DNA from: Fidelibacterota bacterium
GTDB taxonomy: Bacteria; Fidelibacterota; Marinisomatia; Marinisomatales; TCS55
DNA: 64,000 nucleotides
NCBI GenBank assembly: GCA_012964665.1
Contig: DTTO01000065.1
Location: 1 to 64,000, forward strand
Direction: 5' to 3'
Below, one piece after another: positions 1 to 64,000 of the stretch. Positions within the stretch are counted from its first letter, which is position 1. Every line of letters begins with the position of its first letter. Below the pieces are notes generated by a model. It was not told the DNA's origin. It did not search any database and saw only the letters and a program-made list of their open reading frames with translations. Position numbers and translations under genes: made by a program.

Positions 1-1277
1 GCAATCATCATACCTTTCATGCCGATACTCATTCCGCCTGCAGCCACAGCCTGCCAGGAATGAGCCGACGTTCCGGGCACCCAGGTTGCAGTCCGAAGAC
101 CTGCTGTAGGCACCATCCAGCTTACATCACCTACATCAGTTGATCCTTTGCCGCGCTTGAAAGCATAGGGCTGAATTTCATTTGCAGAAGAAATCTCTAA
201 ATCAGGTTTTGTCAGGGTTGAATAAATTGATTCAGCAAATTCCTGTTCCTGTCGGGAATATGCGAATCCCCCTGTAGATGCAAGATTATCATACATAATT
301 CTTTGCACCACATCGTTGGCTAGAACCGGGCGGTTGCCATGGATAATTTCGAATTCCATCCGGGTGCTGGTCCCCAATGCTGCTCCCTCTGCTGTCTTGA
401 CTACACGATCCCACATTTCTTCCAAAATGTCAACATTAAAATTCCGTACATAATAATATACTTCTGCAAAGTCTGGCACTACATTAGGTGCATTCCCGCC
501 ATGTGTTATGATATAATGGATGCGGCCATCATCAGGGATGTGTTCCCGCATTAGATTCGCCATATGATTCATGGCTTCTACTCCATCCAGGGCCGAACGA
601 CCTTTTTCCGGTGCACCGGCGGCATGGGCAGAATATCCATAAAATCTGAATTTAGCCGAACGGTTGGCCATGGTGGTTGAGGGATTGGCCGCATTCCTGT
701 CACTGGCATGCCAGTGCAGGACCACGTCCACATCATCAAATAATCCTGCACGAACCATGTAGATCTTTCCAGAACCACCTTCCTCCGCTGGTGTTCCGTA
801 AAGACGTACAGTTCCCTTTTGTTTTGATTTTTTAAGATAATCCTTAACTGCAATAGCTGCGGCTGTAGAAGCTGTACCAAATAAATGATGACCACAGGCA
901 TGGCCGGCACCTCCTTCAATAATTGGTTTACGTTTCGTTGCTACATCCTGAGATATTCCTGGTAGTGCATCAAATTCTGCCAAGATTCCAATAATAGGTC
1001 TTCCAGATCCATATTCCGCTATAAAAGCAGTAGGGATTTCTGCAACGCCAGCTTCAATACTGAATCCTTCATCCGATAATGTTTTTTTAAGCAGGCCAGA
1101 ACTTTTTTCCTCCTGGTACCCTACTTCGGCCCATGACCAGATAGATTTGGCAATGGTTTCATATTTTTTGGCACGTTTATCAATGGCCTTTTGGACATCT
1201 TTTTTATTTGATTGTGCATTAAGGCCAACAGAAATAATCAATCCGTAAATAATGGCAATGCAGTATTTCTTTTTCAT
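1..1277 (-). CDS. M20-family amidohydrolase, AbgB-like, secreted (partial, C-terminus off the window)
   Basis: This gene is absent from the ORF track because its 3' end runs off the left edge; I translated it from the ATG at 1277. It begins with a signal peptide (MKKKYCIAIIYGLIISVGLNAQ), so the enzyme is likely periplasmic. The M20 metal-binding signatures are present: EFDALPG, then GHACGHH, then the acidic AEEGG, then a WHASD histidine. The dimerisation-domain region (FRFYGYSAHAAG) follows. The closest family is aminobenzoyl-glutamate utilisation protein B and related amidohydrolases that cleave amide-linked substrates. It is the last visible gene of a run with the NSS transporter and the DUF885 lipoprotein, which suggests peptide or amino-acid conjugate salvage (inference). 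The substrate is unknown. Confidence 0.88.
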   Translation of the reverse strand, partial: MKKKYCIAIIYGLIISVGLNAQSNKKDVQKAIDKRAKKYETIAKSIWSWAEVGYQEEKSSGLLKKTLSDEGFSIEAGVAEIPTAFIAEYGSGRPIIGILAEFDALPGISQDVATKRKPIIEGGAGHACGHHLFGTASTAAAIAVKDYLKKSKQKGTVRLYGTPAEEGGSGKIYMVRAGLFDDVDVVLHWHASDRNAANPSTTMANRSAKFRFYGYSAHAAGAPEKGRSALDGVEAMNHMANLMREHIPDDGRIHYIITHGGNAPNVVPDFAEVYYYVRNFNVDILEEMWDRVVKTAEGAALGTSTRMEFEIIHGNRPVLANDVVQRIMYDNLASTGGFAYSRQEQEFAESIYSTLTKPDLEISSANEIQPYAFKRGKGSTDVGDVSWMVPTAGLRTATWVPGTSAHSWQAVAAGGMSIGMKGMMI

Positions 1278-1291
1278 TTTCACCTCAATAA

Positions 1292-2794
1292 TTAAGATTC
1301 TATAGAATTTTCAAGCCGATGATTCATCCAGTGATTCAGCATATAAAAAGCTGCCAGGGCAATCGCCCACTGTACCACACAAGTTGCCACACTGTATAAA
1401 GATGTGGGATCATACCAGTCATCAGGAGCATAAACAGTTGCAGATTGATACATCCACCAAAAAAGCAAAATAGCTCCTAGTGCCGGTACAATATAATTTA
1501 CTACTGAACTCCACCAGCGGGGGAATGCCCAGTCATCTTGGCTCTCAGAGCTTACCTCCTTAATTATTCTGGATAATCCATATTTCACCGCCGCTAAAGC
1601 AACAAACACCCCCGAAAGCATCAGGGCCACACCCCAGACAAAATCCTGGTTTCCCATAATATCCAGATTTCGAGCCGATGGTATACCCATCACAAAGCAA
1701 ACAGTAACAATCCAGCCAATAGCTGTTGTACGTTTCAGTCCTAGATTAATAAGATTACGGACCGGCAACTCCAACATAGAAATAAGAGATGAAAAACCAG
1801 CAAATGTCAATCCAAGAAAGAACAGGGCCGCCAGTGGTTTACCTAAGGGCATTTTGGCAAATAGTTGAGGCATCCAGATAAAAGTCAGGCCTGTTGCCGC
1901 GGGACCGCTGGTTTTCATTACTTCCAGAATTTCCGGCTTGCTCATAGACATTTCATTCCCTAAAATAGAAAATACAGTACTGAATACCATGATGGCTGCC
2001 AGTAGGGATACCATATTATTCCCGATGGCTGTTGTGAATGCATTTTTTATTACACCATAGCGACGACGAATATAAATTGCGTAGGTTAGAAAAAGTCCCC
2101 AACCAGCCCCAGTATCCCATGCATTTTGAGTCAAGGCTTCCAACCAAATGCGAGGATCTTTAAGCTGGGCCCAATCAACAGTGAATAAATAAGAAATTCC
2201 AGATCCAGCTCCGGGCAGGGTTACCGCTCGTACTACGCATAATAGTACAATCCCCAACAAGGTTGGAATAAGGAAGAGATTCACTTTTTCAATGGAAGAT
2301 ACTCCTTTCCAAATAGCAAAGCCGGCTACACCCATGGCCACCGCATGGAATAAAATTGGGAAAAAACTGTTCTGAAAATTATTCCACAAAGCCCATGAAG
2401 CATCCGTCGTATTGGGGAGATTAGTGAATGTCATACTGCCGAAATAATAGATATTCCATCCAACTACGACAGAATAATAAAATACAATTGCCGTGGAAAC
2501 AAAACCAACAAAGCCGCCCATCCATGCAAAGGGTTTTCCCATAAAGTGAACAAAGGCCCCTATTGTACCTTTGCGGGCCTTTCGGCCCATCACATATTCC
2601 GCAATAATGAGGGGAATACTCCATAAGAATAAAAACATAACCCACGCGATGAGGAAACTACCGGCGCCGTTTTCACCGCCATTGGAAGCGGCAATTCGTG
2701 GAAAACGCCAGATATTCCCCGTACCTATAGCAATCCCCAAAGCACTAAGTAAGAAGGTAAAACGTGAAGAAAATCGTGGTGTTGATTCTGACAT
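1292..2794 (-). CDS. Neurotransmitter:sodium symporter (NSS/SNF) family transporter
   Basis: A 500-residue polytopic inner-membrane protein of LeuT fold. The NSS signature GTGNIWRFP lies at residues 24-32 in the unwound first helix that binds sodium and substrate. About twelve hydrophobic segments follow. Bacterial members import amino acids with sodium. The ATG is preceded by AAGGA at good spacing. It lies 12 bp after the DUF885 lipoprotein gene and 14 bp before the M20 amidohydrolase gene on the same strand, so all three are probably cotranscribed. This fits a peptide-cleavage plus amino-acid-uptake unit. The transported amino acid cannot be told from sequence. Confidence 0.93.
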   Translation of the reverse strand: MSESTPRFSSRFTFLLSALGIAIGTGNIWRFPRIAASNGGENGAGSFLIAWVMFLFLWSIPLIIAEYVMGRKARKGTIGAFVHFMGKPFAWMGGFVGFVSTAIVFYYSVVVGWNIYYFGSMTFTNLPNTTDASWALWNNFQNSFFPILFHAVAMGVAGFAIWKGVSSIEKVNLFLIPTLLGIVLLCVVRAVTLPGAGSGISYLFTVDWAQLKDPRIWLEALTQNAWDTGAGWGLFLTYAIYIRRRYGVIKNAFTTAIGNNMVSLLAAIMVFSTVFSILGNEMSMSKPEILEVMKTSGPAATGLTFIWMPQLFAKMPLGKPLAALFFLGLTFAGFSSLISMLELPVRNLINLGLKRTTAIGWIVTVCFVMGIPSARNLDIMGNQDFVWGVALMLSGVFVALAAVKYGLSRIIKEVSSESQDDWAFPRWWSSVVNYIVPALGAILLFWWMYQSATVYAPDDWYDPTSLYSVATCVVQWAIALAAFYMLNHWMNHRLENSIES

Positions 2795-2806
2795 AAATTT
2801 TCCTTA

Positions 2807-4570
2807 TTAATTCTTTTGAGATCCAACCCAATCTTTTATCAATTCTTCTAAAACATCCAGAGGTACAGCACCATTCCATAAAACTGCATCATGGAATTCG
2901 CGTACATCAAAATCCCTTCCTAATTCTTTTTCAGCATAGCGGCGCAGTTCCTTGATCTTCAATTCGCCAATTTTATAAGATAGTGCCTGACCTGGCCAGG
3001 AAATATAGCGGTCTGTCTCAGTTGTGCATTCATGGAGCGGAAGAGCTGTATTAGATGCAAGATAATCAATAACCTGTTGACGTTCCCATCCCATAGCGTG
3101 AATACCCGTGTCAACCACTAATCGACATGCACGCCACATTTCGTAGGTCAAACGACCAAAATTACTGTATGGATCGGTATAGAAACCTGCTTCCTTACCC
3201 AACCATTCGCTGTATAAGCCCCAGCCTTCCCCAAAAGCGGATAAATATACATCCCTACGAAAATCGGGTACATTTTCTAGTTCGGCTGCAATGGAATTTT
3301 GAAGGTGATGCCCCGGTACAGCCTCGTGGAAGCTGAGTGCTTCAAGGTTGTACAAAGGTCGAACATCCAGTTTATAAGTATTTACCCAATAATAGCCTGG
3401 CTCGTTGCTTCCTTCTGCTGGTCCAGCATATCGACCCCCGGTGTATTTTGGTGCCAAATCATCCGGTACGGGGGCAACCCCGTAGGTCAGTCTCGGAAGA
3501 GTTTTAAATAGAGACGGTAGTTTCGCATCCATACGCTTGGCAATGAAAGAGGCTTCTTTCAACAATTCTTCAGGTGTATCTGCATAGAATTGTGGATCAC
3601 TGCGAAGGAACTCCAGAAAATCGGCAAAGCTACCTTCGAAACCTATTTCAGCGATAACAGCTTCCATTTCGCTTCTTATCCGTGTCACTTCTTTTAATCC
3701 AATCTGATGTACTTCTTCTGGTGTTAAATCTAATGTAGTGAATTGCCGGACTTTATTTTCGTAATAGGCTTTTCCATCCGGAAGTTCGGACGCACCAAGT
3801 GTAGTTCGTGCATTAGGTCGATACTCATTCACAAAAAAATCTAGAAATGAACGGTATGCTTTGACTACACCATTTATAACGGCTTTTCGGCCTAACTCTT
3901 TCAGGCGTTTTTGATCTGCTCCAGAAATGGAAGGAGGAATCTGATTAAAAGGTTGGTAAAAGGCACTTAACTCAGGAGCATCAACGATATGCGTGGCAAT
4001 AGTTACTTCATAGCCTTCCAAAACAACTTTTGGAACCGTAATACCTGTCTTTATACCCTCTTTCATTAAGGTAATATGTTCTAAAAAATATCGGGGGAAT
4101 TCATTCAAGCGTGAAATGTAATCTTCAAAATCTTTCACCGTTTTAAAAGGCATCGCCAGGTATAACCGTGAGAGACCAGTATGGAACCCGGAATCCGCAT
4201 TCAAAGGCATCAGGTAGTCTTTATATTTTACTCGGGTAACGCGGTCTGATATAATTCGGCGAAAAACACGGTAGTTAATTTTATCCTCTTTGGAAAGGGC
4301 TTCATAATTAATCGCCTCCAAACGACTAAGAATGGCCTGCCAAAACTTGTCACGTCTAGTGATATCTTCCAATGCAACCGATGGCATACGCGCATTGCTG
4401 GTATGGAGTCCGGCATAGGTTGCAAAGAGGGGATTTTCTTTCAGCTGAAATTGACGCGCTTCAGAAAAGATCTGATATAATTCCGCTGTCGGTTCTTTTT
4501 GAACACATCCTGCGAACAGAATGAAAAAAGTAAAGATCCATAACGTATGCACTACTTTATATTTAAACAA
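2807..4570 (-). CDS. DUF885-family lipoprotein, probable metallopeptidase
   Basis: A 587-residue protein with an N-terminal lipoprotein signal ending in FAGC (Cys about residue 22), so it should be lipid-anchored in the envelope. The DUF885 hallmark HEAVPGHHLQ sits near residue 415; this His/Glu motif resembles a zinc-peptidase active site, and family members are thought to be peptidases or arylesterase-like hydrolases. Length is normal for the family. The start codon is TTG, supported by GGAG six bases upstream and by the signal peptide that follows directly. It is the first gene of the NSS transporter and M20 amidohydrolase unit. Confidence 0.88.
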   Translation of the reverse strand: MFKYKVVHTLWIFTFFILFAGCVQKEPTAELYQIFSEARQFQLKENPLFATYAGLHTSNARMPSVALEDITRRDKFWQAILSRLEAINYEALSKEDKINYRVFRRIISDRVTRVKYKDYLMPLNADSGFHTGLSRLYLAMPFKTVKDFEDYISRLNEFPRYFLEHITLMKEGIKTGITVPKVVLEGYEVTIATHIVDAPELSAFYQPFNQIPPSISGADQKRLKELGRKAVINGVVKAYRSFLDFFVNEYRPNARTTLGASELPDGKAYYENKVRQFTTLDLTPEEVHQIGLKEVTRIRSEMEAVIAEIGFEGSFADFLEFLRSDPQFYADTPEELLKEASFIAKRMDAKLPSLFKTLPRLTYGVAPVPDDLAPKYTGGRYAGPAEGSNEPGYYWVNTYKLDVRPLYNLEALSFHEAVPGHHLQNSIAAELENVPDFRRDVYLSAFGEGWGLYSEWLGKEAGFYTDPYSNFGRLTYEMWRACRLVVDTGIHAMGWERQQVIDYLASNTALPLHECTTETDRYISWPGQALSYKIGELKIKELRRYAEKELGRDFDVREFHDAVLWNGAVPLDVLEELIKDWVGSQKN

Positions 4571-4629
4571 ATTTTACTCCTTTAGACATCGTAAGTGTAA
4601 CCCTGCTAATATCAGTTTGCCAAAATAAA

Positions 4630-5811
4630 TCAGGCCAACGCACGGCGCATAATTGCTATATCTGCTTCAAATGTTGTTTGGAGAAGCGGACCAAAAGAAA
4701 ATCGGAAAAATTGTTTTAAAGGAGATTCTTTTCCCAGCCGCGCCATATCACAATCCTTACCTTGCAAAATAGCCGCACCATCCTGATAAAGTCGATCATT
4801 CAATTCAGATGCAGTTAAATTTCCTGGTAGCTTACACCAGTGATAGAAACCACCATTGCCTGAGAATAATTCTATACCCAAGTCAGTAAAGGCCTGCCTA
4901 TAGCGATCTCGTTGACTCGCATAATATTCTGGTATTGCCTTACGTGCAAGATTTATCCGTTTTTTATTTAAAAGTGCTAAAGCATATAGTTGTGATGGCC
5001 TAGAGACCCCGCCCATTCCGAATGAAGAAAAATTTCCCAATATTTCAATATGGCGCTTAGCAGCAACAACCCAGCCAATACGGATACCCGGTGCTTGCAA
5101 TCCTTTTGTAGCCGCACCAGTAATAAAAAAATTAGAGTCATCTATATTTTTAATATATTTTAACGCACTTACAGGTGGGGTATGAAACATTTCATAGGCC
5201 TCATCCACTAGTAAACCGAATGTACCAAAGGATGCAACCTCAACAAGTGCTCTCAGTGTTTCTCCAGATTTTGTAATTCCGGTTGGATTGCATGGATTGC
5301 TTAACATAACCAGATTGCGATGAGAGCTATCCTTTCTAATATAATCTTCTACAGTCGGGCAAAACCCATTATTCACACTGCTTTCTATCAACGAATATTT
5401 TCGGCCAAGCAATCGTAACATATCGTAATAAGGCGTGTACTCTGTTGAGGCAATACGTACATTAATATCCGATTGTAAAAACAAAAGCAATGCGACCAAG
5501 CCCGGCCGACCGCCTGCGAATACCATAATATTTTCTAAATCAATTCCAGCCTCATAATGATGATTATAGTATTCAGCGATTTCATTGCGCAATGCTGGTA
5601 AACCCCAGGCTTTCGGATACAAAAGATCAGCTGAATCTACATCTACACTTTTAGGCATAGCTGGCCCACCGGGTATTTGGGTAGTCAGTGGATAACCCTG
5701 ACTCCAAGGATGGGTACCTGATTCACCCATAGGTGTACCAAACGCTTTCTGAAAAGCATAAAGTGTTTCATAGATTCCCATAGGGGAAACATGATTAAGA
5801 AAACTATCCAA
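4630..5811 (-). CDS. PLP-dependent aminotransferase, class I/II
   Basis: A 393-residue fold-type I aminotransferase. Visible landmarks are the NPCNPTG substrate/PLP loop, the DEAYEMF aspartate that contacts the PLP nitrogen, and the Schiff-base lysine in TKGLQAPGIRIGW (about residue 235). It lacks a signal peptide and is cytoplasmic. The start is TTG with GAGG five bases upstream. It lies 60 bp upstream of the DUF885 gene on the same strand and may share its transcript. Related proteins include alanine, aspartate and succinyldiaminopimelate-type aminotransferases; I cannot assign the substrate. Confidence 0.88.
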   Translation of the reverse strand: MDSFLNHVSPMGIYETLYAFQKAFGTPMGESGTHPWSQGYPLTTQIPGGPAMPKSVDVDSADLLYPKAWGLPALRNEIAEYYNHHYEAGIDLENIMVFAGGRPGLVALLLFLQSDINVRIASTEYTPYYDMLRLLGRKYSLIESSVNNGFCPTVEDYIRKDSSHRNLVMLSNPCNPTGITKSGETLRALVEVASFGTFGLLVDEAYEMFHTPPVSALKYIKNIDDSNFFITGAATKGLQAPGIRIGWVVAAKRHIEILGNFSSFGMGGVSRPSQLYALALLNKKRINLARKAIPEYYASQRDRYRQAFTDLGIELFSGNGGFYHWCKLPGNLTASELNDRLYQDGAAILQGKDCDMARLGKESPLKQFFRFSFGPLLQTTFEADIAIMRRALA

Positions 5812-5853
5812 TTTTACCTCTAGAAGAATACAGAAAGAAATCTAACATTATAA

Positions 5854-6078
5854 CTATCCATACATTTCTACCAACTCAGTGTAACCCCCGATAGCTTCTC
5901 CATTAATAACAATTTGCGGAACGGTCATTGCCTTTCCTACCTCAAGGAGCTTTTCACGGGGCCAGCCTATCTGTTCAATATTAATTTCTTCATATTGCCA
6001 GCCTTTTTCTTTAAAAAATCGTTTTGCGGCTGTACAATACGGACACCAGTTCGTAGTAAATATTTTAATATCTTTCAT
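5854..6078 (-). CDS. Glutaredoxin
   Basis: A 74-residue cytoplasmic thioredoxin-fold protein with the dithiol active site CPYC at residues 12-15, the cis-proline motif TVPQI near residue 53, and GGYTEL at the C-terminal glutathione-binding end. Length is typical of glutaredoxin 3 type proteins. It reduces disulfides or glutathione mixed disulfides. It is transcribed toward the aminotransferase and is separated from the upstream membrane peptide and desaturase by a strong terminator, so it probably has its own promoter in the short gap. Confidence 0.93.
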   Translation of the reverse strand: MKDIKIFTTNWCPYCTAAKRFFKEKGWQYEEINIEQIGWPREKLLEVGKAMTVPQIVINGEAIGGYTELVEMYG

Positions 6079-6102
6079 TGAATAACTGTAGATTATTTAA
6101 AT

Positions 6103-6128
6103 AAAAAAGGGGAGGCATTTGCCTCCCC
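6103..6128 (-). terminator. Rho-independent terminator after the desaturase / membrane peptide unit
   Basis: On the minus strand a perfect GC-rich stem GGGGAGGCA/TGCCTCCCC with a tiny loop is followed directly by a run of six T. It lies between the stop of the 32-residue membrane peptide and the glutaredoxin start, so it ends the desaturase transcript. Confidence 0.88.
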
Positions 6129-6149
6129 TCGATTAGAATTTTTTCGATT

Positions 6150-6248
6150 TTAATTTTCGTGTTTTTCAGCCACTTGGATTATTTTGTGAACAAAATAAAA
6201 CCCACCCATTGATACTACAATGCCAATTACAAAATGAACGAGATCCAT
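6150..6248 (-). CDS. 32-residue single-pass membrane peptide (hypothetical)
   Basis: A short ORF below the track's size limit. It translates as MDLVHFVIGIVVSMGGFYF followed by VHKIIQVAEKHEN and a TAA stop. The first 20 residues form one hydrophobic helix and the rest is a charged tail. It sits 27 bp after the desaturase stop and directly before the terminator, so it shares the desaturase transcript. No family recognised. The position and clean membrane helix argue for a real microprotein, perhaps a partner of the desaturase (inference). Confidence 0.5.
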   Translation of the reverse strand: MDLVHFVIGIVVSMGGFYFVHKIIQVAEKHEN

Positions 6249-6274
6249 AGTTCTAAAATACCTTTCGATTGTGA

Positions 6275-7057
6275 TTATTTCGAGGACGAATTTAAAGTTT
6301 TCACCCGATTGACCAAATAATTCTTCTTCTCTTTCACAATTTGAATAATAGACAATTTATCAAATAAACGGATGATAGGATAAATGGGATCAAATTCCCA
6401 TTTGCGTACACCAAAATTTAACCGATTTGGAAAACGGTGGTGGTTGTTCTGAAAAAGTTCACCCAGCGTTAAAAAATCAAAGGGTAATGTATTTTTAGAT
6501 TTATCTTTTATATTTTTGAAATTTCGGTATCCATATTTATGGCCACACCAGTTAACGATAGCACCATGGATGGGTCCCATCAAAAAATGAATCGGCAAAA
6601 GCAGCAAAAACCACCAGGAAGGTGTGAATAAAATATAAAAAAGAACATAAAACGTTCCCCATGCTATTCTTGTTATCCAGTTATCAGCAATGCTTTCCAG
6701 TCTATGCCAGTTAGGAATATTAATCAGCAGGCTCTTCTTTACTTTCATTCTGTTGTTTGTCAAATCACTATAGATTTTTTTTGTTCGCCACATCATACCG
6801 AAAACTGACTTAAAGTGGCTCGGCGAATGTGGGTCATTACTGGTATCACTATGTAAATGATGGAGACGGTGAAGAATGGCGTACCCTCGGGCATTTAAGT
6901 AAGATGATCCTTGGGAGATAAATGTAAAAACATGAAAAAAACGTTCCCAGAATTTGTTCATTTTAAACATTTGGTGGGCACTGTAACGATGTAAAAAAAA
7001 GGTCTGAAAGAATAAGGATGAAAACCAGTGCCCTGTAAAGAATATTACGATAGCCAT
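6275..7057 (-). CDS. Membrane fatty-acid (acyl-CoA/acyl-lipid delta-9 type) desaturase
   Basis: A 260-residue integral membrane di-iron desaturase. The three histidine boxes are visible: HRYSAH at residues 23-28, HRLHH at 63-67 and NNHHRFP near residue 206. Hydrophobic segments lie between the boxes as in the stearoyl-CoA desaturase family. It introduces a cis double bond into membrane acyl chains using oxygen and reduced electron carrier. The ATG has GGATAA-AGAA-like purines upstream. It is divergent from alkB across a 112-bp gap and is followed by a membrane microprotein and a terminator. Aerobic metabolism is implied. Confidence 0.9.
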   Translation of the reverse strand: MAIVIFFTGHWFSSLFFQTFFLHRYSAHQMFKMNKFWERFFHVFTFISQGSSYLNARGYAILHRLHHLHSDTSNDPHSPSHFKSVFGMMWRTKKIYSDLTNNRMKVKKSLLINIPNWHRLESIADNWITRIAWGTFYVLFYILFTPSWWFLLLLPIHFLMGPIHGAIVNWCGHKYGYRNFKNIKDKSKNTLPFDFLTLGELFQNNHHRFPNRLNFGVRKWEFDPIYPIIRLFDKLSIIQIVKEKKNYLVNRVKTLNSSSK

Positions 7058-7169
7058 TTCTTATCCAATTTTATTAACTGAAACCAGGATTGAAATTAAA
7101 TATAATTTCATTCTTTGACCAGCCTTTGAATATTCTCTTTTTTTTAGGTAAACTTTGCTGAGTTAAGCT

Positions 7170-8300
7170 ATGACAAAATATATTCGTTATGCTGCAACAC
7201 CCATTCTAGTTTTATTCGGTATTTATTTTGCAATGAAAGGCCAATACTGGATGTGGGTATATGAAGCCATTTTTACATCGATCGTAATATTTGGAGACCT
7301 CTTTTTAGGTGATGATCGATCCCGACCAGAATATGCTGCACCTAAATTACTTAATTTTTTTCTCTATATTAACTTACCCCTATTATTCACTATTCTCGCC
7401 ATCTCCGTCTGGATGGTGGGAAGCCTACCCCTCCCTGCCTGGGGTGCATCATTAATGGCTGCCAGAGAGGAAACTACTTTTATACATTTGGTTGGCTATG
7501 TCGTCGTTCTAGGACTAATGGTTGCTACTGCAGGAACCAATGTAGGACATGAGCTAACTCACCGGAAGCGAAATCGATTTGATATGCTCATGGGCAATTG
7601 GTTATTGGCGCTCACCTGGGATTGTTCTTTTGCCATTGAGCATGTATACGGCCACCATAAATATGTGGCCACATCCATAGACCCAGCCACTGCCAAACGA
7701 GGGCAAAATCCCTATCACTTTATTTTACGCGCAATATTTCTCAATCAGCGAAATGCGTGGATTATTGAAAATAGCCGTTTAGTAAAAAAAGGGCTCAGCC
7801 CTCTTTCCATTCAAAACAGGATGTTAATTGGATACGCCCGTTCAGGTATACTCACTGCTGCCGCTTATTTGTTGTCTGGTTGGACCGGCGTTGTTGTATT
7901 TCTTTTGATAAGTATGGGCGGTAAGGTTGTACTGGAGGGAGTTAATTATATGGAACATTATGGATTGATTCGTGAGGAAGGAACACCAATTCTTCCAAGA
8001 CATTCATGGAATACAAACCGGCGGGTCAGCAGTTTTTTCCTGTTTAATTTAACACGCCATTCATCTCATCATGAAAACACCCAATTAGAATATTGGGAAT
8101 TAAAGACCTACCCGGATGCACCAGAAATGCCCTTGGGTTACCTTTCTTGTGTATATCTGGTCCTATTTATGCCATGGTTGTATCATCGAATCATGGCACC
8201 GAAACTCAAAGATTGGGATTTGAATTTTGCCAGCGAGGGGGAGCACAGATTGGCGCAGGAACAAAACCGTTCCAGCGGTTCACCTTACCTCATGACCTGA
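7170..8300 (+). CDS. alkB: Alkane 1-monooxygenase (AlkB family)
   Basis: A 376-residue membrane non-heme di-iron hydroxylase. The AlkB histidine motifs are present in order: GHELTHRKR near residue 127, EHVYGHH near 157, the AlkB-specific NYMEHYGL near 258, and RHSSHHENTQ near 295. Hydrophobic helices precede and separate them. AlkB oxidises the terminal methyl of medium-chain alkanes, taking electrons from rubredoxin. No rubredoxin or rubredoxin reductase lies in the window. The NYxEHYGL motif favours AlkB over the related desaturases and xylene monooxygenase. An ALDH3-type aldehyde dehydrogenase at 14-15.4 kb could act later in the pathway. True substrate range is not deducible. Confidence 0.88.
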   Translation: MTKYIRYAATPILVLFGIYFAMKGQYWMWVYEAIFTSIVIFGDLFLGDDRSRPEYAAPKLLNFFLYINLPLLFTILAISVWMVGSLPLPAWGASLMAAREETTFIHLVGYVVVLGLMVATAGTNVGHELTHRKRNRFDMLMGNWLLALTWDCSFAIEHVYGHHKYVATSIDPATAKRGQNPYHFILRAIFLNQRNAWIIENSRLVKKGLSPLSIQNRMLIGYARSGILTAAAYLLSGWTGVVVFLLISMGGKVVLEGVNYMEHYGLIREEGTPILPRHSWNTNRRVSSFFLFNLTRHSSHHENTQLEYWELKTYPDAPEMPLGYLSCVYLVLFMPWLYHRIMAPKLKDWDLNFASEGEHRLAQEQNRSSGSPYLMT

Positions 8301-8307
8301 TTAGCTT

Positions 8308-9162
8308 TTATTCAGCCTTGACTAATACAAGGGAAGTGGTATCACTATTAAATGCAGTGAACATGCCCAAGCCGCCATTTATATTGGAATAAGGTTCATT
8401 TAAATCACGCGAGTCCTGTCCGCTGGATTGATATAACAGCACATAGTCCGTTTGGACATGAAATAAAACAATGTTGTGTCGCCCTAAGTGAGTGATAGTA
8501 CTGGCCAACATGGTGTAGGTCGAATCCACGAAAGGCTGGGAGATAAACCGTCGAAATCGAGGCGGCAAATTTCTTTCCAATTGTTCTGGATTCGTTTCCA
8601 CATTATCCATCAATAAATAATGGTACTGGTCTTCCGGATTATCCCAATTTAAATGAACAATATTTGAATCAGCAAAGATCCAACGGATATAATCAATATT
8701 CCGGTTAAATTTTGGGACCCAAAGCGTATCAACGGTGGATGAAAAACTGTCTGGTTTTGCCGGGACCACTGCCTCGGCGGTGAGCTGTTGTTCCATGTAA
8801 TTCACTTGCAATTTAAAGGTGTCTCCTTTGGCAACAATTAGATCATCTCCAGGATAGTAATAGGTGATGCCAAAAGTTGTATCCGTTTCTGTGGTGTCAT
8901 ATGCGTAATCTGGAACAAGTGTGAATTGCTCTAGTCCTCTGGATAAAATCACCTCAGCTGAATCAATTGGAACCGCTACTTCACTTTCATCATCCAGTGC
9001 CAAGGTGGACATTAAAATCACATCTTTCACTGGCTGGCCAGCATAAATATAGGCTCGGACAACAATAATATCTGCATCAGGTACAGGTGCGAGGTCATCT
9101 TCGCAACTAATAGTGAATAATACGCTGGTTAAAAGCCCAATAAAGAAAAATTTGTTTTTCAT
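8308..9162 (-). CDS. DUF4249-family lipoprotein, TonB-receptor partner
   Basis: A 284-residue lipoprotein with signal MKNKFFFIGLLTSVLFTISC ahead of acidic residues. I place the start at the ATG at 9162, which has AGGTG six bases upstream, rather than at the track's GTG. The body matches the DUF4249 pattern of an acidic, beta-rich outer-membrane-associated protein (PDADIIVVRAYIYAGQPV near the N-terminus). DUF4249 genes typically sit next to TonB-dependent receptors with a carboxypeptidase-like N-terminal domain, as here. It probably works with that receptor in substrate capture at the cell surface (family knowledge plus inference). Confidence 0.83.
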   Translation of the reverse strand: MKNKFFFIGLLTSVLFTISCEDDLAPVPDADIIVVRAYIYAGQPVKDVILMSTLALDDESEVAVPIDSAEVILSRGLEQFTLVPDYAYDTTETDTTFGITYYYPGDDLIVAKGDTFKLQVNYMEQQLTAEAVVPAKPDSFSSTVDTLWVPKFNRNIDYIRWIFADSNIVHLNWDNPEDQYHYLLMDNVETNPEQLERNLPPRFRRFISQPFVDSTYTMLASTITHLGRHNIVLFHVQTDYVLLYQSSGQDSRDLNEPYSNINGGLGMFTAFNSDTTSLVLVKAE

Positions 9163-9171
9163 CTGGTGCAC

Positions 9172-11610
9172 CTACTTCAGTGTCACTTTAAAAAATAAGG
9201 TAATCGTCATGGGTAACAGCATTACATCTGAGACTAATACGGGGACAACATCCATGTCATATTCACGGTAATTGACATTTTTCCGATTATAAAGATTAAA
9301 AGCTGATATACCCACATCCCATTTAAAATCAGGTGTGTGCATTTGCCGAAAGATACTGAGATCCATGCGATGGTAATCTGGAAGTCGAAAGCCGTTCTTA
9401 TCGCTGACATGGATATAGTTGAATTCATCTCCATTCAAAAGCGGTAAATAATATCTGCTTTGGGGCGTCGTATAAGGTGTACCAGTAGCATACACAAATG
9501 TAGAAGCGAAATTCCAGGGACCCCATTTATAGATTCCAACAATTTTAGCTTCATGGGTTTTATCGTGGCTGGCAGGATATGGTTCCGGTGCCAAGGCGCC
9601 AAAATCATATTCTACACTGCTATAAGTGTAACTGATCCACCCATTAAAAGCACCGGATTTTTTCTGAGCTAAGAATTCCAAACCTTCCGAATATCCGTCA
9701 CCAAAGAAAAAGTAGTTTCCATAATCAGCCAATTCCTGGAACCTCCGTGTATACTCCACAAGTCCATCTAAGTATTTCCGATATCCTTCAATTTCAAACA
9801 AGTATTTCCGGGTTTCATATTTCATCCCCAGAATCTGGTGCTCCGCCGAACCAGGAGGTATATTGTCATCAGAAACCAGCCAGAAATTGGAATTACCTTG
9901 AAGTACATCCTCCAAAACTATATTATTAATGAATTGAAAATAATTTCCCCAGGCCCCACTAATGGTAAACTGATCTGTGACATGCCATGTTAAAAACAAA
10001 CGCGGTGAAATAAAAATTGAATCAGATGCCATATCCAGGATAAATAAACTATCTAATCCCATTTGGGAGCTTGCTCGCAGACCGGCGCCAAGCGTTAATT
10101 TCGAAGTTACATTCCAGCGATCCTCCAGGTAAAGGCTCGCGAGAAAAGTATTAGATTCTAAATCCAGGATAGGAATTGTATCAGAAACGGCAATATCATA
10201 ATGGGTACCCAGGTTGGTAAACTCCAGACCAAATTCAAGAATGTGTTTGGCGCTGGCATGATAGACATTGTCTAAGCGATAAGATTGGTCCATGGCGCCA
10301 TTCCCTTCAGCAATCTTGAATGTTCTTCCACCACCTCCCAGGGCATATAAATGTCGGTCATAGTTACTTTTAAATTGAGATGAACTCATAAGCGCCTGAG
10401 TTGAGAATCGGTTGGTCCAGCGGTGATTCCACCGCATGGATACACCCAAATTACCCCAGTCTGTATTATTGTCATCCATACGGGTGATGGTTTGTTGCTG
10501 GTTTCCGCCACCAAATCCGCCGCCGCCGCCAGGGCGATTACGGGCACCTTCTGTTTGGCGCGACTCATTCAAGAAATCTTTACCGCCATACATACTGATA
10601 CTGATCACATCTTTATTCCCGGGAGTAAAGGTGACCTTATTGTGTAGGTCATAAAAATAAAAGGTTGGAAAAACCTGCTGTTGAAAGGCATCCTCCTGAT
10701 TCGGATTATTCGTGTTAATTTGGCGCCGATTATTAGTAGGCACTTCATCATCACCCGTTACAAATTCATACATTTTATCAAAAAATGGGCTGGACATGAA
10801 ATCAGAATAGGACCTACGGAATGAAAACAGCCAGCTGCCACCTAAAATGATCGGAGTTTCATATAATATCTGGGTGGACATTAGGTTTGCTCCAAGGCCG
10901 AATTGCCGCCGTGTCAAATCTCCATTTTTCCCCGTCATATCAATTACACTGGAAAGCCTGCCACCATATTTTGAAGGAAATCCTCCCTTGTAAACCTGTA
11001 CATCTTTTATGGCATCAGCATTAAATGCGCTGAACATGCCGAAAAAATGATCCACATGGTAAATATTCATACCATCTAATAGAATCATGTTCTGGTTCGA
11101 TGCACCACCACGGACATTAATTCCCGATGATCCATCACCCGTGCTGCTAATACCGGGCAATAATTGCAAGGAACGAAAAATGTCTACTTCACCCATGTTT
11201 GGGAGCAAAGCCAATTGACGTGGAGATATGGTTACTTTACTTACTTCATCGGCGCTTTTCATAATTTGGTATTCGTCTGCAATAACATCCACGGCCTGGA
11301 AATCCAATGCTTCCATTTTGAGACGGATATCCAATTGTTTTTGTGGCTCCGAATTATCATACCCAATCGTTACGCTGCGATAGCCAATATAGGATATCAT
11401 TAAAGAGCATGGCACAGCAGGTATGTCAACCAGTACAAATTGTCCATCTGAATTGGTCGTGATACCCCGATTCATTTTGAGGACAACAATATTGGCATAG
11501 GGCAAAGGCTCCAGGTTATCCATATCCAATACAACACCGGAAATATCCTGGGTGCGATCTTGAGTAAAGACAATGGATAGGAGTAGTAACCCTAATAAAA
11601 TCTTTTTCAT
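9172..11610 (-). CDS. TonB-dependent outer-membrane receptor with carboxypeptidase-like regulatory domain
   Basis: An 812-residue outer-membrane protein. A signal peptide (MKKILLGLLLLSIVFTQ) is followed by a CarboxypepD_reg-like beta-sandwich (DISGVVLDMDNLEPLPYANI), then a plug domain (about residues 115-215, with GINVRGGASNQNMILLDGM) and a beta-barrel to the C-terminus ending in an aromatic/hydrophobic strand. A glycine-rich stretch occurs mid-barrel near residue 370. The ATG at 11610 overlaps the upstream stop as TGATG. Together with the DUF4249 lipoprotein it forms a surface uptake pair. The ligand is unknown. Confidence 0.92.
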   Translation of the reverse strand: MKKILLGLLLLSIVFTQDRTQDISGVVLDMDNLEPLPYANIVVLKMNRGITTNSDGQFVLVDIPAVPCSLMISYIGYRSVTIGYDNSEPQKQLDIRLKMEALDFQAVDVIADEYQIMKSADEVSKVTISPRQLALLPNMGEVDIFRSLQLLPGISSTGDGSSGINVRGGASNQNMILLDGMNIYHVDHFFGMFSAFNADAIKDVQVYKGGFPSKYGGRLSSVIDMTGKNGDLTRRQFGLGANLMSTQILYETPIILGGSWLFSFRRSYSDFMSSPFFDKMYEFVTGDDEVPTNNRRQINTNNPNQEDAFQQQVFPTFYFYDLHNKVTFTPGNKDVISISMYGGKDFLNESRQTEGARNRPGGGGGFGGGNQQQTITRMDDNNTDWGNLGVSMRWNHRWTNRFSTQALMSSSQFKSNYDRHLYALGGGGRTFKIAEGNGAMDQSYRLDNVYHASAKHILEFGLEFTNLGTHYDIAVSDTIPILDLESNTFLASLYLEDRWNVTSKLTLGAGLRASSQMGLDSLFILDMASDSIFISPRLFLTWHVTDQFTISGAWGNYFQFINNIVLEDVLQGNSNFWLVSDDNIPPGSAEHQILGMKYETRKYLFEIEGYRKYLDGLVEYTRRFQELADYGNYFFFGDGYSEGLEFLAQKKSGAFNGWISYTYSSVEYDFGALAPEPYPASHDKTHEAKIVGIYKWGPWNFASTFVYATGTPYTTPQSRYYLPLLNGDEFNYIHVSDKNGFRLPDYHRMDLSIFRQMHTPDFKWDVGISAFNLYNRKNVNYREYDMDVVPVLVSDVMLLPMTITLFFKVTLK

Positions 11611-12011
11611 CAATTGATTCCCTTGCGCTGCCCCTGTCTACGCCTTTGCTCTCCCATACCTCTTTCTTCCATACGTCGGCGTCTTTCTTTCTGCTGAGCT
11701 TTTAATTCTTTATCGTATTTTTTATACTGTTGCTTATTAAGAATTTTCTTGATCTTTTTATCCCGCTGTTTCTGAATATCCTGCATGGCATACCTCATTC
11801 CCATGCGATCACCGCTGGGATTATCCATCATGCTCATCATTTCAGACCTAAAATTTTCTTGAATTTCAACCATTTGCTTAGCCTGTTCATCAGTTAGGTC
11901 CAGTTTCTTTACCCAGTCGATAGGTTCCGCTCCCTGTCGCATCATTCTTTGAGCAGGCGTTGCAGATACACAAAATAAAAGCAAAATCAATGATAAAATG
12001 CGCAATTTCAT
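11610..12011 (-). CDS. Periplasmic Spy/CpxP-like (LTxxQ-type) protein
   Basis: A 133-residue secreted protein. The track start is too far upstream; the ATG at 12011 follows GGGGAGG at seven bases and opens a signal peptide (MKLRILSLILLLFCVSATPA). The mature protein contains LDLTDEQAKQMVEIQ and a second helix with KKIKKILNKQQYKKYDKEL, the paired LTxxQ-like helices of Spy/CpxP/zinc-resistance proteins, and a highly basic C-terminus (RRRMEERGMGEQRRRQGQRKG). Such proteins act as periplasmic chaperones or stress sensors. It is the first gene of the TonB receptor operon. Confidence 0.72.
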   Translation of the reverse strand: MKLRILSLILLLFCVSATPAQRMMRQGAEPIDWVKKLDLTDEQAKQMVEIQENFRSEMMSMMDNPSGDRMGMRYAMQDIQKQRDKKIKKILNKQQYKKYDKELKAQQKERRRRMEERGMGEQRRRQGQRKGIN

Positions 12012-12126
12012 ACAGATACCTCCCCAATTGGCCAAACGATTTATCAATTTAGACGGCATGGTTTAAGAAAAAGTTAAAAAAGTGCCGCAATATAATTCAT
12101 CCGGTATATTGTCGTTTCGACTATTA

Positions 12127-12609
12127 TTATTTTATAGCTTTAAAATCCAGAGCCAGAGAATTTACACAGTACCGCAGTCCGGTTGGTCTTGGGCCATCTT
12201 CAAACACATGCCCCAGATGAGAATCACACTTGGCGCAGGTAATTTCTGTTCGGATCATGCCAAAACTTAAATCTTTTTTTGTATTAACCTTGGTTTCATC
12301 TATCGCATCAAAAAAGGCCGGCCAGCCTGAACCAGAATCATATTTTGTATTTGAACTGAAAAGTTCATTCTCACATCCGGCACAGACATAGGTTCCTTTA
12401 TCTTTATGTTTGTAGTATTTCCCGGTAAATGCCATTTCCGTTCCTTTTTCCCTGAGAATCTGGTACTGTTCAGGCGTGAGACAGGTTTGCCATTCGTTCT
12501 CGGATTTAACCACTTTATCCATTACAAATCCTTTCGGTACATCATTCGTCTGGCCAGTAATAAAAAAGACGGCCATCAATAATGCTGTTATGAATCCAAT
12601 TTTTTTCAT
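12127..12609 (-). CDS. msrB: Peptide-methionine (R)-S-oxide reductase MsrB, exported
   Basis: A 160-residue enzyme that reduces the R epimer of methionine sulfoxide in proteins. An N-terminal signal ([20 protein letters not shown]) suggests a periplasmic form. Two CxxC zinc pairs are visible (CAGCENELF and [10 protein letters not shown]), with GSGWPAFF and the catalytic cysteine in [11 protein letters not shown] near residue 147. Length is normal for MsrB plus a signal peptide. The catalytic residue is Cys, not Sec. It stands alone between the TonB operon and the VOC/pirin genes. Confidence 0.95.
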
Positions 12610-12688
12610 GAGGTAAATCTCTTTTTTCCCAAGATAAACGAATTTACACTATTTCGGGTTTCATTCCATTAAATCTGTTTGCAGTATA

Positions 12689-13138
12689 TCATAGTTTCAA
12701 TGGTTTGATCGGCGACATAACAAGGGATAGATCTTTTTGCCAATCAATGTTGGGATCATCAATATAAAGTTCCACTTCATTCCCATCCGGATCTTCCAGG
12801 TAAATGCTCTTGCTCACAGTATGATCGCTCATACCGGAAATTTTGATTCCTGCACTAGTCAATTCATCTCTGACGGCCTGAAGTTCATTTAACGAATCTC
12901 CAACTTTTATTCCGATATGATACAAACCAAGACGATGACCTTTCTGCGGCGCTGGCGCATTACCTACTTCGATCAATAAGATTTCATGATGTGTTCTACC
13001 GGATGTCAGTGCGACAGCCTTAAAGGGTTGCGACATCTCACCTGCCTGTTCAAAACCCAACAAATCCCCATAAAAAGCAACGGAACGAACAATATCTTTA
13101 ACATAAAAAACAACGTGTCCTAAATAATGCGACTTCAT
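12689..13138 (-). CDS. VOC-superfamily protein (glyoxalase / ring-cleavage dioxygenase fold)
   Basis: A 149-residue protein with the repeated beta-alpha-beta-beta-beta VOC module. The first metal position is in YLGHVVFYVKDI, a second His in LYHIGIKVGD near residue 72, and the terminal acidic ligand in DPDGNEVELYID. This resembles the catechol 2,3-dioxygenase-like CatE/glyoxalase group. Its start overlaps the pirin stop by four bases (ATGA), so the two are translationally coupled. Pirins and VOC enzymes are both small metal-dependent oxygenase-type folds. Substrate unknown. Confidence 0.82.
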   Translation of the reverse strand: MKSHYLGHVVFYVKDIVRSVAFYGDLLGFEQAGEMSQPFKAVALTSGRTHHEILLIEVGNAPAPQKGHRLGLYHIGIKVGDSLNELQAVRDELTSAGIKISGMSDHTVSKSIYLEDPDGNEVELYIDDPNIDWQKDLSLVMSPIKPLKL

Positions 13139-13956
13139 TTATCTAATATGCCATTCTGATAATCTTCAAATGCCTTTAAAACTTCACCTTTTGAATTCAT
13201 TACAAAAGGACCCCCACGGGCTACCGGTTCATTCAAAGGCTCGCCGGCCACAACAATAAACTTTGCCCCTTCTTTACCGGCTGTTAAATCTAATTCGCCT
13301 TCCTGATCCAATACAATAAGGTGCCCTCGATTGACCTCCCTGTCCAACTGAACGCTGCCTTCATAAATGTAAATAAATGCGTTCCAACCGTTATCGATCG
13401 GCATTGTAAAATGTATACTGAGATCTAAAACAACATCATAATAAAGCATCCCAGTATGGGGTTTCCCAGGCCCAGTAATTCCCAAAAACTTACCAGAGAT
13501 AATCCTTGCGCTGCCACCTTCAAAATCCACTGTAGGGATTCTTTCAGCAGATATATCATTGTAAGCGGGTTCAATCATTTTCTTTTCTTTAGGGAGATTA
13601 AGCCAAAGCTGAAAACCGTGCACCAACCCTTTTGTCTGCTCCGGCATTTCACTGTGAATTACACCGCGGCCAGCGGTCATCCACTGCACCGAACCATCCG
13701 TGAGATAACCTTCATTGCCCGCTGAATCTTTATGATGAAATTTTCCATTCAGCATATAGGTAATGGTTTCGAAACCTCGGTGAGGATGTGGCGGAAAACC
13801 AGCAATATAATCTTTGGGGTTATCACTGCCAAACTCATCCAGCAGTAAAAAAGGATCCAGCATATTCAACTCCATGCTCCCAATGACGCGGGTGAGATTA
13901 ACGCCTGCACCATCCATTGTCTGAACACCTTGTATAACTTTTTGGATGGACCGCAT
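13135..13956 (-). CDS. Pirin-family bicupin protein
   Basis: A 273-residue bicupin. The N-terminal cupin contains FLLLDEFG followed by the metal-binding PHPHRGFETITYML and FHHKDSAGNEG motifs; a His and a Glu in HSEMPE complete the site. The C-terminal cupin is recognisable after residue 170. I prefer the ATG at 13956 over the track's GTG at 13965. Bacterial pirins include quercetinase-like enzymes and redox regulators; the role here is not known. It sits between the aldehyde dehydrogenase and the VOC gene with gaps or overlaps of a few bases, so all three are one operon. Confidence 0.88.
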   Translation of the reverse strand: MRSIQKVIQGVQTMDGAGVNLTRVIGSMELNMLDPFLLLDEFGSDNPKDYIAGFPPHPHRGFETITYMLNGKFHHKDSAGNEGYLTDGSVQWMTAGRGVIHSEMPEQTKGLVHGFQLWLNLPKEKKMIEPAYNDISAERIPTVDFEGGSARIISGKFLGITGPGKPHTGMLYYDVVLDLSIHFTMPIDNGWNAFIYIYEGSVQLDREVNRGHLIVLDQEGELDLTAGKEGAKFIVVAGEPLNEPVARGGPFVMNSKGEVLKAFEDYQNGILDK

Positions 13957-13971
13957 TGTGTCCACTTCAAA

Positions 13972-15387
13972 TCAAATATATTTTAGCAAAAGCCGTATAA
14001 GGCGCTTCACGCGACCAGTATAGGGCGGATACAATAATTTCATGGGACTAAGACGAGACTGTTTCAGCACAGATCGTTGATTGGAAAAGGCCTTAAATCC
14101 TGCCTCTCCATGGGTACGGCCAAAACCACTATTATTAATACCACCAAAGGGCAGATTCAGCTGCATATAGTGTAAAATAGTATCATTAATTGACGTACCG
14201 CCTGCAGAAGTATTATTCAGTATATAATCGATATTTTTTCTTTTTTTGCTAAAAATATAAAGGCCCAATGGTTTAGGGTGGTCATTGATAAAGTCTGCTG
14301 CCTCCGTAATTTTATTAAAACTAATCACCGGAAGGATCGGGCCAAATATTTCTTCCGACATCACGGGAGACTCGGCTGTAACATCTGTTAAAACAGTTGG
14401 TGCAATAAAATTGGACTCAGCATCAGTTTCACCACCCATATAGACTTTATCTCCGGCGGCGGTGGTTTTTTCTAGTAATGTACTTAACCGTTCATAATGA
14501 CGTTCATTTACAATCCGAGAATAGTCCCCAGATGATTGTAGTGATCCATTATTACCACCAAATTGTTTAACAGAAACCGTTTTAACATGCTCGAGCAACT
14601 TTTCTTTCACCGATTCCTGAACAAGGACATAATCCGGAGCCAGACAAACCTGTCCGCAATTCAAAAACTTACCCCAGGATATTTTTTGGGCAGCATCCTT
14701 CAAGTTCGCTGTTTCATCTACGATTGTTGGCGATTTTCCTCCCAATTCCAAAGTAACGGTGGAGAGATGTTTCGCTGCCTTTTCCATCACGATGCTGCCA
14801 ATTTTAGGGCTGCCGGTAAAAAAGATATGGTGGAAAGGTTTGTCTAGTAATGCTTCGGCTACAGTGGCATCGCCTTCAAAAAGAGCTACCTCATTATTTT
14901 CAAAAAGGTCACTTACCATCTGAGCCATAAGCGCCGCTGAATGGGGAGTTAATTCAGATGGCTTAATCACTGCACAGTTACCCGCAGCTATAGCACAGAC
15001 CAAAGGGCTAATGGTTAAACTAAATGGAAAATTCCAAGGTGTAATAATTAGCACTACTCCCTTTGGTTCATATTGAGACCAGGCCTCGGCGGTAGCCAAA
15101 GCTAATGTCGGTGCCACCTTTTTTGATCTCATCCAGCTTTTAAGACCCCGACGGATATGTCGAATTTCATTAACCGCGGACCAGATTTCCGTTAAGTCCA
15201 CTTCCGAAGCTGGCTTGCTGTAATCTGAATCCATGGCTTTCTGGATCTCTATTTGGTGATCCATAAGCCAAATTTCAATGGACTTTAGTTTTGCATTTCG
15301 CTCCCGAAAAGTGGTATTGCGAATTGTTTGGCGATGTGCCAGTTGTCCCTGGAAAACGTTTTCGATTCTGGATTGGATTTCGTTCAT
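13972..15387 (-). CDS. NAD(P)-dependent aldehyde dehydrogenase, ALDH3 class
   Basis: A 471-residue cytoplasmic or membrane-associated aldehyde dehydrogenase. Landmarks are ITPWNFPFSLTISPL (cofactor entrance), FTGSPKIGSIV (Rossmann turn), LELGGKSP with the general-base Glu, the catalytic Cys in NCGQVCLAPD near residue 246, and the C-terminal PFGGINNSGFGR. The Cys context and GGINNSGxG end are those of the ALDH3/fatty aldehyde dehydrogenase class. It oxidises aldehydes to acids and could serve AlkB-derived fatty aldehydes (inference; alkB is 6 kb away). The C-terminus is hydrophobic and basic (LIRLLLKYI). First gene of the pirin/VOC operon. Confidence 0.92.
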   Translation of the reverse strand: MNEIQSRIENVFQGQLAHRQTIRNTTFRERNAKLKSIEIWLMDHQIEIQKAMDSDYSKPASEVDLTEIWSAVNEIRHIRRGLKSWMRSKKVAPTLALATAEAWSQYEPKGVVLIITPWNFPFSLTISPLVCAIAAGNCAVIKPSELTPHSAALMAQMVSDLFENNEVALFEGDATVAEALLDKPFHHIFFTGSPKIGSIVMEKAAKHLSTVTLELGGKSPTIVDETANLKDAAQKISWGKFLNCGQVCLAPDYVLVQESVKEKLLEHVKTVSVKQFGGNNGSLQSSGDYSRIVNERHYERLSTLLEKTTAAGDKVYMGGETDAESNFIAPTVLTDVTAESPVMSEEIFGPILPVISFNKITEAADFINDHPKPLGLYIFSKKRKNIDYILNNTSAGGTSINDTILHYMQLNLPFGGINNSGFGRTHGEAGFKAFSNQRSVLKQSRLSPMKLLYPPYTGRVKRLIRLLLKYI

Positions 15388-15401
15388 AGTTGTCGTTTAA
15401 C

Positions 15402-16205
15402 TTACCGACGCAGGTGAAAAATTCCTAATATGGCTAGCATGATCCCAAATGTCACCACGATTGCAGCACCGGTGGGAACATCCAAACTAATGGAAACAAA
15501 CATACCGGCTAAACTGCCTAAAATTCCAAATGACCAACCAAATATAAGTCGCCCGCGGATAGAGTCCTGAAAAATCAGTGCCGCAACGGTAGGAATAATT
15601 AAGTAAGAAAAAACGAGTAAAACTCCGGCAATTTTTACTGAAACTGTGACTACAAAACCAAACGTTACATAAAAAAGGAAATCCCAGAATCGGACTGAGC
15701 GATCCAAGCTTTTTGTATTTAAATGAGATCGAGATACTTCAAAAAATCGATCCCTGTATTTCCAATGGAACAATCCAATGGCACTATAGAGTAGGGCCAT
15801 ATACCCAATTTTTTCTGGCGTGATAAATAGTATAGATCCCACAAGGAAATGATTTAGGTGTTCAGACCCTTCTGCCGACTTACTAAATAGTAAGATCATC
15901 GCTGCCGCACATACAACGTAAGTAATCCCAATGATAGCTTCCTGGGGAACTTTTTGATTGCTGGAACGGACATAAGAAAAAAATGCAGAACCAATAAATG
16001 TAAATACTAGCGCCATCATATAACTGCCAGTGCTATCATGGTCTAATCCCATCAGGATCCCTACAGTAGACCCTAGGGCAGCCACCTGGGCCAAAGCAAG
16101 GTCAATAAATATCACGCCCCGTGTTACCACATGCAATCCAAGATAAACATGAATTCCAGTTATTACGAATGCTGCAATAAGGGGCCAAAATACGAGATCA
16201 ATCAT
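15402..16205 (-). CDS. Metal ABC transporter permease (ZnuB/MntB family)
   Basis: A 267-residue inner-membrane permease with about eight hydrophobic helices. Family signatures include GLHVVTRGVIFIDLALAQVAALG near residue 25 and VLLVFSYLIIPTVAA in the later helices. It moves Zn, Mn or Fe handed over by the adjacent binding protein. I chose the ATG at 16205, which has GGAG six bases upstream and overlaps the binding-protein stop by eight bases. No ATP-binding subunit gene is in the cluster or anywhere in the window, which is unusual for this family. Confidence 0.93.
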   Translation of the reverse strand: MIDLVFWPLIAAFVITGIHVYLGLHVVTRGVIFIDLALAQVAALGSTVGILMGLDHDSTGSYMMALVFTFIGSAFFSYVRSSNQKVPQEAIIGITYVVCAAAMILLFSKSAEGSEHLNHFLVGSILFITPEKIGYMALLYSAIGLFHWKYRDRFFEVSRSHLNTKSLDRSVRFWDFLFYVTFGFVVTVSVKIAGVLLVFSYLIIPTVAALIFQDSIRGRLIFGWSFGILGSLAGMFVSISLDVPTGAAIVVTFGIMLAILGIFHLRR

Positions 16206-17082
16206 AGGAAACTCCATACGCTTTTGCCAAAATAGTTAGGTTAGTTTCAAATAGGTTTATATAAGAGTCAGCACTTTCAATTGCACCGACAGATTGAGCC
16301 AGCTTAACCGTTTTTACCTTTGTTTTTGACGCGATAAATTTTGGTGCCCGATCACTAAAGTAAGATTCAGATGCAATGACTTCGATCCCATCACTCTTTA
16401 TTTTTTGGATGACTTGATTCAGTTTGGAAGGTGATGGAGTAATCATCGGCTTTGGTTCAAGGAAATCAACGGTTTTTAATCCAAACCGTTTTGAGAAATA
16501 AGGCCAGGAGTTATGATAAAAAATAATATCTTTATCTTTAAGATTTGAAAAGCGCTTTGTCCAAATTGAAATGGCTGAATCTAAATCTTTTTCAAACTGA
16601 GTAAGATTCGCCTGATATTGGTCAGCGTTTTTGGAATCATGGTTGATCAGTTTTTCAGCTACCATTCTTGCAATTAATTTCCCATTCTCCGGATCTAACC
16701 AGTAATGTGGATTACCAAACCGATGGATATCCCCCATGCTGGCATCAATCTGACCGGTTGGGACCTCCATTTTATTGATCCCTACCGAACAGTCCACTAT
16801 CAAAACCTTTCGATTCCGCGAACCATCAATGATTTGTTGAGCCCAAAGGTCTAATTCCATTCCAACCATAAAATAAATATCTGCCTTTCTCACCTTAAGC
16901 ATATATGAAGGCAATATTTCTACATAATGCGGGTCCTGGTTGCCTCTGGCAATACTGGTTACTGTGACGTGATCACCACCAATTATTTTCGCTATATCTG
17001 CAATATCTGTCGTAGAGGTCACTATCCGAACTTTCCCAAAAAGAAAAGATATCATTGACATTATAATGATTAATGTTCGCAT
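16198..17082 (-). CDS. Metal ABC transporter substrate-binding protein (ZnuA-like)
   Basis: A 294-residue periplasmic cluster A-I binding protein. A signal peptide (MRTLIIIMSMISFLFGKVRI) opens it. Likely metal ligands are His in QDPHYVE, His in NPHYWLDP, His in FYHNSWPYF and an acidic residue in the C-terminal lobe; VGMELDLWAQQ is the family helix. It lacks the long internal His-rich loop seen in many ZnuA proteins; that feature is found instead in the barrel encoded just upstream. The ATG at 17082 sits beside the barrel gene's stop. Zinc is the most likely metal, given the neighbours. Confidence 0.92.
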   Translation of the reverse strand: MRTLIIIMSMISFLFGKVRIVTSTTDIADIAKIIGGDHVTVTSIARGNQDPHYVEILPSYMLKVRKADIYFMVGMELDLWAQQIIDGSRNRKVLIVDCSVGINKMEVPTGQIDASMGDIHRFGNPHYWLDPENGKLIARMVAEKLINHDSKNADQYQANLTQFEKDLDSAISIWTKRFSNLKDKDIIFYHNSWPYFSKRFGLKTVDFLEPKPMITPSPSKLNQVIQKIKSDGIEVIASESYFSDRAPKFIASKTKVKTVKLAQSVGAIESADSYINLFETNLTILAKAYGVSYD

Positions 17083-17085
17083 CAA

Positions 17086-18183
17086 TTAATACCGGTGTGG
17101 TTTATGGGGACCCAATGACCAGATAATCTGAATGGTTGTTTTCAGATATTTTTTATGATTCTTTTCATCATTCTCGCGTTCTAATTGTCCAATCTTTAAT
17201 CGCAATACCGCTGATTCTTCTACGGGGCTGAAGCCAAAAAATATCGATGGGTTCATACCTTCATCATCCGCCAGGCCTAATGACCAATAATCGATCAAGA
17301 CACCAAAATTATATGCCTTATTGAACTGGAAATTAACCATGGCATAAGCTACTGTAAGTTTTTCATCCGGATGGACTGCCTTTTCCATGTATTCATCTTC
17401 CAAACTGTGCTGTAAAACTTCTGCCTGAAGTGTCAAGGACCGGTATTTGTTTGGGCGCCATTTATATTTGAAATCAGCACCCAATATTTGTTCAGCTTTC
17501 CCTGAGTATCCACTTAAGCCTAATTCGAGGTGGTTCACATTATTGAGTTCAAAAAAATGGGACCAACGAATTGAAAATGCATTTGTCTGCTTCTCTCTTC
17601 CATGGTCTTTTTCATCATCATGATTATGATCATCTTTATCTTTATGGTCATTTTCATGGTCATGATCATCTTCATCTTTCTCATAATCGCTATAATCATG
17701 ACTGCTAATTCCTGAATCAAAATAGCCCAAAGAAAAATTGCTGTACCAAGGCAGAGGTAGGAATACGTTAGTTTCAACACCTGTAGCGGACCAGAATTCT
17801 TCACCCAATATTTTGGCCATACCGGCAGGTACTTCGATAAAAGGGAATAAGTGGGCATGGGATTGGTTAATCTTTCCAAGGTCCGGTCTGAATTTCCCTG
17901 CCCTTAGTCCGAGACCGAAAGGGAGCCCTCTTTCAATTGTCATTACGGCTTCTTCTAACTCTATTGGAGAATCATCATTATGTTTGTGTAAATAGATATC
18001 AGCCCGGGCAAAGGGGTTTACATATCCTTGGACTGCAATTTCAATTCCCGAGGTTAATAAACTTGGATCCTTGTGGAGATGATCCATAACCAGATCACCT
18101 ATTACACTGAATTGAGGATTTACAGTGGTCTGACTAAAAGTAAATGTTGTGAATAATATCCCCCCGACTAATTTTTTCAACAT
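17086..18183 (-). CDS. Outer-membrane beta-barrel protein with His/Asp-rich loop, probable metal porin
   Basis: A 365-residue protein with a signal peptide (MLKKLVGGILFTTFTFS) and alternating beta-strands typical of an outer-membrane porin-like barrel. Around residues 165-195 it has a strongly acidic, His-rich insertion (KDEDDHDHENDHKDKDDHNH) of the sort that binds zinc or other divalent metals. It is directly upstream of the ABC binding protein, separated by a few bases, and both lie downstream of a small His/Cys-containing secreted protein. It likely admits or concentrates metal at the cell surface (inference). No TonB plug domain is visible, so it is not a ZnuD-type receptor. Confidence 0.75.
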   Translation of the reverse strand: MLKKLVGGILFTTFTFSQTTVNPQFSVIGDLVMDHLHKDPSLLTSGIEIAVQGYVNPFARADIYLHKHNDDSPIELEEAVMTIERGLPFGLGLRAGKFRPDLGKINQSHAHLFPFIEVPAGMAKILGEEFWSATGVETNVFLPLPWYSNFSLGYFDSGISSHDYSDYEKDEDDHDHENDHKDKDDHNHDDEKDHGREKQTNAFSIRWSHFFELNNVNHLELGLSGYSGKAEQILGADFKYKWRPNKYRSLTLQAEVLQHSLEDEYMEKAVHPDEKLTVAYAMVNFQFNKAYNFGVLIDYWSLGLADDEGMNPSIFFGFSPVEESAVLRLKIGQLERENDEKNHKKYLKTTIQIIWSLGPHKPHRY

Positions 18184-18223
18184 AATATACTTCCTCTATT
18201 GTGTATGTTGATTTTTCGGAAAT

Positions 18224-18240
18224 CCCCTTTAAAAAAGGGG
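18224..18240. other. Perfect inverted repeat between the small metal-linked gene and the barrel gene
   Basis: CCCCTTT-AAA-AAAGGGG forms a perfect 7-bp stem in the 78-bp gap. On the minus (transcribed) strand no T-run follows the stem, so it is not a classic terminator. It could be an mRNA processing or partial attenuation site within the metal-uptake operon. Confidence 0.4.
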
Positions 18241-18261
18241 AAGTGTCATTTAGTGGTATAA

Positions 18262-18594
18262 CTAAGCGACGGGAGGACCACGATCCCAATGGACATAATT
18301 ATGGGATGCAGTTGGTAGGAAATACTGGGCAGTCCATTGAATGGATTCAAATTCAATGGAAGCCTGAACAGTGACATTAATAATTCCATCATTGTCTATA
18401 AGGCGCTTGGCCATAAACCATTCACAGGCCTGACCAGCTGAATGGTGGGACTCTTCTTCACAGTCAATGGTACAAACACTTGCTTTGGCCGGAAGAATAT
18501 CGTGTCCATGACCTAAATGGGTGGTGGAGATTTGGGTAAATACCCCGATCCACCCCACTAGAATCAATGTAATGAATTGATTAATATATCTCAT
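18262..18594 (-). CDS. Small secreted protein with His/Cys motifs, metal-linked (hypothetical)
   Basis: A 110-residue protein with an N-terminal hydrophobic signal (INQFITLILVGWIGVFTQI). The mature part carries HLGHGHD, a CTIDCEEESHH cluster and a further CEWF, and ends in the motif HWDRGPPVA. Small envelope proteins ending in RGPP are common next to metal-transport genes in the FCB group and resemble DUF2946-type proteins; I make that link from memory of the motif only. It heads the metal-uptake gene run. It might be a periplasmic metal chaperone or sensor (inference). Confidence 0.6.
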   Translation of the reverse strand: MRYINQFITLILVGWIGVFTQISTTHLGHGHDILPAKASVCTIDCEEESHHSAGQACEWFMAKRLIDNDGIINVTVQASIEFESIQWTAQYFLPTASHNYVHWDRGPPVA

Positions 18595-18692
18595 AAACGG
18601 CGGAAAATATGATGAAATCTATAAAAAGAAAACACCAGATATTATTAAGACAATTAGAGAATTTATGAAATTGATGTTAAATAGCCTAAATT

Positions 18693-20066
18693 ATGGGTTC
18701 GTTCATGCTTTATACCTTAGTAAAACTGATTTCAATTGCAGGAATTCGGACTTTTTTCAATCGGATCTCTTCTCAAAATTTAGATCAAATACCAAAGGAA
18801 GGGGCCATTATCTTTGTATGCAACCATCCCAACACACTGATGGATCCTTTGATTGTAGGGAGTACATGCGGCCGAAATCCGTATTTTTTCGCTAAATCGA
18901 CTCTATTTAATAATTTTTTTACAAGTTGGTTATTAAACCGGCTGCGGGTGGTTCCTGTTTACCGCAAGCAGGATGATCCGACACAGACGAAAAAAAACAT
19001 TGATACATTTTATAAAGGATACGAAATCCTTGAATCGGGTGAATCATTTCTTATTTTCCCCGAAGGTACTTCTACTGGTGATCGAACCTTAGGAAAAATC
19101 AAGACCGGGGCTGCCCGCATTGGATTCGGGGCCATAAAAAATAATAACTGGAAACTCAATATCTCACTGGTACCAGTGGGTTTATCCTATTCCAATGCTG
19201 TAAAATTTAGAAGTGACGTAATCGTTCGTTATGGTAAACCGATCGATCTAAAGTCATATCGAAAAGTATATGATGCAGACAAAGTAAGTGCAGTTCAACA
19301 ACTCACAGAACAAATCGAAACAGCCCTTTCAAAGCTTACAACCAACGTGAATGACCTGGCTTTTGAAAAAATTGTAAATGCGCTGGAATTGATATATAAA
19401 AAAGAATTAATGGTGGATTTAGGTCTGGACATAGAAAATAAAACAGATGATTTTTCCGCAACCAAGGGACTGGTTCATGCTGTAGAGTGGTATTGTGAAA
19501 ACCGGCCAGACGAAGTGGAAGAATTCGAGGGTATGCTTGACCGTTATCAAAACCGTTTAGATCTATTGAAGCTAAAAGACGAATTTCTTGATCCTGCTTC
19601 AGGCAGCATTACAATGGCAGAACGGATCAAGGTTATCTCCTATATCATTCTAGGGTTCCCTGTATATTTGTACGGTCTTATTAATAATGTAATCCCTTAT
19701 AAATTTCCACGTTGGTATGCTAAAAATTTTGTGCGTGATAAATCGGTAATTGCACCTACAAAACTCATTACAGGTATGGGTATTTTCATTATATTTTACT
19801 CAATCCAAATTTTTCTTTTTACATTTTTTTCCGGAAATACTCTCCTCACAATTTTTTATATTTTCACTCTCGTACCCAGTGGCAATTTTGTCTTATCCTA
19901 CATTCACCAAGTACGGAATTATCGGCAGCATTTGAGATTTTTATCGATTTTTTATCGAAAAAGAATTATCATGTATGAACTTATTGAAGAAAGGCAAACA
20001 CTTATTCAATATTTAAATAATGCAAAAGAAGCATACATGAAAATAGAAGGAATAAATCCGGTATAG
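18693..20066 (+). CDS. 1-acyl-sn-glycerol-3-phosphate acyltransferase family (PlsC-like)
   Basis: A 457-residue membrane acyltransferase. The PlsC domain is N-terminal: the active-site box CNHPNTLMDP at residues 43-52 has five residues between His and Asp, as in the NHPNSFLDP-type subfamily, and FPEGTST near residue 122 is the acyl-acceptor phosphate site. A C-terminal extension of about 200 residues carries several hydrophobic helices (IKVISYIILGFPVYLYGL and later), unlike the 240-residue PlsC. It should acylate a glycerolipid intermediate or related lipid. It is monocistronic and divergent from the metal operon. Confidence 0.88.
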   Translation: MGSFMLYTLVKLISIAGIRTFFNRISSQNLDQIPKEGAIIFVCNHPNTLMDPLIVGSTCGRNPYFFAKSTLFNNFFTSWLLNRLRVVPVYRKQDDPTQTKKNIDTFYKGYEILESGESFLIFPEGTSTGDRTLGKIKTGAARIGFGAIKNNNWKLNISLVPVGLSYSNAVKFRSDVIVRYGKPIDLKSYRKVYDADKVSAVQQLTEQIETALSKLTTNVNDLAFEKIVNALELIYKKELMVDLGLDIENKTDDFSATKGLVHAVEWYCENRPDEVEEFEGMLDRYQNRLDLLKLKDEFLDPASGSITMAERIKVISYIILGFPVYLYGLINNVIPYKFPRWYAKNFVRDKSVIAPTKLITGMGIFIIFYSIQIFLFTFFSGNTLLTIFYIFTLVPSGNFVLSYIHQVRNYRQHLRFLSIFYRKRIIMYELIEERQTLIQYLNNAKEAYMKIEGINPV

Positions 20067-20104
20067 AGTAAATCCCAGGAGACTAACTCTGGAGAAAAGA
20101 AGAA

Positions 20105-20584
20105 TTATACTGGTTCAGTAAGGATCATACCCAGCCATTCGGCTACCATCGCTGGTTTTTCAGTCTCTTCCACTTCAATGGTACACAAATAAGTTGCGAT
20201 AAATCTGCTATCTCCTCGTTTGCGAACGTCTTTCAGTACTACATGATTTCTGATTCGAGAACCAATGGGAATCGGTGACATCCAGCGAACTTTATTCAAG
20301 CCGTAATTGAGTCCCGATACTGTATCGCTGGGCCAAATACCCATTTGATTATTGAAATAAGTAAGCAGTGAAAGTGTCCAGAAACCATGGGCAATTGTCG
20401 TATCGAATATTCCTTCTTTCGCCACTCGCTCCGGATCAGTATGAATCCAGTAATCGTCAAATGTAACCTCAGCAAATAGATTTATATTTTCTTGAGTGAC
20501 TTCCAGCCAATCAGAAACACCTAAACTTTCTCCCACTTTTTTTGTTAAATCATCAACTGAATAATTTGATTTCTTTACATCCAT
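20105..20584 (-). CDS. MaoC-like dehydratase (hot-dog fold)
   Basis: A 159-residue single hot-dog protein. The hydratase-2 catalytic dyad is visible as D43 and H48 in TFDDYWIHTDPERV, and AHGFWTLSLLTYF gives the family helix. These enzymes hydrate trans-2-enoyl-CoA to (R)-3-hydroxyacyl-CoA or act on related thioesters. It is convergent with the acyltransferase gene across 38 bp. Length is normal for a nodulation-NodN/MaoC type protein. Exact substrate unknown. Confidence 0.88.
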   Translation of the reverse strand: MDVKKSNYSVDDLTKKVGESLGVSDWLEVTQENINLFAEVTFDDYWIHTDPERVAKEGIFDTTIAHGFWTLSLLTYFNNQMGIWPSDTVSGLNYGLNKVRWMSPIPIGSRIRNHVVLKDVRKRGDSRFIATYLCTIEVEETEKPAMVAEWLGMILTEPV

Positions 20585-20623
20585 AATAAGATTATCTCTA
20601 AAGTAATTATATTATTTTATGAT

Positions 20624-20779
20624 CTAGGATTTTCTTCGTTCTGCGCCTGACCTTCGCTTATCGGTTTTTCGCCGATTTGATCCCGATCTTTTATCTTTTT
20701 CAACGGGTACATTCCCATTTCGTCTATCTCCGTTATTACGGCGACCACTACCCCTTCTGTCTAATCCGCGATTTTTCAT
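20624..20779 (-). CDS. 51-residue Arg/Lys-rich small protein (hypothetical)
   Basis: A short ORF below the track's limit, found by reading the 260-bp gap between maoC and the large peptidase/barrel gene. It starts at ATG 20779 with AGAGG upstream and ends at TAG 20624. The product begins MKNRGLDRRGSGRRNNGDRR and continues with SNRRKTDKRRSGAERRKS; 20 of 51 residues are Arg or Lys and the pairs RR recur about every seven residues. No hydrophobic core is present, so it is likely disordered and nucleic-acid or membrane-surface binding (inference). No family recognised. Confidence 0.55.
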   Translation of the reverse strand: MKNRGLDRRGSGRRNNGDRRNGNVPVEKDKRSGSNRRKTDKRRSGAERRKS

Positions 20780-20844
20780 ATAAACCTCTAAAGAAAAGAG
20801 TTAAATCTTATTGACTATATTAAAAGATACATCATTCATTTCGA

Positions 20845-23703
20845 CTATTCAAAATCCAATCGGATCCCCGAATTGCCGTTCAATGGGTGATAATAATAAT
20901 TAATACTGAATGAAATGGGAAACTTTATATCGAAAAATCCTCCTGTTTCAAAGGTGATCCCGCCACCGACTGCAAGCATATTAGGATGACCACTAACAGA
21001 TGCCGCATCCACGAATGGGCCACCATGAATACGTTTTAAATAGGACACGCTAAAAGGCAGAGATAAATCGGGGTAAACCAGAGGCATTTGGTATTTGATT
21101 TTTAATCTCCATATCGATTCAGGAAAGTACCAACCATATCCATAAGGGAATGTGACTTTGGATGGCATAATATAGTCGCCTTGATTTGTTTCATATTGCA
21201 ACAGAGTTCCAATAAAATGATGTTTACCTAATCCCCGTCTGCCATATTGCATTCTTATGGATAGTTGCTGGCCTTTCCATAATCCTCCCAGTGGTGCACC
21301 GCCGAAATAACCATAGATCTGCCAGCCTGGATTCCCCAAATCCCTGGGCGCACTTTCATCAATTGAAAACATACCACCTTCAATATAAACTGGCATGATT
21401 TTCCCATCTCTATCAGATCTTTTTTCCAATTCCTTGACACGAACGTTGGGCGGAATTTTATCGAAACTGTAATGGTGATGAGTATCCGATCGCCGGGTAA
21501 ATTTTATTCCTGTCTTTGCGTAACTATAATGAGTCGTAATTCCCCTTCTACTGTTTTTTAAAGGGATTGACATACCAAAATTGAAATTCAATTCATGCCA
21601 TTTTTCATTAACTGCAAACTTAATCGAATCCCTTGTATTTTCCACTTTTTGGGTAAACGGGCCAAAACGAACATCACGTTTCCCATAACCTAATTCAAAA
21701 TCAATAATGGGGTAAAAGCCCGAATAGGTACTTTTTATCCGCTCGGTTAATGTTTTTTCATTTTGGTTATAGATTAAATCTGCATTGAATTTCATTGTAC
21801 CCAAAATATTATCCGATTGCAGGCCCAGTGATGGGCTGAGTTCATCATCAAAAATATAACGGCTGTGAAAATTAAATAGATGCAGGGCCGGTTTGTAATC
21901 TCCAATCTCATATTGCTTTTTGGGAACGGTTCCATCATAAATTGCTTGATCTTTTGGATTTATCTTACTACCAAGAATGAGTTGTTTTCGGTCCGAAGAA
22001 ATTTCAGCCCAGTCATCAGGATTTAAAGTTATGACTGCCACGGCATCACCTTGAGAAGTATAATCATTAAAAAGCAGCTGACCTTTCGAATTTACTGTAG
22101 AATTAGTGGCCCCAAATTTTCTGGCGGTCACCTGGTATTCCTTTTTATCGCCCCGGCGTATGGCCACCAATTGGTCAATCCCTTGAATTATTGATTCATA
22201 AATAATATAGTCTTGATAAAACACTGGCCTAAAAATTTCCGTCCAAGATTCGGCTTTTATGGTTTCGAATTTTCTTTTTTCTCTATCGTAAATATAAATT
22301 GCCCTTCCACGATATTTTTGAGAAGTAAAAACAATTTCACGCCCATCATTTGACCAGGAAGGATATATAATTAACCCTTGATTTGGCGCTTCAACCTGAT
22401 CAATAATTTTTCCTGTTTCTGCATCCATTATCATCAAAGAGCATTGCCTGGTTTCAGAAAATGAGACTGCCACGATTAACTTATTATTCTTAGAAATACT
22501 CGGATTAAATAGGCGTTTTTTTGAAGTAATGATTCGCAGTTGACCCGTATCAATATTGAGAACGCGGATATTGGCCCAGCTCCGCTTCGTCCAGCGTTTA
22601 TCGGGGTCATAGGCTGACCAGACAGCATGGGTACCATTTGAATGATAGCCGAATAAATTGGCAGACGGGGATATTTTTTTCAACACTGTTTCTATTTCCC
22701 CAATTTTGACTATAGTTGGTACGTTACCTAATCCTGTTTTGAGTGCGATGATTTCACCATTGGGCGTCATTGCTGGATGGAGAAAACTGGTTTTGATTTT
22801 AGTTTTAGGGCTCAGGATGTTCGCTGGGCTTTCATTTAATTTTTCCAATTGGCTCCCCCAATTTTCCCCAAGCTCATTAAAAGTATTACCATAAAGTTCA
22901 TGCAAAGAGAACCCAGTTGTTTTTTTCATTGACCTGGAAAAGGGGAAAAAGGGGTTCAGGGTAAAAGGCCATCGCAGAGTTTTATTAATAATATTGGGCC
23001 AAGCTTCCTTTCCGTAGGCATGCTTTATATGATCGGTTAAAAAATACCCCAGCTCATAATGTCCTGGATAATCCTCTTTAAAGGAACCATATAACGCCTG
23101 TTGATAGTTAAACTTTTTTCCTTCCAAAATGAGGGCCCGCGTAGTACGATTAAAATAAGATGAACGCCCCCTGCCCGAATGAGTAAGCGCTGTTTCGATG
23201 CCCACAGCATCACCTTCCCAAAACCACGATGGAATGAGAATTCCTGTATACAGCGATTGGGTTCCATCTCCAAATACCATCCCTAAAAAACGGCTGACAC
23301 CCTGATTCATATAATTTGTTTGTACAATGTGGCGACCTTCATGCACAGCTAAATCACGGTACCATTCGGTGCTTCCCATTTCCTTAATCATGAGCGGAAT
23401 ATTAAACCACTCTGACCTCCACGGGGCTTGTCCAACATATCCGTTTGGGATCACACTCCGATTGCTAAGTAGAATTGGAATTTTCTTATGCTCATGCTTC
23501 AGGTTTTGCTCAATCCCCTGGTGGACATGCTCAATTGTATTTGCCACGCGGTTGGCATCCGATAGTAATTCTTCAGGAAAAATAATTTGATAATGATTGG
23601 TTTGAATCTGTTTCCATTTTATACCCGGTGGATCCTGGGCAAAGGCGTTGGATATTAAAAACAATACAAATAGGGTGATTGATAATCGGTTTTTATGTCG
23701 CAT
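20845..23703 (-). CDS. Secreted gluzincin-like peptidase / TolB-like propeller / outer-membrane barrel protein
   Basis: A 952-residue protein in three parts. After a signal peptide (MRHKNRLSITLFVLFLISNAFAQ) comes a peptidase MA-like region with a zinc motif HEGRHIVQ near residue 122 and a downstream WFWEGDAVGIE that supplies the second acidic position. Residues about 300-580 hold TolB/WD40-type propeller repeats (YPSWSNDGREIVFTSQ). The last 350 residues are amphipathic beta-strands ending in RLDFE, like a BamA-type surface-antigen barrel. It is likely an outer-membrane anchored periplasmic or surface peptidase. I moved the start from a GTG to the ATG four codons in. Confidence 0.78.
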   Translation of the reverse strand: MRHKNRLSITLFVLFLISNAFAQDPPGIKWKQIQTNHYQIIFPEELLSDANRVANTIEHVHQGIEQNLKHEHKKIPILLSNRSVIPNGYVGQAPWRSEWFNIPLMIKEMGSTEWYRDLAVHEGRHIVQTNYMNQGVSRFLGMVFGDGTQSLYTGILIPSWFWEGDAVGIETALTHSGRGRSSYFNRTTRALILEGKKFNYQQALYGSFKEDYPGHYELGYFLTDHIKHAYGKEAWPNIINKTLRWPFTLNPFFPFSRSMKKTTGFSLHELYGNTFNELGENWGSQLEKLNESPANILSPKTKIKTSFLHPAMTPNGEIIALKTGLGNVPTIVKIGEIETVLKKISPSANLFGYHSNGTHAVWSAYDPDKRWTKRSWANIRVLNIDTGQLRIITSKKRLFNPSISKNNKLIVAVSFSETRQCSLMIMDAETGKIIDQVEAPNQGLIIYPSWSNDGREIVFTSQKYRGRAIYIYDREKRKFETIKAESWTEIFRPVFYQDYIIYESIIQGIDQLVAIRRGDKKEYQVTARKFGATNSTVNSKGQLLFNDYTSQGDAVAVITLNPDDWAEISSDRKQLILGSKINPKDQAIYDGTVPKKQYEIGDYKPALHLFNFHSRYIFDDELSPSLGLQSDNILGTMKFNADLIYNQNEKTLTERIKSTYSGFYPIIDFELGYGKRDVRFGPFTQKVENTRDSIKFAVNEKWHELNFNFGMSIPLKNSRRGITTHYSYAKTGIKFTRRSDTHHHYSFDKIPPNVRVKELEKRSDRDGKIMPVYIEGGMFSIDESAPRDLGNPGWQIYGYFGGAPLGGLWKGQQLSIRMQYGRRGLGKHHFIGTLLQYETNQGDYIMPSKVTFPYGYGWYFPESIWRLKIKYQMPLVYPDLSLPFSVSYLKRIHGGPFVDAASVSGHPNMLAVGGGITFETGGFFDIKFPISFSINYYYHPLNGNSGIRLDFE

Positions 23704-23743
23704 AAAATTTAGCACATCATTAATTCTATAACCGATATTGACG

Positions 23744-23780
23744 ATAAGAAAAAGCCCTCCTGCATGTTAGGGGGCTTTTC
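23744..23780 (-). terminator. Rho-independent terminator after tRNA-Asn
   Basis: On the minus strand AAGCCCCC...GGAGGGCTT forms a stem with one mismatch and a short loop, followed by CTTTTTCTT. It lies immediately downstream of the tRNA and before the large peptidase/barrel gene. Confidence 0.8.
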
Positions 23781-23786
23781 TTATTG

Positions 23787-23859
23787 CTCCGGAGGAGGGA
23801 CTCGAACCCCCGACCTGGTGGTTAACAGCCACTCGCTCTACCAACTGAGCTACTCCGGA
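23787..23859 (-). tRNA. tRNA-Asn (GTT)
   Basis: Read on the minus strand, a 73-nt cloverleaf begins TCCGGAGTAGCTCAGTTGGT. The acceptor arm TCCGGAG pairs with CTCCGGA, the D-arm carries AGCTCAGTTGG, the anticodon loop CTGTTAA gives anticodon GTT, and the T-arm has GGTTCGAGTCC. The 3' CCA is not encoded (GCAA follows), so it must be added after transcription. Confidence 0.96.
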
Positions 23860-23937
23860 TTGTGACTTTTAAAACCTATATTTCGGGATTCAAAAAGCGC
23901 CGCGAATTTATAATCATTCACTTGTCGACACCAATAT

Positions 23938-25797
23938 TTACATTTCTTTTTCTGCTTTTAACTGATAAGCTTCAACAAACTGGCCATGGTCCAAATGCAT
24001 TGAATTAATGTAGGCAACTCCATCCTCATTATGGGGCTCACCAAAGGTTGAATGGGCCGATTTCAATCCACCTAGCCACCAACGTGAGTCCTGTACGTAG
24101 ACCAGGTCTCCAGGCAGCGCTTTCATCAGATCCATATCACTTTTTGAAAAGCGGATTACATTATTGTCTGTATCTTTTACTTTCCACTTCACCAGCGCAT
24201 TTTTACCTTTTTCTTCATTAACAGGGGATCCTTTAAATATGGATTTTAGTTTATGCACATCAAAAATAGTTAAGCCATATAATTTTTCCTCAGAATCAGG
24301 TTTAGTGAACAGGGCTACAATGACTCCGACACTGGCACAGACAACAAGATTATATAGAGCGCCAATATAAGTGTAACCACGACCAGGCCGTAGTTCGATA
24401 CCATGGGAAAAAGGGCTGATAAGTTCCGGGATAAATTGGCCCAAAATCATCAGGAAAGCGCCAACCACAAATGTGGCAATTACAGCAGGAGCTGTAAACC
24501 GTTTCCAGAATATTCCCAAGAAAACACCTACAACCAAAGGTGGTGTAAAGGTGGAGTGGAACCATCCATGAGCTTCATAGATCGAATCGAACGAATTGAA
24601 AAATGGCACCAGTATAACTGCAATTACTTTCACAGCTATCGATGTCCAACGTGCCAATTCTAGTTCCCTTTTTTCACTTTTTGCTTTTTTTGCTAAAGGA
24701 CGATAAATATCATTTATTATGATAGCAGAAGAAGCATTCACCAAAGTATCTGCTGTTGACATCAAAGCCGCACAAAGGGCTGCAATGATAAACCCGAAAA
24801 CGCCGGGTGCCGACACCACATTGGCGACAGCAACAAAAACGTCATTTGCCGCTAAACCATCCGGTAATACACCTGGCAGCGCGTTAGAAATGGCACGACC
24901 GATCCATCCAGCATTGGAAACAACTATGGCTGAAATCGGCAAAATCAAAAGGACATTAAAAGCTGCTGCCTTCCTGCCTTCATTGACGCTTTTGGCTGCC
25001 ATGAAGCGCATGATCAACCCTTGATTTAAGAAAAGAAAACCCACCGAACCTGCAATACCATCCTGCCAGAATATCCCTACAAAATTAAAATCGGGGGGAT
25101 GATTAAAATGGGCCAATGGCAGTTTTTCTTGAGGAGAAAGATTCATCCAAAATGCTTGCAGTCCTGAAAATGCTGTGTGGTCCCCCAAATACTGGATACC
25201 CAAAAAGAACAATAACAGCCCTGCGAATATGAGGATTAATCCTTGGAATAAGTCAGTGAAGATTACGGAAGTCTGTCCGCCGAAATGCATGTATACCGTT
25301 GTAGCTATAGCAATGAGGATTACTGTCATCATTAATGGAATACCGTAAATCCGGTACAGGGCTGTAGCCAGAGTTAAAAACTGTATAGCAATATAGCCGA
25401 TCATGTATAACAAGGTCATCATTGTCGCCAGGTACCGGGCGGTGCGATTAAAGCGACGTTCAAAGTATTCGGGGATTGAACGTACTCTGGTATAATATAT
25501 GATGGGCAACCAACCAAACATGAAAAGGGGAATAAAGAACCAGTCATTCATATAGGTCATGGTTGAAGACAATCCATACTGGTAAGCTTTGGTAGAGTAT
25601 TTTACAAAGCTGTGAGAACCAACACCGGTAGCTACGATTGAAATGGAGATGAGCCACCATGCAAAGCGACGACCACCAAAGAAATAATCAGAAGTAGTTT
25701 TACTGTACTTGCCAAAATAAGCCCCAAATCCCATCACAATGGCAAAATAGGCTAGTATGACGTACCGATCTAAGGTGGTACCTACTGCAATATCCAT
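23938..25797 (-). CDS. Sodium:solute symporter (SSS family) with C-terminal cytoplasmic extension
   Basis: A 619-residue transporter of the SSS/SLC5 LeuT-fold family with about 13 hydrophobic helices. Recognisable segments are TTSDYFFGGRRFAWW near residue 35, GVGSHSFVKYSTKAYQYG, RSIPEYFERRFNR and the sodium-site region ALCAALMSTADTLVN near residue 345. After the last helix (residue about 500) a soluble tail of about 115 residues follows. The ATG at 25797 overlaps the stop of the small upstream membrane-protein gene as TGATG. Solute unknown; sugars, acids and amino acids are all possible for the family. Confidence 0.93.
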   Translation of the reverse strand: MDIAVGTTLDRYVILAYFAIVMGFGAYFGKYSKTTSDYFFGGRRFAWWLISISIVATGVGSHSFVKYSTKAYQYGLSSTMTYMNDWFFIPLFMFGWLPIIYYTRVRSIPEYFERRFNRTARYLATMMTLLYMIGYIAIQFLTLATALYRIYGIPLMMTVILIAIATTVYMHFGGQTSVIFTDLFQGLILIFAGLLLFFLGIQYLGDHTAFSGLQAFWMNLSPQEKLPLAHFNHPPDFNFVGIFWQDGIAGSVGFLFLNQGLIMRFMAAKSVNEGRKAAAFNVLLILPISAIVVSNAGWIGRAISNALPGVLPDGLAANDVFVAVANVVSAPGVFGFIIAALCAALMSTADTLVNASSAIIINDIYRPLAKKAKSEKRELELARWTSIAVKVIAVILVPFFNSFDSIYEAHGWFHSTFTPPLVVGVFLGIFWKRFTAPAVIATFVVGAFLMILGQFIPELISPFSHGIELRPGRGYTYIGALYNLVVCASVGVIVALFTKPDSEEKLYGLTIFDVHKLKSIFKGSPVNEEKGKNALVKWKVKDTDNNVIRFSKSDMDLMKALPGDLVYVQDSRWWLGGLKSAHSTFGEPHNEDGVAYINSMHLDHGQFVEAYQLKAEKEM

Positions 25798-26009
25798 CAA
25801 TAGCTACCAATTGCTAATAGTATGAAAGTGGCATGTAGTCCAGCATAAAACAGAAAACCGTATATCAAAACCCACAACCATTTTTTATCCCGTTCAAATG
25901 AAACACGTAGAGCCTTCGTCCTCAAAATCAATAACATGCCCAATACAAAAGCAATTCCGCCGACACCGTATAAATAAATGAAAGGCAGCCAGGTATTTGC
26001 GAATTCCAT
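25797..26009 (-). CDS. Small two-helix membrane protein, probable SSS symporter partner (hypothetical)
   Basis: A 70-residue protein with two hydrophobic segments (FIYLYGVGGIAFVLGMLLIL and WVLIYGFLFYAGLHATFILL) joined by a charged cytoplasmic loop (RTKALRVSFERDKKW). Its stop overlaps the symporter start by one base, so translation is coupled. Small helper subunits of sodium solute symporters exist in other lineages (YhdT/PanF-type, DUF4212), but I do not recognise this one as a member of those families. Real gene is supported by coupling and by the HIT gene ending one base upstream. Confidence 0.7.
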   Translation of the reverse strand: MEFANTWLPFIYLYGVGGIAFVLGMLLILRTKALRVSFERDKKWLWVLIYGFLFYAGLHATFILLAIGSY

Positions 26010-26010
26010 T

Positions 26011-26505
26011 CTACTTTTTCAAATTATCAAATTTTGGTTTGAGTTTGTCATAGGTTTCGAGAAGACCTTCAACCATCACTTTTGTATTGCCCACAACAGG
26101 CATAAAATTTGTATCCCCAACCCATCTTGGTACGATATGAAAATGGATATGGTCGGCAATTCCCGCCCCACCGGCGATACCTATATTTGCACCGAAGTTA
26201 AATCCCTGCGCTTTCATATTTTTTCTGAAAATATCCATGGACCTATCAGCTAACAACATGATTTCGCTCATACAATCTTTTTTTAGCAATTCGGTTGTTC
26301 CAACATGTGCATATGGGCATACCATCAGATGACCATTATTATAAGGATAAAGGTTCATTAGAATGAATGCCAATTCTCCCCTGTGAAGCACCAGGTTTTC
26401 TCGATCGTTACTTTCTTCCGCCTTAATACAAAAGATGCACATCTCATCTTTTTCTTTCTTGGTACGGATGTAATTTATCCGCCATGGTGCCCATAATTTT
26501 TCCAT
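26011..26505 (-). CDS. HIT-family nucleotide hydrolase/phosphorylase
   Basis: A 164-residue histidine-triad protein. The catalytic triad motif HIHFHIVPRW is near residue 118, preceded by the helix with GGAGIADH. A CIFC pair near residue 25 is one half of the zinc site seen in many bacterial HIT and AP4A phosphorylase-like proteins, and LNLYPYNNGHLMVCPYAHVG-type core is present. It cleaves dinucleoside polyphosphates or nucleoside phosphoramidates. Same-strand, nearly touching, with the small membrane protein downstream and the EF-G-like gene 53 bp upstream. Confidence 0.92.
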   Translation of the reverse strand: MEKLWAPWRINYIRTKKEKDEMCIFCIKAEESNDRENLVLHRGELAFILMNLYPYNNGHLMVCPYAHVGTTELLKKDCMSEIMLLADRSMDIFRKNMKAQGFNFGANIGIAGGAGIADHIHFHIVPRWVGDTNFMPVVGNTKVMVEGLLETYDKLKPKFDNLKK

Positions 26506-26558
26506 TTAATACTGTTATTTCACCTTCTGATGCACTTTATGAGCACTGAATTGAACAA

Positions 26559-28643
26559 CTAGGATTCTTCTTGAGCTGCCTTGGCTGCGGCAGTGACTTT
26601 TGTTTCCATATCTCGGGGAACTTCTTCATAATGGCTTAATTCTTCCGAATGAATCCCGCGGCCGCCAGTTAAAGACCGTAAGGTAGTTGAATAATGATAA
26701 AGCTCAGATTGTGGAACCTGCGCTTTTATCCGCTGAAAGGTCCCTTCCGTATCCACGCCCATAATCTTGCCACGCCGACTCGAGATATCCCCCATCACAT
26801 CTCCCATGTAATCTTCGGGAACTTTAATTTCAACATTTAATACCGGTTCCAGAAGGCAGGGCTGGGCGGACATAAACGCTTCTCGAAAGGCTTGTTTCCC
26901 AGCCATCTGAAAAGCAATGTCTTTTGAGTCAACCGGATGTTGTTTCCCATCATAAAAAATGACTTTTAAATCTACCACTTTATATCCGGCCAATACACCT
27001 TCTGTACTGGCGGCATTCACCCCTTTTTCAACCGAAGTCACAAAAACACGATCAACATTCTGCCCAACCAATGATTCTGTAAACTCAAGACCTTCCCCTC
27101 GGGATTTGGGCTCAACTTTCATCCACACTTCCGCAAATTGTCCTGCACCCCCACTCTGTTTCTTATGACGGTATTTTGATGATCCCATTCGCCGAATTGT
27201 TTCACGGTAAGGTATACGTGGCTTGAATGTTTCTATATCTACATTAAAGCGGCGCTTTAATCGATCAATGGACACCTGAAGATGTAGTTCTCCTTGGCCG
27301 GAAAGAACAGTTTGACGAAGCTCAGAATCCACATTGTAAATAAAAGTTGAATCTTCTTCATGAATGGTGGCTAATCCAATAGCAATTTTTTCTTCATCAC
27401 CCTTAGCCTTCGAGCGAATACCCAAGTGAATATTAGAATTAGGCAATTTTACCGAAGGCAATATTACTTTATTATTCGATCCGGTTAGAGTATTGCCTGT
27501 ATGCGTGTCCTTCAGTTTTACAACTGCTCCAATATCCCCTGCATTCAATTTGGTAACGCTCGTTCGGTTTTTACCATTCATTAAAAACATTTGTCCGAAG
27601 CGTTCTGTATTTCCACGGGAAGTATTGTACAGATCCATACCCGTTGAAATTGAACCAGAATAAACACGAAAAAAAGAAAGCTCACCAACATGAGCTTCAC
27701 TGATTGTTTTGAATACATGGACGACAGTATCATTCCCATCCAAAGCAACATTCACCTCTTCTCCAGATTTAACGTCCTTGGCCTTAATGCTGGCACGGTC
27801 AACAGGAGATGACCCATATTTGGCAATGAAATCCATCAAACGGGGAACACCTATATTTTTGTTTGCAACAGTACAAAATAAAGGGATAAACACTTGATCT
27901 TGGATCGTCTGGTGCAATCCTTCCCGCATCTCATCTTCCGTCAAATTTCCCTCTTCAAAGAATTTTTCCAATAATGAATCATCTGACTCCGCCACATATT
28001 CTATCAGTTCTTGGTGAAGTTCCATCACGCGCTCCTTCCATTCATCCGGTAAATCTTCTTCCGTAAATTTACCGCTACCATCCGTGCTGTATGTGATCAG
28101 TTCATTGCGCAATACATCGATGATTTGGTTGAAGCCTGGACCGGAATTCACCGGTAGTTGCATTGGAAAAACCTTTCCACCAAAATGATCTTTGGCCTGT
28201 TGAAGAATTTGATCAAACTTGGTATGTTCACGATCAAGACCATTTACCACAATTATTTTTGACAGGCCATAATTGTTAGCATAATTCCAAACCTGTTCTG
28301 TACCAACTTCAATACCATTTACAGCATGCACACTAACCACAGCAAGGTCAACAACAGCCAGGGATGAAATGGTTTCACCGATAAAATCTAGATACCCGGG
28401 AGTATCAATCACATTGAATTTCGTGCCTTTCCATTCCACATGAAGGGGAGATGAATGTATCGAAATCTGGCGGTTGTGCTCATCATGATGGTAATCTGAA
28501 ATGGTAGATCCCAATTCAACGGATCCAATACGATTTATTTCACCTCCGCTGGCAAGCATGGCTTCAGAAAGCATCGTTTTTCCTGAAGCCCCATGCCCAA
28601 CGAGGGCGAAGTTGCGAATATCTTTTGCTGCATAGTCTTTCAT
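26559..28643 (-). CDS. Elongation factor G-like translational GTPase with altered G4 motif
   Basis: A 694-residue EF-G-like protein. The P-loop GHGASGKT is at residues 16-23, the switch I region GSTISDYHHDEH near 45, the G3 box DTPGY near 78. The G4 box, normally NKxD, reads NGLD (VVNGLDRE near residue 131); I checked the codons (AAT GGT CTT GAT). Domains II-V follow, with domain IV marked by KKQSGGAGQFAEV and domain V by EDYMGDVMGDISSRRG. It is the EF-G-2/EF-G-like class, not the main FusA, which usually lies with rpsL/rpsG. Function is uncertain; ribosome recycling or stress translation are possibilities. Confidence 0.9.
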   Translation of the reverse strand: MKDYAAKDIRNFALVGHGASGKTMLSEAMLASGGEINRIGSVELGSTISDYHHDEHNRQISIHSSPLHVEWKGTKFNVIDTPGYLDFIGETISSLAVVDLAVVSVHAVNGIEVGTEQVWNYANNYGLSKIIVVNGLDREHTKFDQILQQAKDHFGGKVFPMQLPVNSGPGFNQIIDVLRNELITYSTDGSGKFTEEDLPDEWKERVMELHQELIEYVAESDDSLLEKFFEEGNLTEDEMREGLHQTIQDQVFIPLFCTVANKNIGVPRLMDFIAKYGSSPVDRASIKAKDVKSGEEVNVALDGNDTVVHVFKTISEAHVGELSFFRVYSGSISTGMDLYNTSRGNTERFGQMFLMNGKNRTSVTKLNAGDIGAVVKLKDTHTGNTLTGSNNKVILPSVKLPNSNIHLGIRSKAKGDEEKIAIGLATIHEEDSTFIYNVDSELRQTVLSGQGELHLQVSIDRLKRRFNVDIETFKPRIPYRETIRRMGSSKYRHKKQSGGAGQFAEVWMKVEPKSRGEGLEFTESLVGQNVDRVFVTSVEKGVNAASTEGVLAGYKVVDLKVIFYDGKQHPVDSKDIAFQMAGKQAFREAFMSAQPCLLEPVLNVEIKVPEDYMGDVMGDISSRRGKIMGVDTEGTFQRIKAQVPQSELYHYSTTLRSLTGGRGIHSEELSHYEEVPRDMETKVTAAAKAAQEES

Positions 28644-28759
28644 ACTAAAACCCCTTAAAAAATTTCAATTGAAATATTGGTATTTCTCTACCTCGGAGAA
28701 AGTATAGAGGCTGGGAGTGTACTGATGAGGGGGGTTTTATTTCAAGGATTTTAAGTATA

Positions 28760-29035
28760 CTAAGATTGGAAAATATTCTCTTGAATATCTTCAATATAAG
28801 CGCGGAGTACCGGCGGCAGAAAAACATTACTCAGATCAAGTTTACCAAATTCTTCCCCTAGGACACTTAACCTTTGATTAATCGGTTTGATTTTATTCAG
28901 AACAATATAAACTTCTTCATTTACCGAACACATTCCACCTAGGAAATCCCCCTTCCCATGGACAATATTAATGTCCATTTTATCAGCCAGTTCTTCAAAA
29001 AGAATCAATAATTTTTCTGACTCCATATCTGACAT
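28760..29035 (-). CDS. Conserved-looking 91-residue hypothetical protein
   Basis: A small soluble protein, MSDMESEKLLILFEELADKM at its start, with a compact mixed alpha/beta pattern and one GGMCSVN segment. No signal peptide or membrane helix. I do not recognise a family. It starts five bases after the mannose-1-phosphate guanylyltransferase stop, so it is likely cotranscribed with it and with the upstream Ig-like lipoprotein. The 116-bp gap that follows, before the EF-G-like gene, shows nothing I can name. Confidence 0.72.
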   Translation of the reverse strand: MSDMESEKLLILFEELADKMDINIVHGKGDFLGGMCSVNEEVYIVLNKIKPINQRLSVLGEEFGKLDLSNVFLPPVLRAYIEDIQENIFQS

Positions 29036-29039
29036 ATAA

Positions 29040-30098
29040 TTATAGGAGATCGTTTCGTTTTTTCTTTTCTAGATAATTGACCAGGGCTTTGACCTCCTCA
29101 ACCTTTTCCCTCGAGGCAACTAAAATAGCATCTTCCGTATTTACCACAACGAGGTTGTCTGCCCCAACAACGGCCGTAAATTGTCCATTCGATTGAATTA
29201 AATTATTTTTTCCCTCGATCACAACGCCTTCACCAAGAATAACATTTTTACCTTTTGATTTAGGGGATAAATCATATACCGCATCCCATGAGCCTACATC
29301 ATTCCACTCAAATTCAGCTTTCACCATATAGATATTATCGGATTTTTCCATTAGGCCATAATCGATGGACTCAGGTTCAATTTGTTGCCAAATACGTGAA
29401 AAATCCTGTTTTTTGTTGATTCTTTTTTCAATTTTTACTAATTGATCTTTTAGATCCGGCATGTACCTTTCAATTTTTTTGAAGAAAGCATCTGCTCTCC
29501 ACACAAACATGCCGCCATTCCACAAAAACTCGCCGCTTTCCAAAAAGCGTCTGGCCAATTTCGGATGTGGCTTTTCAGCAAATGTTTTGACTTTATACCC
29601 ATTCAAATGATCCGCTGAACTGTTTTGGTCGTATTGGATATAACCATAACCTGTGGAAGGGAATGTGGGTTCAATCCCAATTGTCACTAGTGAATCATTC
29701 TTTTTGGCTAAATGGATGGCGGATTGGATGGTTCTAGAAAATTTTTGATGCCCTACGATGAAGTGATCTGCCGGAAATATACCCATTATTGCATCTTCCC
29801 TTAACTTTTTGATATGGATCGCCGCCAGGCCAATAGCTGGTGCTGTGTTTTTTCCACTAGGCTCCACAATGATATTTGTCGACTTAATTCCCTTGATTAT
29901 TTTACCGATCTTGGGCGCCAGATCTTTCCCGGCCACAATAAATATATCTTCAACGTTTTTTAATTTTTTTAAACGATCAACCGTCATTTGCAGCATCGAT
30001 TCATTACCGATAATATTTAATAGTTGCTTTGGATTATTTTTCCGGCTAGTCGGCCAGAATCGGGTGCCACGGCCACCTGCCATAATTACACAATACAT
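29040..30098 (-). CDS. manC: Mannose-1-phosphate guanylyltransferase
   Basis: A 352-residue cytoplasmic nucleotidyltransferase making GDP-mannose from mannose-1-phosphate and GTP for polysaccharide or glycan synthesis. The nucleotide-binding signature MAGGRGTRFWP is at residues 6-16, followed by PKQLLNI; PADHFIV, GYGYIQYD, FAEKPHP and WNGGMFVWRAD are family motifs, and VGSWDAVYDL is in the later core. The track start is 52 codons too early and runs into the upstream gene; I place it at the ATG at 30098, seven bases after that gene's stop. It lacks the C-terminal isomerase domain of bifunctional ManC, so it is the short form. Confidence 0.93.
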   Translation of the reverse strand: MYCVIMAGGRGTRFWPTSRKNNPKQLLNIIGNESMLQMTVDRLKKLKNVEDIFIVAGKDLAPKIGKIIKGIKSTNIIVEPSGKNTAPAIGLAAIHIKKLREDAIMGIFPADHFIVGHQKFSRTIQSAIHLAKKNDSLVTIGIEPTFPSTGYGYIQYDQNSSADHLNGYKVKTFAEKPHPKLARRFLESGEFLWNGGMFVWRADAFFKKIERYMPDLKDQLVKIEKRINKKQDFSRIWQQIEPESIDYGLMEKSDNIYMVKAEFEWNDVGSWDAVYDLSPKSKGKNVILGEGVVIEGKNNLIQSNGQFTAVVGADNLVVVNTEDAILVASREKVEEVKALVNYLEKKKRNDLL

Positions 30099-30105
30099 TT
30101 TGGGT

Positions 30106-31758
30106 TTACTGCTCTCCAGTTTTAATTGGGCCCACATCAATATCCCAATTGGCACGTACATCAAAAGTATCAGGATGGATATAGAACCATTCGCTGGGTC
30201 GGAATGGATAAGCTGCCCCATAGGAATAATCTCCATTCCTATCCAGGTCATCAATAATCATCAAATGATATGGTCCTTCAGGTATATTTTTAAATTCAAA
30301 TTGAAGGTTAGAATTTAAAGAAGAACGAAAGATTTCGGGCTCTTTTTTCAATGATCGCAGTTCCAGCAATGGATTGATCCCATCCTTTTTAATCGTACCG
30401 CTTAATCCACCATATCCCAATTTCTTTTCAGAGTTAATACGGACAACTGAGATTGAATCCTTTAACATTTTTCCTTCAACAGGACTCAGTTTATTAGAAA
30501 ATATCATTAATTTATATTGGGTCTTCTCCTGCCATCCACCGGGGGGTAGAAAAGCAATTTCCATCGGATTGACCCATTGAATATTGATCACCACTGTGTC
30601 GGTATCTGCGACCATAAAAAAAGCACTGTCAGATATAGATATTACTGGTTTTGAAAAAACAATTGGTACTACCGGACCGCCATCTTTTTGCCTCCGGACT
30701 GTCACAATCCCTTCCGGTTTTATCCGTTTAATATGGCTTGTATCCACTTTGGAAGGAACACGGAGATTTATTTTCGCATCGTCAAGCAAAGTTTTTTCCC
30801 CGGAGAAAACAGTATTTAATGTTAATTCTGCTTTCCCCGTAGATAGCGTATCTGGTGAAATAAGGAGAAAACGTTCTTGATTCTGCTCATCTTTAAAGAT
30901 TTCAGGCCCATGCTCAGTTTGTTCAGAATCAATAATGGTTAATCCATCTAAGGTAATATTATCTTCCAACGGCTGGTTAAAATGCAGCCAACCCCACCGT
31001 TGACCCAGCAATTCCCCATGGGTCATTTTCAACGGCGGTATCTCTCTCTTTGGTCGCATAGTAATACCCTTTAATTCATTATCTTTGCCCAAGGAATACA
31101 TTTTTTTCGGACAAACACCATAGGCCATCCGCTGAGGTACCAAGGATGCACCGGCAGCACTCCTTTCAATGCCCAATAAAACATAATCACCCGGTGCTAA
31201 GTATTTAAAATTGAAATTTCCATTATCGTCCGCTTCTGATACGTATAATGGTTCGGTAAAAAAGATAGAATCCATAAACCCTTTTTCCAATTTCCATAGA
31301 TGGGCAGCATATGAATCTTCCCCATGGATGCGTCCAGAAATTTTTCCTTTATCAATCAGATCGCCTGTGCTGTATGCTACCTGAATAGACTGATCCAAGG
31401 CCACACCCCGTTCGTCTTTTAAATTCCGGCTGATTGTAATGACATATGTTTGATTGGATAATAATTCCTTTGGAAAATCCAGAATTATTTTATCATCATC
31501 ATATTTAATCTCTACGAAAGTTTCTAATCGAGGGGATATTTTTACAGAGTTTTTTAGCGATTTTTCATCGATGTATTCAGAAAAACTGAGAACCACAGGA
31601 CCCCCTGCAAAATGGAGGCTTCCCGCCTCCGGCTCAGCCGATATTAATACTGGGGGTATTTCATCCTTGGGCCCACCACCAGGAGACGATACAGCAGCAC
31701 ATGAATAAATCAGCCATGCAGCACTTAATGAAGCAACAATGTAGGGGCATTTTTTCAA
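30106..31758 (-). CDS. Lipoprotein with SbsA-type Ig-like (Big_5) domain
   Basis: A 550-residue lipoprotein with signal ending in IYSCAAVSSPGGGPKDEIPP; Cys is near residue 20, and the GGPKDxxPP stretch is typical of an FCB family with one N-terminal Ig-like domain. That domain covers about residues 35-135 (VVLSFSEYIDEKSLKNSV). The rest is beta-rich with a carboxypeptidase-regulatory-like segment (GNFNFKYLAPGDYVLLGIE) and a second near the C-terminus. It is a surface or periplasmic structural protein of unknown role, directly upstream of manC. Confidence 0.83.
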   Translation of the reverse strand: MKKCPYIVASLSAAWLIYSCAAVSSPGGGPKDEIPPVLISAEPEAGSLHFAGGPVVLSFSEYIDEKSLKNSVKISPRLETFVEIKYDDDKIILDFPKELLSNQTYVITISRNLKDERGVALDQSIQVAYSTGDLIDKGKISGRIHGEDSYAAHLWKLEKGFMDSIFFTEPLYVSEADDNGNFNFKYLAPGDYVLLGIERSAAGASLVPQRMAYGVCPKKMYSLGKDNELKGITMRPKREIPPLKMTHGELLGQRWGWLHFNQPLEDNITLDGLTIIDSEQTEHGPEIFKDEQNQERFLLISPDTLSTGKAELTLNTVFSGEKTLLDDAKINLRVPSKVDTSHIKRIKPEGIVTVRRQKDGGPVVPIVFSKPVISISDSAFFMVADTDTVVINIQWVNPMEIAFLPPGGWQEKTQYKLMIFSNKLSPVEGKMLKDSISVVRINSEKKLGYGGLSGTIKKDGINPLLELRSLKKEPEIFRSSLNSNLQFEFKNIPEGPYHLMIIDDLDRNGDYSYGAAYPFRPSEWFYIHPDTFDVRANWDIDVGPIKTGEQ

Positions 31759-31789
31759 AATAATCAGATGTAGTAATTCTGGAATTATT

Positions 31790-32497
31790 CTATTCAGGTG
31801 GTATTAAATTTACAGGAATTTGTCTTTCAAATGTCATTTCTGTTTCACTCACTTGGCTTGTAATACACCAGACATGCACACCACCCTGGTTTGCTTTTAA
31901 TAATGCTTGTGAAAATTTAGGGTCCCGATCCCACATAGGTTCAAACTTGTGCGCATCAGATCGTTGACATACAAAAAGGATTCCAGCACCTGTCCCCTTC
32001 AATGCCAATTCTGCCAATGCATTTGCATGGCGCGCGCCTCGGTCTGTGACCGCATCCGGGAATTTGGCTAGACCATTATCTACATAGGTCACTGATTTTA
32101 CTTCCAAATAAAAAGGACATTCATTTGCATCATTCAACAAGAAATCAAAGCGATGGTTCCCACAGGCTGGTTCTGACCTGACATATTGAAAATCCTTTAG
32201 AATAGGCAGCTGATTTTTTTCTAGCAACTCCTTGACAAAGCGATTTGGCAAAGCAGAAACAAGGGATATCAATTCACCTCCATGGCGCACCATTACGGTA
32301 GAAAATTTTGTTTTCCGTTGAGATCCTTCCGGGATTGGGCGTAAAAGCAGGTCAGCTCCGGGAATTAACAATTCTTTCAAGCGTCCTGGATCGGGTAAGT
32401 GCGATCGTACAATTTTACCTTCAACTTCTACCAGCGTAATGAATCGGTTCGGCCGCCCCACAAATCTTCCTGGAACCAAGGGACCTTCGATTTTCAA
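31790..32497 (-). CDS. sfsA: SfsA family DNA/RNA nuclease-like protein
   Basis: A 235-residue protein of the sugar-fermentation-stimulation A family. Recognisable segments are VPGRFVGRPNRFITLVEVEG with an OB-like N-terminal domain, HLPDPGRLKELL, and the PD-(D/E)xK-like core with FDFLLND and FYLEVKSVTYV, followed by DAVTDRGARHANAL. Family members bind DNA and have been linked to nuclease activity. The start is TTG at 32497 as no upstream ATG is in frame. It is divergent from the Lrp-type regulator gene. Confidence 0.93.
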   Translation of the reverse strand: MKIEGPLVPGRFVGRPNRFITLVEVEGKIVRSHLPDPGRLKELLIPGADLLLRPIPEGSQRKTKFSTVMVRHGGELISLVSALPNRFVKELLEKNQLPILKDFQYVRSEPACGNHRFDFLLNDANECPFYLEVKSVTYVDNGLAKFPDAVTDRGARHANALAELALKGTGAGILFVCQRSDAHKFEPMWDRDPKFSQALLKANQGGVHVWCITSQVSETEMTFERQIPVNLIPPE

Positions 32498-32618
32498 TGT
32501 AATTTCCCATAAATCATGAGAAAGAAATTAGGAGATAAAACACAATCTTCTCATTCATTAAACTAAATTAGAATATTATTTGGTTATATTATTATAATAC
32601 AATATTTTCTTCTGTATT

Positions 32619-32632
32619 TATAATATATTATA
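32619..32632. promoter_or_regulatory. AT-only palindrome upstream of the Lrp/AsnC gene, candidate operator
   Basis: TATAATATATTATA is a perfect 14-nt palindrome ending ten bases before the Lrp-type start codon, in a 144-bp very AT-rich divergent gap. Lrp/AsnC proteins bind AT-rich palindromic sites and often autoregulate, so this is a plausible operator. AT-rich sequence makes chance palindromes likely. Confidence 0.35.
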
Positions 32633-32641
32633 GATAATATT

Positions 32642-33100
32642 ATGAAATTAGATCATACAGACAAAGGAATATTGGAGGAATTACAGACCAACGCCAGGAT
32701 CACAAACGCTGAACTAGCCAAACGCATCAATCTTTCTCCTTCAAGCACCTTGGAGCGGGTGAAAAAGCTGGAAGCAAGTGGATTAATTGACCGCTATGTG
32801 ACCTTACTCGATGAAAGAAAGGCCGGTTATACCTGCATCACTTTCGTAGAAGTGACCTTGGCCCGCCACGGGGAAACTCCAGTTGAAAATTTTTTTAATT
32901 CCATATCAAACATGGATGAAGTACTGGAATGTCATCATATTACTGGAGAGGGAGATTTTCTTCTTAAAATCGCCACTCGCGATATCCCCCAATATGATGA
33001 ATTAATCCTCCATGGCCTGTCCGCGCTGCCCAATGTACAGCATCTCAAGACATCGGTTGTCCTTTCCACTTTTAAACACCAGACAAAGCTGCCCCTTTAA
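32642..33100 (+). CDS. Lrp/AsnC-family transcriptional regulator
   Basis: A 152-residue regulator with an N-terminal winged helix-turn-helix (ITNAELAKRINLSPSSTLERVKKLEASGLI, residues about 20-50) and a C-terminal RAM ligand-binding domain (residues about 65-145; ECHHITGEGDFLLKI). Such proteins sense amino acids. It is the first gene of the tyrosine/homogentisate operon, one base from the aminotransferase start, so it likely senses an aromatic amino acid and controls these genes (inference). No Shine-Dalgarno is visible before the ATG; upstream is AT-rich. Confidence 0.92.
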   Translation: MKLDHTDKGILEELQTNARITNAELAKRINLSPSSTLERVKKLEASGLIDRYVTLLDERKAGYTCITFVEVTLARHGETPVENFFNSISNMDEVLECHHITGEGDFLLKIATRDIPQYDELILHGLSALPNVQHLKTSVVLSTFKHQTKLPL

Positions 33101-33101
33101 T

Positions 33102-34187
33102 ATGCCATTGGTACCACCCTATATCCAAAACTTAGCTAACTATGTGCCCGGTAAACCGATTGCAGAAGTCCAGCGCGAATTTGGTCTCTCTCATGTGGAT
33201 AAATTAGCCTCCAATGAAAATTCTCTTGGCCCCTCTCCAAAGGCAATGAAGGCAATGGTCAAAACATTATCGGGACTCCATCGATATCCCGATGTTTCTG
33301 GCTATGAATTACGTACGAAACTGGCCAAGCGATTCGATATTAAGATGGAAAATGTTATACTAGGCGCCGGCAGCGAGGGTATTATGTCCACTATAATTCG
33401 AACCTTTTTACTCCAAGATGATGAATTAATATCAGCAGCCAATTCATTCATTGGCTTCCGGGTTCTGGCCAATGCATCAGGGAGAAAAATTCATTGGATA
33501 CCCATGAAAAATTACCGCTACGACCTAGAGAAAATTGTAGAAAAGATTAATGAGTACACAAAAATTATTTATATCGCCAATCCGGATAACCCTATGGGAA
33601 CTTATATCACCCGCGATGAATTTGACCAATTCTATTCCCGCGTACCAGAACGCGTTCTAATTATCCTGGACGAAGCCTATTTTGAATTTGCCCAGTCTAT
33701 AGATGACTACCCGAACTCCATGAACTATCGCTACGATAATGTAATCACCCTGAGAACTTTTTCTAAAGCCTACGGTTTGGCGGGCCTGCGAATCGGTTAT
33801 GGATTCGCCCATGATGCGCTCATTAGTAATTTGATGAAAGTCAAAGAGCCCTTTGAACCATCACTTATCGGCCTCATTGCTGGAGCAGCTGCCATGGATG
33901 ATACTGAATTCCTCGAAAAAACTATAACTATGAACCAGGCAGGATATGCTTTTCTTGAAATCGAACTTCAATCACTGGGTGTTGAAACAATTCCCTCAGT
34001 GGCTAATTTTATTACGAGTGTTTGGGATTCAGAGAAAAAAGCCGCGGAAATCACACAAACACTATTACAAAAAGGTGTTATTGTCCGAAACCTTAAGGCA
34101 TTTGGTTGGTCAGAATGCATCCGTGTTTCAATTGGTACGCAAGCAGAAAACAGACGCTTTATTGACGCCTTGAGAACCTTATTATAA
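33102..34187 (+). CDS. HisC-like aminotransferase, probably aromatic amino-acid transaminase of this operon
   Basis: A 361-residue fold-type I enzyme of the histidinol-phosphate aminotransferase family. Motifs are SNENSLGPSPKAMKA, NPDNPMGTYI, LDEAYFEFA and the PLP lysine in TFSKAYGLAGLRIGYG. The track start is in the Lrp gene; the true ATG is at 33102 just after the Lrp stop. HisC relatives often transaminate tyrosine and phenylalanine. Because the next three genes degrade 4-hydroxyphenylpyruvate, I infer that this one makes it from tyrosine. A histidine biosynthetic role cannot be excluded from sequence. Confidence 0.9.
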   Translation: MPLVPPYIQNLANYVPGKPIAEVQREFGLSHVDKLASNENSLGPSPKAMKAMVKTLSGLHRYPDVSGYELRTKLAKRFDIKMENVILGAGSEGIMSTIIRTFLLQDDELISAANSFIGFRVLANASGRKIHWIPMKNYRYDLEKIVEKINEYTKIIYIANPDNPMGTYITRDEFDQFYSRVPERVLIILDEAYFEFAQSIDDYPNSMNYRYDNVITLRTFSKAYGLAGLRIGYGFAHDALISNLMKVKEPFEPSLIGLIAGAAAMDDTEFLEKTITMNQAGYAFLEIELQSLGVETIPSVANFITSVWDSEKKAAEITQTLLQKGVIVRNLKAFGWSECIRVSIGTQAENRRFIDALRTLL

Positions 34188-34203
34188 ATTCAGGGAGATT
34201 ATT

Positions 34204-35292
34204 ATGGCCGATTATACAATCAACTCTTTCGACCACTGTGAACTATACGTAAGCAACGCTAAGCAGGCGGCACATTATTATCGGACTACCCTGGGCTTCC
34301 AGCCCATCGCATACCAAGGGCTAGAAACAGGTAGCCGAGACAAAGTAAGTTATGTCATGAAGCAAAACCAGGTCAGGTTCGTTCTCAGTTCTCCCTTAGT
34401 TCCCGGAACGGAAATAGGCCATCACATCGATAAGCACGGTGATGGGGTAAAGGATATTTCATTTTCTGTGGATAACGCCGAAAACGCTTGGAAAGAGACC
34501 ACCACTCGAGGCGCTGAAAGCGTATGCCGACCAAAACTAATTGAGGACGAAAAAGGCGAAGCAATTATTTCCACCATCAAAACATATGGCGACACTACGC
34601 ATACTTTTATCGAGCGAAATAATTATAAAGGTGTTTTCCTCCCAGGCTATTCAGTTATGGATGTGGATGCTGTTGCTGATCCTGTGGGTATTGTTCACAT
34701 TGATCATGTAGTGGGAAATCAGCCAGATGGAGATATGGAACCGGTGTGCAATTTTTATGAAAAAGTATTCGGCTGGCACCGCTTTTGGTCTGTGGATGAC
34801 AAAGATGTATCCACGGAATACAGTGCCCTCCGTTCTATTGTCATGGCTAATGATAATGAAACAATTAAAATGCCGATTAATGAACCAGCAGCAGGACTGA
34901 AGAAATCTCAAATCCAGGAATTTATCGAATTTTATGAGGGCCCCGGAGTCCAGCATATCGCCATGTCCACCCGGGATATTATTGAATCCGTCCAGAAACT
35001 ACGTGCCAATGGGGTGGAGTTTCTTCCTACACCTAAATCATATTATGATACTTTAAAAGAACGCGTCGGTGATTTTGAAGAAGATATAAATACATTAGCA
35101 GAATTAGGCATTCTTGTGGATTCAGATGAAAATGGTTACATGCTCCAAATTTTCACCAAACCGATCCAGGACCGTCCCACCCTGTTTTATGAGATCATCC
35201 AGCGTAAAGGCTCCAATAGTTTTGGCAAAGGAAACTTTCAAGCACTATTCGAATCCATTGAACGGGAACAGGCAACGCGAGGCAATCTATAA
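34204..35292 (+). CDS. hpd: 4-hydroxyphenylpyruvate dioxygenase
   Basis: A 362-residue non-heme iron enzyme converting 4-hydroxyphenylpyruvate to homogentisate. Two VOC halves are visible. The C-terminal half holds the iron ligands: His in VHIDHVVGNQ near residue 168, His in GVQHIAMST near 250, and Glu in FYEIIQRKG near 329. The C-terminal helix region NSFGKGNFQALFESIEREQ is typical. Length is as expected. It follows the aminotransferase by 16 bp with a GGGAG ribosome site. Confidence 0.96.
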   Translation: MADYTINSFDHCELYVSNAKQAAHYYRTTLGFQPIAYQGLETGSRDKVSYVMKQNQVRFVLSSPLVPGTEIGHHIDKHGDGVKDISFSVDNAENAWKETTTRGAESVCRPKLIEDEKGEAIISTIKTYGDTTHTFIERNNYKGVFLPGYSVMDVDAVADPVGIVHIDHVVGNQPDGDMEPVCNFYEKVFGWHRFWSVDDKDVSTEYSALRSIVMANDNETIKMPINEPAAGLKKSQIQEFIEFYEGPGVQHIAMSTRDIIESVQKLRANGVEFLPTPKSYYDTLKERVGDFEEDINTLAELGILVDSDENGYMLQIFTKPIQDRPTLFYEIIQRKGSNSFGKGNFQALFESIEREQATRGNL

Positions 35293-35317
35293 TTTTTCAA
35301 CTAACTATTAATAAAAC

Positions 35318-36283
35318 ATGAAATTTTTAACTTACACAGAACAGCGAAATACAACCCAAAAGTTCGGTTTTAAAATTGAGAACCACATCATTGATGTGAA
35401 CCTCGCAGCAAAATGGGTGAATGAAGACCAGAATGACAACGTTTTTTTATCCCTCCCAAGTGACCTGAAATCGGCCCTGGCAAAATGGGACACATTTTTT
35501 CCTTTGCTGCAGAAACTGGAAAAGACCATTTCTACTGGTGATTTGGACTCCCTGGCTCAAAATGAATCGGAACTTGTCATTTTACCCCCAATACCAAATC
35601 CTCCGGCTTTTCGTGATTTTTATGCTTTTGAACAACATGTTCGGGCTGCCCGAAAACTGCGGGGATTAGACATGCACCCGGACTGGTTTAAACTGCCCAT
35701 TTTTTACTTTTCAAATCCTAACTGCTGTTTTGGCCATGGGGCTGAAATTTCTTATCCTTCCAATACAGATGAACTTGACTTTGAATTGGAATTCTCAGTG
35801 ATTATTGCTAATGGCGGTTCTGATATCAAATCGGAAGAAGCCCATAAAGTGATCGGGGGATATACTATTTTAAATGACTGGTCTTCCAGAGACCTCCAGC
35901 GACAGGAAATGCCTCTGAGCTTAGGGCCAGCCAAAGGGAAAGACTTTGCTTCCAGTTTCGGCCCGTATATGGTAACTCCCGATGAACTTGAAGATGCCTG
36001 GGACGATGATCACAAACTTCATCTGAGAATGACCTGCCATGTGAACGGTAAACTTATTTCCGATGGCAATACGAATGATCTTTATCATTCTTTTGGAGAT
36101 ATGATCGAACGGGCCAGCATGAATACCAAGCTGCTTCCTGGTGAATATATTGGTTCAGGAACTGTTGGGACAGGCTGCATTCTTGAACTTCGTCCCGAAA
36201 ATACCGGCGGTTGGATTCAAAAAGGGGATGTAGTTACATTAGAAGTTGAACGTCTCGGTATTTTAGAAAACAAAATCGTATAA
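35318..36283 (+). CDS. Fumarylacetoacetate hydrolase family protein
   Basis: A 321-residue FAH-fold enzyme. Metal-binding Glu residues lie in DELDFELEFSVII near residue 150, and the family signature DWSSRDLQRQEMPLSLGPAKGKDF follows. SFGPYMVTPDEL and SGTVGTGCILEL give the C-terminal core. In this operon it should perform the last step, cleaving fumarylacetoacetate to fumarate and acetoacetate. No maleylacetoacetate isomerase gene is nearby, so it may act on maleylacetoacetate directly or the isomerase is elsewhere. It lies between hpd and hmgA. Confidence 0.92.
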   Translation: MKFLTYTEQRNTTQKFGFKIENHIIDVNLAAKWVNEDQNDNVFLSLPSDLKSALAKWDTFFPLLQKLEKTISTGDLDSLAQNESELVILPPIPNPPAFRDFYAFEQHVRAARKLRGLDMHPDWFKLPIFYFSNPNCCFGHGAEISYPSNTDELDFELEFSVIIANGGSDIKSEEAHKVIGGYTILNDWSSRDLQRQEMPLSLGPAKGKDFASSFGPYMVTPDELEDAWDDDHKLHLRMTCHVNGKLISDGNTNDLYHSFGDMIERASMNTKLLPGEYIGSGTVGTGCILELRPENTGGWIQKGDVVTLEVERLGILENKIV

Positions 36284-36289
36284 TCACCC

Positions 36290-37441
36290 ATGCCTTTCTA
36301 TCAAAAACGCGGTCAAATCCCTAATAAGCGCCACATCCAATTCCGGGATGATAGGGGTAATTTATATTGGGAAGAATTAATCAGTCGTAAAGGGTTTAGT
36401 CACATTTATTCTAATGTCTACCATATTCATCCCCCTACCGCTGTTCAAAAGGTTGGTGATATCACAGTTCTTCCATTAGAGGAATGGCACCAGACACACC
36501 GGCACCACCACTTGAAAACACGCGGTTTGGATCATAAAGGTGACGCTGTCACATCCCGTATCCCATTATTCTTTAATAGTGATGTAATTTTATCAAAAGC
36601 GCATACGTCACAGTCAATGAATAGTTTATACCGCAACGGCCATCATGATGAATGTCTCTTCGTACATAGTGGTAAAGGAACCCTTAAATCTAACTTCGGA
36701 ACCCTTGCCCTCACTGGCGGGGACTATGCTATTATTCCCCGGGGCGTGATTTGGCAATTGGATATTGAAAAACCAATGGAATTGCTGGTTGTAGAAACAG
36801 CTGGTCCAATTGAAACACCAGATCGATATCGCAACCGTCTTGGACAATTACTGGAACATTCTCCTTTCAACGAAAGGGACATTAAAACTCCTCAATATGA
36901 AAATCCTGTTTCAGATGGGCCAATTGAAGTAGTCGTTCGCCTCGTTCAAGGACTGCAATCCTACGAGTACAGACATCATCCCTTTGATATTGTCGGGTGG
37001 GATGGTTGTTACTTTCCATGGGCTTTTAACGTGAATGATTTTATGCCTATTACCGGGAAGGTGCATCAGCCTCCTCCTGTACATCAGGTATTTCAAGCGC
37101 CGGGGTTAGTCATTTGCAATTTTGTTCCGCGCATATTTGATTACCATCCCGAAGCTGTGCCAGCACCTTATGCGCACAGCAATGTGGATTCTGATGAAAT
37201 CCTCTACTATGTATCTGGAGATTTTATGAGTCGCAGAGGTATTGAAGAAGGCTCCATTACTTATCATCCTGCCGGTCTACCCCATGGCCCCCAGCCAGAT
37301 AAAATTGAAGAGTCCTTAGGTACCAAGGAAGCAAATGAAATCGCAGTCATGGTGGATACCTTTCATCCTCTGAAAATGACAAATGCAGCAGCCGATATTG
37401 ATGAGTCAGACTATCCGCTTTCCTGGTTAGGTAATTCATGA
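36290..37441 (+). CDS. hmgA: Homogentisate 1,2-dioxygenase
   Basis: A 383-residue cupin-fold iron dioxygenase that opens the homogentisate ring to maleylacetoacetate. Typical segments are MPFYQKRGQIPNKRH at the N-terminus, HHDECLFVHSGKGTLKSNFG, and the metal site region YAHSNVDSDEILYYVSGDF near residue 298 with HPAGLPHGPQPD following. It is shorter than the 430-450-residue human and Pseudomonas forms but matches bacterial short forms. It starts seven bases after the FAH gene and overlaps the flavin-reductase gene by four bases (ATGA). Confidence 0.94.
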   Translation: MPFYQKRGQIPNKRHIQFRDDRGNLYWEELISRKGFSHIYSNVYHIHPPTAVQKVGDITVLPLEEWHQTHRHHHLKTRGLDHKGDAVTSRIPLFFNSDVILSKAHTSQSMNSLYRNGHHDECLFVHSGKGTLKSNFGTLALTGGDYAIIPRGVIWQLDIEKPMELLVVETAGPIETPDRYRNRLGQLLEHSPFNERDIKTPQYENPVSDGPIEVVVRLVQGLQSYEYRHHPFDIVGWDGCYFPWAFNVNDFMPITGKVHQPPPVHQVFQAPGLVICNFVPRIFDYHPEAVPAPYAHSNVDSDEILYYVSGDFMSRRGIEEGSITYHPAGLPHGPQPDKIEESLGTKEANEIAVMVDTFHPLKMTNAAADIDESDYPLSWLGNS

Positions 37442-38061
37442 TTATTGACCCGACCAAACAACCCTTTGATAGTAATCACAAATTGATGATCGGTTCTATC
37501 CTGCCACGTCCAATTGCTTTTGTCTCTACTAAATCAAAAGATGGCATCTTGAATTTGGCTCCTTTTTCTTATTTTAATGGTGTTTGTTCCAACCCACCTA
37601 CAGTCATGTTCGCCCCTGCCCGCCGAGGATATGATGGGTTGACCAAAGACACTTTAAACAATATCCGCGACACTGAAGAATTCGTGGTCAATATAGTATC
37701 AGAGCAAATAGCCGAACCTATGGTGGCCTGCGCCACAGACTTTGACAAGGATGTGGATGAATTTGAAGTTTCAGGGTTGACACCCGTTGATTCCGTCAAA
37801 GTGGTACCGCCACGGGTGAAAGAGTCCAAAGTCAGTTTTGAGTGCACGCTCAATACTATCGTACCTGTTGGCGAAGCGGGGCCTGGTGGTGGTTTCGTGG
37901 TCATCGGCACAATCATTATGTTTCATATAGATGATGAGGTTTACACCGATGGCCGGATTGATTTGAACACCCTGAATCCCGTTGGTCGGCTGGCAGGAAA
38001 TTATTATACCCGGGTACACGATACCTTTAAAATCGTTCGCCAGATCAAACCAGATAATTAA
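37438..38061 (+). CDS. Flavin reductase-like FMN-binding split-barrel protein
   Basis: A 207-residue protein of the flavin reductase-like domain family: MIGSILPRPIAFVSTKSKDG, NLAPFSYFNGVCSNPPTVMF and the later RLAGNYYTRVHDTF. These bind FMN and may supply reduced flavin to a monooxygenase or act as flavin-dependent oxidoreductases. Its start overlaps the hmgA stop as ATGA, so it belongs to the tyrosine operon. Its task here is unclear, since the core homogentisate route needs no flavin. It could support a hydroxylation feeding the pathway (inference). Confidence 0.9.
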   Translation: MIIDPTKQPFDSNHKLMIGSILPRPIAFVSTKSKDGILNLAPFSYFNGVCSNPPTVMFAPARRGYDGLTKDTLNNIRDTEEFVVNIVSEQIAEPMVACATDFDKDVDEFEVSGLTPVDSVKVVPPRVKESKVSFECTLNTIVPVGEAGPGGGFVVIGTIIMFHIDDEVYTDGRIDLNTLNPVGRLAGNYYTRVHDTFKIVRQIKPDN

Positions 38062-38149
38062 TCTCTCATCGCCAACGAAATGAAGCAACCTCTTTCAATT
38101 AATGATATTGCTTCATCGTTGCATGCCACACGATGACTTAATCCTATAA

Positions 38150-39079
38150 ATGACAGATCTTCAACAACGCATCTACCGAGCCCAGTGCCTGGGCAATGTG
38201 GAACCGATTGAACATATGGTCCCCTATCCCAACCTGCGGGCGTTGGTAGATGGCCAGAACGTGAAGTATGGCAAAAAGATGGTTTACGCTGACCTAGGCC
38301 TTTCATCGGATAAAGTATACCGATTGGCCCAACAAACCGCTAACTGGCTTATCTCAGAAGGGATAAAACCTAAAGATCGAATTCTCATGGACAAACTCAC
38401 CTTTCCTCAATGCGAAATACTGGCATTTGGTATCTGGACATTGGGCGGCTCGTTGATATTAACAGGTGATGATGACTTGATAGGCGCTGAAAAAGCGACT
38501 GCTCCAGCTTTGACCATTACAACTAAAACAGATTATTTCGAGAAAATCAAAGCATTTCCAGAGTACCACGATCCAACATTCAAACCACTTCTCCAACATG
38601 AGGCCATGGTCTTTTGGGATAAAGGCATTGGCTACCGCCTTAGCCACTATAACTTGTTGGTGAATGCCAACGGGATCCAGCATGCCATTGATCTGTTTGA
38701 GAATCAGACTTATTGTGTCAATATGGATCCCAATTCAACAGCCTGGGTAATCCTGCAAACAATGCTGCCACTTTATACAGGTGCGCCTCTAACATCTGTA
38801 AACCCGAATTTAAGAATCGGAATTCCTGGCCAGTATAAAAATATGGATTATTGTGTCCGATTTGATTGGGATCAGCTCAAAGAAACCAACCCCCCATCCC
38901 TTTACGCCTGCAATGAGAACACAGGCTTCCTAGCGATCAACCAACAGCCAATCCATTTGACAGAAATGGATGATGCTAACATTCCAAAACAGATATCCGG
39001 TCATTCAGTTATGATGGGTTATACAGATAATAAACGTAATGATAAGTTCTTCAAAAATGGAGGACTAATTATTCATTGA
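38150..39079 (+). CDS. Degenerate, short ANL-superfamily (acyl-CoA synthetase-like) protein
   Basis: A 309-residue protein that aligns by eye with the N-terminal subdomain of AMP-forming synthetases (VYRLAQQTANWLISEGIKPKDRI, then GIWTLGGSLILTGDDD). The adenylation P-loop, normally YTSGTTGxPKGV before SHxNLL, is absent: the equivalent stretch reads MVFWDKGIGYRLSHYNLLVN. The protein stops at the A7 region (KNGGLIIH), so the Asp of TGD and the whole C-terminal lid with the catalytic lysine are missing. It is an intact ORF at the end of the tyrosine operon. It is either a pseudoenzyme with a new role or a decayed gene; the uninterrupted frame favours the former. Confidence 0.72.
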   Translation: MTDLQQRIYRAQCLGNVEPIEHMVPYPNLRALVDGQNVKYGKKMVYADLGLSSDKVYRLAQQTANWLISEGIKPKDRILMDKLTFPQCEILAFGIWTLGGSLILTGDDDLIGAEKATAPALTITTKTDYFEKIKAFPEYHDPTFKPLLQHEAMVFWDKGIGYRLSHYNLLVNANGIQHAIDLFENQTYCVNMDPNSTAWVILQTMLPLYTGAPLTSVNPNLRIGIPGQYKNMDYCVRFDWDQLKETNPPSLYACNENTGFLAINQQPIHLTEMDDANIPKQISGHSVMMGYTDNKRNDKFFKNGGLIIH

Positions 39080-39162
39080 CCTAAAAGTTTTTATTCATTC
39101 TGATAAAACTGCTAACCAAAATAGGTTCAATTGAAAACAGTCATTGGTTTAAATAACTTTCT

Positions 39163-39879
39163 TTATTCCAAATTTTTCTCAAGATAATTTAACATTTTCT
39201 TCTGTTGAGTCAGCCATCCCAGCCTCACTTCAATATTCACATATCGAACCCCATTTCGCATAGCTGCCCATGAGAGCGATCCGTCATCTTTCTGCGGGAG
39301 TTTTTCTTGAAGAACCACATTAAAAGGTGATCTGACCAAGGCCTCAAAATCCGTTCGATCCGTACAAATAAAAAAGTCTCTCGGATTTTGATCTTTTTTG
39401 ATGGACACACTATCACTCTTTTGAATTTCCCGATTTACATTGTAGCCCTTGAAATTGTTATGAAGGGCAACCAGCAGCCCTCCATTTTTTGGAAAAATAC
39501 TTTCCAAAAATGCATCCCTTTCTCGATTGATCCATTCCAATGCTTCTTGTTTTTTTAAGCTAGACCAACTGCGGTTATATTTTTGAATATTCGCTTCGGC
39601 ACCCATGGAAGAAAAGATGCGATTCGGGTCTAAAATGCCATCAAAAAAATCTATTTCCCGTGTTTCCCCCTGAATAAAAAAAGCCGTTCCCAAATTCAAT
39701 TTCATGTGGCTTTCAAGGGCCATTCGGGCGGTTTGCTCATCTCCGTGAAGCCAGATATATCTCCGATCTGAATTTCCTTTTTTCACCACCTTGAAATCGA
39801 TCTCTCCTAGCTTGATAACATCATCCTGCATTGATGGAATAATCAGTAAGCTGAATAAAATGGAATGTATTGTTATCAC
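39163..39879 (-). CDS. Secreted M14/AstE-type zinc carboxypeptidase-like protein
   Basis: A 238-residue protein with a short signal (GTG start). Pieces of the AstE/M14 fold are visible: WLHGDEQTAR (the HxxE zinc pair), DPNRIFSS (matching the DxNRxF substrate loop), LVALHNNFKGY (third zinc His) and YVNIEVRLG with the catalytic-type Glu near the C-terminus. This assignment is by motif order only and the overall similarity is weak. It would be a small periplasmic amidase or peptidase. It is convergent with the tyrosine operon and divergent from the BamE-like gene. Confidence 0.6.
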   Translation of the reverse strand: MITIHSILFSLLIIPSMQDDVIKLGEIDFKVVKKGNSDRRYIWLHGDEQTARMALESHMKLNLGTAFFIQGETREIDFFDGILDPNRIFSSMGAEANIQKYNRSWSSLKKQEALEWINRERDAFLESIFPKNGGLLVALHNNFKGYNVNREIQKSDSVSIKKDQNPRDFFICTDRTDFEALVRSPFNVVLQEKLPQKDDGSLSWAAMRNGVRYVNIEVRLGWLTQQKKMLNYLEKNLE

Positions 39880-40062
39880 GTTAATGTTGACTACCCTGGT
39901 AACCCGTTATGTATCCATCGGAAATTCTAAGTTTATAAACGCATATATACTGTTGGAAAAAATTACAATCATTGGGTAATATTTTGAACAAAAATCTATA
40001 TGAAAAATAAAATTGAAACATTATTTTAAACGAAACATTTAATTTTAAAAAGGATAGAAATC

Positions 40063-40455
40063 ATGAAAAAGTTAACCACATTCATTATTACAGGCATATT
40101 ATGGGTCGGGTGTGCCAACCCACCGCAGGAATCCAATAAACTTACTCTAGGGTTGGTTCAATCCACAGTGGTCAAAGGGGCCAACCAAACAGAAATCATC
40201 AAGGTATTAGGTGCTCCTAATATTATTTCAAAAGATAAGCAAGGTCGGGAAACATGGACCTACGATCGAATCTCTAGGGAAAATGAGGCCAAAAGCGGGT
40301 CCATGGTTGGAGCCGGCTTTTTTTCAGGCTTTATTGGTGCCGGTGGAACCAGTAAATCTTCTTCCAGTACATCATCAAAATCACTCACAGTTGTAATCAC
40401 ATTTGATAATAACAAAAGTGTATTAGACTACGCCTATCAAAGCCTGGAGTTCTAA
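40063..40455 (+). CDS. BamE/SmpA-like lipoprotein
   Basis: A 130-residue lipoprotein (signal ending ILWVGCANPPQ). The segment STVVKGANQTEIIKVLGAPN, followed by a GRETWTYDR strand and a final strand TVVITFDNNKSVLDYAY, is the BamE/OmlA fold pattern. A Gly/Ser-rich insert (GAGFFSGFIGAGGTSKSSS) splits it. AAGGA precedes the start. It directly abuts a second lipoprotein gene; both may be outer-membrane assembly accessories (inference). Confidence 0.75.
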   Translation: MKKLTTFIITGILWVGCANPPQESNKLTLGLVQSTVVKGANQTEIIKVLGAPNIISKDKQGRETWTYDRISRENEAKSGSMVGAGFFSGFIGAGGTSKSSSSTSSKSLTVVITFDNNKSVLDYAYQSLEF

Positions 40456-41139
40456 ATGCTGAGAAGCATTATTCGCCCTAAATCCAAAGGGGGGCGTTTT
40501 TTCTATATATCTTTAATCAGTTATCTGGTCGTTGGCGTATCCGGATGCACCAATCCACCCAGAGTAGAAAAGCCCCCCACATCTGTGGCAAGGGCCATGC
40601 AGACGCGAGCTTTTCATGGTGATCTAAAAACCGTCCTAAAGGCTTCTATTCATTCGCTTCAGGATATGGACTACACTATCGATGTCTTGAATTCTGATGT
40701 TGGATTGATTAGCGCCAGCCGAACTACGGAACATCGAAAGGCAGCTTTGACAGATGAAAAACCAGAAGAAACCATGTCTGCCGGTCAAAAAGCCTGTATT
40801 GCTATTGGTGTCATCGCACTTATTGCCCTCATTGCTAGCGCAATTTTTGGTGGAGATAAAGACGATAAAAAGAAAGATTCAAATCGTCCAATTATTCTCG
40901 GAGACAATAACGATGATGGACCCGATGGGCCTCGCATCTATCGCTACAAGGTAACCATCAGCCTAAATGATTTGGAAAATGATGAAACAAATGTCCGTGT
41001 TAGTGCCAGTGGTGAAGTTGAACAAGATGGAAAAATCCTCTCAACTGGTGGCATTCATGAGCTAGAGTTTTTTCAGAAATTCTTTGCGGGAATGAGCCAG
41101 GGTTTATTTCTAGATGAAAATGTACCAGTGAAAAATTAA
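40456..41139 (+). CDS. Lipoprotein with central membrane-like helix (hypothetical)
   Basis: A 227-residue protein starting right after the stop of the BamE-like gene, with GGAG inside that gene's end as ribosome site. A longer basic N-terminal region precedes the lipobox VSGCTNPP. The segment RAFHGDLKTVLKASIHSLQDMDYTID near residue 55 is a soluble domain that recurs in FCB lipoproteins. A hydrophobic run (KACIAIGVIALIALIASAIF) near residue 120 is followed by a Lys/Asp-rich linker. No function recognised. Confidence 0.72.
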   Translation: MLRSIIRPKSKGGRFFYISLISYLVVGVSGCTNPPRVEKPPTSVARAMQTRAFHGDLKTVLKASIHSLQDMDYTIDVLNSDVGLISASRTTEHRKAALTDEKPEETMSAGQKACIAIGVIALIALIASAIFGGDKDDKKKDSNRPIILGDNNDDGPDGPRIYRYKVTISLNDLENDETNVRVSASGEVEQDGKILSTGGIHELEFFQKFFAGMSQGLFLDENVPVKN

Positions 41140-41146
41140 AGATTTT

Positions 41147-41758
41147 TTATTTTATTCCGGTTACAACCAGTGTACCCGCCCAACCATCTTTTGCTCCCAC
41201 CTGCCAGGATTGAATATTATTTAAACCAGCATGAATAAACATGCCAACCCATTCTGTAATTGATAGTCTTGTCATTATAGAAATACCACATTCAGTACGC
41301 CAATTCTCGCTGGGCTTATTTTCCTTATAATAATCAATTCCTACGATCAACCTGCCTTCTGGATTGAGCCATTTATCCGTGATATGTTGGATCAGCAAGT
41401 TGGGATTGGCAAAATAATAAAAGACTTCCATTGAATGGACCAGGTCTACTTTTTCATGCGGCGCCCAATTCAAAAGTTCTGAACAGTGATACGTATGATC
41501 TGAATCCAGAGATTCTGCTTTTTCGATCATGAATTTAGAACCGTCCACACCTGTGGCGCTGTTGCATAAGCTATATTGCCCCACCATCCGAACAACCCAA
41601 CCATTTCCGCAGCCCGCATCAATGAAAGAGAATGGATTGGTTTGATCTTTTAAGGAAAAATCCAGCATTGCTTTCACGGAACTGGTATGGCCATCCGCCA
41701 TTGCTTCATCCCGACCATCCCGAGCCCAATCTGAAAAAACGTCAATCGATGATTTCAT
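41147..41758 (-). CDS. Class I SAM-dependent methyltransferase
   Basis: A 203-residue Rossmann methyltransferase. The SAM-binding motif I reads FIDAGCGNGWVVRMV near residue 45, followed by GVDGSKFMIEKAE (acidic ribose contact) and VDLVHSMEVFYYF (motif IV region). I place the start at ATG 41758 rather than the track's 41785. It is the last gene of the long minus-strand run below sprA, 40 bp after the selenoprotein peroxiredoxin, and is convergent with the lipoprotein gene across seven bases. Substrate unknown. Confidence 0.85.
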   Translation of the reverse strand: MKSSIDVFSDWARDGRDEAMADGHTSSVKAMLDFSLKDQTNPFSFIDAGCGNGWVVRMVGQYSLCNSATGVDGSKFMIEKAESLDSDHTYHCSELLNWAPHEKVDLVHSMEVFYYFANPNLLIQHITDKWLNPEGRLIVGIDYYKENKPSENWRTECGISIMTRLSITEWVGMFIHAGLNNIQSWQVGAKDGWAGTLVVTGIK

Positions 41759-41797
41759 GTGTTTAAAAAAACACCTTATAATCACGCATTTACTATT

Positions 41798-42250
41798 TTA
41801 TAATTCTGCTAATATATCCTGGGCGTGGGTTTTGACATTTACTTTTTTGTATGCTTTTTCGATCAAGCCCTTTTCGTCAATCACGTATGTATTTCGAAAA
41901 ATGCCATCATATTTACGCCCCATAAACTTTTTTTGTCCCCATACACCATAGGCTTTTAGGACATCTTTGCTCTCATCGGATAACATGGGATATTGGAATT
42001 CTTGTTTATCACAGAATTTTTTCTGTTTTTTCGATGAATCAGCACTCATACCAACCACCGCTACATTTTTCTTTTCAAAATTATGGAGTTCATCCCGGAA
42101 CCCCTGTCCTTCAATCGTTCATCCGGGGGTACTGGCTTTGGGGAAAAACCAAAGAACCACTTTCTTCCCAGAAAAATCGCCGAGCGATACCTCATTCCCA
42201 TCCTGATCAGGGAGTGTAAAACCCGGTGCTTTACTGCTAACTTCTAACAT
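41798..42250 (-). CDS. Selenocysteine-containing peroxiredoxin (Bcp/PrxQ type)
   Basis: The track shows only the second half (41798-42058) because an in-frame TGA at 42119-42121 breaks the frame. Reading from ATG 42250 (AAGGAG upstream) gives MLEVSSKAPGFTLPDQDGNE, then VVLWFFPKASTPG, TGA, then TIEGQGFRDEL and a full Bcp C-terminus. The TGA is codon 44, precisely the family's peroxidatic Cys in TPGCT. Product is 150 residues with Sec44. The Bcp resolving-Cys position five residues on is Gln, but KKQKKFCDKQEF has a Cys where the alpha-3 type PrxQ resolving Cys lies. It should reduce hydroperoxides. A SECIS-like hairpin follows the TGA. Sequencing error is the alternative, unlikely given the exact site. 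Confidence 0.88.
42085..42104 (-). promoter_or_regulatory. Bacterial SECIS element for the Sec44 UGA
   Basis: On the minus strand GGGGTTC-CGGGAT-GAACTCC forms a 7-bp stem with a single G-U wobble and a 6-nt loop with G at its second position. The loop begins 21 nt after the UGA, inside the usual bacterial SECIS window, and G within the first two loop bases is the known SelB contact. It is in the coding region, as bacterial SECIS elements are. Confidence 0.8.
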
Positions 42251-42263
42251 TATTTCTCCTTAC

Positions 42264-42725
42264 TTAAAATTCGACTTTTGACCATCGCATACGGTCATCA
42301 TTATTCACTACCATATCATATACGGTCTGGATGCCTTCTTTCTGCCCTCGCCAGACCAATGTATCTAGCGCTTTGTAGATATCCACCCACTTGTAATCAA
42401 CATGTTCTTCGGATAGTTTAACTTCGGCTGAATCTACTTCAATCCCAAAAACGGGTACAAGGTTGATCCAGTCTTGGTGCGACTCATAAAAACGACTAAC
42501 ATGATCTGCCACAAACATGCGGACCGGTTCCAGTCTCGTTTCCTCCCTTAATTCACGGATGGCTGCTTCGGATGCAGTTTCATCGCCTTCAATTTTTCCA
42601 GCCACTCCCTGCCAAAGGTGTTCATATAACTTATCTTGATTTCTTTTCAATAGCAGAAATTTTAGGCCATCATCTGTCTGGCGAAATACGTAACAATCCA
42701 CCACGCGTATAGTTATATCTGCCAT
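42264..42725 (-). CDS. NUDIX hydrolase
   Basis: A 153-residue protein with a complete Nudix box, GKIEGDETASEAAIRELREET, at about residues 42-62. The N-terminal VVDCYVFRQTDDGLKFLLLKR and the EEHVDYKWVDIYKALD C-terminus resemble dihydroneopterin-triphosphate or dATP pyrophosphohydrolases. It lies three bases after the secreted nuclease gene and 13 bp before the selenoprotein peroxiredoxin gene, as part of the long minus-strand run. Substrate not assignable. Confidence 0.92.
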   Translation of the reverse strand: MADITIRVVDCYVFRQTDDGLKFLLLKRNQDKLYEHLWQGVAGKIEGDETASEAAIRELREETRLEPVRMFVADHVSRFYESHQDWINLVPVFGIEVDSAEVKLSEEHVDYKWVDIYKALDTLVWRGQKEGIQTVYDMVVNNDDRMRWSKVEF

Positions 42726-42727
42726 TT

Positions 42728-44872
42728 TTATTTCAGTAAAATCATTTTATTAGTGAGTATTGTTGATTTTGATTTCAGGCGGGCAAAATAAATGCCTGCA
42801 GGAACATTTTCTCCCAAATGGTTCTTGCCATTCCATATCACTTTATTTTTACTTGGAAACCCATCCACCAGCGACGCGACCAGGTGACCATTGATATCCA
42901 ATATATTTAATTGTATGGGACTTAATTCTTTGTCCACTAAATCAAATTTTATGGTCGTAGTTGGATTAAAAGGGTTTGGATAATTGGTGATCAGATTGAA
43001 ACGCTTGGGATCTTCGTTGCCAGTGGCGTTTACTGGATCATTAAAATCAGCATTGTTACGCGGCATTAATTTGTATTCACCATAAGAATAATGAACCACA
43101 CCGGTTATACTGATAAAATGGATGCCTTTTTCCGGATTGGGCCAATCACCATCAAACATATAATCATCAATGATTGCAGTCCCAGTCCAATCCGATACTC
43201 CCCATTGGTTATATTCACTGGATTTCCATGCTACAATTACGTTCACCAGACGCACCAGCATTCCTTCATATTTTTCCGCCCAGATTTGGCAACCGCCAGA
43301 TAGCGAACTGGCTGTTATTGTTACAGGTTCAATCGAAATCCCGCTTGACAGCACTTCTGTAGATGAAATATTCTTCATTTCCGTCAAACCGTAATATTCA
43401 GATATATCGCCTTTTAATTTTACCTGGTCGCCAACAGATGGTGCCTGATAACCTTTATTGATAAAAATAAACATGCCGCCCCATTCATCCTTGAATGGAT
43501 CTTGAATAAAGAAGTTGGGATAATCCGAATCTGGACGAACGGCTGTTACCACCCCGGTGACTTCTAAATTTTGACCTTCAAAATCAGATGGATAACAATC
43601 TTCACCAACACCTTTATCCGTTGTTAACTGGATATCATAAGGAGTATATCCACTGGTAACTGGTACACTGATATTTACAAAATCATTGGCCTGTTCGCCA
43701 TCATTATCAGTTACTGTCAATTCAAATGTAAATACGCTAGTACGATTTACTTCCGGAACAACAAAATCTGCTGTAGTGGCTGCGATATTATTGATGGTAA
43801 CAGTTGGCCCGGAAGTCTGTCTCCAGGCATAACTTACGACGGATCCATTCGGATCGTAACTTTGAGTCCCATCTAAAAATACCTTTTCACCAATCGCTGC
43901 TACTGCATCGCCACCAGCATGTGCCACAGGACTGGTAGACGTTTTGGATGTATAGATAATTTTAGCAATTACAGGGTAATGATCTGAAGCGATATGGATA
44001 GCTTCCGCGATACTGTCGGGTACCGATCCATTGCTGCCATCAATGATAGATGTATTAAAATGGGCACCGTCATTGCCGATCACTTTATAGGATCCCTCCA
44101 TATATTTCAGATCTGGATCTTTGGCGGTAAAATGATCGGAAAAAAGGATGAAATCAAAACGGTCATCCAAACCACCGGTAGCACCTCCATCTCCTAAATT
44201 ATCTGTTCGTGTGGATTGGGTGAATTTGGAAACATGGGCACTCTCATTACGCACCCACGGACCTACCACATCTTCCAAATCCACAGTCATGCTGTCCGTT
44301 AGTAATTTATAAGCCTTTTCATCTGTGCCATATATATTAAAGTCCCCAGCAAAGATATAATGGTAATCACTATTCTTTTGGGCTATATATTTATATAATT
44401 CTTTTGTTTCCTCCCAGCGTTGATCCGCTTCGCTGGATCCATCGCTGGCCTTGAGGTGTGCACCGAATACAGTGAATGGCAATACATTTGAATGTGCATT
44501 TTTAATCGAGACTGTATATCCGGTAATATCCCTAAGGACGGTTGAGATAAAAACATGACTGGATATATCCACTTTTGATTTTCGATAAACGACAACACTT
44601 TTCATCCAGGTCGAACTCACTAGGTTGCCAGCCGCATACACCGAGCTGTCGCTATTAAAGGCTTTTTCGAGGATTTTGTCCAGCCCTGCTCCATCTTCAA
44701 TTTCTTGTAATACAACAATGTCAGGCTGAATATAATCCACCACCTTTTTGATATATTGGACACGATGCGTTGAATTACGATTAAACCGTAAGACATTATA
44801 GCTCATGACAATTAACGAATCCTGGGTGTAAATGGCATTGGAGAGGAAAAATAAAACTACAAAGCGCGCCAT
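42728..44872 (-). CDS. Secreted endonuclease/exonuclease/phosphatase with PKD, OB-fold and type IX sorting domain
   Basis: A 714-residue secreted protein. The true start is ATG 44872, next to the asparaginase stop, opening a signal MARFVVLFFLSNAIYTQ. Residues about 20-300 are an EEP catalytic domain (MSYNVLRFN, VVLQEIEDG, FAGDFNIYG, ASDHYPVIAK). Then comes a PKD/REJ-like domain (HAGGDAVAAIGEKVFLDGTQ), an OB-fold YhcR/DUF5689-like domain (GVVTAVRPDSDYPNFFIQDP), and a C-terminal type A sorting tail (NYPNPFNPTTTIKFDL ... GIYFARLKSKS). It should be exported by a type IX-like route and degrade nucleic acids or phosphoesters outside the cell. The linkage to sprA and porV in the same run supports this. 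Confidence 0.9.
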   Translation of the reverse strand: MARFVVLFFLSNAIYTQDSLIVMSYNVLRFNRNSTHRVQYIKKVVDYIQPDIVVLQEIEDGAGLDKILEKAFNSDSSVYAAGNLVSSTWMKSVVVYRKSKVDISSHVFISTVLRDITGYTVSIKNAHSNVLPFTVFGAHLKASDGSSEADQRWEETKELYKYIAQKNSDYHYIFAGDFNIYGTDEKAYKLLTDSMTVDLEDVVGPWVRNESAHVSKFTQSTRTDNLGDGGATGGLDDRFDFILFSDHFTAKDPDLKYMEGSYKVIGNDGAHFNTSIIDGSNGSVPDSIAEAIHIASDHYPVIAKIIYTSKTSTSPVAHAGGDAVAAIGEKVFLDGTQSYDPNGSVVSYAWRQTSGPTVTINNIAATTADFVVPEVNRTSVFTFELTVTDNDGEQANDFVNISVPVTSGYTPYDIQLTTDKGVGEDCYPSDFEGQNLEVTGVVTAVRPDSDYPNFFIQDPFKDEWGGMFIFINKGYQAPSVGDQVKLKGDISEYYGLTEMKNISSTEVLSSGISIEPVTITASSLSGGCQIWAEKYEGMLVRLVNVIVAWKSSEYNQWGVSDWTGTAIIDDYMFDGDWPNPEKGIHFISITGVVHYSYGEYKLMPRNNADFNDPVNATGNEDPKRFNLITNYPNPFNPTTTIKFDLVDKELSPIQLNILDINGHLVASLVDGFPSKNKVIWNGKNHLGENVPAGIYFARLKSKSTILTNKMILLK

Positions 44873-44873
44873 A

Positions 44874-45854
44874 TCAAAAATCAATATCAGTGGAAATTTT
44901 TCCAACTGAGATTCCACGAAGATTTTTTAAAATAGGCTCCCGATATTGCTTCAATTCATTACGCTCTTGATTTGTTAGTAATTCCAATTTATCTAGAAAT
45001 GAAAGAGATGAAGAACCCAGTGCACGCATATTCCCATCCAGCACTTTCACAGCACAACCTAGAACAGAACCATCACTTTGGCGAATTCCAAAACCGCGAA
45101 TTCCTTCACCACCAACCTTGCATATGGCCCTACCTTTCATTGTTGTGATAAAGTCCGTATCAAACCGCTTTCGACCAGCAATCAGATAGGGGAATTGGCT
45201 CATTGCCTTATAAAGGCGCTCTAGCTCCGGGTGGTTCCCGGAAGCTAATTTTTGGAATAAAGCGGCAATCATAGATAATGTAAGAAAAGGAGTTGGAGCA
45301 CTGCATCCATCAATGGCGGTGGATATTTTCTCCAAGCCAGTATAGCTTTTCACTTGCTTTAAAATTGCTTTTTGAACTGGGTGGTCCGGATGAATATAAT
45401 CATCAGGATCGGCCCTTAAATATTTGCTTAAGGCCAGCATACCAGCATGTTTGCCACTGCAATTGTTATACAGTGGACTCGGTTCAGTGCCATTTTTTAT
45501 TAAGATCTGGCTGGCTGACTTATCATATGGAAAATGGTTACCGCAACAGTAATGGTCTGTTGTAAAACCAAGTTTATTCAACATAGATTGGGCTGTTTCC
45601 ACATGAATATTCTCACCATTGTGGGAAGCACACATAAGTGCAATCTCGTTTTCGGAAAAACCGGCATTGTCCGCAGCACCAGACTCTACGGTGACAGAAG
45701 CTTGAAAAGGTTTAAGGGCTGAACGAATACACGTCAAATAGTCTGGGTCTCCCGTACTGTAAACCACATTTCCATTTTTATCTACCGCCACACCGTAGGC
45801 GACGTGGACACTTTCAATAAAATCCCCCCGAAATACTTTTGATAATATTGGCAT
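44874..45854 (-). CDS. L-asparaginase II family protein (AnsA type, PF06089-like)
   Basis: A 326-residue protein. Recognisable stretches are AYGVAVDKNGNVVYSTGDPDY, the RSALKPFQA motif, LMCASHNGENIHV, NNCSGKHAGMLALSKYL and IDGCSAPTPFLTL. This is the thermolabile-type asparaginase family distinct from AnsB; it hydrolyses asparagine to aspartate and ammonia. No signal peptide, so cytoplasmic. It sits between yibQ and the secreted nuclease with ten- and one-base gaps. Confidence 0.9.
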   Translation of the reverse strand: MPILSKVFRGDFIESVHVAYGVAVDKNGNVVYSTGDPDYLTCIRSALKPFQASVTVESGAADNAGFSENEIALMCASHNGENIHVETAQSMLNKLGFTTDHYCCGNHFPYDKSASQILIKNGTEPSPLYNNCSGKHAGMLALSKYLRADPDDYIHPDHPVQKAILKQVKSYTGLEKISTAIDGCSAPTPFLTLSMIAALFQKLASGNHPELERLYKAMSQFPYLIAGRKRFDTDFITTMKGRAICKVGGEGIRGFGIRQSDGSVLGCAVKVLDGNMRALGSSSLSFLDKLELLTNQERNELKQYREPILKNLRGISVGKISTDIDF

Positions 45855-45863
45855 TTATAATCT

Positions 45864-46718
45864 CTAATTCACAATGTTTGATGCAAACTTAAATTGAAAT
45901 CCTTCTGCAAGTAATCCGGGGATTTCATTTTTTAATACTTCCAATGTATTAGCCCTCGCATGACCAATGCCCAAAGCCGAGCCTTGTTTGCGCGCTATCT
46001 TGACCAACTCATTCAACTGAGCAGAAATCTTTTTCATATCAGAATCATTATCCAGAAATACATGACGACGCGTAGTAGGCACACCTAAAGAACGCATGGT
46101 TTGTTCACCAACCGTTTCAGGGGTTGTCCTGCTATCGATAAAATATTTTTTATTCTTTTTTAATACAGACCCAATAACACTCATTACTTTGCCATTTGTA
46201 GTTACTTTTGACCCCTGATGGTTATTCATACCCACCGCTTCGGGTATTTCCTTTATCACTTCACGCACACGCCATTCAATTTCTTCGCTGGTCATGCCGG
46301 CTTTAATACTATAATCTTCCTTTCCAGATGTAGGAACACTTGATTCCATGGGCATATGAATGATGACTTCCTGGCCTGCTGCGCTCGCTTTTTGAGCAAA
46401 CTTAGTCGTCTGCTTATGACCGGGGATAATGGCGCAGGTAATGGATACCCCCAGTTCTAAAAAACCATCAGATATTTTATCGTCACGATACCCAAAATCA
46501 TCAATAACTAGGACAATCGTTCCAGCTCGCTTCTTAGATTCGGATGCCGGTACAATTTTTGAAACCGGTTCTTTCATAATTTCATCTACTAAAGGTGAAT
46601 TCCCCCGTCTGGCCTTATCCAGTTCATGGAGGGCCAAATAATTGGTGATCAATAAAAAAAGAATCGCCATGCTTAAAAAAGCGATAATCTTTTTATAGAC
46701 TGCAGGTTTGGTACTCAT
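45864..46718 (-). CDS. Divergent polysaccharide deacetylase family protein (YibQ-like)
   Basis: A 284-residue protein with an N-terminal membrane anchor (KIIAFLSMAILFLLITNYLAL). The deacetylase core shows TIVLVIDDFGYRD, CAIIPGH, VIIHMPMES and GMNNHQGSKVT, with FIDSRTTPETV and IGHARANTLEVL later. YibQ relatives often lie with cell-envelope genes and divisome factors; catalytic activity of the group is not firmly known. Its start overlaps the PorQ-like stop by four bases (ATGA). Confidence 0.9.
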   Translation of the reverse strand: MSTKPAVYKKIIAFLSMAILFLLITNYLALHELDKARRGNSPLVDEIMKEPVSKIVPASESKKRAGTIVLVIDDFGYRDDKISDGFLELGVSITCAIIPGHKQTTKFAQKASAAGQEVIIHMPMESSVPTSGKEDYSIKAGMTSEEIEWRVREVIKEIPEAVGMNNHQGSKVTTNGKVMSVIGSVLKKNKKYFIDSRTTPETVGEQTMRSLGVPTTRRHVFLDNDSDMKKISAQLNELVKIARKQGSALGIGHARANTLEVLKNEIPGLLAEGFQFKFASNIVN

Positions 46719-47557
46719 GGAAGGCGTATGGATATATCAATCATCTGAGGCATACCTAAATGTTGGTCTCCCCATTGAAATCCGTATGTAACAGAATAAA
46801 TTCCAAATTGAATCCCTACCCCTCCTGAAATGGACTTTACTCCTTTCGATATCATGGTTGTGGTCCCAAATAACAAATTTTTAAAGCGCCCATTTCCACC
46901 TACATAGTAAATGGGATTTTTTACATAGCTATTGGATTCCACCGCGCCAAAATATTTATATTTTGATTGATTATATATTATTGAACCGATATACCGCCGA
47001 GGTAATTCGGGTAACTCGGAAATCATTTTACCCATCTTACCCAAATTAAGTGCGGATATGTTGAATTGAATTTTATCCGCTGGTTGCCACCCTAGTCCGA
47101 AGTCCAAAGCAGTACCATTCGATTTTTCCTGGTAAATCTGGAAATTCAGTAATTTTAATCCGACTCCCAGTTGCAAAGATCCTTTTCTCCAGCTATATGT
47201 TCCTTTGGCCGATGCGCCATATGCGGCATAGAGACCTAAAGGTTTGGCGGTTGGTTTATTGGGACGTAATTCCATGTCATCTAACCCTACATAACGGATA
47301 TCAATCCCACCACTCCCATTTTTAATTTGACCTTTCCAACGAAATCCAAATGTTTGCACGCCAGCTAACCAATTCCCATATGCCAGACTCAGTTCCGGCA
47401 CCAGATTCACCTGGTTTAATAAAGATGGGTTACGCCAAGCTGAATTAAAATAAATCAGATCTCTCGCAGATGGAGGTATAGATAGGAATTGGGTGCCAAC
47501 AGCCCCTAACTCGGAAAGTAAAACGCCAACTAGAAATAATTTAAAATGTAAACGCAT
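46715..47557 (-). CDS. PorV/PorQ-family outer-membrane barrel protein (short)
   Basis: A 280-residue barrel protein. The track start lies in the previous gene; MRLHFKLFLVGVLLSELGAVG opens a signal at ATG 47557. After it SIPPSARDLIYFNSAWRNPSLLN is the conserved N-terminal plug/turn of the PorV/PorQ fold, and beta-strands run to the C-terminal IDISIRLP. It overlaps the PorV-like gene by 17 bases. In type IX systems PorV shuttles cargo and PorQ acts at the attachment complex; which role this one plays is not clear. Confidence 0.78.
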   Translation of the reverse strand: MRLHFKLFLVGVLLSELGAVGTQFLSIPPSARDLIYFNSAWRNPSLLNQVNLVPELSLAYGNWLAGVQTFGFRWKGQIKNGSGGIDIRYVGLDDMELRPNKPTAKPLGLYAAYGASAKGTYSWRKGSLQLGVGLKLLNFQIYQEKSNGTALDFGLGWQPADKIQFNISALNLGKMGKMISELPELPRRYIGSIIYNQSKYKYFGAVESNSYVKNPIYYVGGNGRFKNLLFGTTTMISKGVKSISGGVGIQFGIYSVTYGFQWGDQHLGMPQMIDISIRLP

Positions 47558-48476
47558 ATGTAAATATGTGGGCAGCACCAGCGGGATTTTCAAACACAAA
47601 GGCATAATCCAGTTTGGCATCATTATCTTTTAACAGCGACCAGTCCACGCCGACACCTATTGACATGCGACCGTTACCCAATCCTGCACGGATAAAATAA
47701 TGATCCATGTAGGGATATTCACCACCAATTCTCATGGTATAACCCAACAATTCTTTTCCATTCATAATCATTCCTCCATCCGCTGCAACATATACTTTGC
47801 CATAATGGAATGTTGTCCCTGCACGGTAGACAGTGGGGAATTGTTCAACGTATTCTTTACCCCGCTCGAAAATTTTATCTGTTTTCCAATGGTAACGAGA
47901 ATTCAAATCCTGCACCATAAAGGCAAGGTTAGCTCCTTTTTCTGTTCGGATAAAAACGCCAAAATCCATTCCCATCCCTTTGCCGGCTAGATCCATAGTA
48001 TTCATGGGCAGCTGGTGTTTCAATATTTTGACATTCAAACCAGCAGAAAACCAAGATAGAATTCGCTGGGCAAATGAAATCATAAACGCATCTTCTGAAG
48101 TGGATAAATACTGGGTATGCTCGCCGGAACTGGTACGGCCGTCAATTTTATCCGTACCAGCGCTGATCCAGGCGATGCCCAATCCGGCTGACGGCGGTAT
48201 CTGGGTGGAAAAATTAGCTGCCATAAACCTGCGGGACAGGGGCAGAAAATGGTGACTGAATCCCAATTGTCTCTTATCTATAAAAACCATGGAGGCAGGA
48301 TTATGGTAAGCAGCAAATCCAGCATCAATTTCAGCGGTAAATCCACTTCCCATGGCCATGGCTCGGGCAGAAGCGCCCATTCGCAAGAAGCCGCCTGCAA
48401 AAGAGGCTTTATCGCCAGCATTCAACATGGTGAAAGCTGTAAAAACAAAGATAATATATTGATTAATCCTATTCAT
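47541..48476 (-). CDS. PorV/PorQ family outer-membrane protein (UPF0164-like)
   Basis: A 311-residue outer-membrane barrel with signal MNRINQYIIFVFTAFTMLNAG. The family N-terminus GGFLRMGASARAMAMGSGFTA, then AAYHNPASMVF, is the standard PorV/UPF0164 signature (residue about 28-62). The C-terminus ends in alternating aromatic strands (HIFTYAFTF). PorV proteins recruit type IX cargo via the sorting domain. Its start overlaps the upstream sorting-domain protein's stop as TAATG. Confidence 0.88.
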   Translation of the reverse strand: MNRINQYIIFVFTAFTMLNAGDKASFAGGFLRMGASARAMAMGSGFTAEIDAGFAAYHNPASMVFIDKRQLGFSHHFLPLSRRFMAANFSTQIPPSAGLGIAWISAGTDKIDGRTSSGEHTQYLSTSEDAFMISFAQRILSWFSAGLNVKILKHQLPMNTMDLAGKGMGMDFGVFIRTEKGANLAFMVQDLNSRYHWKTDKIFERGKEYVEQFPTVYRAGTTFHYGKVYVAADGGMIMNGKELLGYTMRIGGEYPYMDHYFIRAGLGNGRMSIGVGVDWSLLKDNDAKLDYAFVFENPAGAAHIFTYAFTF

Positions 48477-50158
48477 TATTTAATCACAATCAGCTTGATC
48501 CATTTTATTTTCTGGTCATATTCCAGTCGGATAAAATAGGTCCCGTTATCGACCATTCGCCCGTTTGCATCCTTTCCGTTCCATTTGAGCGATCCAGTAC
48601 TGGCCTGGCGACGGTCAAAATCTTTATGATAAACCAGTTCCATGGCAAAATTGTACACATCCATTTTGACAACAAATGAAACTTTCACATTGGCATGGAT
48701 ATGAACATATCCCATTCCCCCCACCTGGTTATGCTCATATGGAGAAAATGGATTTGGGTAAGCGTAAACTTTATCTGCAGCATAGTTGGCGCGATACACC
48801 TGCCAGTTAGTTCCATGGGGATCCAGGGCCCGGGCTAAACCATCCCACGAACCAATCCAGATCGTTGCTGAAGAAGTATAAAATGGACGCGTATCATAGG
48901 CCACACCCACCACTTCATCGCTCAGAATTTCATCCATGCTATAAAGTTCTGTTGATCCAATCCGAATGGCCTGTCGTGCGGGATTATACTTGGCCCAGGG
49001 TTTGGCCACGTCCAGTGGATTATCCGTAACTGTTTTCCATAGACCAGATTTACTGGCTACCAGTACGATGGAATCAGCAGTTGTTATATTATATACCCGT
49101 TCTCCGTTCAGGGTGGTATGCCAGGAATCGCCCCCATCAGAGCTATAACTGACCGCACTGGTTTCACCGGCAGCCGCAGTGACGGAGGCGGCCCAAACGA
49201 TTTGATGCCCTTTATATTCCTGCAACGCAAGCCCCACTACAAAGCCGCCGGATAAGTTATCGGCAGCAGGGGTATAATGGGTCCAGTTTACACAACCATT
49301 ATCTCCAACAATTCCCCGGTTAACGCCATTGGCAGTCCCCACCCATACGGTATCACTATAGGCAATCACTGAAAATGCTTTATGATTGTGGTTACCATAA
49401 GTTTTTGGATCAGAATTTTTAGCAGAAACACCATCCCAGGGATCGCGGGGATTCAGGTAGAAATCCTTCAATACATAACCGCTTGGGGTGTTTTCATAAT
49501 TGGATGATTCACAGGTATACAGGATTTGGTCACCGTCCTCAGGCAAAGGCACTCGTTCCCAAACTTTTTGAGAAATATTATACCGCCGTAATCCGCCCGC
49601 CCAACTAGTAATCCAGATATAATTCCCTGAAATAGCCGCATCATAGGTAACATTAGCTTCTTTTACAGTGATGGGCAGTCCCTTGAAAAAGCGCTTCGCA
49701 AAAGGTGCCAATGAATCTGCTTCTGTATCCACCGGTTGATCAAAGTAGGTCCAGGTAATATCGTTTCCGGTTGCATCAGTAGAATAAATGAGACCATTCC
49801 CAATGGTAATTTCTTCACCACTTTTCGCAAATGCGGCGAATAAAATTTTATTGCTGGCAGTCAAGGCGGTTACACCCCCAATCGGTGTCTGGTTGGTTAA
49901 CTGCCCGGCAGCTGCGTCGGCATTGGCAGTAATGGTAAAAATGGAAGTGGTATCCCGCAGAACAGCTAAGCCCGCACCAGTCCCCATCCAGAGCAGGGTA
50001 TCGGCCTGAGGAACAATATCACTGATCATATTGCTTTTAAGCCCTTTGTAAGCAGAAGTATCAAATTCTGCGGCTGCAGACATTTTGAATGTACCTGGCA
50101 ATAAACCCTGCGCAAATACTAGGTTCAACAACAGAGGAAAAAGAAAAATTCTTCTCAT
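48476..50158 (-). CDS. Secreted propeller-type protein with FlgD-like C-terminal domain
   Basis: A 560-residue secreted protein (signal MRRIFLFPLLLNLVFAQG). The body has repeats of the two-component-sensor/YCF48-like propeller type (SDIVPQADTLLWMGTGAGLAVL; VWVGTANGVNRG; TIWIGSWDGLAR). The last 95 residues are an FlgD/sorting-like Ig domain (VYAYPNPFSPYE, SLKWNGKDANGRMVDNGTYF). Such tails go with type IX-type secretion in this group. It overlaps the lipoprotein gene upstream (ATGA) and porV downstream (TAATG). It may be a cargo or a component of the surface machinery. Confidence 0.82.
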   Translation of the reverse strand: MRRIFLFPLLLNLVFAQGLLPGTFKMSAAAEFDTSAYKGLKSNMISDIVPQADTLLWMGTGAGLAVLRDTTSIFTITANADAAAGQLTNQTPIGGVTALTASNKILFAAFAKSGEEITIGNGLIYSTDATGNDITWTYFDQPVDTEADSLAPFAKRFFKGLPITVKEANVTYDAAISGNYIWITSWAGGLRRYNISQKVWERVPLPEDGDQILYTCESSNYENTPSGYVLKDFYLNPRDPWDGVSAKNSDPKTYGNHNHKAFSVIAYSDTVWVGTANGVNRGIVGDNGCVNWTHYTPAADNLSGGFVVGLALQEYKGHQIVWAASVTAAAGETSAVSYSSDGGDSWHTTLNGERVYNITTADSIVLVASKSGLWKTVTDNPLDVAKPWAKYNPARQAIRIGSTELYSMDEILSDEVVGVAYDTRPFYTSSATIWIGSWDGLARALDPHGTNWQVYRANYAADKVYAYPNPFSPYEHNQVGGMGYVHIHANVKVSFVVKMDVYNFAMELVYHKDFDRRQASTGSLKWNGKDANGRMVDNGTYFIRLEYDQKIKWIKLIVIK

Positions 50159-50973
50159 TGCACTACCAGAATTTTCTTGACAGTATCGCTGTATGCATTG
50201 GATTGATCCTGGGCTTCAAATGTCCAGTGGTATGTTCCCGTTTTAGCATTTTCAGTAAGCGATACTGTGGTCGTATAGCTACCGTCACCTTTTTGCAAAT
50301 CACCAGATCCGTTCGTCCCGCCATCATCCAGGAGCAATATAGGATTACCACCATTCATCATGGAATCAAGGCCCACGTGGTAAGAACGGAAGAAAACACG
50401 TTTAATATCATCTTGTCCATTGGGATCGGTAACGGAGGCAGTCACAGAAAACTCTACTGTGTTGACCACATTTGGATCTGGGTTCGACGTAGGACGGTTG
50501 ACTGTGTCGGGAACAAACACACTACCCAGTTTGGGACGAATGTTCCCTAGGAGAAAGATAGATTCCTGAGTCAGTTTTTTACCACTATATAGTGCCAAAA
50601 TTGAAAAATAAATCGAATCCTTTGCTGTAGATGAAATTGTATTTTTTAATCCGCTTCCATTAGAGAATTTCCTGCTAAATACCTGATCTTTCGATATCAT
50701 ATCTCCATTGGTACCATCATCCATCAAGCGCAAAGTATCGGCTGTATTCGACGCGCCTATTCCTTTCCAGAGTACCATTACAGAATCAAGTGACCCACCT
50801 TGGTACCCGGATGAGGCCCTCACAGAAATAAATAGTTTATTGGATGCCTGCAGGAAGGCAAAATCGATTTCTGTTATCGGGTATTGGTCCTCCGGCACTG
50901 TGGACTTTTCGCAGCTCCAGATTACCACAAAAGCAGCAATCAATAATAATTTTCTAGGTAGTAATTCTTTCAT
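50155..50973 (-). CDS. Secreted lipoprotein of unknown function
   Basis: A 272-residue lipoprotein. The true ATG at 50973 overlaps the M28 stop as TAATG and opens MKELLPRKLLLIAAFVVIWSC. The mature protein has two Ig-like beta segments (LDSVMVLWKGIGASNTADTL; GQDDIKRVFFRSYHVGLDSM) with repeated DDG turns (LMDDGTNGD, LLDDGGTNGSGD) that resemble calcium-binding loops. I do not recognise a family beyond FCB conserved lipoproteins. It is in the middle of the sprA-porV run, so a role at the surface is likely. Confidence 0.72.
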   Translation of the reverse strand: MKELLPRKLLLIAAFVVIWSCEKSTVPEDQYPITEIDFAFLQASNKLFISVRASSGYQGGSLDSVMVLWKGIGASNTADTLRLMDDGTNGDMISKDQVFSRKFSNGSGLKNTISSTAKDSIYFSILALYSGKKLTQESIFLLGNIRPKLGSVFVPDTVNRPTSNPDPNVVNTVEFSVTASVTDPNGQDDIKRVFFRSYHVGLDSMMNGGNPILLLDDGGTNGSGDLQKGDGSYTTTVSLTENAKTGTYHWTFEAQDQSNAYSDTVKKILVVQ

Positions 50974-51887
50974 TATCTGTCGTAAATATGGTGGACCATT
51001 AATGTACCCACCTGCGATAAACTCTGGGGGGAACAATTTTCAACCACATCATTGTGTGTATGATGGTAGTTGGTTTTTTCATCGGGGTAATCAAAATCGA
51101 TTATATCCACAGCCGGGATACCGGCTATTTCATACAGTGGAACATGATCATCAAAAATGGTATAGTAAGCCATTTTTTTAAATCCAGTGAGATTTAATTC
51201 CTCCGCTTTTCCCCATAATTCCATAACCAATTCCGGGTTTTGCTTATAGGAATAACGTTCAATATAAATATTTAAATTTGCGTCCCCCACCATATCTAGG
51301 TTTATGGCATGGTCTGGAATGGGAATGGGTAGATTTTTGGCAAAATACTGCGATCCTTTACAGTAAGACCATGAATCTCCGCTGGTGCCGTAATCTTCTG
51401 CATCAAAAAGAACCAGGTTTACACCTATCCCAGGAGAGGTGTTTTTAAGTATCCTGGCTAATTCCAGAATAACAGCCACACCGCTGGCGCCGTCATTGGC
51501 ACCTAGAATTGGATTTTCTCTATCCACCTGACTGATTCCTCGGTCTCCCCAGGGGCGGGTGTCCCAATGGGCTGAAATCATGATCTGCTCTTTGGCCCGT
51601 ATATTGAAGCGGGCAATCACATTATTCATCCCCACTTTCTGGTTTGTCCTGGGCATTGTTTCTGTATATGACTGGGTGTATACCGTATCCGCTAACGGCA
51701 CGAGTACTTCCATGAAATATTTTAATGCATTTTTATGACCGATGGAACCGGGGTTACGGGGCCCAAAATCACATTGGTTAACCAAATGGGTAAAAGCCGC
51801 CTCACCGCTGAAGGAAGGTACCTTGTTCTGACAGCCCGCTATAGCTACATAAAGCAAAATAAACAGATTTGTGATTTTTCGCATCAT
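50973..51887 (-). CDS. M28-family peptidase / glutaminyl-peptide cyclotransferase-like lipoprotein
   Basis: A 304-residue secreted zinc enzyme. Lipobox-like signal IAGC near residue 19. Core motifs: FGPRNPGSIGH, ISAHWDTRPWGD (zinc His/Asp), GANDGASGVAVILE (bridging Asp), LFDAEDYG (catalytic/zinc Glu) and INLDMVGDAN. The pattern and length match glutaminyl cyclases of M28 fold, which form N-terminal pyroglutamate on exported proteins; aminopeptidase activity is the alternative. In Bacteroidota glutaminyl cyclase modifies many secreted proteins, and its place next to sprA fits a maturation role (inference). Confidence 0.88.
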   Translation of the reverse strand: MMRKITNLFILLYVAIAGCQNKVPSFSGEAAFTHLVNQCDFGPRNPGSIGHKNALKYFMEVLVPLADTVYTQSYTETMPRTNQKVGMNNVIARFNIRAKEQIMISAHWDTRPWGDRGISQVDRENPILGANDGASGVAVILELARILKNTSPGIGVNLVLFDAEDYGTSGDSWSYCKGSQYFAKNLPIPIPDHAINLDMVGDANLNIYIERYSYKQNPELVMELWGKAEELNLTGFKKMAYYTIFDDHVPLYEIAGIPAVDIIDFDYPDEKTNYHHTHNDVVENCSPQSLSQVGTLMVHHIYDR

Positions 51888-54800
51888 CCTCGGATTGCCA
51901 AGTTTACATCAAAGCCAAAGTCTCTATCGATTCTCTTCCCGGTATGTTTTGAATCGCTTTCCCTGTATTCCCATATCATACTTCCGCTCACCGTTTGTGA
52001 AAAAGAATAGGTTAACCGTATCCCTGTTTTCCAGCTAGAAGTAAAGGCTGTTTCTGCAAACTTTATCGCCTGCTGAGCTTTTTGCAGAGTGCGATTTTTA
52101 TTCATATCAAAATTAAAGGTGAAGTTAACCTGATTATTCACCTTATAATTATCAAAAAATGGCAGTGGTATCGTGAATCCTCCACGATGGGTATAATTGG
52201 CTGTTATCAAATAGGATTGGTCATGGAATATTTTCTGTCCGCCATTGGCAGATTCTTCCCGGGAGATGGTGCGGTTGTGACGCATGTTAATTGCTATTCC
52301 TTTTTTCAAGGACATAGTTGCACCTAACAAGGGGGAAAAATTCATATTAACACGGGAGGTACGTTCTTTATCTGCGTAATTAAAAATAAAGTCATTCAAT
52401 CCGAAAAAAGGTATTGAGGGACCACTGAACTGATCAAACTGCCAGGCCCGTGTCTCTTTCCCATGGGTAGCATGATCCATACTCATGGTACGAACGAACT
52501 TGCCGATAAATTTATTTCTTTCGAGCCCTGTCATACGAACCGACCAACCAACGAAGGGAAAGCCATTTTCTAAATGTTTCCCATATGAAAGATAATCTCG
52601 GGACATGGAGCGCTGCTCCATCCCAGAGCCACGGCGGTTGCTGGATACATTCTGGGCATAATTGAAGTTCATAGATAAGGACCGTGTAAGGTTTAAGCCC
52701 GATCGCACAGAAAAATCCCGTTTATGATCCCAGTCTCCCGTATTGCTCCCAACCTGCTCGGTATGCTCCAGACCATGCTCACGGATCCAACCAAAACGAT
52801 ATCCAAGGGGAACTTCACCTAAGATACCCATTCCTGTTTTATTCACATTTTCCGTATAAGAAATATTGATCGGATTCACTCTTCTCACCCAGCCATGAAA
52901 TGTTTTTAACACTTCGCTTTCAGCAAATTTTGATGGCTTCTTCACATCTGTTTCAGGGGCTTGTTCCTGTTTTGGCTCCGACTCGGTCTCTACTTGGGGT
53001 CGACGCTTATCTCTTTCCTGCTCTTCTTCTCCGCGCGCGGGTCTTTCTGTTCTCGATCGAGTTGGTTGCGGTGCTCGACTCCGCTGTGGGGTACCTCCTG
53101 CCCCACTAGGTTTATACACCAATTCAACTAATCTAACAGGGGATAGGCTAATACCAGTCGAAAAGCGAAACTGGTTACCAATATTGGCACCTTCAACACT
53201 TCTGTCGCGCGCTTTATTCCAGCGATAATTGGCAGAATAATTAAAAGTTGGTTTGAGCCAATCGGTCAATATGGGACTGAACGAGGATGTAAAATTTTCA
53301 GTGATGTCGGTCACGACACCCGGATCACGGTTTTTCAATGCATTGGTGATATACCCACGGTGGTCATTTAAATTACTTCTAATTGCGCGGCTGTATTTCG
53401 AATTAACAGATTCCGTTATTTTATAATCCAAAGCGTAAGTCTGGTTCAATCCAAAATTATAATCATCGGGAGACTTATTTCCACGGCGCGGTGTTTTCTG
53501 GGTCAATTTCTCATTAAAGTTTAACGATGCATTAACGTTTGCGGGAGTGTAATACAAATGTGTTTCCCCTAGTTTTTCTCCAATCCAGGGAACGGAAGAC
53601 ATCCATTTGAATGGCATTACATAATTATTTCTGCCAAAGGGAAGGGCGTAATTCACCTGCCCCATGTAACTCTCATTTAATACTTCTTTTTGAATCTCAT
53701 TAGACATGGATTGCCGACTGGCAGTGAAACGGGTATTCAAACGGTCAATGGTATATTTTATGATTTTATTATCGGATTTAGATGACTTAGTACCAGAAAT
53801 AGTGAACGTTATTGCATTCGTTTTCGCCAGAATGGAGTCTGGCACATTTCCTTTATCCACCAATATATCCTGACCCGGGAAATATTTGGGTCGACTTACC
53901 GAATTTCTAATACTGGTGGATATGGGAATTTTCATGCCCCAGGTAGACGGCAGGAACTTGTCCAAGCTAAACCCCGTATTGATATTAAAACTTTCGTTTG
54001 ATTTATTCGACCCCAGCCTGCGCTGAAGCATATGAAAGTCTGCATCCTGACGCTGATATGCAAATGAGGTATTGATTACATCTGCAAGGTTGAAACGGCT
54101 CTGAACCCGCATGGATACACCTTTATCGCGGTTCACATTGCTCAATCGGAGTTCATCGAGCCATACCTCTCCACTAATCGGTGTTTCAGCCAGGTTTTTC
54201 ACACCAACAATGAAATATTTGATGCGATTCAGTGCCGGCTGGCCCTTGATACGAATTACCTTTCCTGTTTGTACACCCATATCATCAGTGAACCGGTATT
54301 CCTTAAAATCAGTGGAATCAGAGAAAATATCCGTTTCACTATATTTTTTAACTGAAGATGAATCCTGCAGTTTAAGGCGAGATAGCCATTCCAAGTCCAG
54401 ATCAATAGAATTACGATTTTTTCCTTCATCCCAACCATCATAAACCGGTTGGATTAATTCATAATAATTATCTCCAAATCCAAAGCGCAGGAACATTTCC
54501 ACATAGGAATTTTCATTACTAATCCAATCACTGGCCCCATAGACGTACATTTTCATTCTTTCGTAGGAAAGGTAACTTTGGGCCCGTTCGCCGGAAAGAG
54601 CAAGAAGGGTTTTCATGGCTGCACCGCTGGCCCTACCAGGAAGCTCGTTAAATTTTAATATGAGTGATTGTTCCTTGGACCGAATCTGGTTAATGCGGTC
54701 AAATTCTCCCTGAACACCATCGGGAGGTCGATAATCGGCATTATCATCGGTATTAATCACAGATACAGCAAAAATGGAATCAGCGTCTTCTTTACTGAAT

Positions 54801-57800
54801 TTTGCAGTACTATTGGCAGCAACACCCAATTCCTGCCATTCATTACCCACCAACTCCAGTTTAGCAATCTGAAGCATAGCAGATTGATCCACGCCGGTTA
54901 AACTGAGCCGTAAATGGTTAATATTATTCCACTCCCGCTGCTGGCTCTCATCGCTTTGATCAAAATCCGCCAACGGCACCCGGAATAGCTGCCAGCCTGT
55001 CGGCACACCGTCCCGCTTGGTTTCTCCAGCAAAATATGTCGTATCCTGGATGGAAATTGATTTGGTAAAAAAGTCATTGGTACGATCTAAAAATCCGGTA
55101 CGATCCAAGTCTTCTGTATCGGGATATCGTCCTGCATCTAGTGCATTTTTTTCTGTTCCATTAATTCGGGAATAGTCATTACTGCCTTCAGAATAATCCC
55201 AATTGTCACCATTGGGGTCTTGGGGGTCAACATCACTATAGGCATTTATTAAAACTTTTTCGCCCGAAGATAAGAAATCTGAGTAGGAAGGCCCTTCCGG
55301 ATCCAGACATGAATCCCATCCATTTTCAAACTCATCCAAGCATCCATCCAGCCCCACGTCTTCTGCATCTTCTAAAATCCCGTCACCGATAAGTCCGCCC
55401 ACAGGTATATCTTCTGTGTTCAATAATCCATTCCCATCCCGGTCTTCACTGATCTGCCCAAGGTCAATAGTGAGCACCCCCCGGTCACCTTTGACCCAGA
55501 TTTCAAAGAATTTTGTCTGGGTTTGATCATAATCACCGGAATAAAAGGGAGTAATAATACCACCCCAGATCGAATCACTGGGAACATCAGCCTGGTGTTC
55601 ACGGTGGTCAAACTGGAACACCATGATATCAGTAGTTTCATTCTGGGCCTGTATAGAAGTAGACTGGTTGGGCCAGATATCCTTAGTGCGGACTTGCACA
55701 AAAGGGTTGAACCAGTTAGTCCTTCCCCGATTGCGCTGAGTAAATACTTTTCCGGTTTTATAGTCTATCGGTGCAGATGCTTCTTTCCAAAATCGTCTCA
55801 AAATAGGAATGGAGGTGGTCCGTTTGGATCCTTCAAAATCATCAATAAAAGCGACTCCATTTGGATCTCCAGTGGCTCGGTTGTTTATGGGGTTGGGGTT
55901 GGGGAGTATTTGGGCAAATTCACCTTCAAAAGAAAAAGTGGATAACTTTTCTGTCTCTATAATCGGCAAACGATCCAAAGTACGGGTCAGGCCCGGCAAA
56001 TCCTGCTGGTAGCGTCCATTTAATCCCCAAATAAAATTGCTCATAGGTTCATACCCTACTTCCACTTTCTCATTCATCACTGACTGGTTATAATACAGGG
56101 CTGTGCCGCCAATAAATGAATTTTTGCCGAAGTCCATTTGCGACCGGACTCCTAAAATGGTCTTTTTATCAAAGGTAGTTATTTGATGCCTATCAAAAAT
56201 CACCCTGATATCCGCGTTGGGATCCACATCATCCGAAAGCATAATTGTTCCACTGAAATAGTCTACCTGGTAATCAATTCCACGTTTCAGGGGGACACCC
56301 CCTTTATATACCTGTTCACTCCCATCTACAATCATAAATCCCAGGTTGATGGTTGAACTCTGGTTGGCATAATCTACTTCAATGGTAAATCGGCTATCGT
56401 TATTAATTTGGGTTCGCTGGGTACTAAAATACATTTTACCTTCGCCTAGGGATCCTTTCAACCCGCTAGCCTGGTTCCCGTCTGGAATTGTATCCGCCGC
56501 AAAAGGGTGAAAACTGGGGAAAAATAATTCGCCTTCAGTCAGACTGATAATATTGGGATTGGTAAGATCGACTTTCTGGTCTGCTGTGCGCACCCCGCTT
56601 TCATTGAGACTGTCCAAACCAAAATGGGTAATATAAGGTGTACCTAAGGGATCTAAATGACTTGGAACAGGCAGGCGATCATTCACAATGCGAAATTCAA
56701 ACCCTTCTCGACTAATATTGGTAGTTCCTAGGTAATATACATTTTTAAACATCAGTGGCCAAACCGGATGATTAGGTGTAAGGTTCCTTGGTTTGATCAT
56801 TTTCATTGTCAGTTGATTTGAATTAACTGATACACCTTGCCCTATGGTCATAAGGGTATCACCGGTGGAACGATCCGCAATAACAAAGGTACAGCCCAGC
56901 ACTTCATCATTGGCCTGTTGCCGTAGACGTATAAAACCCAAATCTTCACTTAATATATAATCTTGACCTATCTCTAAACGCTTAAAATTCCCTGTCTGGT
57001 CATGGCTTTCACTGGGATTTTCCAAATCAGCAAAGGCAGTACCCGGATTGGTCTCTGAGTTCGTTGATTGATCCAGTTGGTACAGTTCGAAATTCCGAAT
57101 GACCACATTCCCGATCAGATGAAGTCCTTCTCTTAATGGGTAAAAAGGTGGAATCTGAATAGTAGCTGCCCCGACTTGAGCAATAATACCATTTCGAAAG
57201 AATTCATGGATGAAGAAATATTTATTTTTTACATAATAATGATCTTGGATTTTAATGGTCTGGGCTTCGCTTTTGCCCTTGTATTCCTGAGATTTTTTCT
57301 CTGTATTTACAACTGAAGCAATGGCGGTAATATTCATTGGACCCAGTTTGGAGACTGTTTTTATACCGAACAAACCCTGGTGGCTCGCTGATCCCATGAG
57401 AGATTGAGATCCGGGCAAACTCAAGGATATATTGCCAGCGTCAACGCTTGCGACAATATCATCCTCTTCTCCCTTATAGCCAATACGAATATTATTTTCC
57501 CAATCGAAATCCCGTTCGGAATCATGATCCACATTGATAGATACACGTTCACCAACTTTCCCTTCCACGCTGATACGCTGTGTCTGGTCAAATTCCAGGT
57601 GAGTATTGCGGGTTTCGCTCAGCTTGGATCGGATCAGTTCCTGGTCTTGGAACACCAGATTTCCTTTAATCGTCACATTTCCCCGAGCTGTCAGAGATGC
57701 GCGCCCAAGATTCCCCAAATCCATACCGATCACTTCAATCCCTCTACCACGGCGATCTTGAAGAATTCGACTCTGGGGGGTCCTCGCCCGACTGGTATCC

Positions 57801-58180
57801 CGGATTGCTTTTTCAAAGGCTAATTTTCTATTGAGCCTAATCTGTTTTTTGAAATACCAGTCCACGGGGGCAACAAAGGGCATGGTATATGATTTACCAA
57901 TCACTTTACCTGTTAATGAAATTGTGGACCAATCCTTGGAGATTTGAGTTGACCGTACGATAAAGAAAGGCAGTCGTATCAGGCCCCGGGGTGAATAGGT
58001 CAAAGAATCATAAGGCATGACGAGGGAAGGTTGATTCGATTTGTAGGGATTATAAAGGTAAGGCGTGCGAGGGTGCCAGTCATTGGGCAGGTCATGGGCG
58101 GACGGGTCCCCCTGGCCGTAAACAGGAAAAATTACGGTCATCCATAAGAGTAAGCTGACGAACCGGATCCTTTTATGCAA
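51884..58180 (-). CDS. sprA: SprA-type giant outer-membrane protein, type IX secretion translocon
   Basis: A 2098-residue protein. I place the start at the TTG at 58180 because AGGAGGTG lies six bases upstream and a signal follows (HKRIRFVSLLLWMTVIFPVYG); the track's 58210 start is also TTG with no site. SprA features: an N-terminal region with SISLPGSQSLMGSASHQGLFG-type repeat motif, IPPFYPLREGLHLIGN, GTPYITHFGLDSLNESG, a calcium-like DxDxDG-rich stretch near 930-1010 (DRDGNGLLNTEDIPVGG), and many long beta-strands of the giant 36-strand barrel. A basic/acidic low-complexity insert lies near residue 1700. SprA homologs form the translocation pore in Flavobacteria. It heads the long minus-strand run. 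Confidence 0.92.
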   Translation of the reverse strand: MHKRIRFVSLLLWMTVIFPVYGQGDPSAHDLPNDWHPRTPYLYNPYKSNQPSLVMPYDSLTYSPRGLIRLPFFIVRSTQISKDWSTISLTGKVIGKSYTMPFVAPVDWYFKKQIRLNRKLAFEKAIRDTSRARTPQSRILQDRRGRGIEVIGMDLGNLGRASLTARGNVTIKGNLVFQDQELIRSKLSETRNTHLEFDQTQRISVEGKVGERVSINVDHDSERDFDWENNIRIGYKGEEDDIVASVDAGNISLSLPGSQSLMGSASHQGLFGIKTVSKLGPMNITAIASVVNTEKKSQEYKGKSEAQTIKIQDHYYVKNKYFFIHEFFRNGIIAQVGAATIQIPPFYPLREGLHLIGNVVIRNFELYQLDQSTNSETNPGTAFADLENPSESHDQTGNFKRLEIGQDYILSEDLGFIRLRQQANDEVLGCTFVIADRSTGDTLMTIGQGVSVNSNQLTMKMIKPRNLTPNHPVWPLMFKNVYYLGTTNISREGFEFRIVNDRLPVPSHLDPLGTPYITHFGLDSLNESGVRTADQKVDLTNPNIISLTEGELFFPSFHPFAADTIPDGNQASGLKGSLGEGKMYFSTQRTQINNDSRFTIEVDYANQSSTINLGFMIVDGSEQVYKGGVPLKRGIDYQVDYFSGTIMLSDDVDPNADIRVIFDRHQITTFDKKTILGVRSQMDFGKNSFIGGTALYYNQSVMNEKVEVGYEPMSNFIWGLNGRYQQDLPGLTRTLDRLPIIETEKLSTFSFEGEFAQILPNPNPINNRATGDPNGVAFIDDFEGSKRTTSIPILRRFWKEASAPIDYKTGKVFTQRNRGRTNWFNPFVQVRTKDIWPNQSTSIQAQNETTDIMVFQFDHREHQADVPSDSIWGGIITPFYSGDYDQTQTKFFEIWVKGDRGVLTIDLGQISEDRDGNGLLNTEDIPVGGLIGDGILEDAEDVGLDGCLDEFENGWDSCLDPEGPSYSDFLSSGEKVLINAYSDVDPQDPNGDNWDYSEGSNDYSRINGTEKNALDAGRYPDTEDLDRTGFLDRTNDFFTKSISIQDTTYFAGETKRDGVPTGWQLFRVPLADFDQSDESQQREWNNINHLRLSLTGVDQSAMLQIAKLELVGNEWQELGVAANSTAKFSKEDADSIFAVSVINTDDNADYRPPDGVQGEFDRINQIRSKEQSLILKFNELPGRASGAAMKTLLALSGERAQSYLSYERMKMYVYGASDWISNENSYVEMFLRFGFGDNYYELIQPVYDGWDEGKNRNSIDLDLEWLSRLKLQDSSSVKKYSETDIFSDSTDFKEYRFTDDMGVQTGKVIRIKGQPALNRIKYFIVGVKNLAETPISGEVWLDELRLSNVNRDKGVSMRVQSRFNLADVINTSFAYQRQDADFHMLQRRLGSNKSNESFNINTGFSLDKFLPSTWGMKIPISTSIRNSVSRPKYFPGQDILVDKGNVPDSILAKTNAITFTISGTKSSKSDNKIIKYTIDRLNTRFTASRQSMSNEIQKEVLNESYMGQVNYALPFGRNNYVMPFKWMSSVPWIGEKLGETHLYYTPANVNASLNFNEKLTQKTPRRGNKSPDDYNFGLNQTYALDYKITESVNSKYSRAIRSNLNDHRGYITNALKNRDPGVVTDITENFTSSFSPILTDWLKPTFNYSANYRWNKARDRSVEGANIGNQFRFSTGISLSPVRLVELVYKPSGAGGTPQRSRAPQPTRSRTERPARGEEEQERDKRRPQVETESEPKQEQAPETDVKKPSKFAESEVLKTFHGWVRRVNPINISYTENVNKTGMGILGEVPLGYRFGWIREHGLEHTEQVGSNTGDWDHKRDFSVRSGLNLTRSLSMNFNYAQNVSSNRRGSGMEQRSMSRDYLSYGKHLENGFPFVGWSVRMTGLERNKFIGKFVRTMSMDHATHGKETRAWQFDQFSGPSIPFFGLNDFIFNYADKERTSRVNMNFSPLLGATMSLKKGIAINMRHNRTISREESANGGQKIFHDQSYLITANYTHRGGFTIPLPFFDNYKVNNQVNFTFNFDMNKNRTLQKAQQAIKFAETAFTSSWKTGIRLTYSFSQTVSGSMIWEYRESDSKHTGKRIDRDFGFDVNLAIRG

Positions 58181-58283
58181 GGAATCCACCTCCTGATTAT
58201 TTGTTAACAAGGCCCTTACGGGCGCAATGATACCGCGCTTGCGGTCAGATTAATCCGTTAACGTTCAGGCTATAGTCAGCTCC

Positions 58284-58892
58284 TTATGTTTGACTTTTAT
58301 TTGTTACAATCCTTTTTTCAAGGATTTGGCAGAAATTACGTAAAGCTTTCCCACGATGGGAAATATTATTCTTTTGCTCCGAATTTAGCTCTGCGAAGGT
58401 CTTTTTTAGGGGCGGATAATAAAAAAGCGGATCATAACCGAATCCTCCATCACCTCGTTTTTTCTCCAAAATGCGTCCTTCCACCATCCCTTCTGTCCAT
58501 TCATTTCCACTATTGCTCACGAAGGCAATTACTGTATGAAACCGCGCAGTTCGCTCTTTCGGTGGTATACCATCCATTTCTTGCAGCATTTTTCTACAAT
58601 TATCTTCGAAAGTGGCTGTTTCACCATCATATCGGGAAGAATGCACACCGGGAGCACCATCCAAAGCATCTACCTCCAGACCTGTATCATCGGCTAAAGC
58701 AGGCAATCCAGTCTTCTGATGGACCGTTTCTGCTTTGATAAAAGCATTTTCCTTTAAGGTCTTCCCTGTTTCGGGTATTTCCCCAATTTGCGGAAAATCA
58801 TCCAGGGTCAACAATTTGACAGATAGAGGTGCAAGGATTGAAGACATTTCTTTCATTTTTCCGCGATTATGTGTGGCTAATACAATTTGCAA
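58284..58892 (-). CDS. rdgB: Non-canonical purine NTP pyrophosphatase (RdgB/HAM1)
   Basis: A 202-residue cytoplasmic enzyme that hydrolyses ITP, XTP and dITP to keep deaminated purines out of nucleic acids. Signatures: VLATHNRGKMKEM at the N-terminus, ADDTGLEVDALDGAPGVHSS near residue 66 (metal and substrate), GDGGFGYDPLFYY near 147 and the terminal NISHRGKALRNF. Length is normal. It is on the same strand as sprA but 103 bp upstream of it, so cotranscription is possible. Confidence 0.96.
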   Translation of the reverse strand: MQIVLATHNRGKMKEMSSILAPLSVKLLTLDDFPQIGEIPETGKTLKENAFIKAETVHQKTGLPALADDTGLEVDALDGAPGVHSSRYDGETATFEDNCRKMLQEMDGIPPKERTARFHTVIAFVSNSGNEWTEGMVEGRILEKKRGDGGFGYDPLFYYPPLKKTFAELNSEQKNNISHRGKALRNFCQILEKRIVTNKSQT

Positions 58893-58948
58893 AAATTACC
58901 TCGAAAAAAGGCCTAAAAATCTACCAGTTTCCTCTACCAATCGGAATC

Positions 58949-59254
58949 TCACTCGATCTTCTCCATACACGTAATCCTCACGATGGGACCCACCATGCAG
59001 ATGCTCGCCATGTTACTCATCTCTTCGTAAGAAATTCGGACCTTCATCCCATCGTTGAAGCTGAAGTCAGGCTCCTCATCAAAAGCCCCCATTTCAAGTA
59101 CTCCCCCTTCCTCTAGCACGAGGACAAACCCGCAGCCGTCCAAGCCGGCATAGTCCCTCAATGTTGCCTTTATATCACAGGCGGTCTCTTCATCGCCACA
59201 ATTCAGACTAAAAAATAAAATAAATATTAAAGCAAAATTCCGTACCATAATCAT
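58949..59254 (-). CDS. Small lipoprotein (hypothetical)
   Basis: A 101-residue protein with a lipoprotein signal ending in FFSLNCGDEE. The mature part is acidic with four Cys in all (CDIKATL, GLDGCGFVL, ASICMVG, ITCMEKIE), possibly two disulfides, and has the segment FVLVLEEGGVLEMGAF. It is of a kind often seen in FCB genomes but I cannot name the family. Same-strand with the SEC-C protein (five bases downstream of it) and rdgB. Confidence 0.7.
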   Translation of the reverse strand: MIMVRNFALIFILFFSLNCGDEETACDIKATLRDYAGLDGCGFVLVLEEGGVLEMGAFDEEPDFSFNDGMKVRISYEEMSNMASICMVGPIVRITCMEKIE

Positions 59255-59259
59255 TACAG

Positions 59260-59616
59260 TTACTTTGCGATATCATGCCAATGGCCATGTTCTGTCGACC
59301 ATACTTTTCCTTCGGGGACAGGGCCTGCCGGCTGGGGAACATTTAACGAAGCCTGTCCAGGGTTGATCCCCCTTGGAGAAGGTGAACCTGCAATATCATG
59401 GTAATGCCCATGTTCTTCAGACCACACCTTGCCAGGCGGGGCGGATGTTCCTACATCAGACTGAAATATATCAGATATAAACCATACCAAGGCAATCGCG
59501 ATCAATCCAATGATAGCAATATTCCGCCACTGGTTATTCGTCTTTTTACTACCATGGCAGTCTTTAAATTTTTTATTGCTCCCGCAATGGCACACATCAT
59601 TTCTACCGATTTTCAT
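59260..59616 (-). CDS. SEC-C motif membrane protein with duplicated GHxHDIA segment
   Basis: A 118-residue protein. Residues 1-24 are a SEC-C zinc motif (NDVCHCGSNKKFKDCHG), normally found at the end of SecA and other proteins. One membrane helix follows (NIAIIGLIAIALVWFISDI). The periplasmic tail contains two near-identical copies of a 17-residue segment, PPGKVWSEEHGHYHDIA and PEGKVWSTEHGHWHDIA, joined by a Pro/Gly-rich linker. The His pairs suggest metal binding. Function is unknown. It is placed between the gamma carbonic anhydrase and a small lipoprotein. Confidence 0.75.
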   Translation of the reverse strand: MKIGRNDVCHCGSNKKFKDCHGSKKTNNQWRNIAIIGLIAIALVWFISDIFQSDVGTSAPPGKVWSEEHGHYHDIAGSPSPRGINPGQASLNVPQPAGPVPEGKVWSTEHGHWHDIAK

Positions 59617-59647
59617 ATATTACTTTCAGAAAAATTAATTTTGGACA

Positions 59648-60169
59648 TTATTTATTCCGATGAATATTAGCCAATTCTACATACTTCGCGGCCCATTTCA
59701 CATTCTCATCATATGTTTCAGGGGATAAAGTTTTTACTATTTTTCCAGGGACACCAACTACCAATGAAAAATCGGGAATAACCATATCCTCTTTGACCAC
59801 TGCCCCAGCACCGATTACAGCTCCTTTACCTATTACTGCACCGTTCATAATGATAGCGCCCATTCCGATTAGCGCTCCATCAGCTATACTGCAACCATGA
59901 ATGATGGCATTATGCCCTACCGTAACATCATTTTCCACAAGAACACCTTGATCATTTTCCAGGTGTATCACACTGTTATCCTGGATATTTGTGCGTTCCC
60001 CAATCACGATTCGATTGATGTCGGCACGACAGACAGTATTGTACCATATGGAGCTATCGGCTTTTAAGATTACATCACCGATTACCTGTGCCCCTTCTGC
60101 CACGTAGGCCGTTTCATGGATCTGGGGTGTTTTAATGCTTACATCTGGACTTAAATCTGATTTTTCCAT
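59648..60169 (-). CDS. Gamma carbonic anhydrase family protein (hexapeptide repeat)
   Basis: A 173-residue left-handed beta-helix trimer-type protein. Hexapeptide repeats run through residues 20-130 (VIGDVILKADSSIWYNTVCRAD; GERTNIQDNSVIHLE; VTVGHNAIIHGC). The three potential zinc His are in SVIHLEN, VGHNAIIHG and the following turn, and RADINRI matches gamma-CA/YrdA. Some members are carbonic anhydrases, others acyl or succinyl-type transferases. Its start overlaps the MATE-like gene's stop by one base. Confidence 0.93.
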   Translation of the reverse strand: MEKSDLSPDVSIKTPQIHETAYVAEGAQVIGDVILKADSSIWYNTVCRADINRIVIGERTNIQDNSVIHLENDQGVLVENDVTVGHNAIIHGCSIADGALIGMGAIIMNGAVIGKGAVIGAGAVVKEDMVIPDFSLVVGVPGKIVKTLSPETYDENVKWAAKYVELANIHRNK

Positions 60170-61470
60170 TATTGAATACTAATTCCTCTGTATCGATATC
60201 TCAAAAAGAAAGTCTGGCACAGTCCCGAAAACACAAAAACATTAATTGTCCAGTAAATACCAGGAACAGTGGCATACTGGGCTCCAAACCATAAACCGGC
60301 CAGGGCAAGACATACGTAGACCATTACTGCCTCACTGATACCGCGTGTTTGATGATGATGAACCAGTAGCCCTCCGTACCAAGACTGGTATACCTGGTAC
60401 CCGGGCATGAGAATGGCAAACATGGTGGTGATGGAGGAAAGGTGTGTCAATTCTCCAGATAGGCCTGTTACTTTTCCATACCAGATTTCACTTAGCGGTG
60501 TAAAGGCAATCACAGCCAGTAAACTGACTGTGGACAAGGCTAGGATTCGGGCAAAGCGCCGCAACTGCATTATTCCTTCCGGTTTTCCCGCAAGAGATAC
60601 CACTACTTCATTGAAAGCAAACGCCATTGAGCGCAGTAAAAATACCAGGCCCCAAACAACGGGCCAGGCTGCCAGGGAAGCCAGTGCATCTGGCATACGA
60701 CTCATCCCCGCAGCACCCGCGGGGTGAATAAGCAGCGTCAATAGCGGTGTCATTGCTAAGGGTAGATAAAAACGAACGAAAGAATCACGGGTAATAGGTT
60801 TTGCATCGCTGGAGAGAGGCAGGTTGGTCTTTAATATTTTCTGAACGGTTACATGGGCATATAATGCTTCCATGGTGACGGCAATAGCCACCGCCATTGC
60901 ACCTGTCTTTATCCCGGACCACCCAGTGTAATTCATTCCGATAGTTAACACTGCAATTAAAGTAACCAAGCGAATTGCGGTACCCACGGCCACCGCCCGG
61001 GAATTACCATACCTGATCATCGCGCCCTGGTTCAACCGCCGCCAAGCAATCATTATTGTCCATGGCGTCATGATTTGGAGGCCCAGACGCCCCGACTCAT
61101 GAAGCTCGATAGGTATTTTCAACAAATTTTCAGCTACTATATAAAATAAAGGTGTGAAGGCAATCATCACATGGATTGCAGTCAAGGTTATAGACATGAT
61201 TAACATGTACCTAAATAGCTTTTTGTATGCGGCTGCATCACTGGCCAGAGCCGTACTGGCAGCCAGTAGCATAATAATCGGTCCTTCAATGGCTAAAGAA
61301 ATCGGGTAGACCAGAGAACCCCAAGCTGCCAGGTTGATTTCCGGCTGGGTCATTCGGGCTACAAAGGCTGTGAGGGTGGGTGTCTCCGCTCCCATGAGAA
61401 ACCAGCTACCAGCTAGCGGAAGCCAAAGGTAGAATACCTGTTTTAAAGTGACGTTATTTTCTTGATTCAA
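60169..61470 (-). CDS. MATE-like / MOP-superfamily polytopic membrane protein
   Basis: A 433-residue inner-membrane protein with about 12 hydrophobic helices in two halves (FYLWLPLAGSWFLMGAETPTL; the second half begins near FVRFYLPLAMTPLLTLLIHP). The repeated internal FYLPLA pattern is that of MOP flippases. Similarity seems closer to the ANK-like branch than to classic NorM, because the sequence has GNSRAVAVGTAIR but lacks recognisable NorM motifs. It may export a small anion or drug; substrate unknown. It is cotranscribed with the gamma carbonic anhydrase (one-base overlap) and preceded by the class V aminotransferase. Confidence 0.72.
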   Translation of the reverse strand: MNQENNVTLKQVFYLWLPLAGSWFLMGAETPTLTAFVARMTQPEINLAAWGSLVYPISLAIEGPIIMLLAASTALASDAAAYKKLFRYMLIMSITLTAIHVMIAFTPLFYIVAENLLKIPIELHESGRLGLQIMTPWTIMIAWRRLNQGAMIRYGNSRAVAVGTAIRLVTLIAVLTIGMNYTGWSGIKTGAMAVAIAVTMEALYAHVTVQKILKTNLPLSSDAKPITRDSFVRFYLPLAMTPLLTLLIHPAGAAGMSRMPDALASLAAWPVVWGLVFLLRSMAFAFNEVVVSLAGKPEGIMQLRRFARILALSTVSLLAVIAFTPLSEIWYGKVTGLSGELTHLSSITTMFAILMPGYQVYQSWYGGLLVHHHQTRGISEAVMVYVCLALAGLWFGAQYATVPGIYWTINVFVFSGLCQTFFLRYRYRGISIQ

Positions 61471-61493
61471 AATATGGCTTGGCGATTTTGCGG

Positions 61494-62624
61494 TCAGGCA
61501 AGAACCTGATCCAGAGCTTTTTCCAGCGTGGCAACGGCAGCGTCTATATTATTTAGTTTATCCAGCCCAAATAAGCCCAAGCGAAATGTGGAGAATCCAT
61601 CCGGCTCACCGCATCGGAGAGGTACTCCAGCTGCAATTTGGAGCCCCAGTTCAGCAAACTTACTGCCATTTTGAATTCTTGGATCATCTGTATAGCAGAC
61701 CACCACTCCTGGAGCATCATAGCCATCAGCAGCAACACTTTTGAATCCTTTCATGGCCAGAAGAGAACGAACACGGTCACCCAATTCCTGCTGCCGGTGG
61801 TAAACAGTATCAAATCCAATCTGCTTCATTTCATTCATCATACGAGAAAATGTCACCAAACCATCGGTGGGCATGGTGGCATGATAAGCATGTCCGCCCT
61901 GTTCATAAGTTTCCATAATCCAGAGCCACTTGGCCAGGTCGCATGCAAAGCTGTTGCTGGCAGTATCATCAATCCTTTTTCTTACCCGGTCGCTCATCAT
62001 TACTAAGGCAGCACATGGTGATCCACTCCACCCTTTCTGCGGTGCACTGATGAGGACATCTACAGCGGCGTGTAACATATCTACCCATATGGCCCCGGAA
62101 GCGATGCAATCCAATACAAATAATCCTCCAACCTCCCGGACCGCATGGCCTACAGCTTTTACATATTCATCCGGCAGTAACATACCCGAGGATGTTTCCA
62201 CATGCGGCGCAAATACCAGGTCTGGTTTTTCGTCCCGAATGGCAGCAACCAATTCATCGATCGGCACTGGCATAAATGGAGCTGTATTTTCTTTTCCTGT
62301 CTGGCGCGCTCGGCATACAATTTCTTTTGAAGGAATGTTACCCATCTCAAAAATCTGGGTCCAGCGATAGCTGAACCAGCCGTTACGGATCACTAGACAT
62401 TTTTTATTTATAGCAAACTGACGGGCCACAGCCTCCATTCCAAACGTGCCACTGCCAGGTACAACAGCTACTGCACTGGCTCCATACACTTCTTTCAAGG
62501 TCGCAGAGATATCTATCATTACCTGCTGAAAAGATTGGGACATGTGATTCACCGCTCGATCGGTATAGACAACAGAATATTCTAATAAACCATCTGGATC
62601 AATCTGGGGATAAACGGAAGACAT
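61494..62624 (-). CDS. Class V aminotransferase (alanine-glyoxylate / serine-pyruvate type)
   Basis: A 376-residue fold-type I enzyme. Motifs are VVPGSGTFGMEAVARQF (PLP phosphate), VFAPHVETSSGML, VLDCIASGAIWVD with the PLP Asp, and the Schiff-base Lys in SAPQKGWSGSPCA near residue 197. The C-terminus GVPLRCGEPDGFSTFRLGLFG is typical of alanine-glyoxylate aminotransferases. It might also be a 2-aminoethylphosphonate or serine transaminase. No signal peptide. It is followed by the MATE-like gene after 23 bp, suggesting an operon. Confidence 0.9.
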   Translation of the reverse strand: MSSVYPQIDPDGLLEYSVVYTDRAVNHMSQSFQQVMIDISATLKEVYGASAVAVVPGSGTFGMEAVARQFAINKKCLVIRNGWFSYRWTQIFEMGNIPSKEIVCRARQTGKENTAPFMPVPIDELVAAIRDEKPDLVFAPHVETSSGMLLPDEYVKAVGHAVREVGGLFVLDCIASGAIWVDMLHAAVDVLISAPQKGWSGSPCAALVMMSDRVRKRIDDTASNSFACDLAKWLWIMETYEQGGHAYHATMPTDGLVTFSRMMNEMKQIGFDTVYHRQQELGDRVRSLLAMKGFKSVAADGYDAPGVVVCYTDDPRIQNGSKFAELGLQIAAGVPLRCGEPDGFSTFRLGLFGLDKLNNIDAAVATLEKALDQVLA

Positions 62625-62763
62625 TGAATATTTCCTTTAATTATTGATTGAAAAAATTAAGCAGAATTAAAATCGAATTAATCGGAAAAAATAATCAGAA
62701 TGAATGTATACAGCTATGGTTCGAATCAAAGGCCGCTTGAATCCACATGATTCAAAATCAGTT

Positions 62764-63150
62764 TTATTTCCGTTTAAATTTTTCCCCAGCTTCTGAAAAT
62801 TCATGGACCCAGCTAAGGACAGAATCTTCAATGCTAAAATGCATTTTTAAATCCTGTTTTTTTCGGCCACAGTCATTGGCAATGGTAAGGCGGCTACCAG
62901 ATACTAACCAAGTCCCTGTACAGTCATAGGTGGCCATAAAATTCCCTTGAGCATTGATATGAGTCCCATCGGAATTGAAGGTGATATTCCAGAAGAATCC
63001 ATTGGGAAGGGGCTGCCACCCACCACTGCTGGTCGTCTTTTTTTCAAATTGTTCCCAACTGCCTACTAAAGACTGCTCTTCTATTACTTCTTCTTCTTCG
63101 CAGCTATAGAAAAAAATGATACTAATCAGCAGAACAAATATCATTTTCAT
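62764..63150 (-). CDS. Lipocalin-like small lipoprotein
   Basis: A 128-residue lipoprotein. I move the start to ATG 63150, giving MKMIFVLLISIIFFYSC and an acidic lipobox EEEEV. The mature part matches the lipocalin-like DUF pattern: LVGSWEQFEKKTTSSGGW, WNITFNSDGTHINAQG, CTGTWLVSGSRLTI and a final VLSWVHEFSEAGEKFKRK. Beta-barrel proteins of this type are common in FCB genomes with no known role. It is downstream of the dienelactone hydrolase gene. Confidence 0.8.
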   Translation of the reverse strand: MKMIFVLLISIIFFYSCEEEEVIEEQSLVGSWEQFEKKTTSSGGWQPLPNGFFWNITFNSDGTHINAQGNFMATYDCTGTWLVSGSRLTIANDCGRKKQDLKMHFSIEDSVLSWVHEFSEAGEKFKRK

Positions 63151-63191
63151 TCGACTCAGCTGAATTTTGATTGGGATGCCAGAGTATGTTA

Positions 63192-63926
63192 TCAATTCAA
63201 TGCTCTACTTAAAAAAGTTAAGGTTCGTTCCCAGGCCAGTTCTGAAGCCTTTTTCACATAATTGGGGTTTTGTCCGGGGCGGCTGGCAAATCCGTGGGTG
63301 GTATTAGGATAGATATAAATTTCGTGGTTGCCCTTCTGAGTTTTTAGTACTGCCTGGAATTCTTTGACACTTTCAACTGTGATGCCCCGGTCTTTATCAG
63401 CAAAATGGCCAATGATACCTGCACGCATTTTCTGTAGGTCATCTTTGGGATTAAAGCGGCCGTAGTAAATCACGGAAGCCTTCACGCCTAGGTTATTTTT
63501 GGCAATCTGGTAGGACCAGCCGCCGCCAAAACACCAGCCGATGGATGCCAAACGTTTTTCATCTACGCTCGGCTGATTTTTCAGATAATCCAAAGCTGCA
63601 GATAAATTGGTAAATGCTCCCTCCATATCTTCACGTACGGCTCCTGCCAGCTGCCTTGCTTCACTTGATTTGTCAGTACTTCCGCCGTGATAGAGGTCTA
63701 CGGCTAAAGCAGCATAGCCTTGGCTTGCAAAATGATTGGCCTTTTCGCGGATATCGTCATTCAGGCCCCACCATTCATGGATCAGGATTATCCCCGGGAC
63801 AGGACCCTTGGCCTTTGGCAGGGCCAGGTAGCCTTGGATCGGGTTGTCTCCTTCTTTGTGATAGGTGACAGTCTGGCTCCATGCCGACGATAATATTAGA
63901 TAGTATAAGATGAGAAATTTTTTCAT
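63192..63926 (-). CDS. Dienelactone hydrolase family protein, secreted
   Basis: A 244-residue alpha/beta hydrolase with a signal (MKKFLILYYLILSSAWSQ). The nucleophile Cys is in IGWCFGGGWSY near residue 133, the acid in HFADKDRGI near 173, and the catalytic His in NTTHGFASRPG near 207. EWWGLNDDIREKANHFASQGY is the family N-terminal pattern. Family members hydrolyse dienelactone or related esters; secreted forms of FCB organisms are uncharacterised. It starts a small transcript with the lipocalin-like gene. Confidence 0.92.
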   Translation of the reverse strand: MKKFLILYYLILSSAWSQTVTYHKEGDNPIQGYLALPKAKGPVPGIILIHEWWGLNDDIREKANHFASQGYAALAVDLYHGGSTDKSSEARQLAGAVREDMEGAFTNLSAALDYLKNQPSVDEKRLASIGWCFGGGWSYQIAKNNLGVKASVIYYGRFNPKDDLQKMRAGIIGHFADKDRGITVESVKEFQAVLKTQKGNHEIYIYPNTTHGFASRPGQNPNYVKKASELAWERTLTFLSRALN

Positions 63927-63960
63927 CGTCTGAAGTTAATACTAGAAAAGAAAATGGAAA

Positions 63961-64000
63961 TTACTTTTTTCCTTCCATTAATTTTTTCTTTTCAAATATG
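63961..64000 (-). CDS. Possible C-terminal end of a further gene (partial)
   Basis: On the minus strand the last bases give IFEKKKLMEGKK followed by TAA, in frame with no other signal. It could be the 3' end of the gene upstream of the dienelactone hydrolase, most of which is outside the window. Too short to identify. Confidence 0.25.
   Translation of the reverse strand, partial: IFEKKKLMEGKK

Follow-up and report, generated by a model that had tools for sequence, protein, structure and literature searches.

The last gene of a tyrosine-degradation operon in the 64,000-nt stretch of DNA analyzed here (the window) encodes a pseudoenzyme derived from the ANL fold (pseudo-ANL), which has been maintained under purifying selection and at a conserved length after loss of its catalytic motifs. 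The protein was confirmed to be an N-terminal ANL domain that has neither the P-loop nor the C-terminal lid, and its ancestor was a full-length acyl-CoA synthetase of the kind found in the corresponding operon of G122, a genome from another class of the same phylum. Because the gene is retained intact throughout its order, often after the tyrosine pathway has been lost, the protein probably acquired a new, non-enzymatic job. The reading that we favor, at about even confidence, is that of a neofunctionalized, non-catalytic ANL protein with a binding or regulatory role, which the tyrosine operon inherited and to which it is not specific.

The operon and the truncated ANL domain

All coordinates are positions in the window, and residue numbers refer to the 309-residue product of the ORF at 38150..39079. 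As the initial annotation had stated, the frame is open over 309 codons; it begins with ATG and holds no internal stop. The gene is the seventh and final member of a co-directional series (Table 1), and signals for a promoter of its own in front of it or a terminator behind it did not rise above those in shuffled sequence.

Table 1. Genes of the operon and features of the pseudo-ANL protein in the window.
Feature	Position	Strand	Evidence or remark
Lrp/AsnC-type regulator, operon head	32642..33100	+	Translation; L043 orthologue 75% identical
HisC-like aminotransferase	33099..34187	+	TIGR01141 5.5e-97, over cut-off
HPPD (4-hydroxyphenylpyruvate dioxygenase)	34204..35292	+	TIGR01263 460.8 bits vs cut-off 277
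FAH (fumarylacetoacetate hydrolase) family protein	35318..36283	+	PF01557 5e-52
HGD-like cupin, short, 383 aa	36290..37441	+	PF20510 43 bits; TIGR01015 71.7 bits vs cut-off 510.75
FLR (flavin reductase-like protein)	37438..38061	+	PF01613
ANL-derived pseudoenzyme, 309 aa	38150..39079	+	ORF, family profile, alignment, AF2 model
Family-specific N-terminal segment, residues 8-40, IYxAQCxGNVEPIEYMVPYPNxRxLxxGQNxKY	38171..38269	+	Alignment A2
FWDKGIGYR, residues 155-163, at the ANL P-loop (A3) site	38612..38638	+	Alignment with intact ANL enzymes
LSHYNLLVNANG(I), residues 164-176	38639..38677	+	Fold-core part with the strongest conservation; Y167 and N172 invariant
E256, equivalent to the A5 glutamate (YGxTE)	38915..38917	+	Present in 61/62
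GHSVMMGY, residues 284-291, A7-region remnant	38999..39022	+	Alignment; TGD aspartate and lid missing after it

Several neighbors deserve comment. TIGR01141 scores the aminotransferase as a histidinol-phosphate transaminase, and its context points to an aromatic aminotransferase; judged by position, it presumably serves the operon as tyrosine aminotransferase, and the histidinol-phosphate label in these genomes is likely a misannotation. The homogentisate dioxygenase of the window is missed by standard models because it is of a short, divergent type. The role of FLR in a homogentisate operon is not obvious. Downstream, on the opposite strand (39163-39879), lies an unrelated 238-aa protein that matches no Pfam family and adjoins the pseudo-ANL gene in many genomes of family f1, including those of the operon-less genus g8.

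Taken alone, the window protein matched PF00501 weakly (21.5 bits, residues 50-101) and below the curated cut-off of 29.9, and annotation pipelines would therefore label the gene hypothetical. A phmmer search of the PDB with the single sequence likewise returned only noise (AcrA, 0.1), so that a family profile was needed. That profile aligned over residues 45-307 to structures of 2-succinylbenzoate-CoA ligase (MenE) at 4e-14, as well as to other ANL structures, and the AMP-binding family (PF00501) was matched by 35 of 37 family members, with a best E of 4.9e-46. The AF2 model of the 309-aa protein (mean pLDDT 95.6, pTM 0.93) found its best PDB matches by Foldseek among ANL N-domains, with E down to 1.6e-14 and TM-scores by query length of 0.64-0.76. 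Similarly, the model of a longer relative, L145 (pLDDT 85.5), matched ANL enzymes at 2e-27. The family profile, the relatives and the fold search together rule out a chance resemblance. The proposal that the protein keeps an ANL N-domain and has lost the adenylation P-loop and the lid was thus upheld, both by the fold search and by the alignment described next.

For this alignment the window protein was set against the intact ANL enzymes of its own genome and other full-length ANL enzymes. FWDKGIGYR occupies the position at which the aligned intact enzymes carry YTSGTTGKPKGV, and the P-loop expression (SGTTGxPK, A3) was matched by none of 146 family sequences, some of which are present twice via different searches. 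The family comprises short forms, including the window protein, and long forms. The ribose-binding aspartate of A7 (TGD) is gone from the short forms and is replaced by TGE, TEE or TGL in the long ones. The C-terminal lid, with the A8 hinge and the A10 lysine, is absent; short forms stop before the hinge and long forms at it, and the window protein has no sequence past the A7 region. Additionally, we identified a third loss, which the initial annotation did not notice, of about 100 internal residues that longer relatives have. These are missing from the short forms between LPLY and PENTA as well as ahead of GHSVMMGY, and the long forms retain both stretches.

Other positions are strongly conserved, as judged from an alignment of 62 sequences (A2). 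Within the N-terminal segment Q12, P19, E21, P25 and P27 are invariant, and the family retains SHYNLLVN after the P-loop site. W96 and G99 are also invariant, and W96 is absent from the aligned intact enzymes; E21, W96 and H285 each occur in 62/62 sequences, a pattern that points to newly acquired constraint. Of the features of a functional acyl-CoA synthetase, the protein has the A5 glutamate (E256) and lacks the P-loop, the TGD aspartate and the lid.

Distribution, descent and selection

A sequence search recovered the pseudo-ANL gene in 78 of 101 relatives and a profile search in 79, the added carrier being G043, whose copy is broken across two frames. Nearly all carriers have a single copy, and the gene belongs to one order of Neomarinimicrobiota, in which every family but the genome-reduced f15 has it; the carriers with named records are MAGs and single-cell genomes of Candidatus Neomarinimicrobiota / Marinimicrobia. 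Short forms have a median of 307 aa (56 of 59 measure 300-315 aa) and constitute one clade with support of 100/100; the window protein is of this shortest form. Long forms of 347-428 aa, from families f3, f4, f5 and f8, make up another clade (98/90), and in the tree the two together exclude all ANL paralogues. The initial annotation proposed to test homologues for conserved length and the same missing motifs, and both were observed.

The origin of the family is seen in G122, where a 568-aa full-length ANL enzyme (L157:6279-7982) is encoded right after HPPD-FAH-HGD-FLR. Every catalytic motif of this enzyme is intact, namely YTSGTTGKPKGV, SGD, a GRLKELIIRGG hinge and the TSTGK lysine, and its N-terminus (RAQTVREIPPGDRLVPY) is related to the family-specific segment of the pseudo-ANL. 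When 245 genomes of the phylum were scanned with it, a long-form pseudoenzyme (36%, 7e-84) was the best non-self match and ranked above any true ANL enzyme; the nearest solved relatives of the G122 enzyme are oxalate/oxalyl-CoA ligases, followed by fatty-acyl/feruloyl-CoA synthetases. Furthermore, the C-terminus of the long forms coincides exactly with the lid hinge (..FFFITGR in G122 versus ..LYYISG-stop in L051). The G122 enzyme and the pseudo-ANL are therefore alike in operon position, N-terminus and affinity to the long forms, whereas the P-loop, the TGD-type aspartate, the hinge, the A10 lysine and a length of 568 versus 309 aa set the enzyme apart from the window protein. With this enzyme, the hinge-ending long forms and the short forms, the steps from enzyme through intermediate to compact protein are all represented; since ancestor-like, hinge-truncated and minimal forms are all extant, the path from enzyme to non-enzyme is directly testable.

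Families f22/f23, which belong to this phylum too, have a second group of ANL proteins without a P-loop, very divergent and 302-392 aa long (genomes G102, G103, G105, G114, G120 and G121; loci include L223:7346-9105, L225:7268-8173 and L226:6734-7879). These proteins resemble the order's pseudo-ANL in having neither P-loop nor lid and in a related N-terminus (such as GIPYDEEVVPFPNF) where that end is complete. They differ in their strong divergence and in their surroundings, since the tyrosine operon was not found in the stretches read. The neighbors, MotA/MotB-like or glycosyltransferase genes, are unrelated to the window operon except for FLR in G103, a single-contig genome of another class, where FLR and the pseudo-ANL gene overlap by one base beside MotA/MotB-like genes. 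Two trees differ on how these groups are related: one makes G122 sister to the order's pseudoenzymes (94/86) and the other unites all pseudoenzymes (95/82), and the AU test of one versus two P-loop losses (in the order's form and in f22/f23) gave p 0.305.

Selection was measured as pairwise Nei-Gojobori dN/dS. The pseudo-ANL genes of the window and G002 gave 0.126, within the span of 0.045-0.168 seen for operon and flanking neighbors in the same pair, and nearly all other usable pairs fell at 0.07-0.3. A single pair, L051/L052, gave a high ratio (0.50), with a dS of only 0.07 behind it. The initial annotation held that the gene is maintained, and the conserved length, these ratios and the same missing motifs in every homologue bear this out. 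It had also named the pattern expected of decay, full-length active homologues beside a copy under relaxed selection; a full-length homologue does exist, but the short form is under purifying selection.

Tyrosine breakdown and the flavin reductase

The initial annotation suggested that the protein could bind an aromatic acid or CoA ester as a sensor or scaffold for tyrosine breakdown. In such a pathway-specific role it would bind an aromatic acid or an acetoacetyl/fumarylacetoacetate-type intermediate and tune the operon or hold its enzymes together. In agreement with the initial description of the locus, wherever a tyrosine operon is present the gene in most cases closes it. Where 6.5 kb or more of upstream sequence was available (54 loci), HPPD lies upstream in 34, tyrosine phenol-lyase in 4, an adjacent FLR without HPPD in 5 and none of these in 11. 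Furthermore, 50 of the 52 genomes with a genuine HPPD carry the gene, and the other two are explained by contigs that end inside the operon. In families f2, f12 and f13 the pseudo-ANL gene directly follows tyrosine phenol-lyase (TIGR02618 over cut-off; 751 bits in L047), a tyrosine-degrading enzyme unrelated to the HPPD route, in an operon headed by an Lrp gene equivalent to that of the window. It is suggestive that two unrelated tyrosine-degrading systems end in this gene. The double association can, however, be explained by descent, because the chromosomal position and the upstream amino-acid catabolism genes are shared; L048 carries both gene sets.

Two replacements were observed at these loci. 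In f2, f12 and f13 tyrosine phenol-lyase (L047:7628-9007) takes the place of the HPPD route and is preceded by a cluster of methionine gamma-lyase, homoserine dehydrogenase and aldehyde dehydrogenase genes. In family f8, FAH has been swapped at the same position for a fumarylacetoacetase of a different type (L054:10174-11469; TIGR01266, 607 bits), which is 27% identical to the window FAH.

A dedicated component of the tyrosine pathway would occur only with that pathway, and this is not the case. HPPD is lacking from 29 of the 79 pseudo-ANL genomes, ten of which are at least 90% complete (G005, G020, G027, G040, G051, G054, G057, G058, G060 and G062), and both HPPD and tyrosine phenol-lyase are absent from the surroundings of 16 of the 54 loci. 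The tyrosine operon is present in about half of the genomes, and the pseudo-ANL gene outlasts every operon neighbor: in G005 the operon is reduced to FLR and the pseudo-ANL gene, and in g8 the latter stands alone at the same chromosomal position. Purifying selection persists at such lone or FLR-only loci. Pairs from HPPD-less loci (L018/L019, L016/L017, L022/L024 and L024/L117) gave dN/dS of 0.09-0.21, including 0.091 and 0.111 for the g8 pairs L018/L019 and L016/L017 and 0.168 for the f9 pair L022/L024, in which G047 has no HPPD at all and G059 has one on another contig. The distant pseudo-ANLs beside MotA/MotB-like or glycosyltransferase genes also speak against a tyrosine-specific role, which we consider unlikely.

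FLR is the commonest immediate upstream neighbor, on the same strand and with a gap below 200 bp in 45 of 73 loci. It stands immediately upstream in 31 of the 54 loci with at least 6.5 kb of upstream sequence, and HPPD is gone in 5 of those. FLR often stays beside the pseudo-ANL gene after other operon genes are lost. At many pseudo-ANL loci, such as those of genus g8, it is absent and thus is no obligate partner everywhere. From these associations we infer that FLR is the best single candidate for a partner of the pseudo-ANL. A more far-reaching proposal, to which we give only a minor share of our confidence, is that an FMN-binding FLR and a lidless pseudo-ANL might form a phylum-wide module that senses acyl/CoA or redox state and regulates catabolism, having arisen from the operon synthetase and later become free of the pathway. 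If this reading is true, the module would represent a new class of ANL-based regulatory protein.

Possible functions and known systems

According to our results, the operon synthetase lost its lid, P-loop and TGD aspartate together with about 100 internal residues, and the N-domain core that remains is under purifying selection across the order. Such a core would no longer form an acyl-adenylate, which would have ended its action as a synthetase. It may instead serve as a non-catalytic binding module, through the remnant of the old acyl/nucleotide pocket, the conserved N-terminal segment or both, and might sense a small acid or CoA ester or dock on a partner protein and regulate it. Its location in the tyrosine operon would then reflect descent, and its function would be broader than tyrosine breakdown.

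The fold is shared with the N-domains of MenE, of oxalyl-CoA, malonyl-CoA and feruloyl-CoA synthetases and of NRPS adenylation domains. Unlike these, the pseudo-ANL is without the P-loop, the TGD aspartate, the C-terminal domain and about 100 internal residues, and it adds a distinct, conserved N-terminal segment. Pseudoenzymes as such are known, and degenerate NRPS adenylation domains are ANL domains thought to be dead in catalysis and kept as structural parts. Those domains are parts of multidomain synthetases, whereas the pseudo-ANL is a free-standing, single-copy gene found order-wide. A search of the open-access literature returned nothing relevant on ANL or acyl/acetyl-CoA synthetase pseudoenzymes, no free-standing, order-wide ANL family without lid and P-loop, and nothing relevant on tyrosine or homogentisate degradation in Marinimicrobia/SAR406. 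In this family, one of the commonest metabolic folds would have given rise to a free-standing, lineage-wide pseudoenzyme. Its gene is near-universal yet unannotated in an uncultured marine lineage, and its ties to FLR and tyrosine use provide a concrete entry point.

Conservation of E256 and the SHYN segment leaves room for unrecognized chemistry, against the non-catalytic view. The lidless core could have been re-used for a different reaction on a CoA or acyl compound (hydrolysis, transfer or isomerization), its new active site being formed by E256, H166, Y167 and H285; these residues are invariant or nearly so in a family that has lost its adenylation motifs, and the neighbors at the loci are mostly catabolic enzymes. 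However, the intact G122 enzyme already has H285 and the YN after the P-loop, so part of their conservation is inherited, and much of the strongest conservation is found in the N-terminal segment rather than solely around the old active site. We therefore regard a new catalyst as rather improbable and retain the non-catalytic binding or regulatory protein as the favored reading.

The protein could also be one half of a split synthetase, whose lid or partner ANL domain would be supplied in trans by a separate gene. Such split or lid-dependent ANL enzymes can be imagined, and the truncation falls exactly at a domain boundary. Yet the P-loop belongs to the half that was retained and is lost all the same, so a lid in trans cannot restore ATP use, and no lid-sized partner gene was noticed adjoining the pseudo-ANL at the loci read; this arrangement is very improbable.

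A functionless, decaying synthetase remnant, which the lost motifs and lid and the split gene of G043 might suggest, is hardly credible and is refuted by the conserved length, the frames intact in nearly all genomes, dN/dS mostly at 0.07-0.3, lineage-wide retention and the well-folded model. The split-frame gene of G043 (L163:342-1560) adjoins an intact HPPD and an HGD that is likewise split, and its own split reflects either a sequencing error or local decay.
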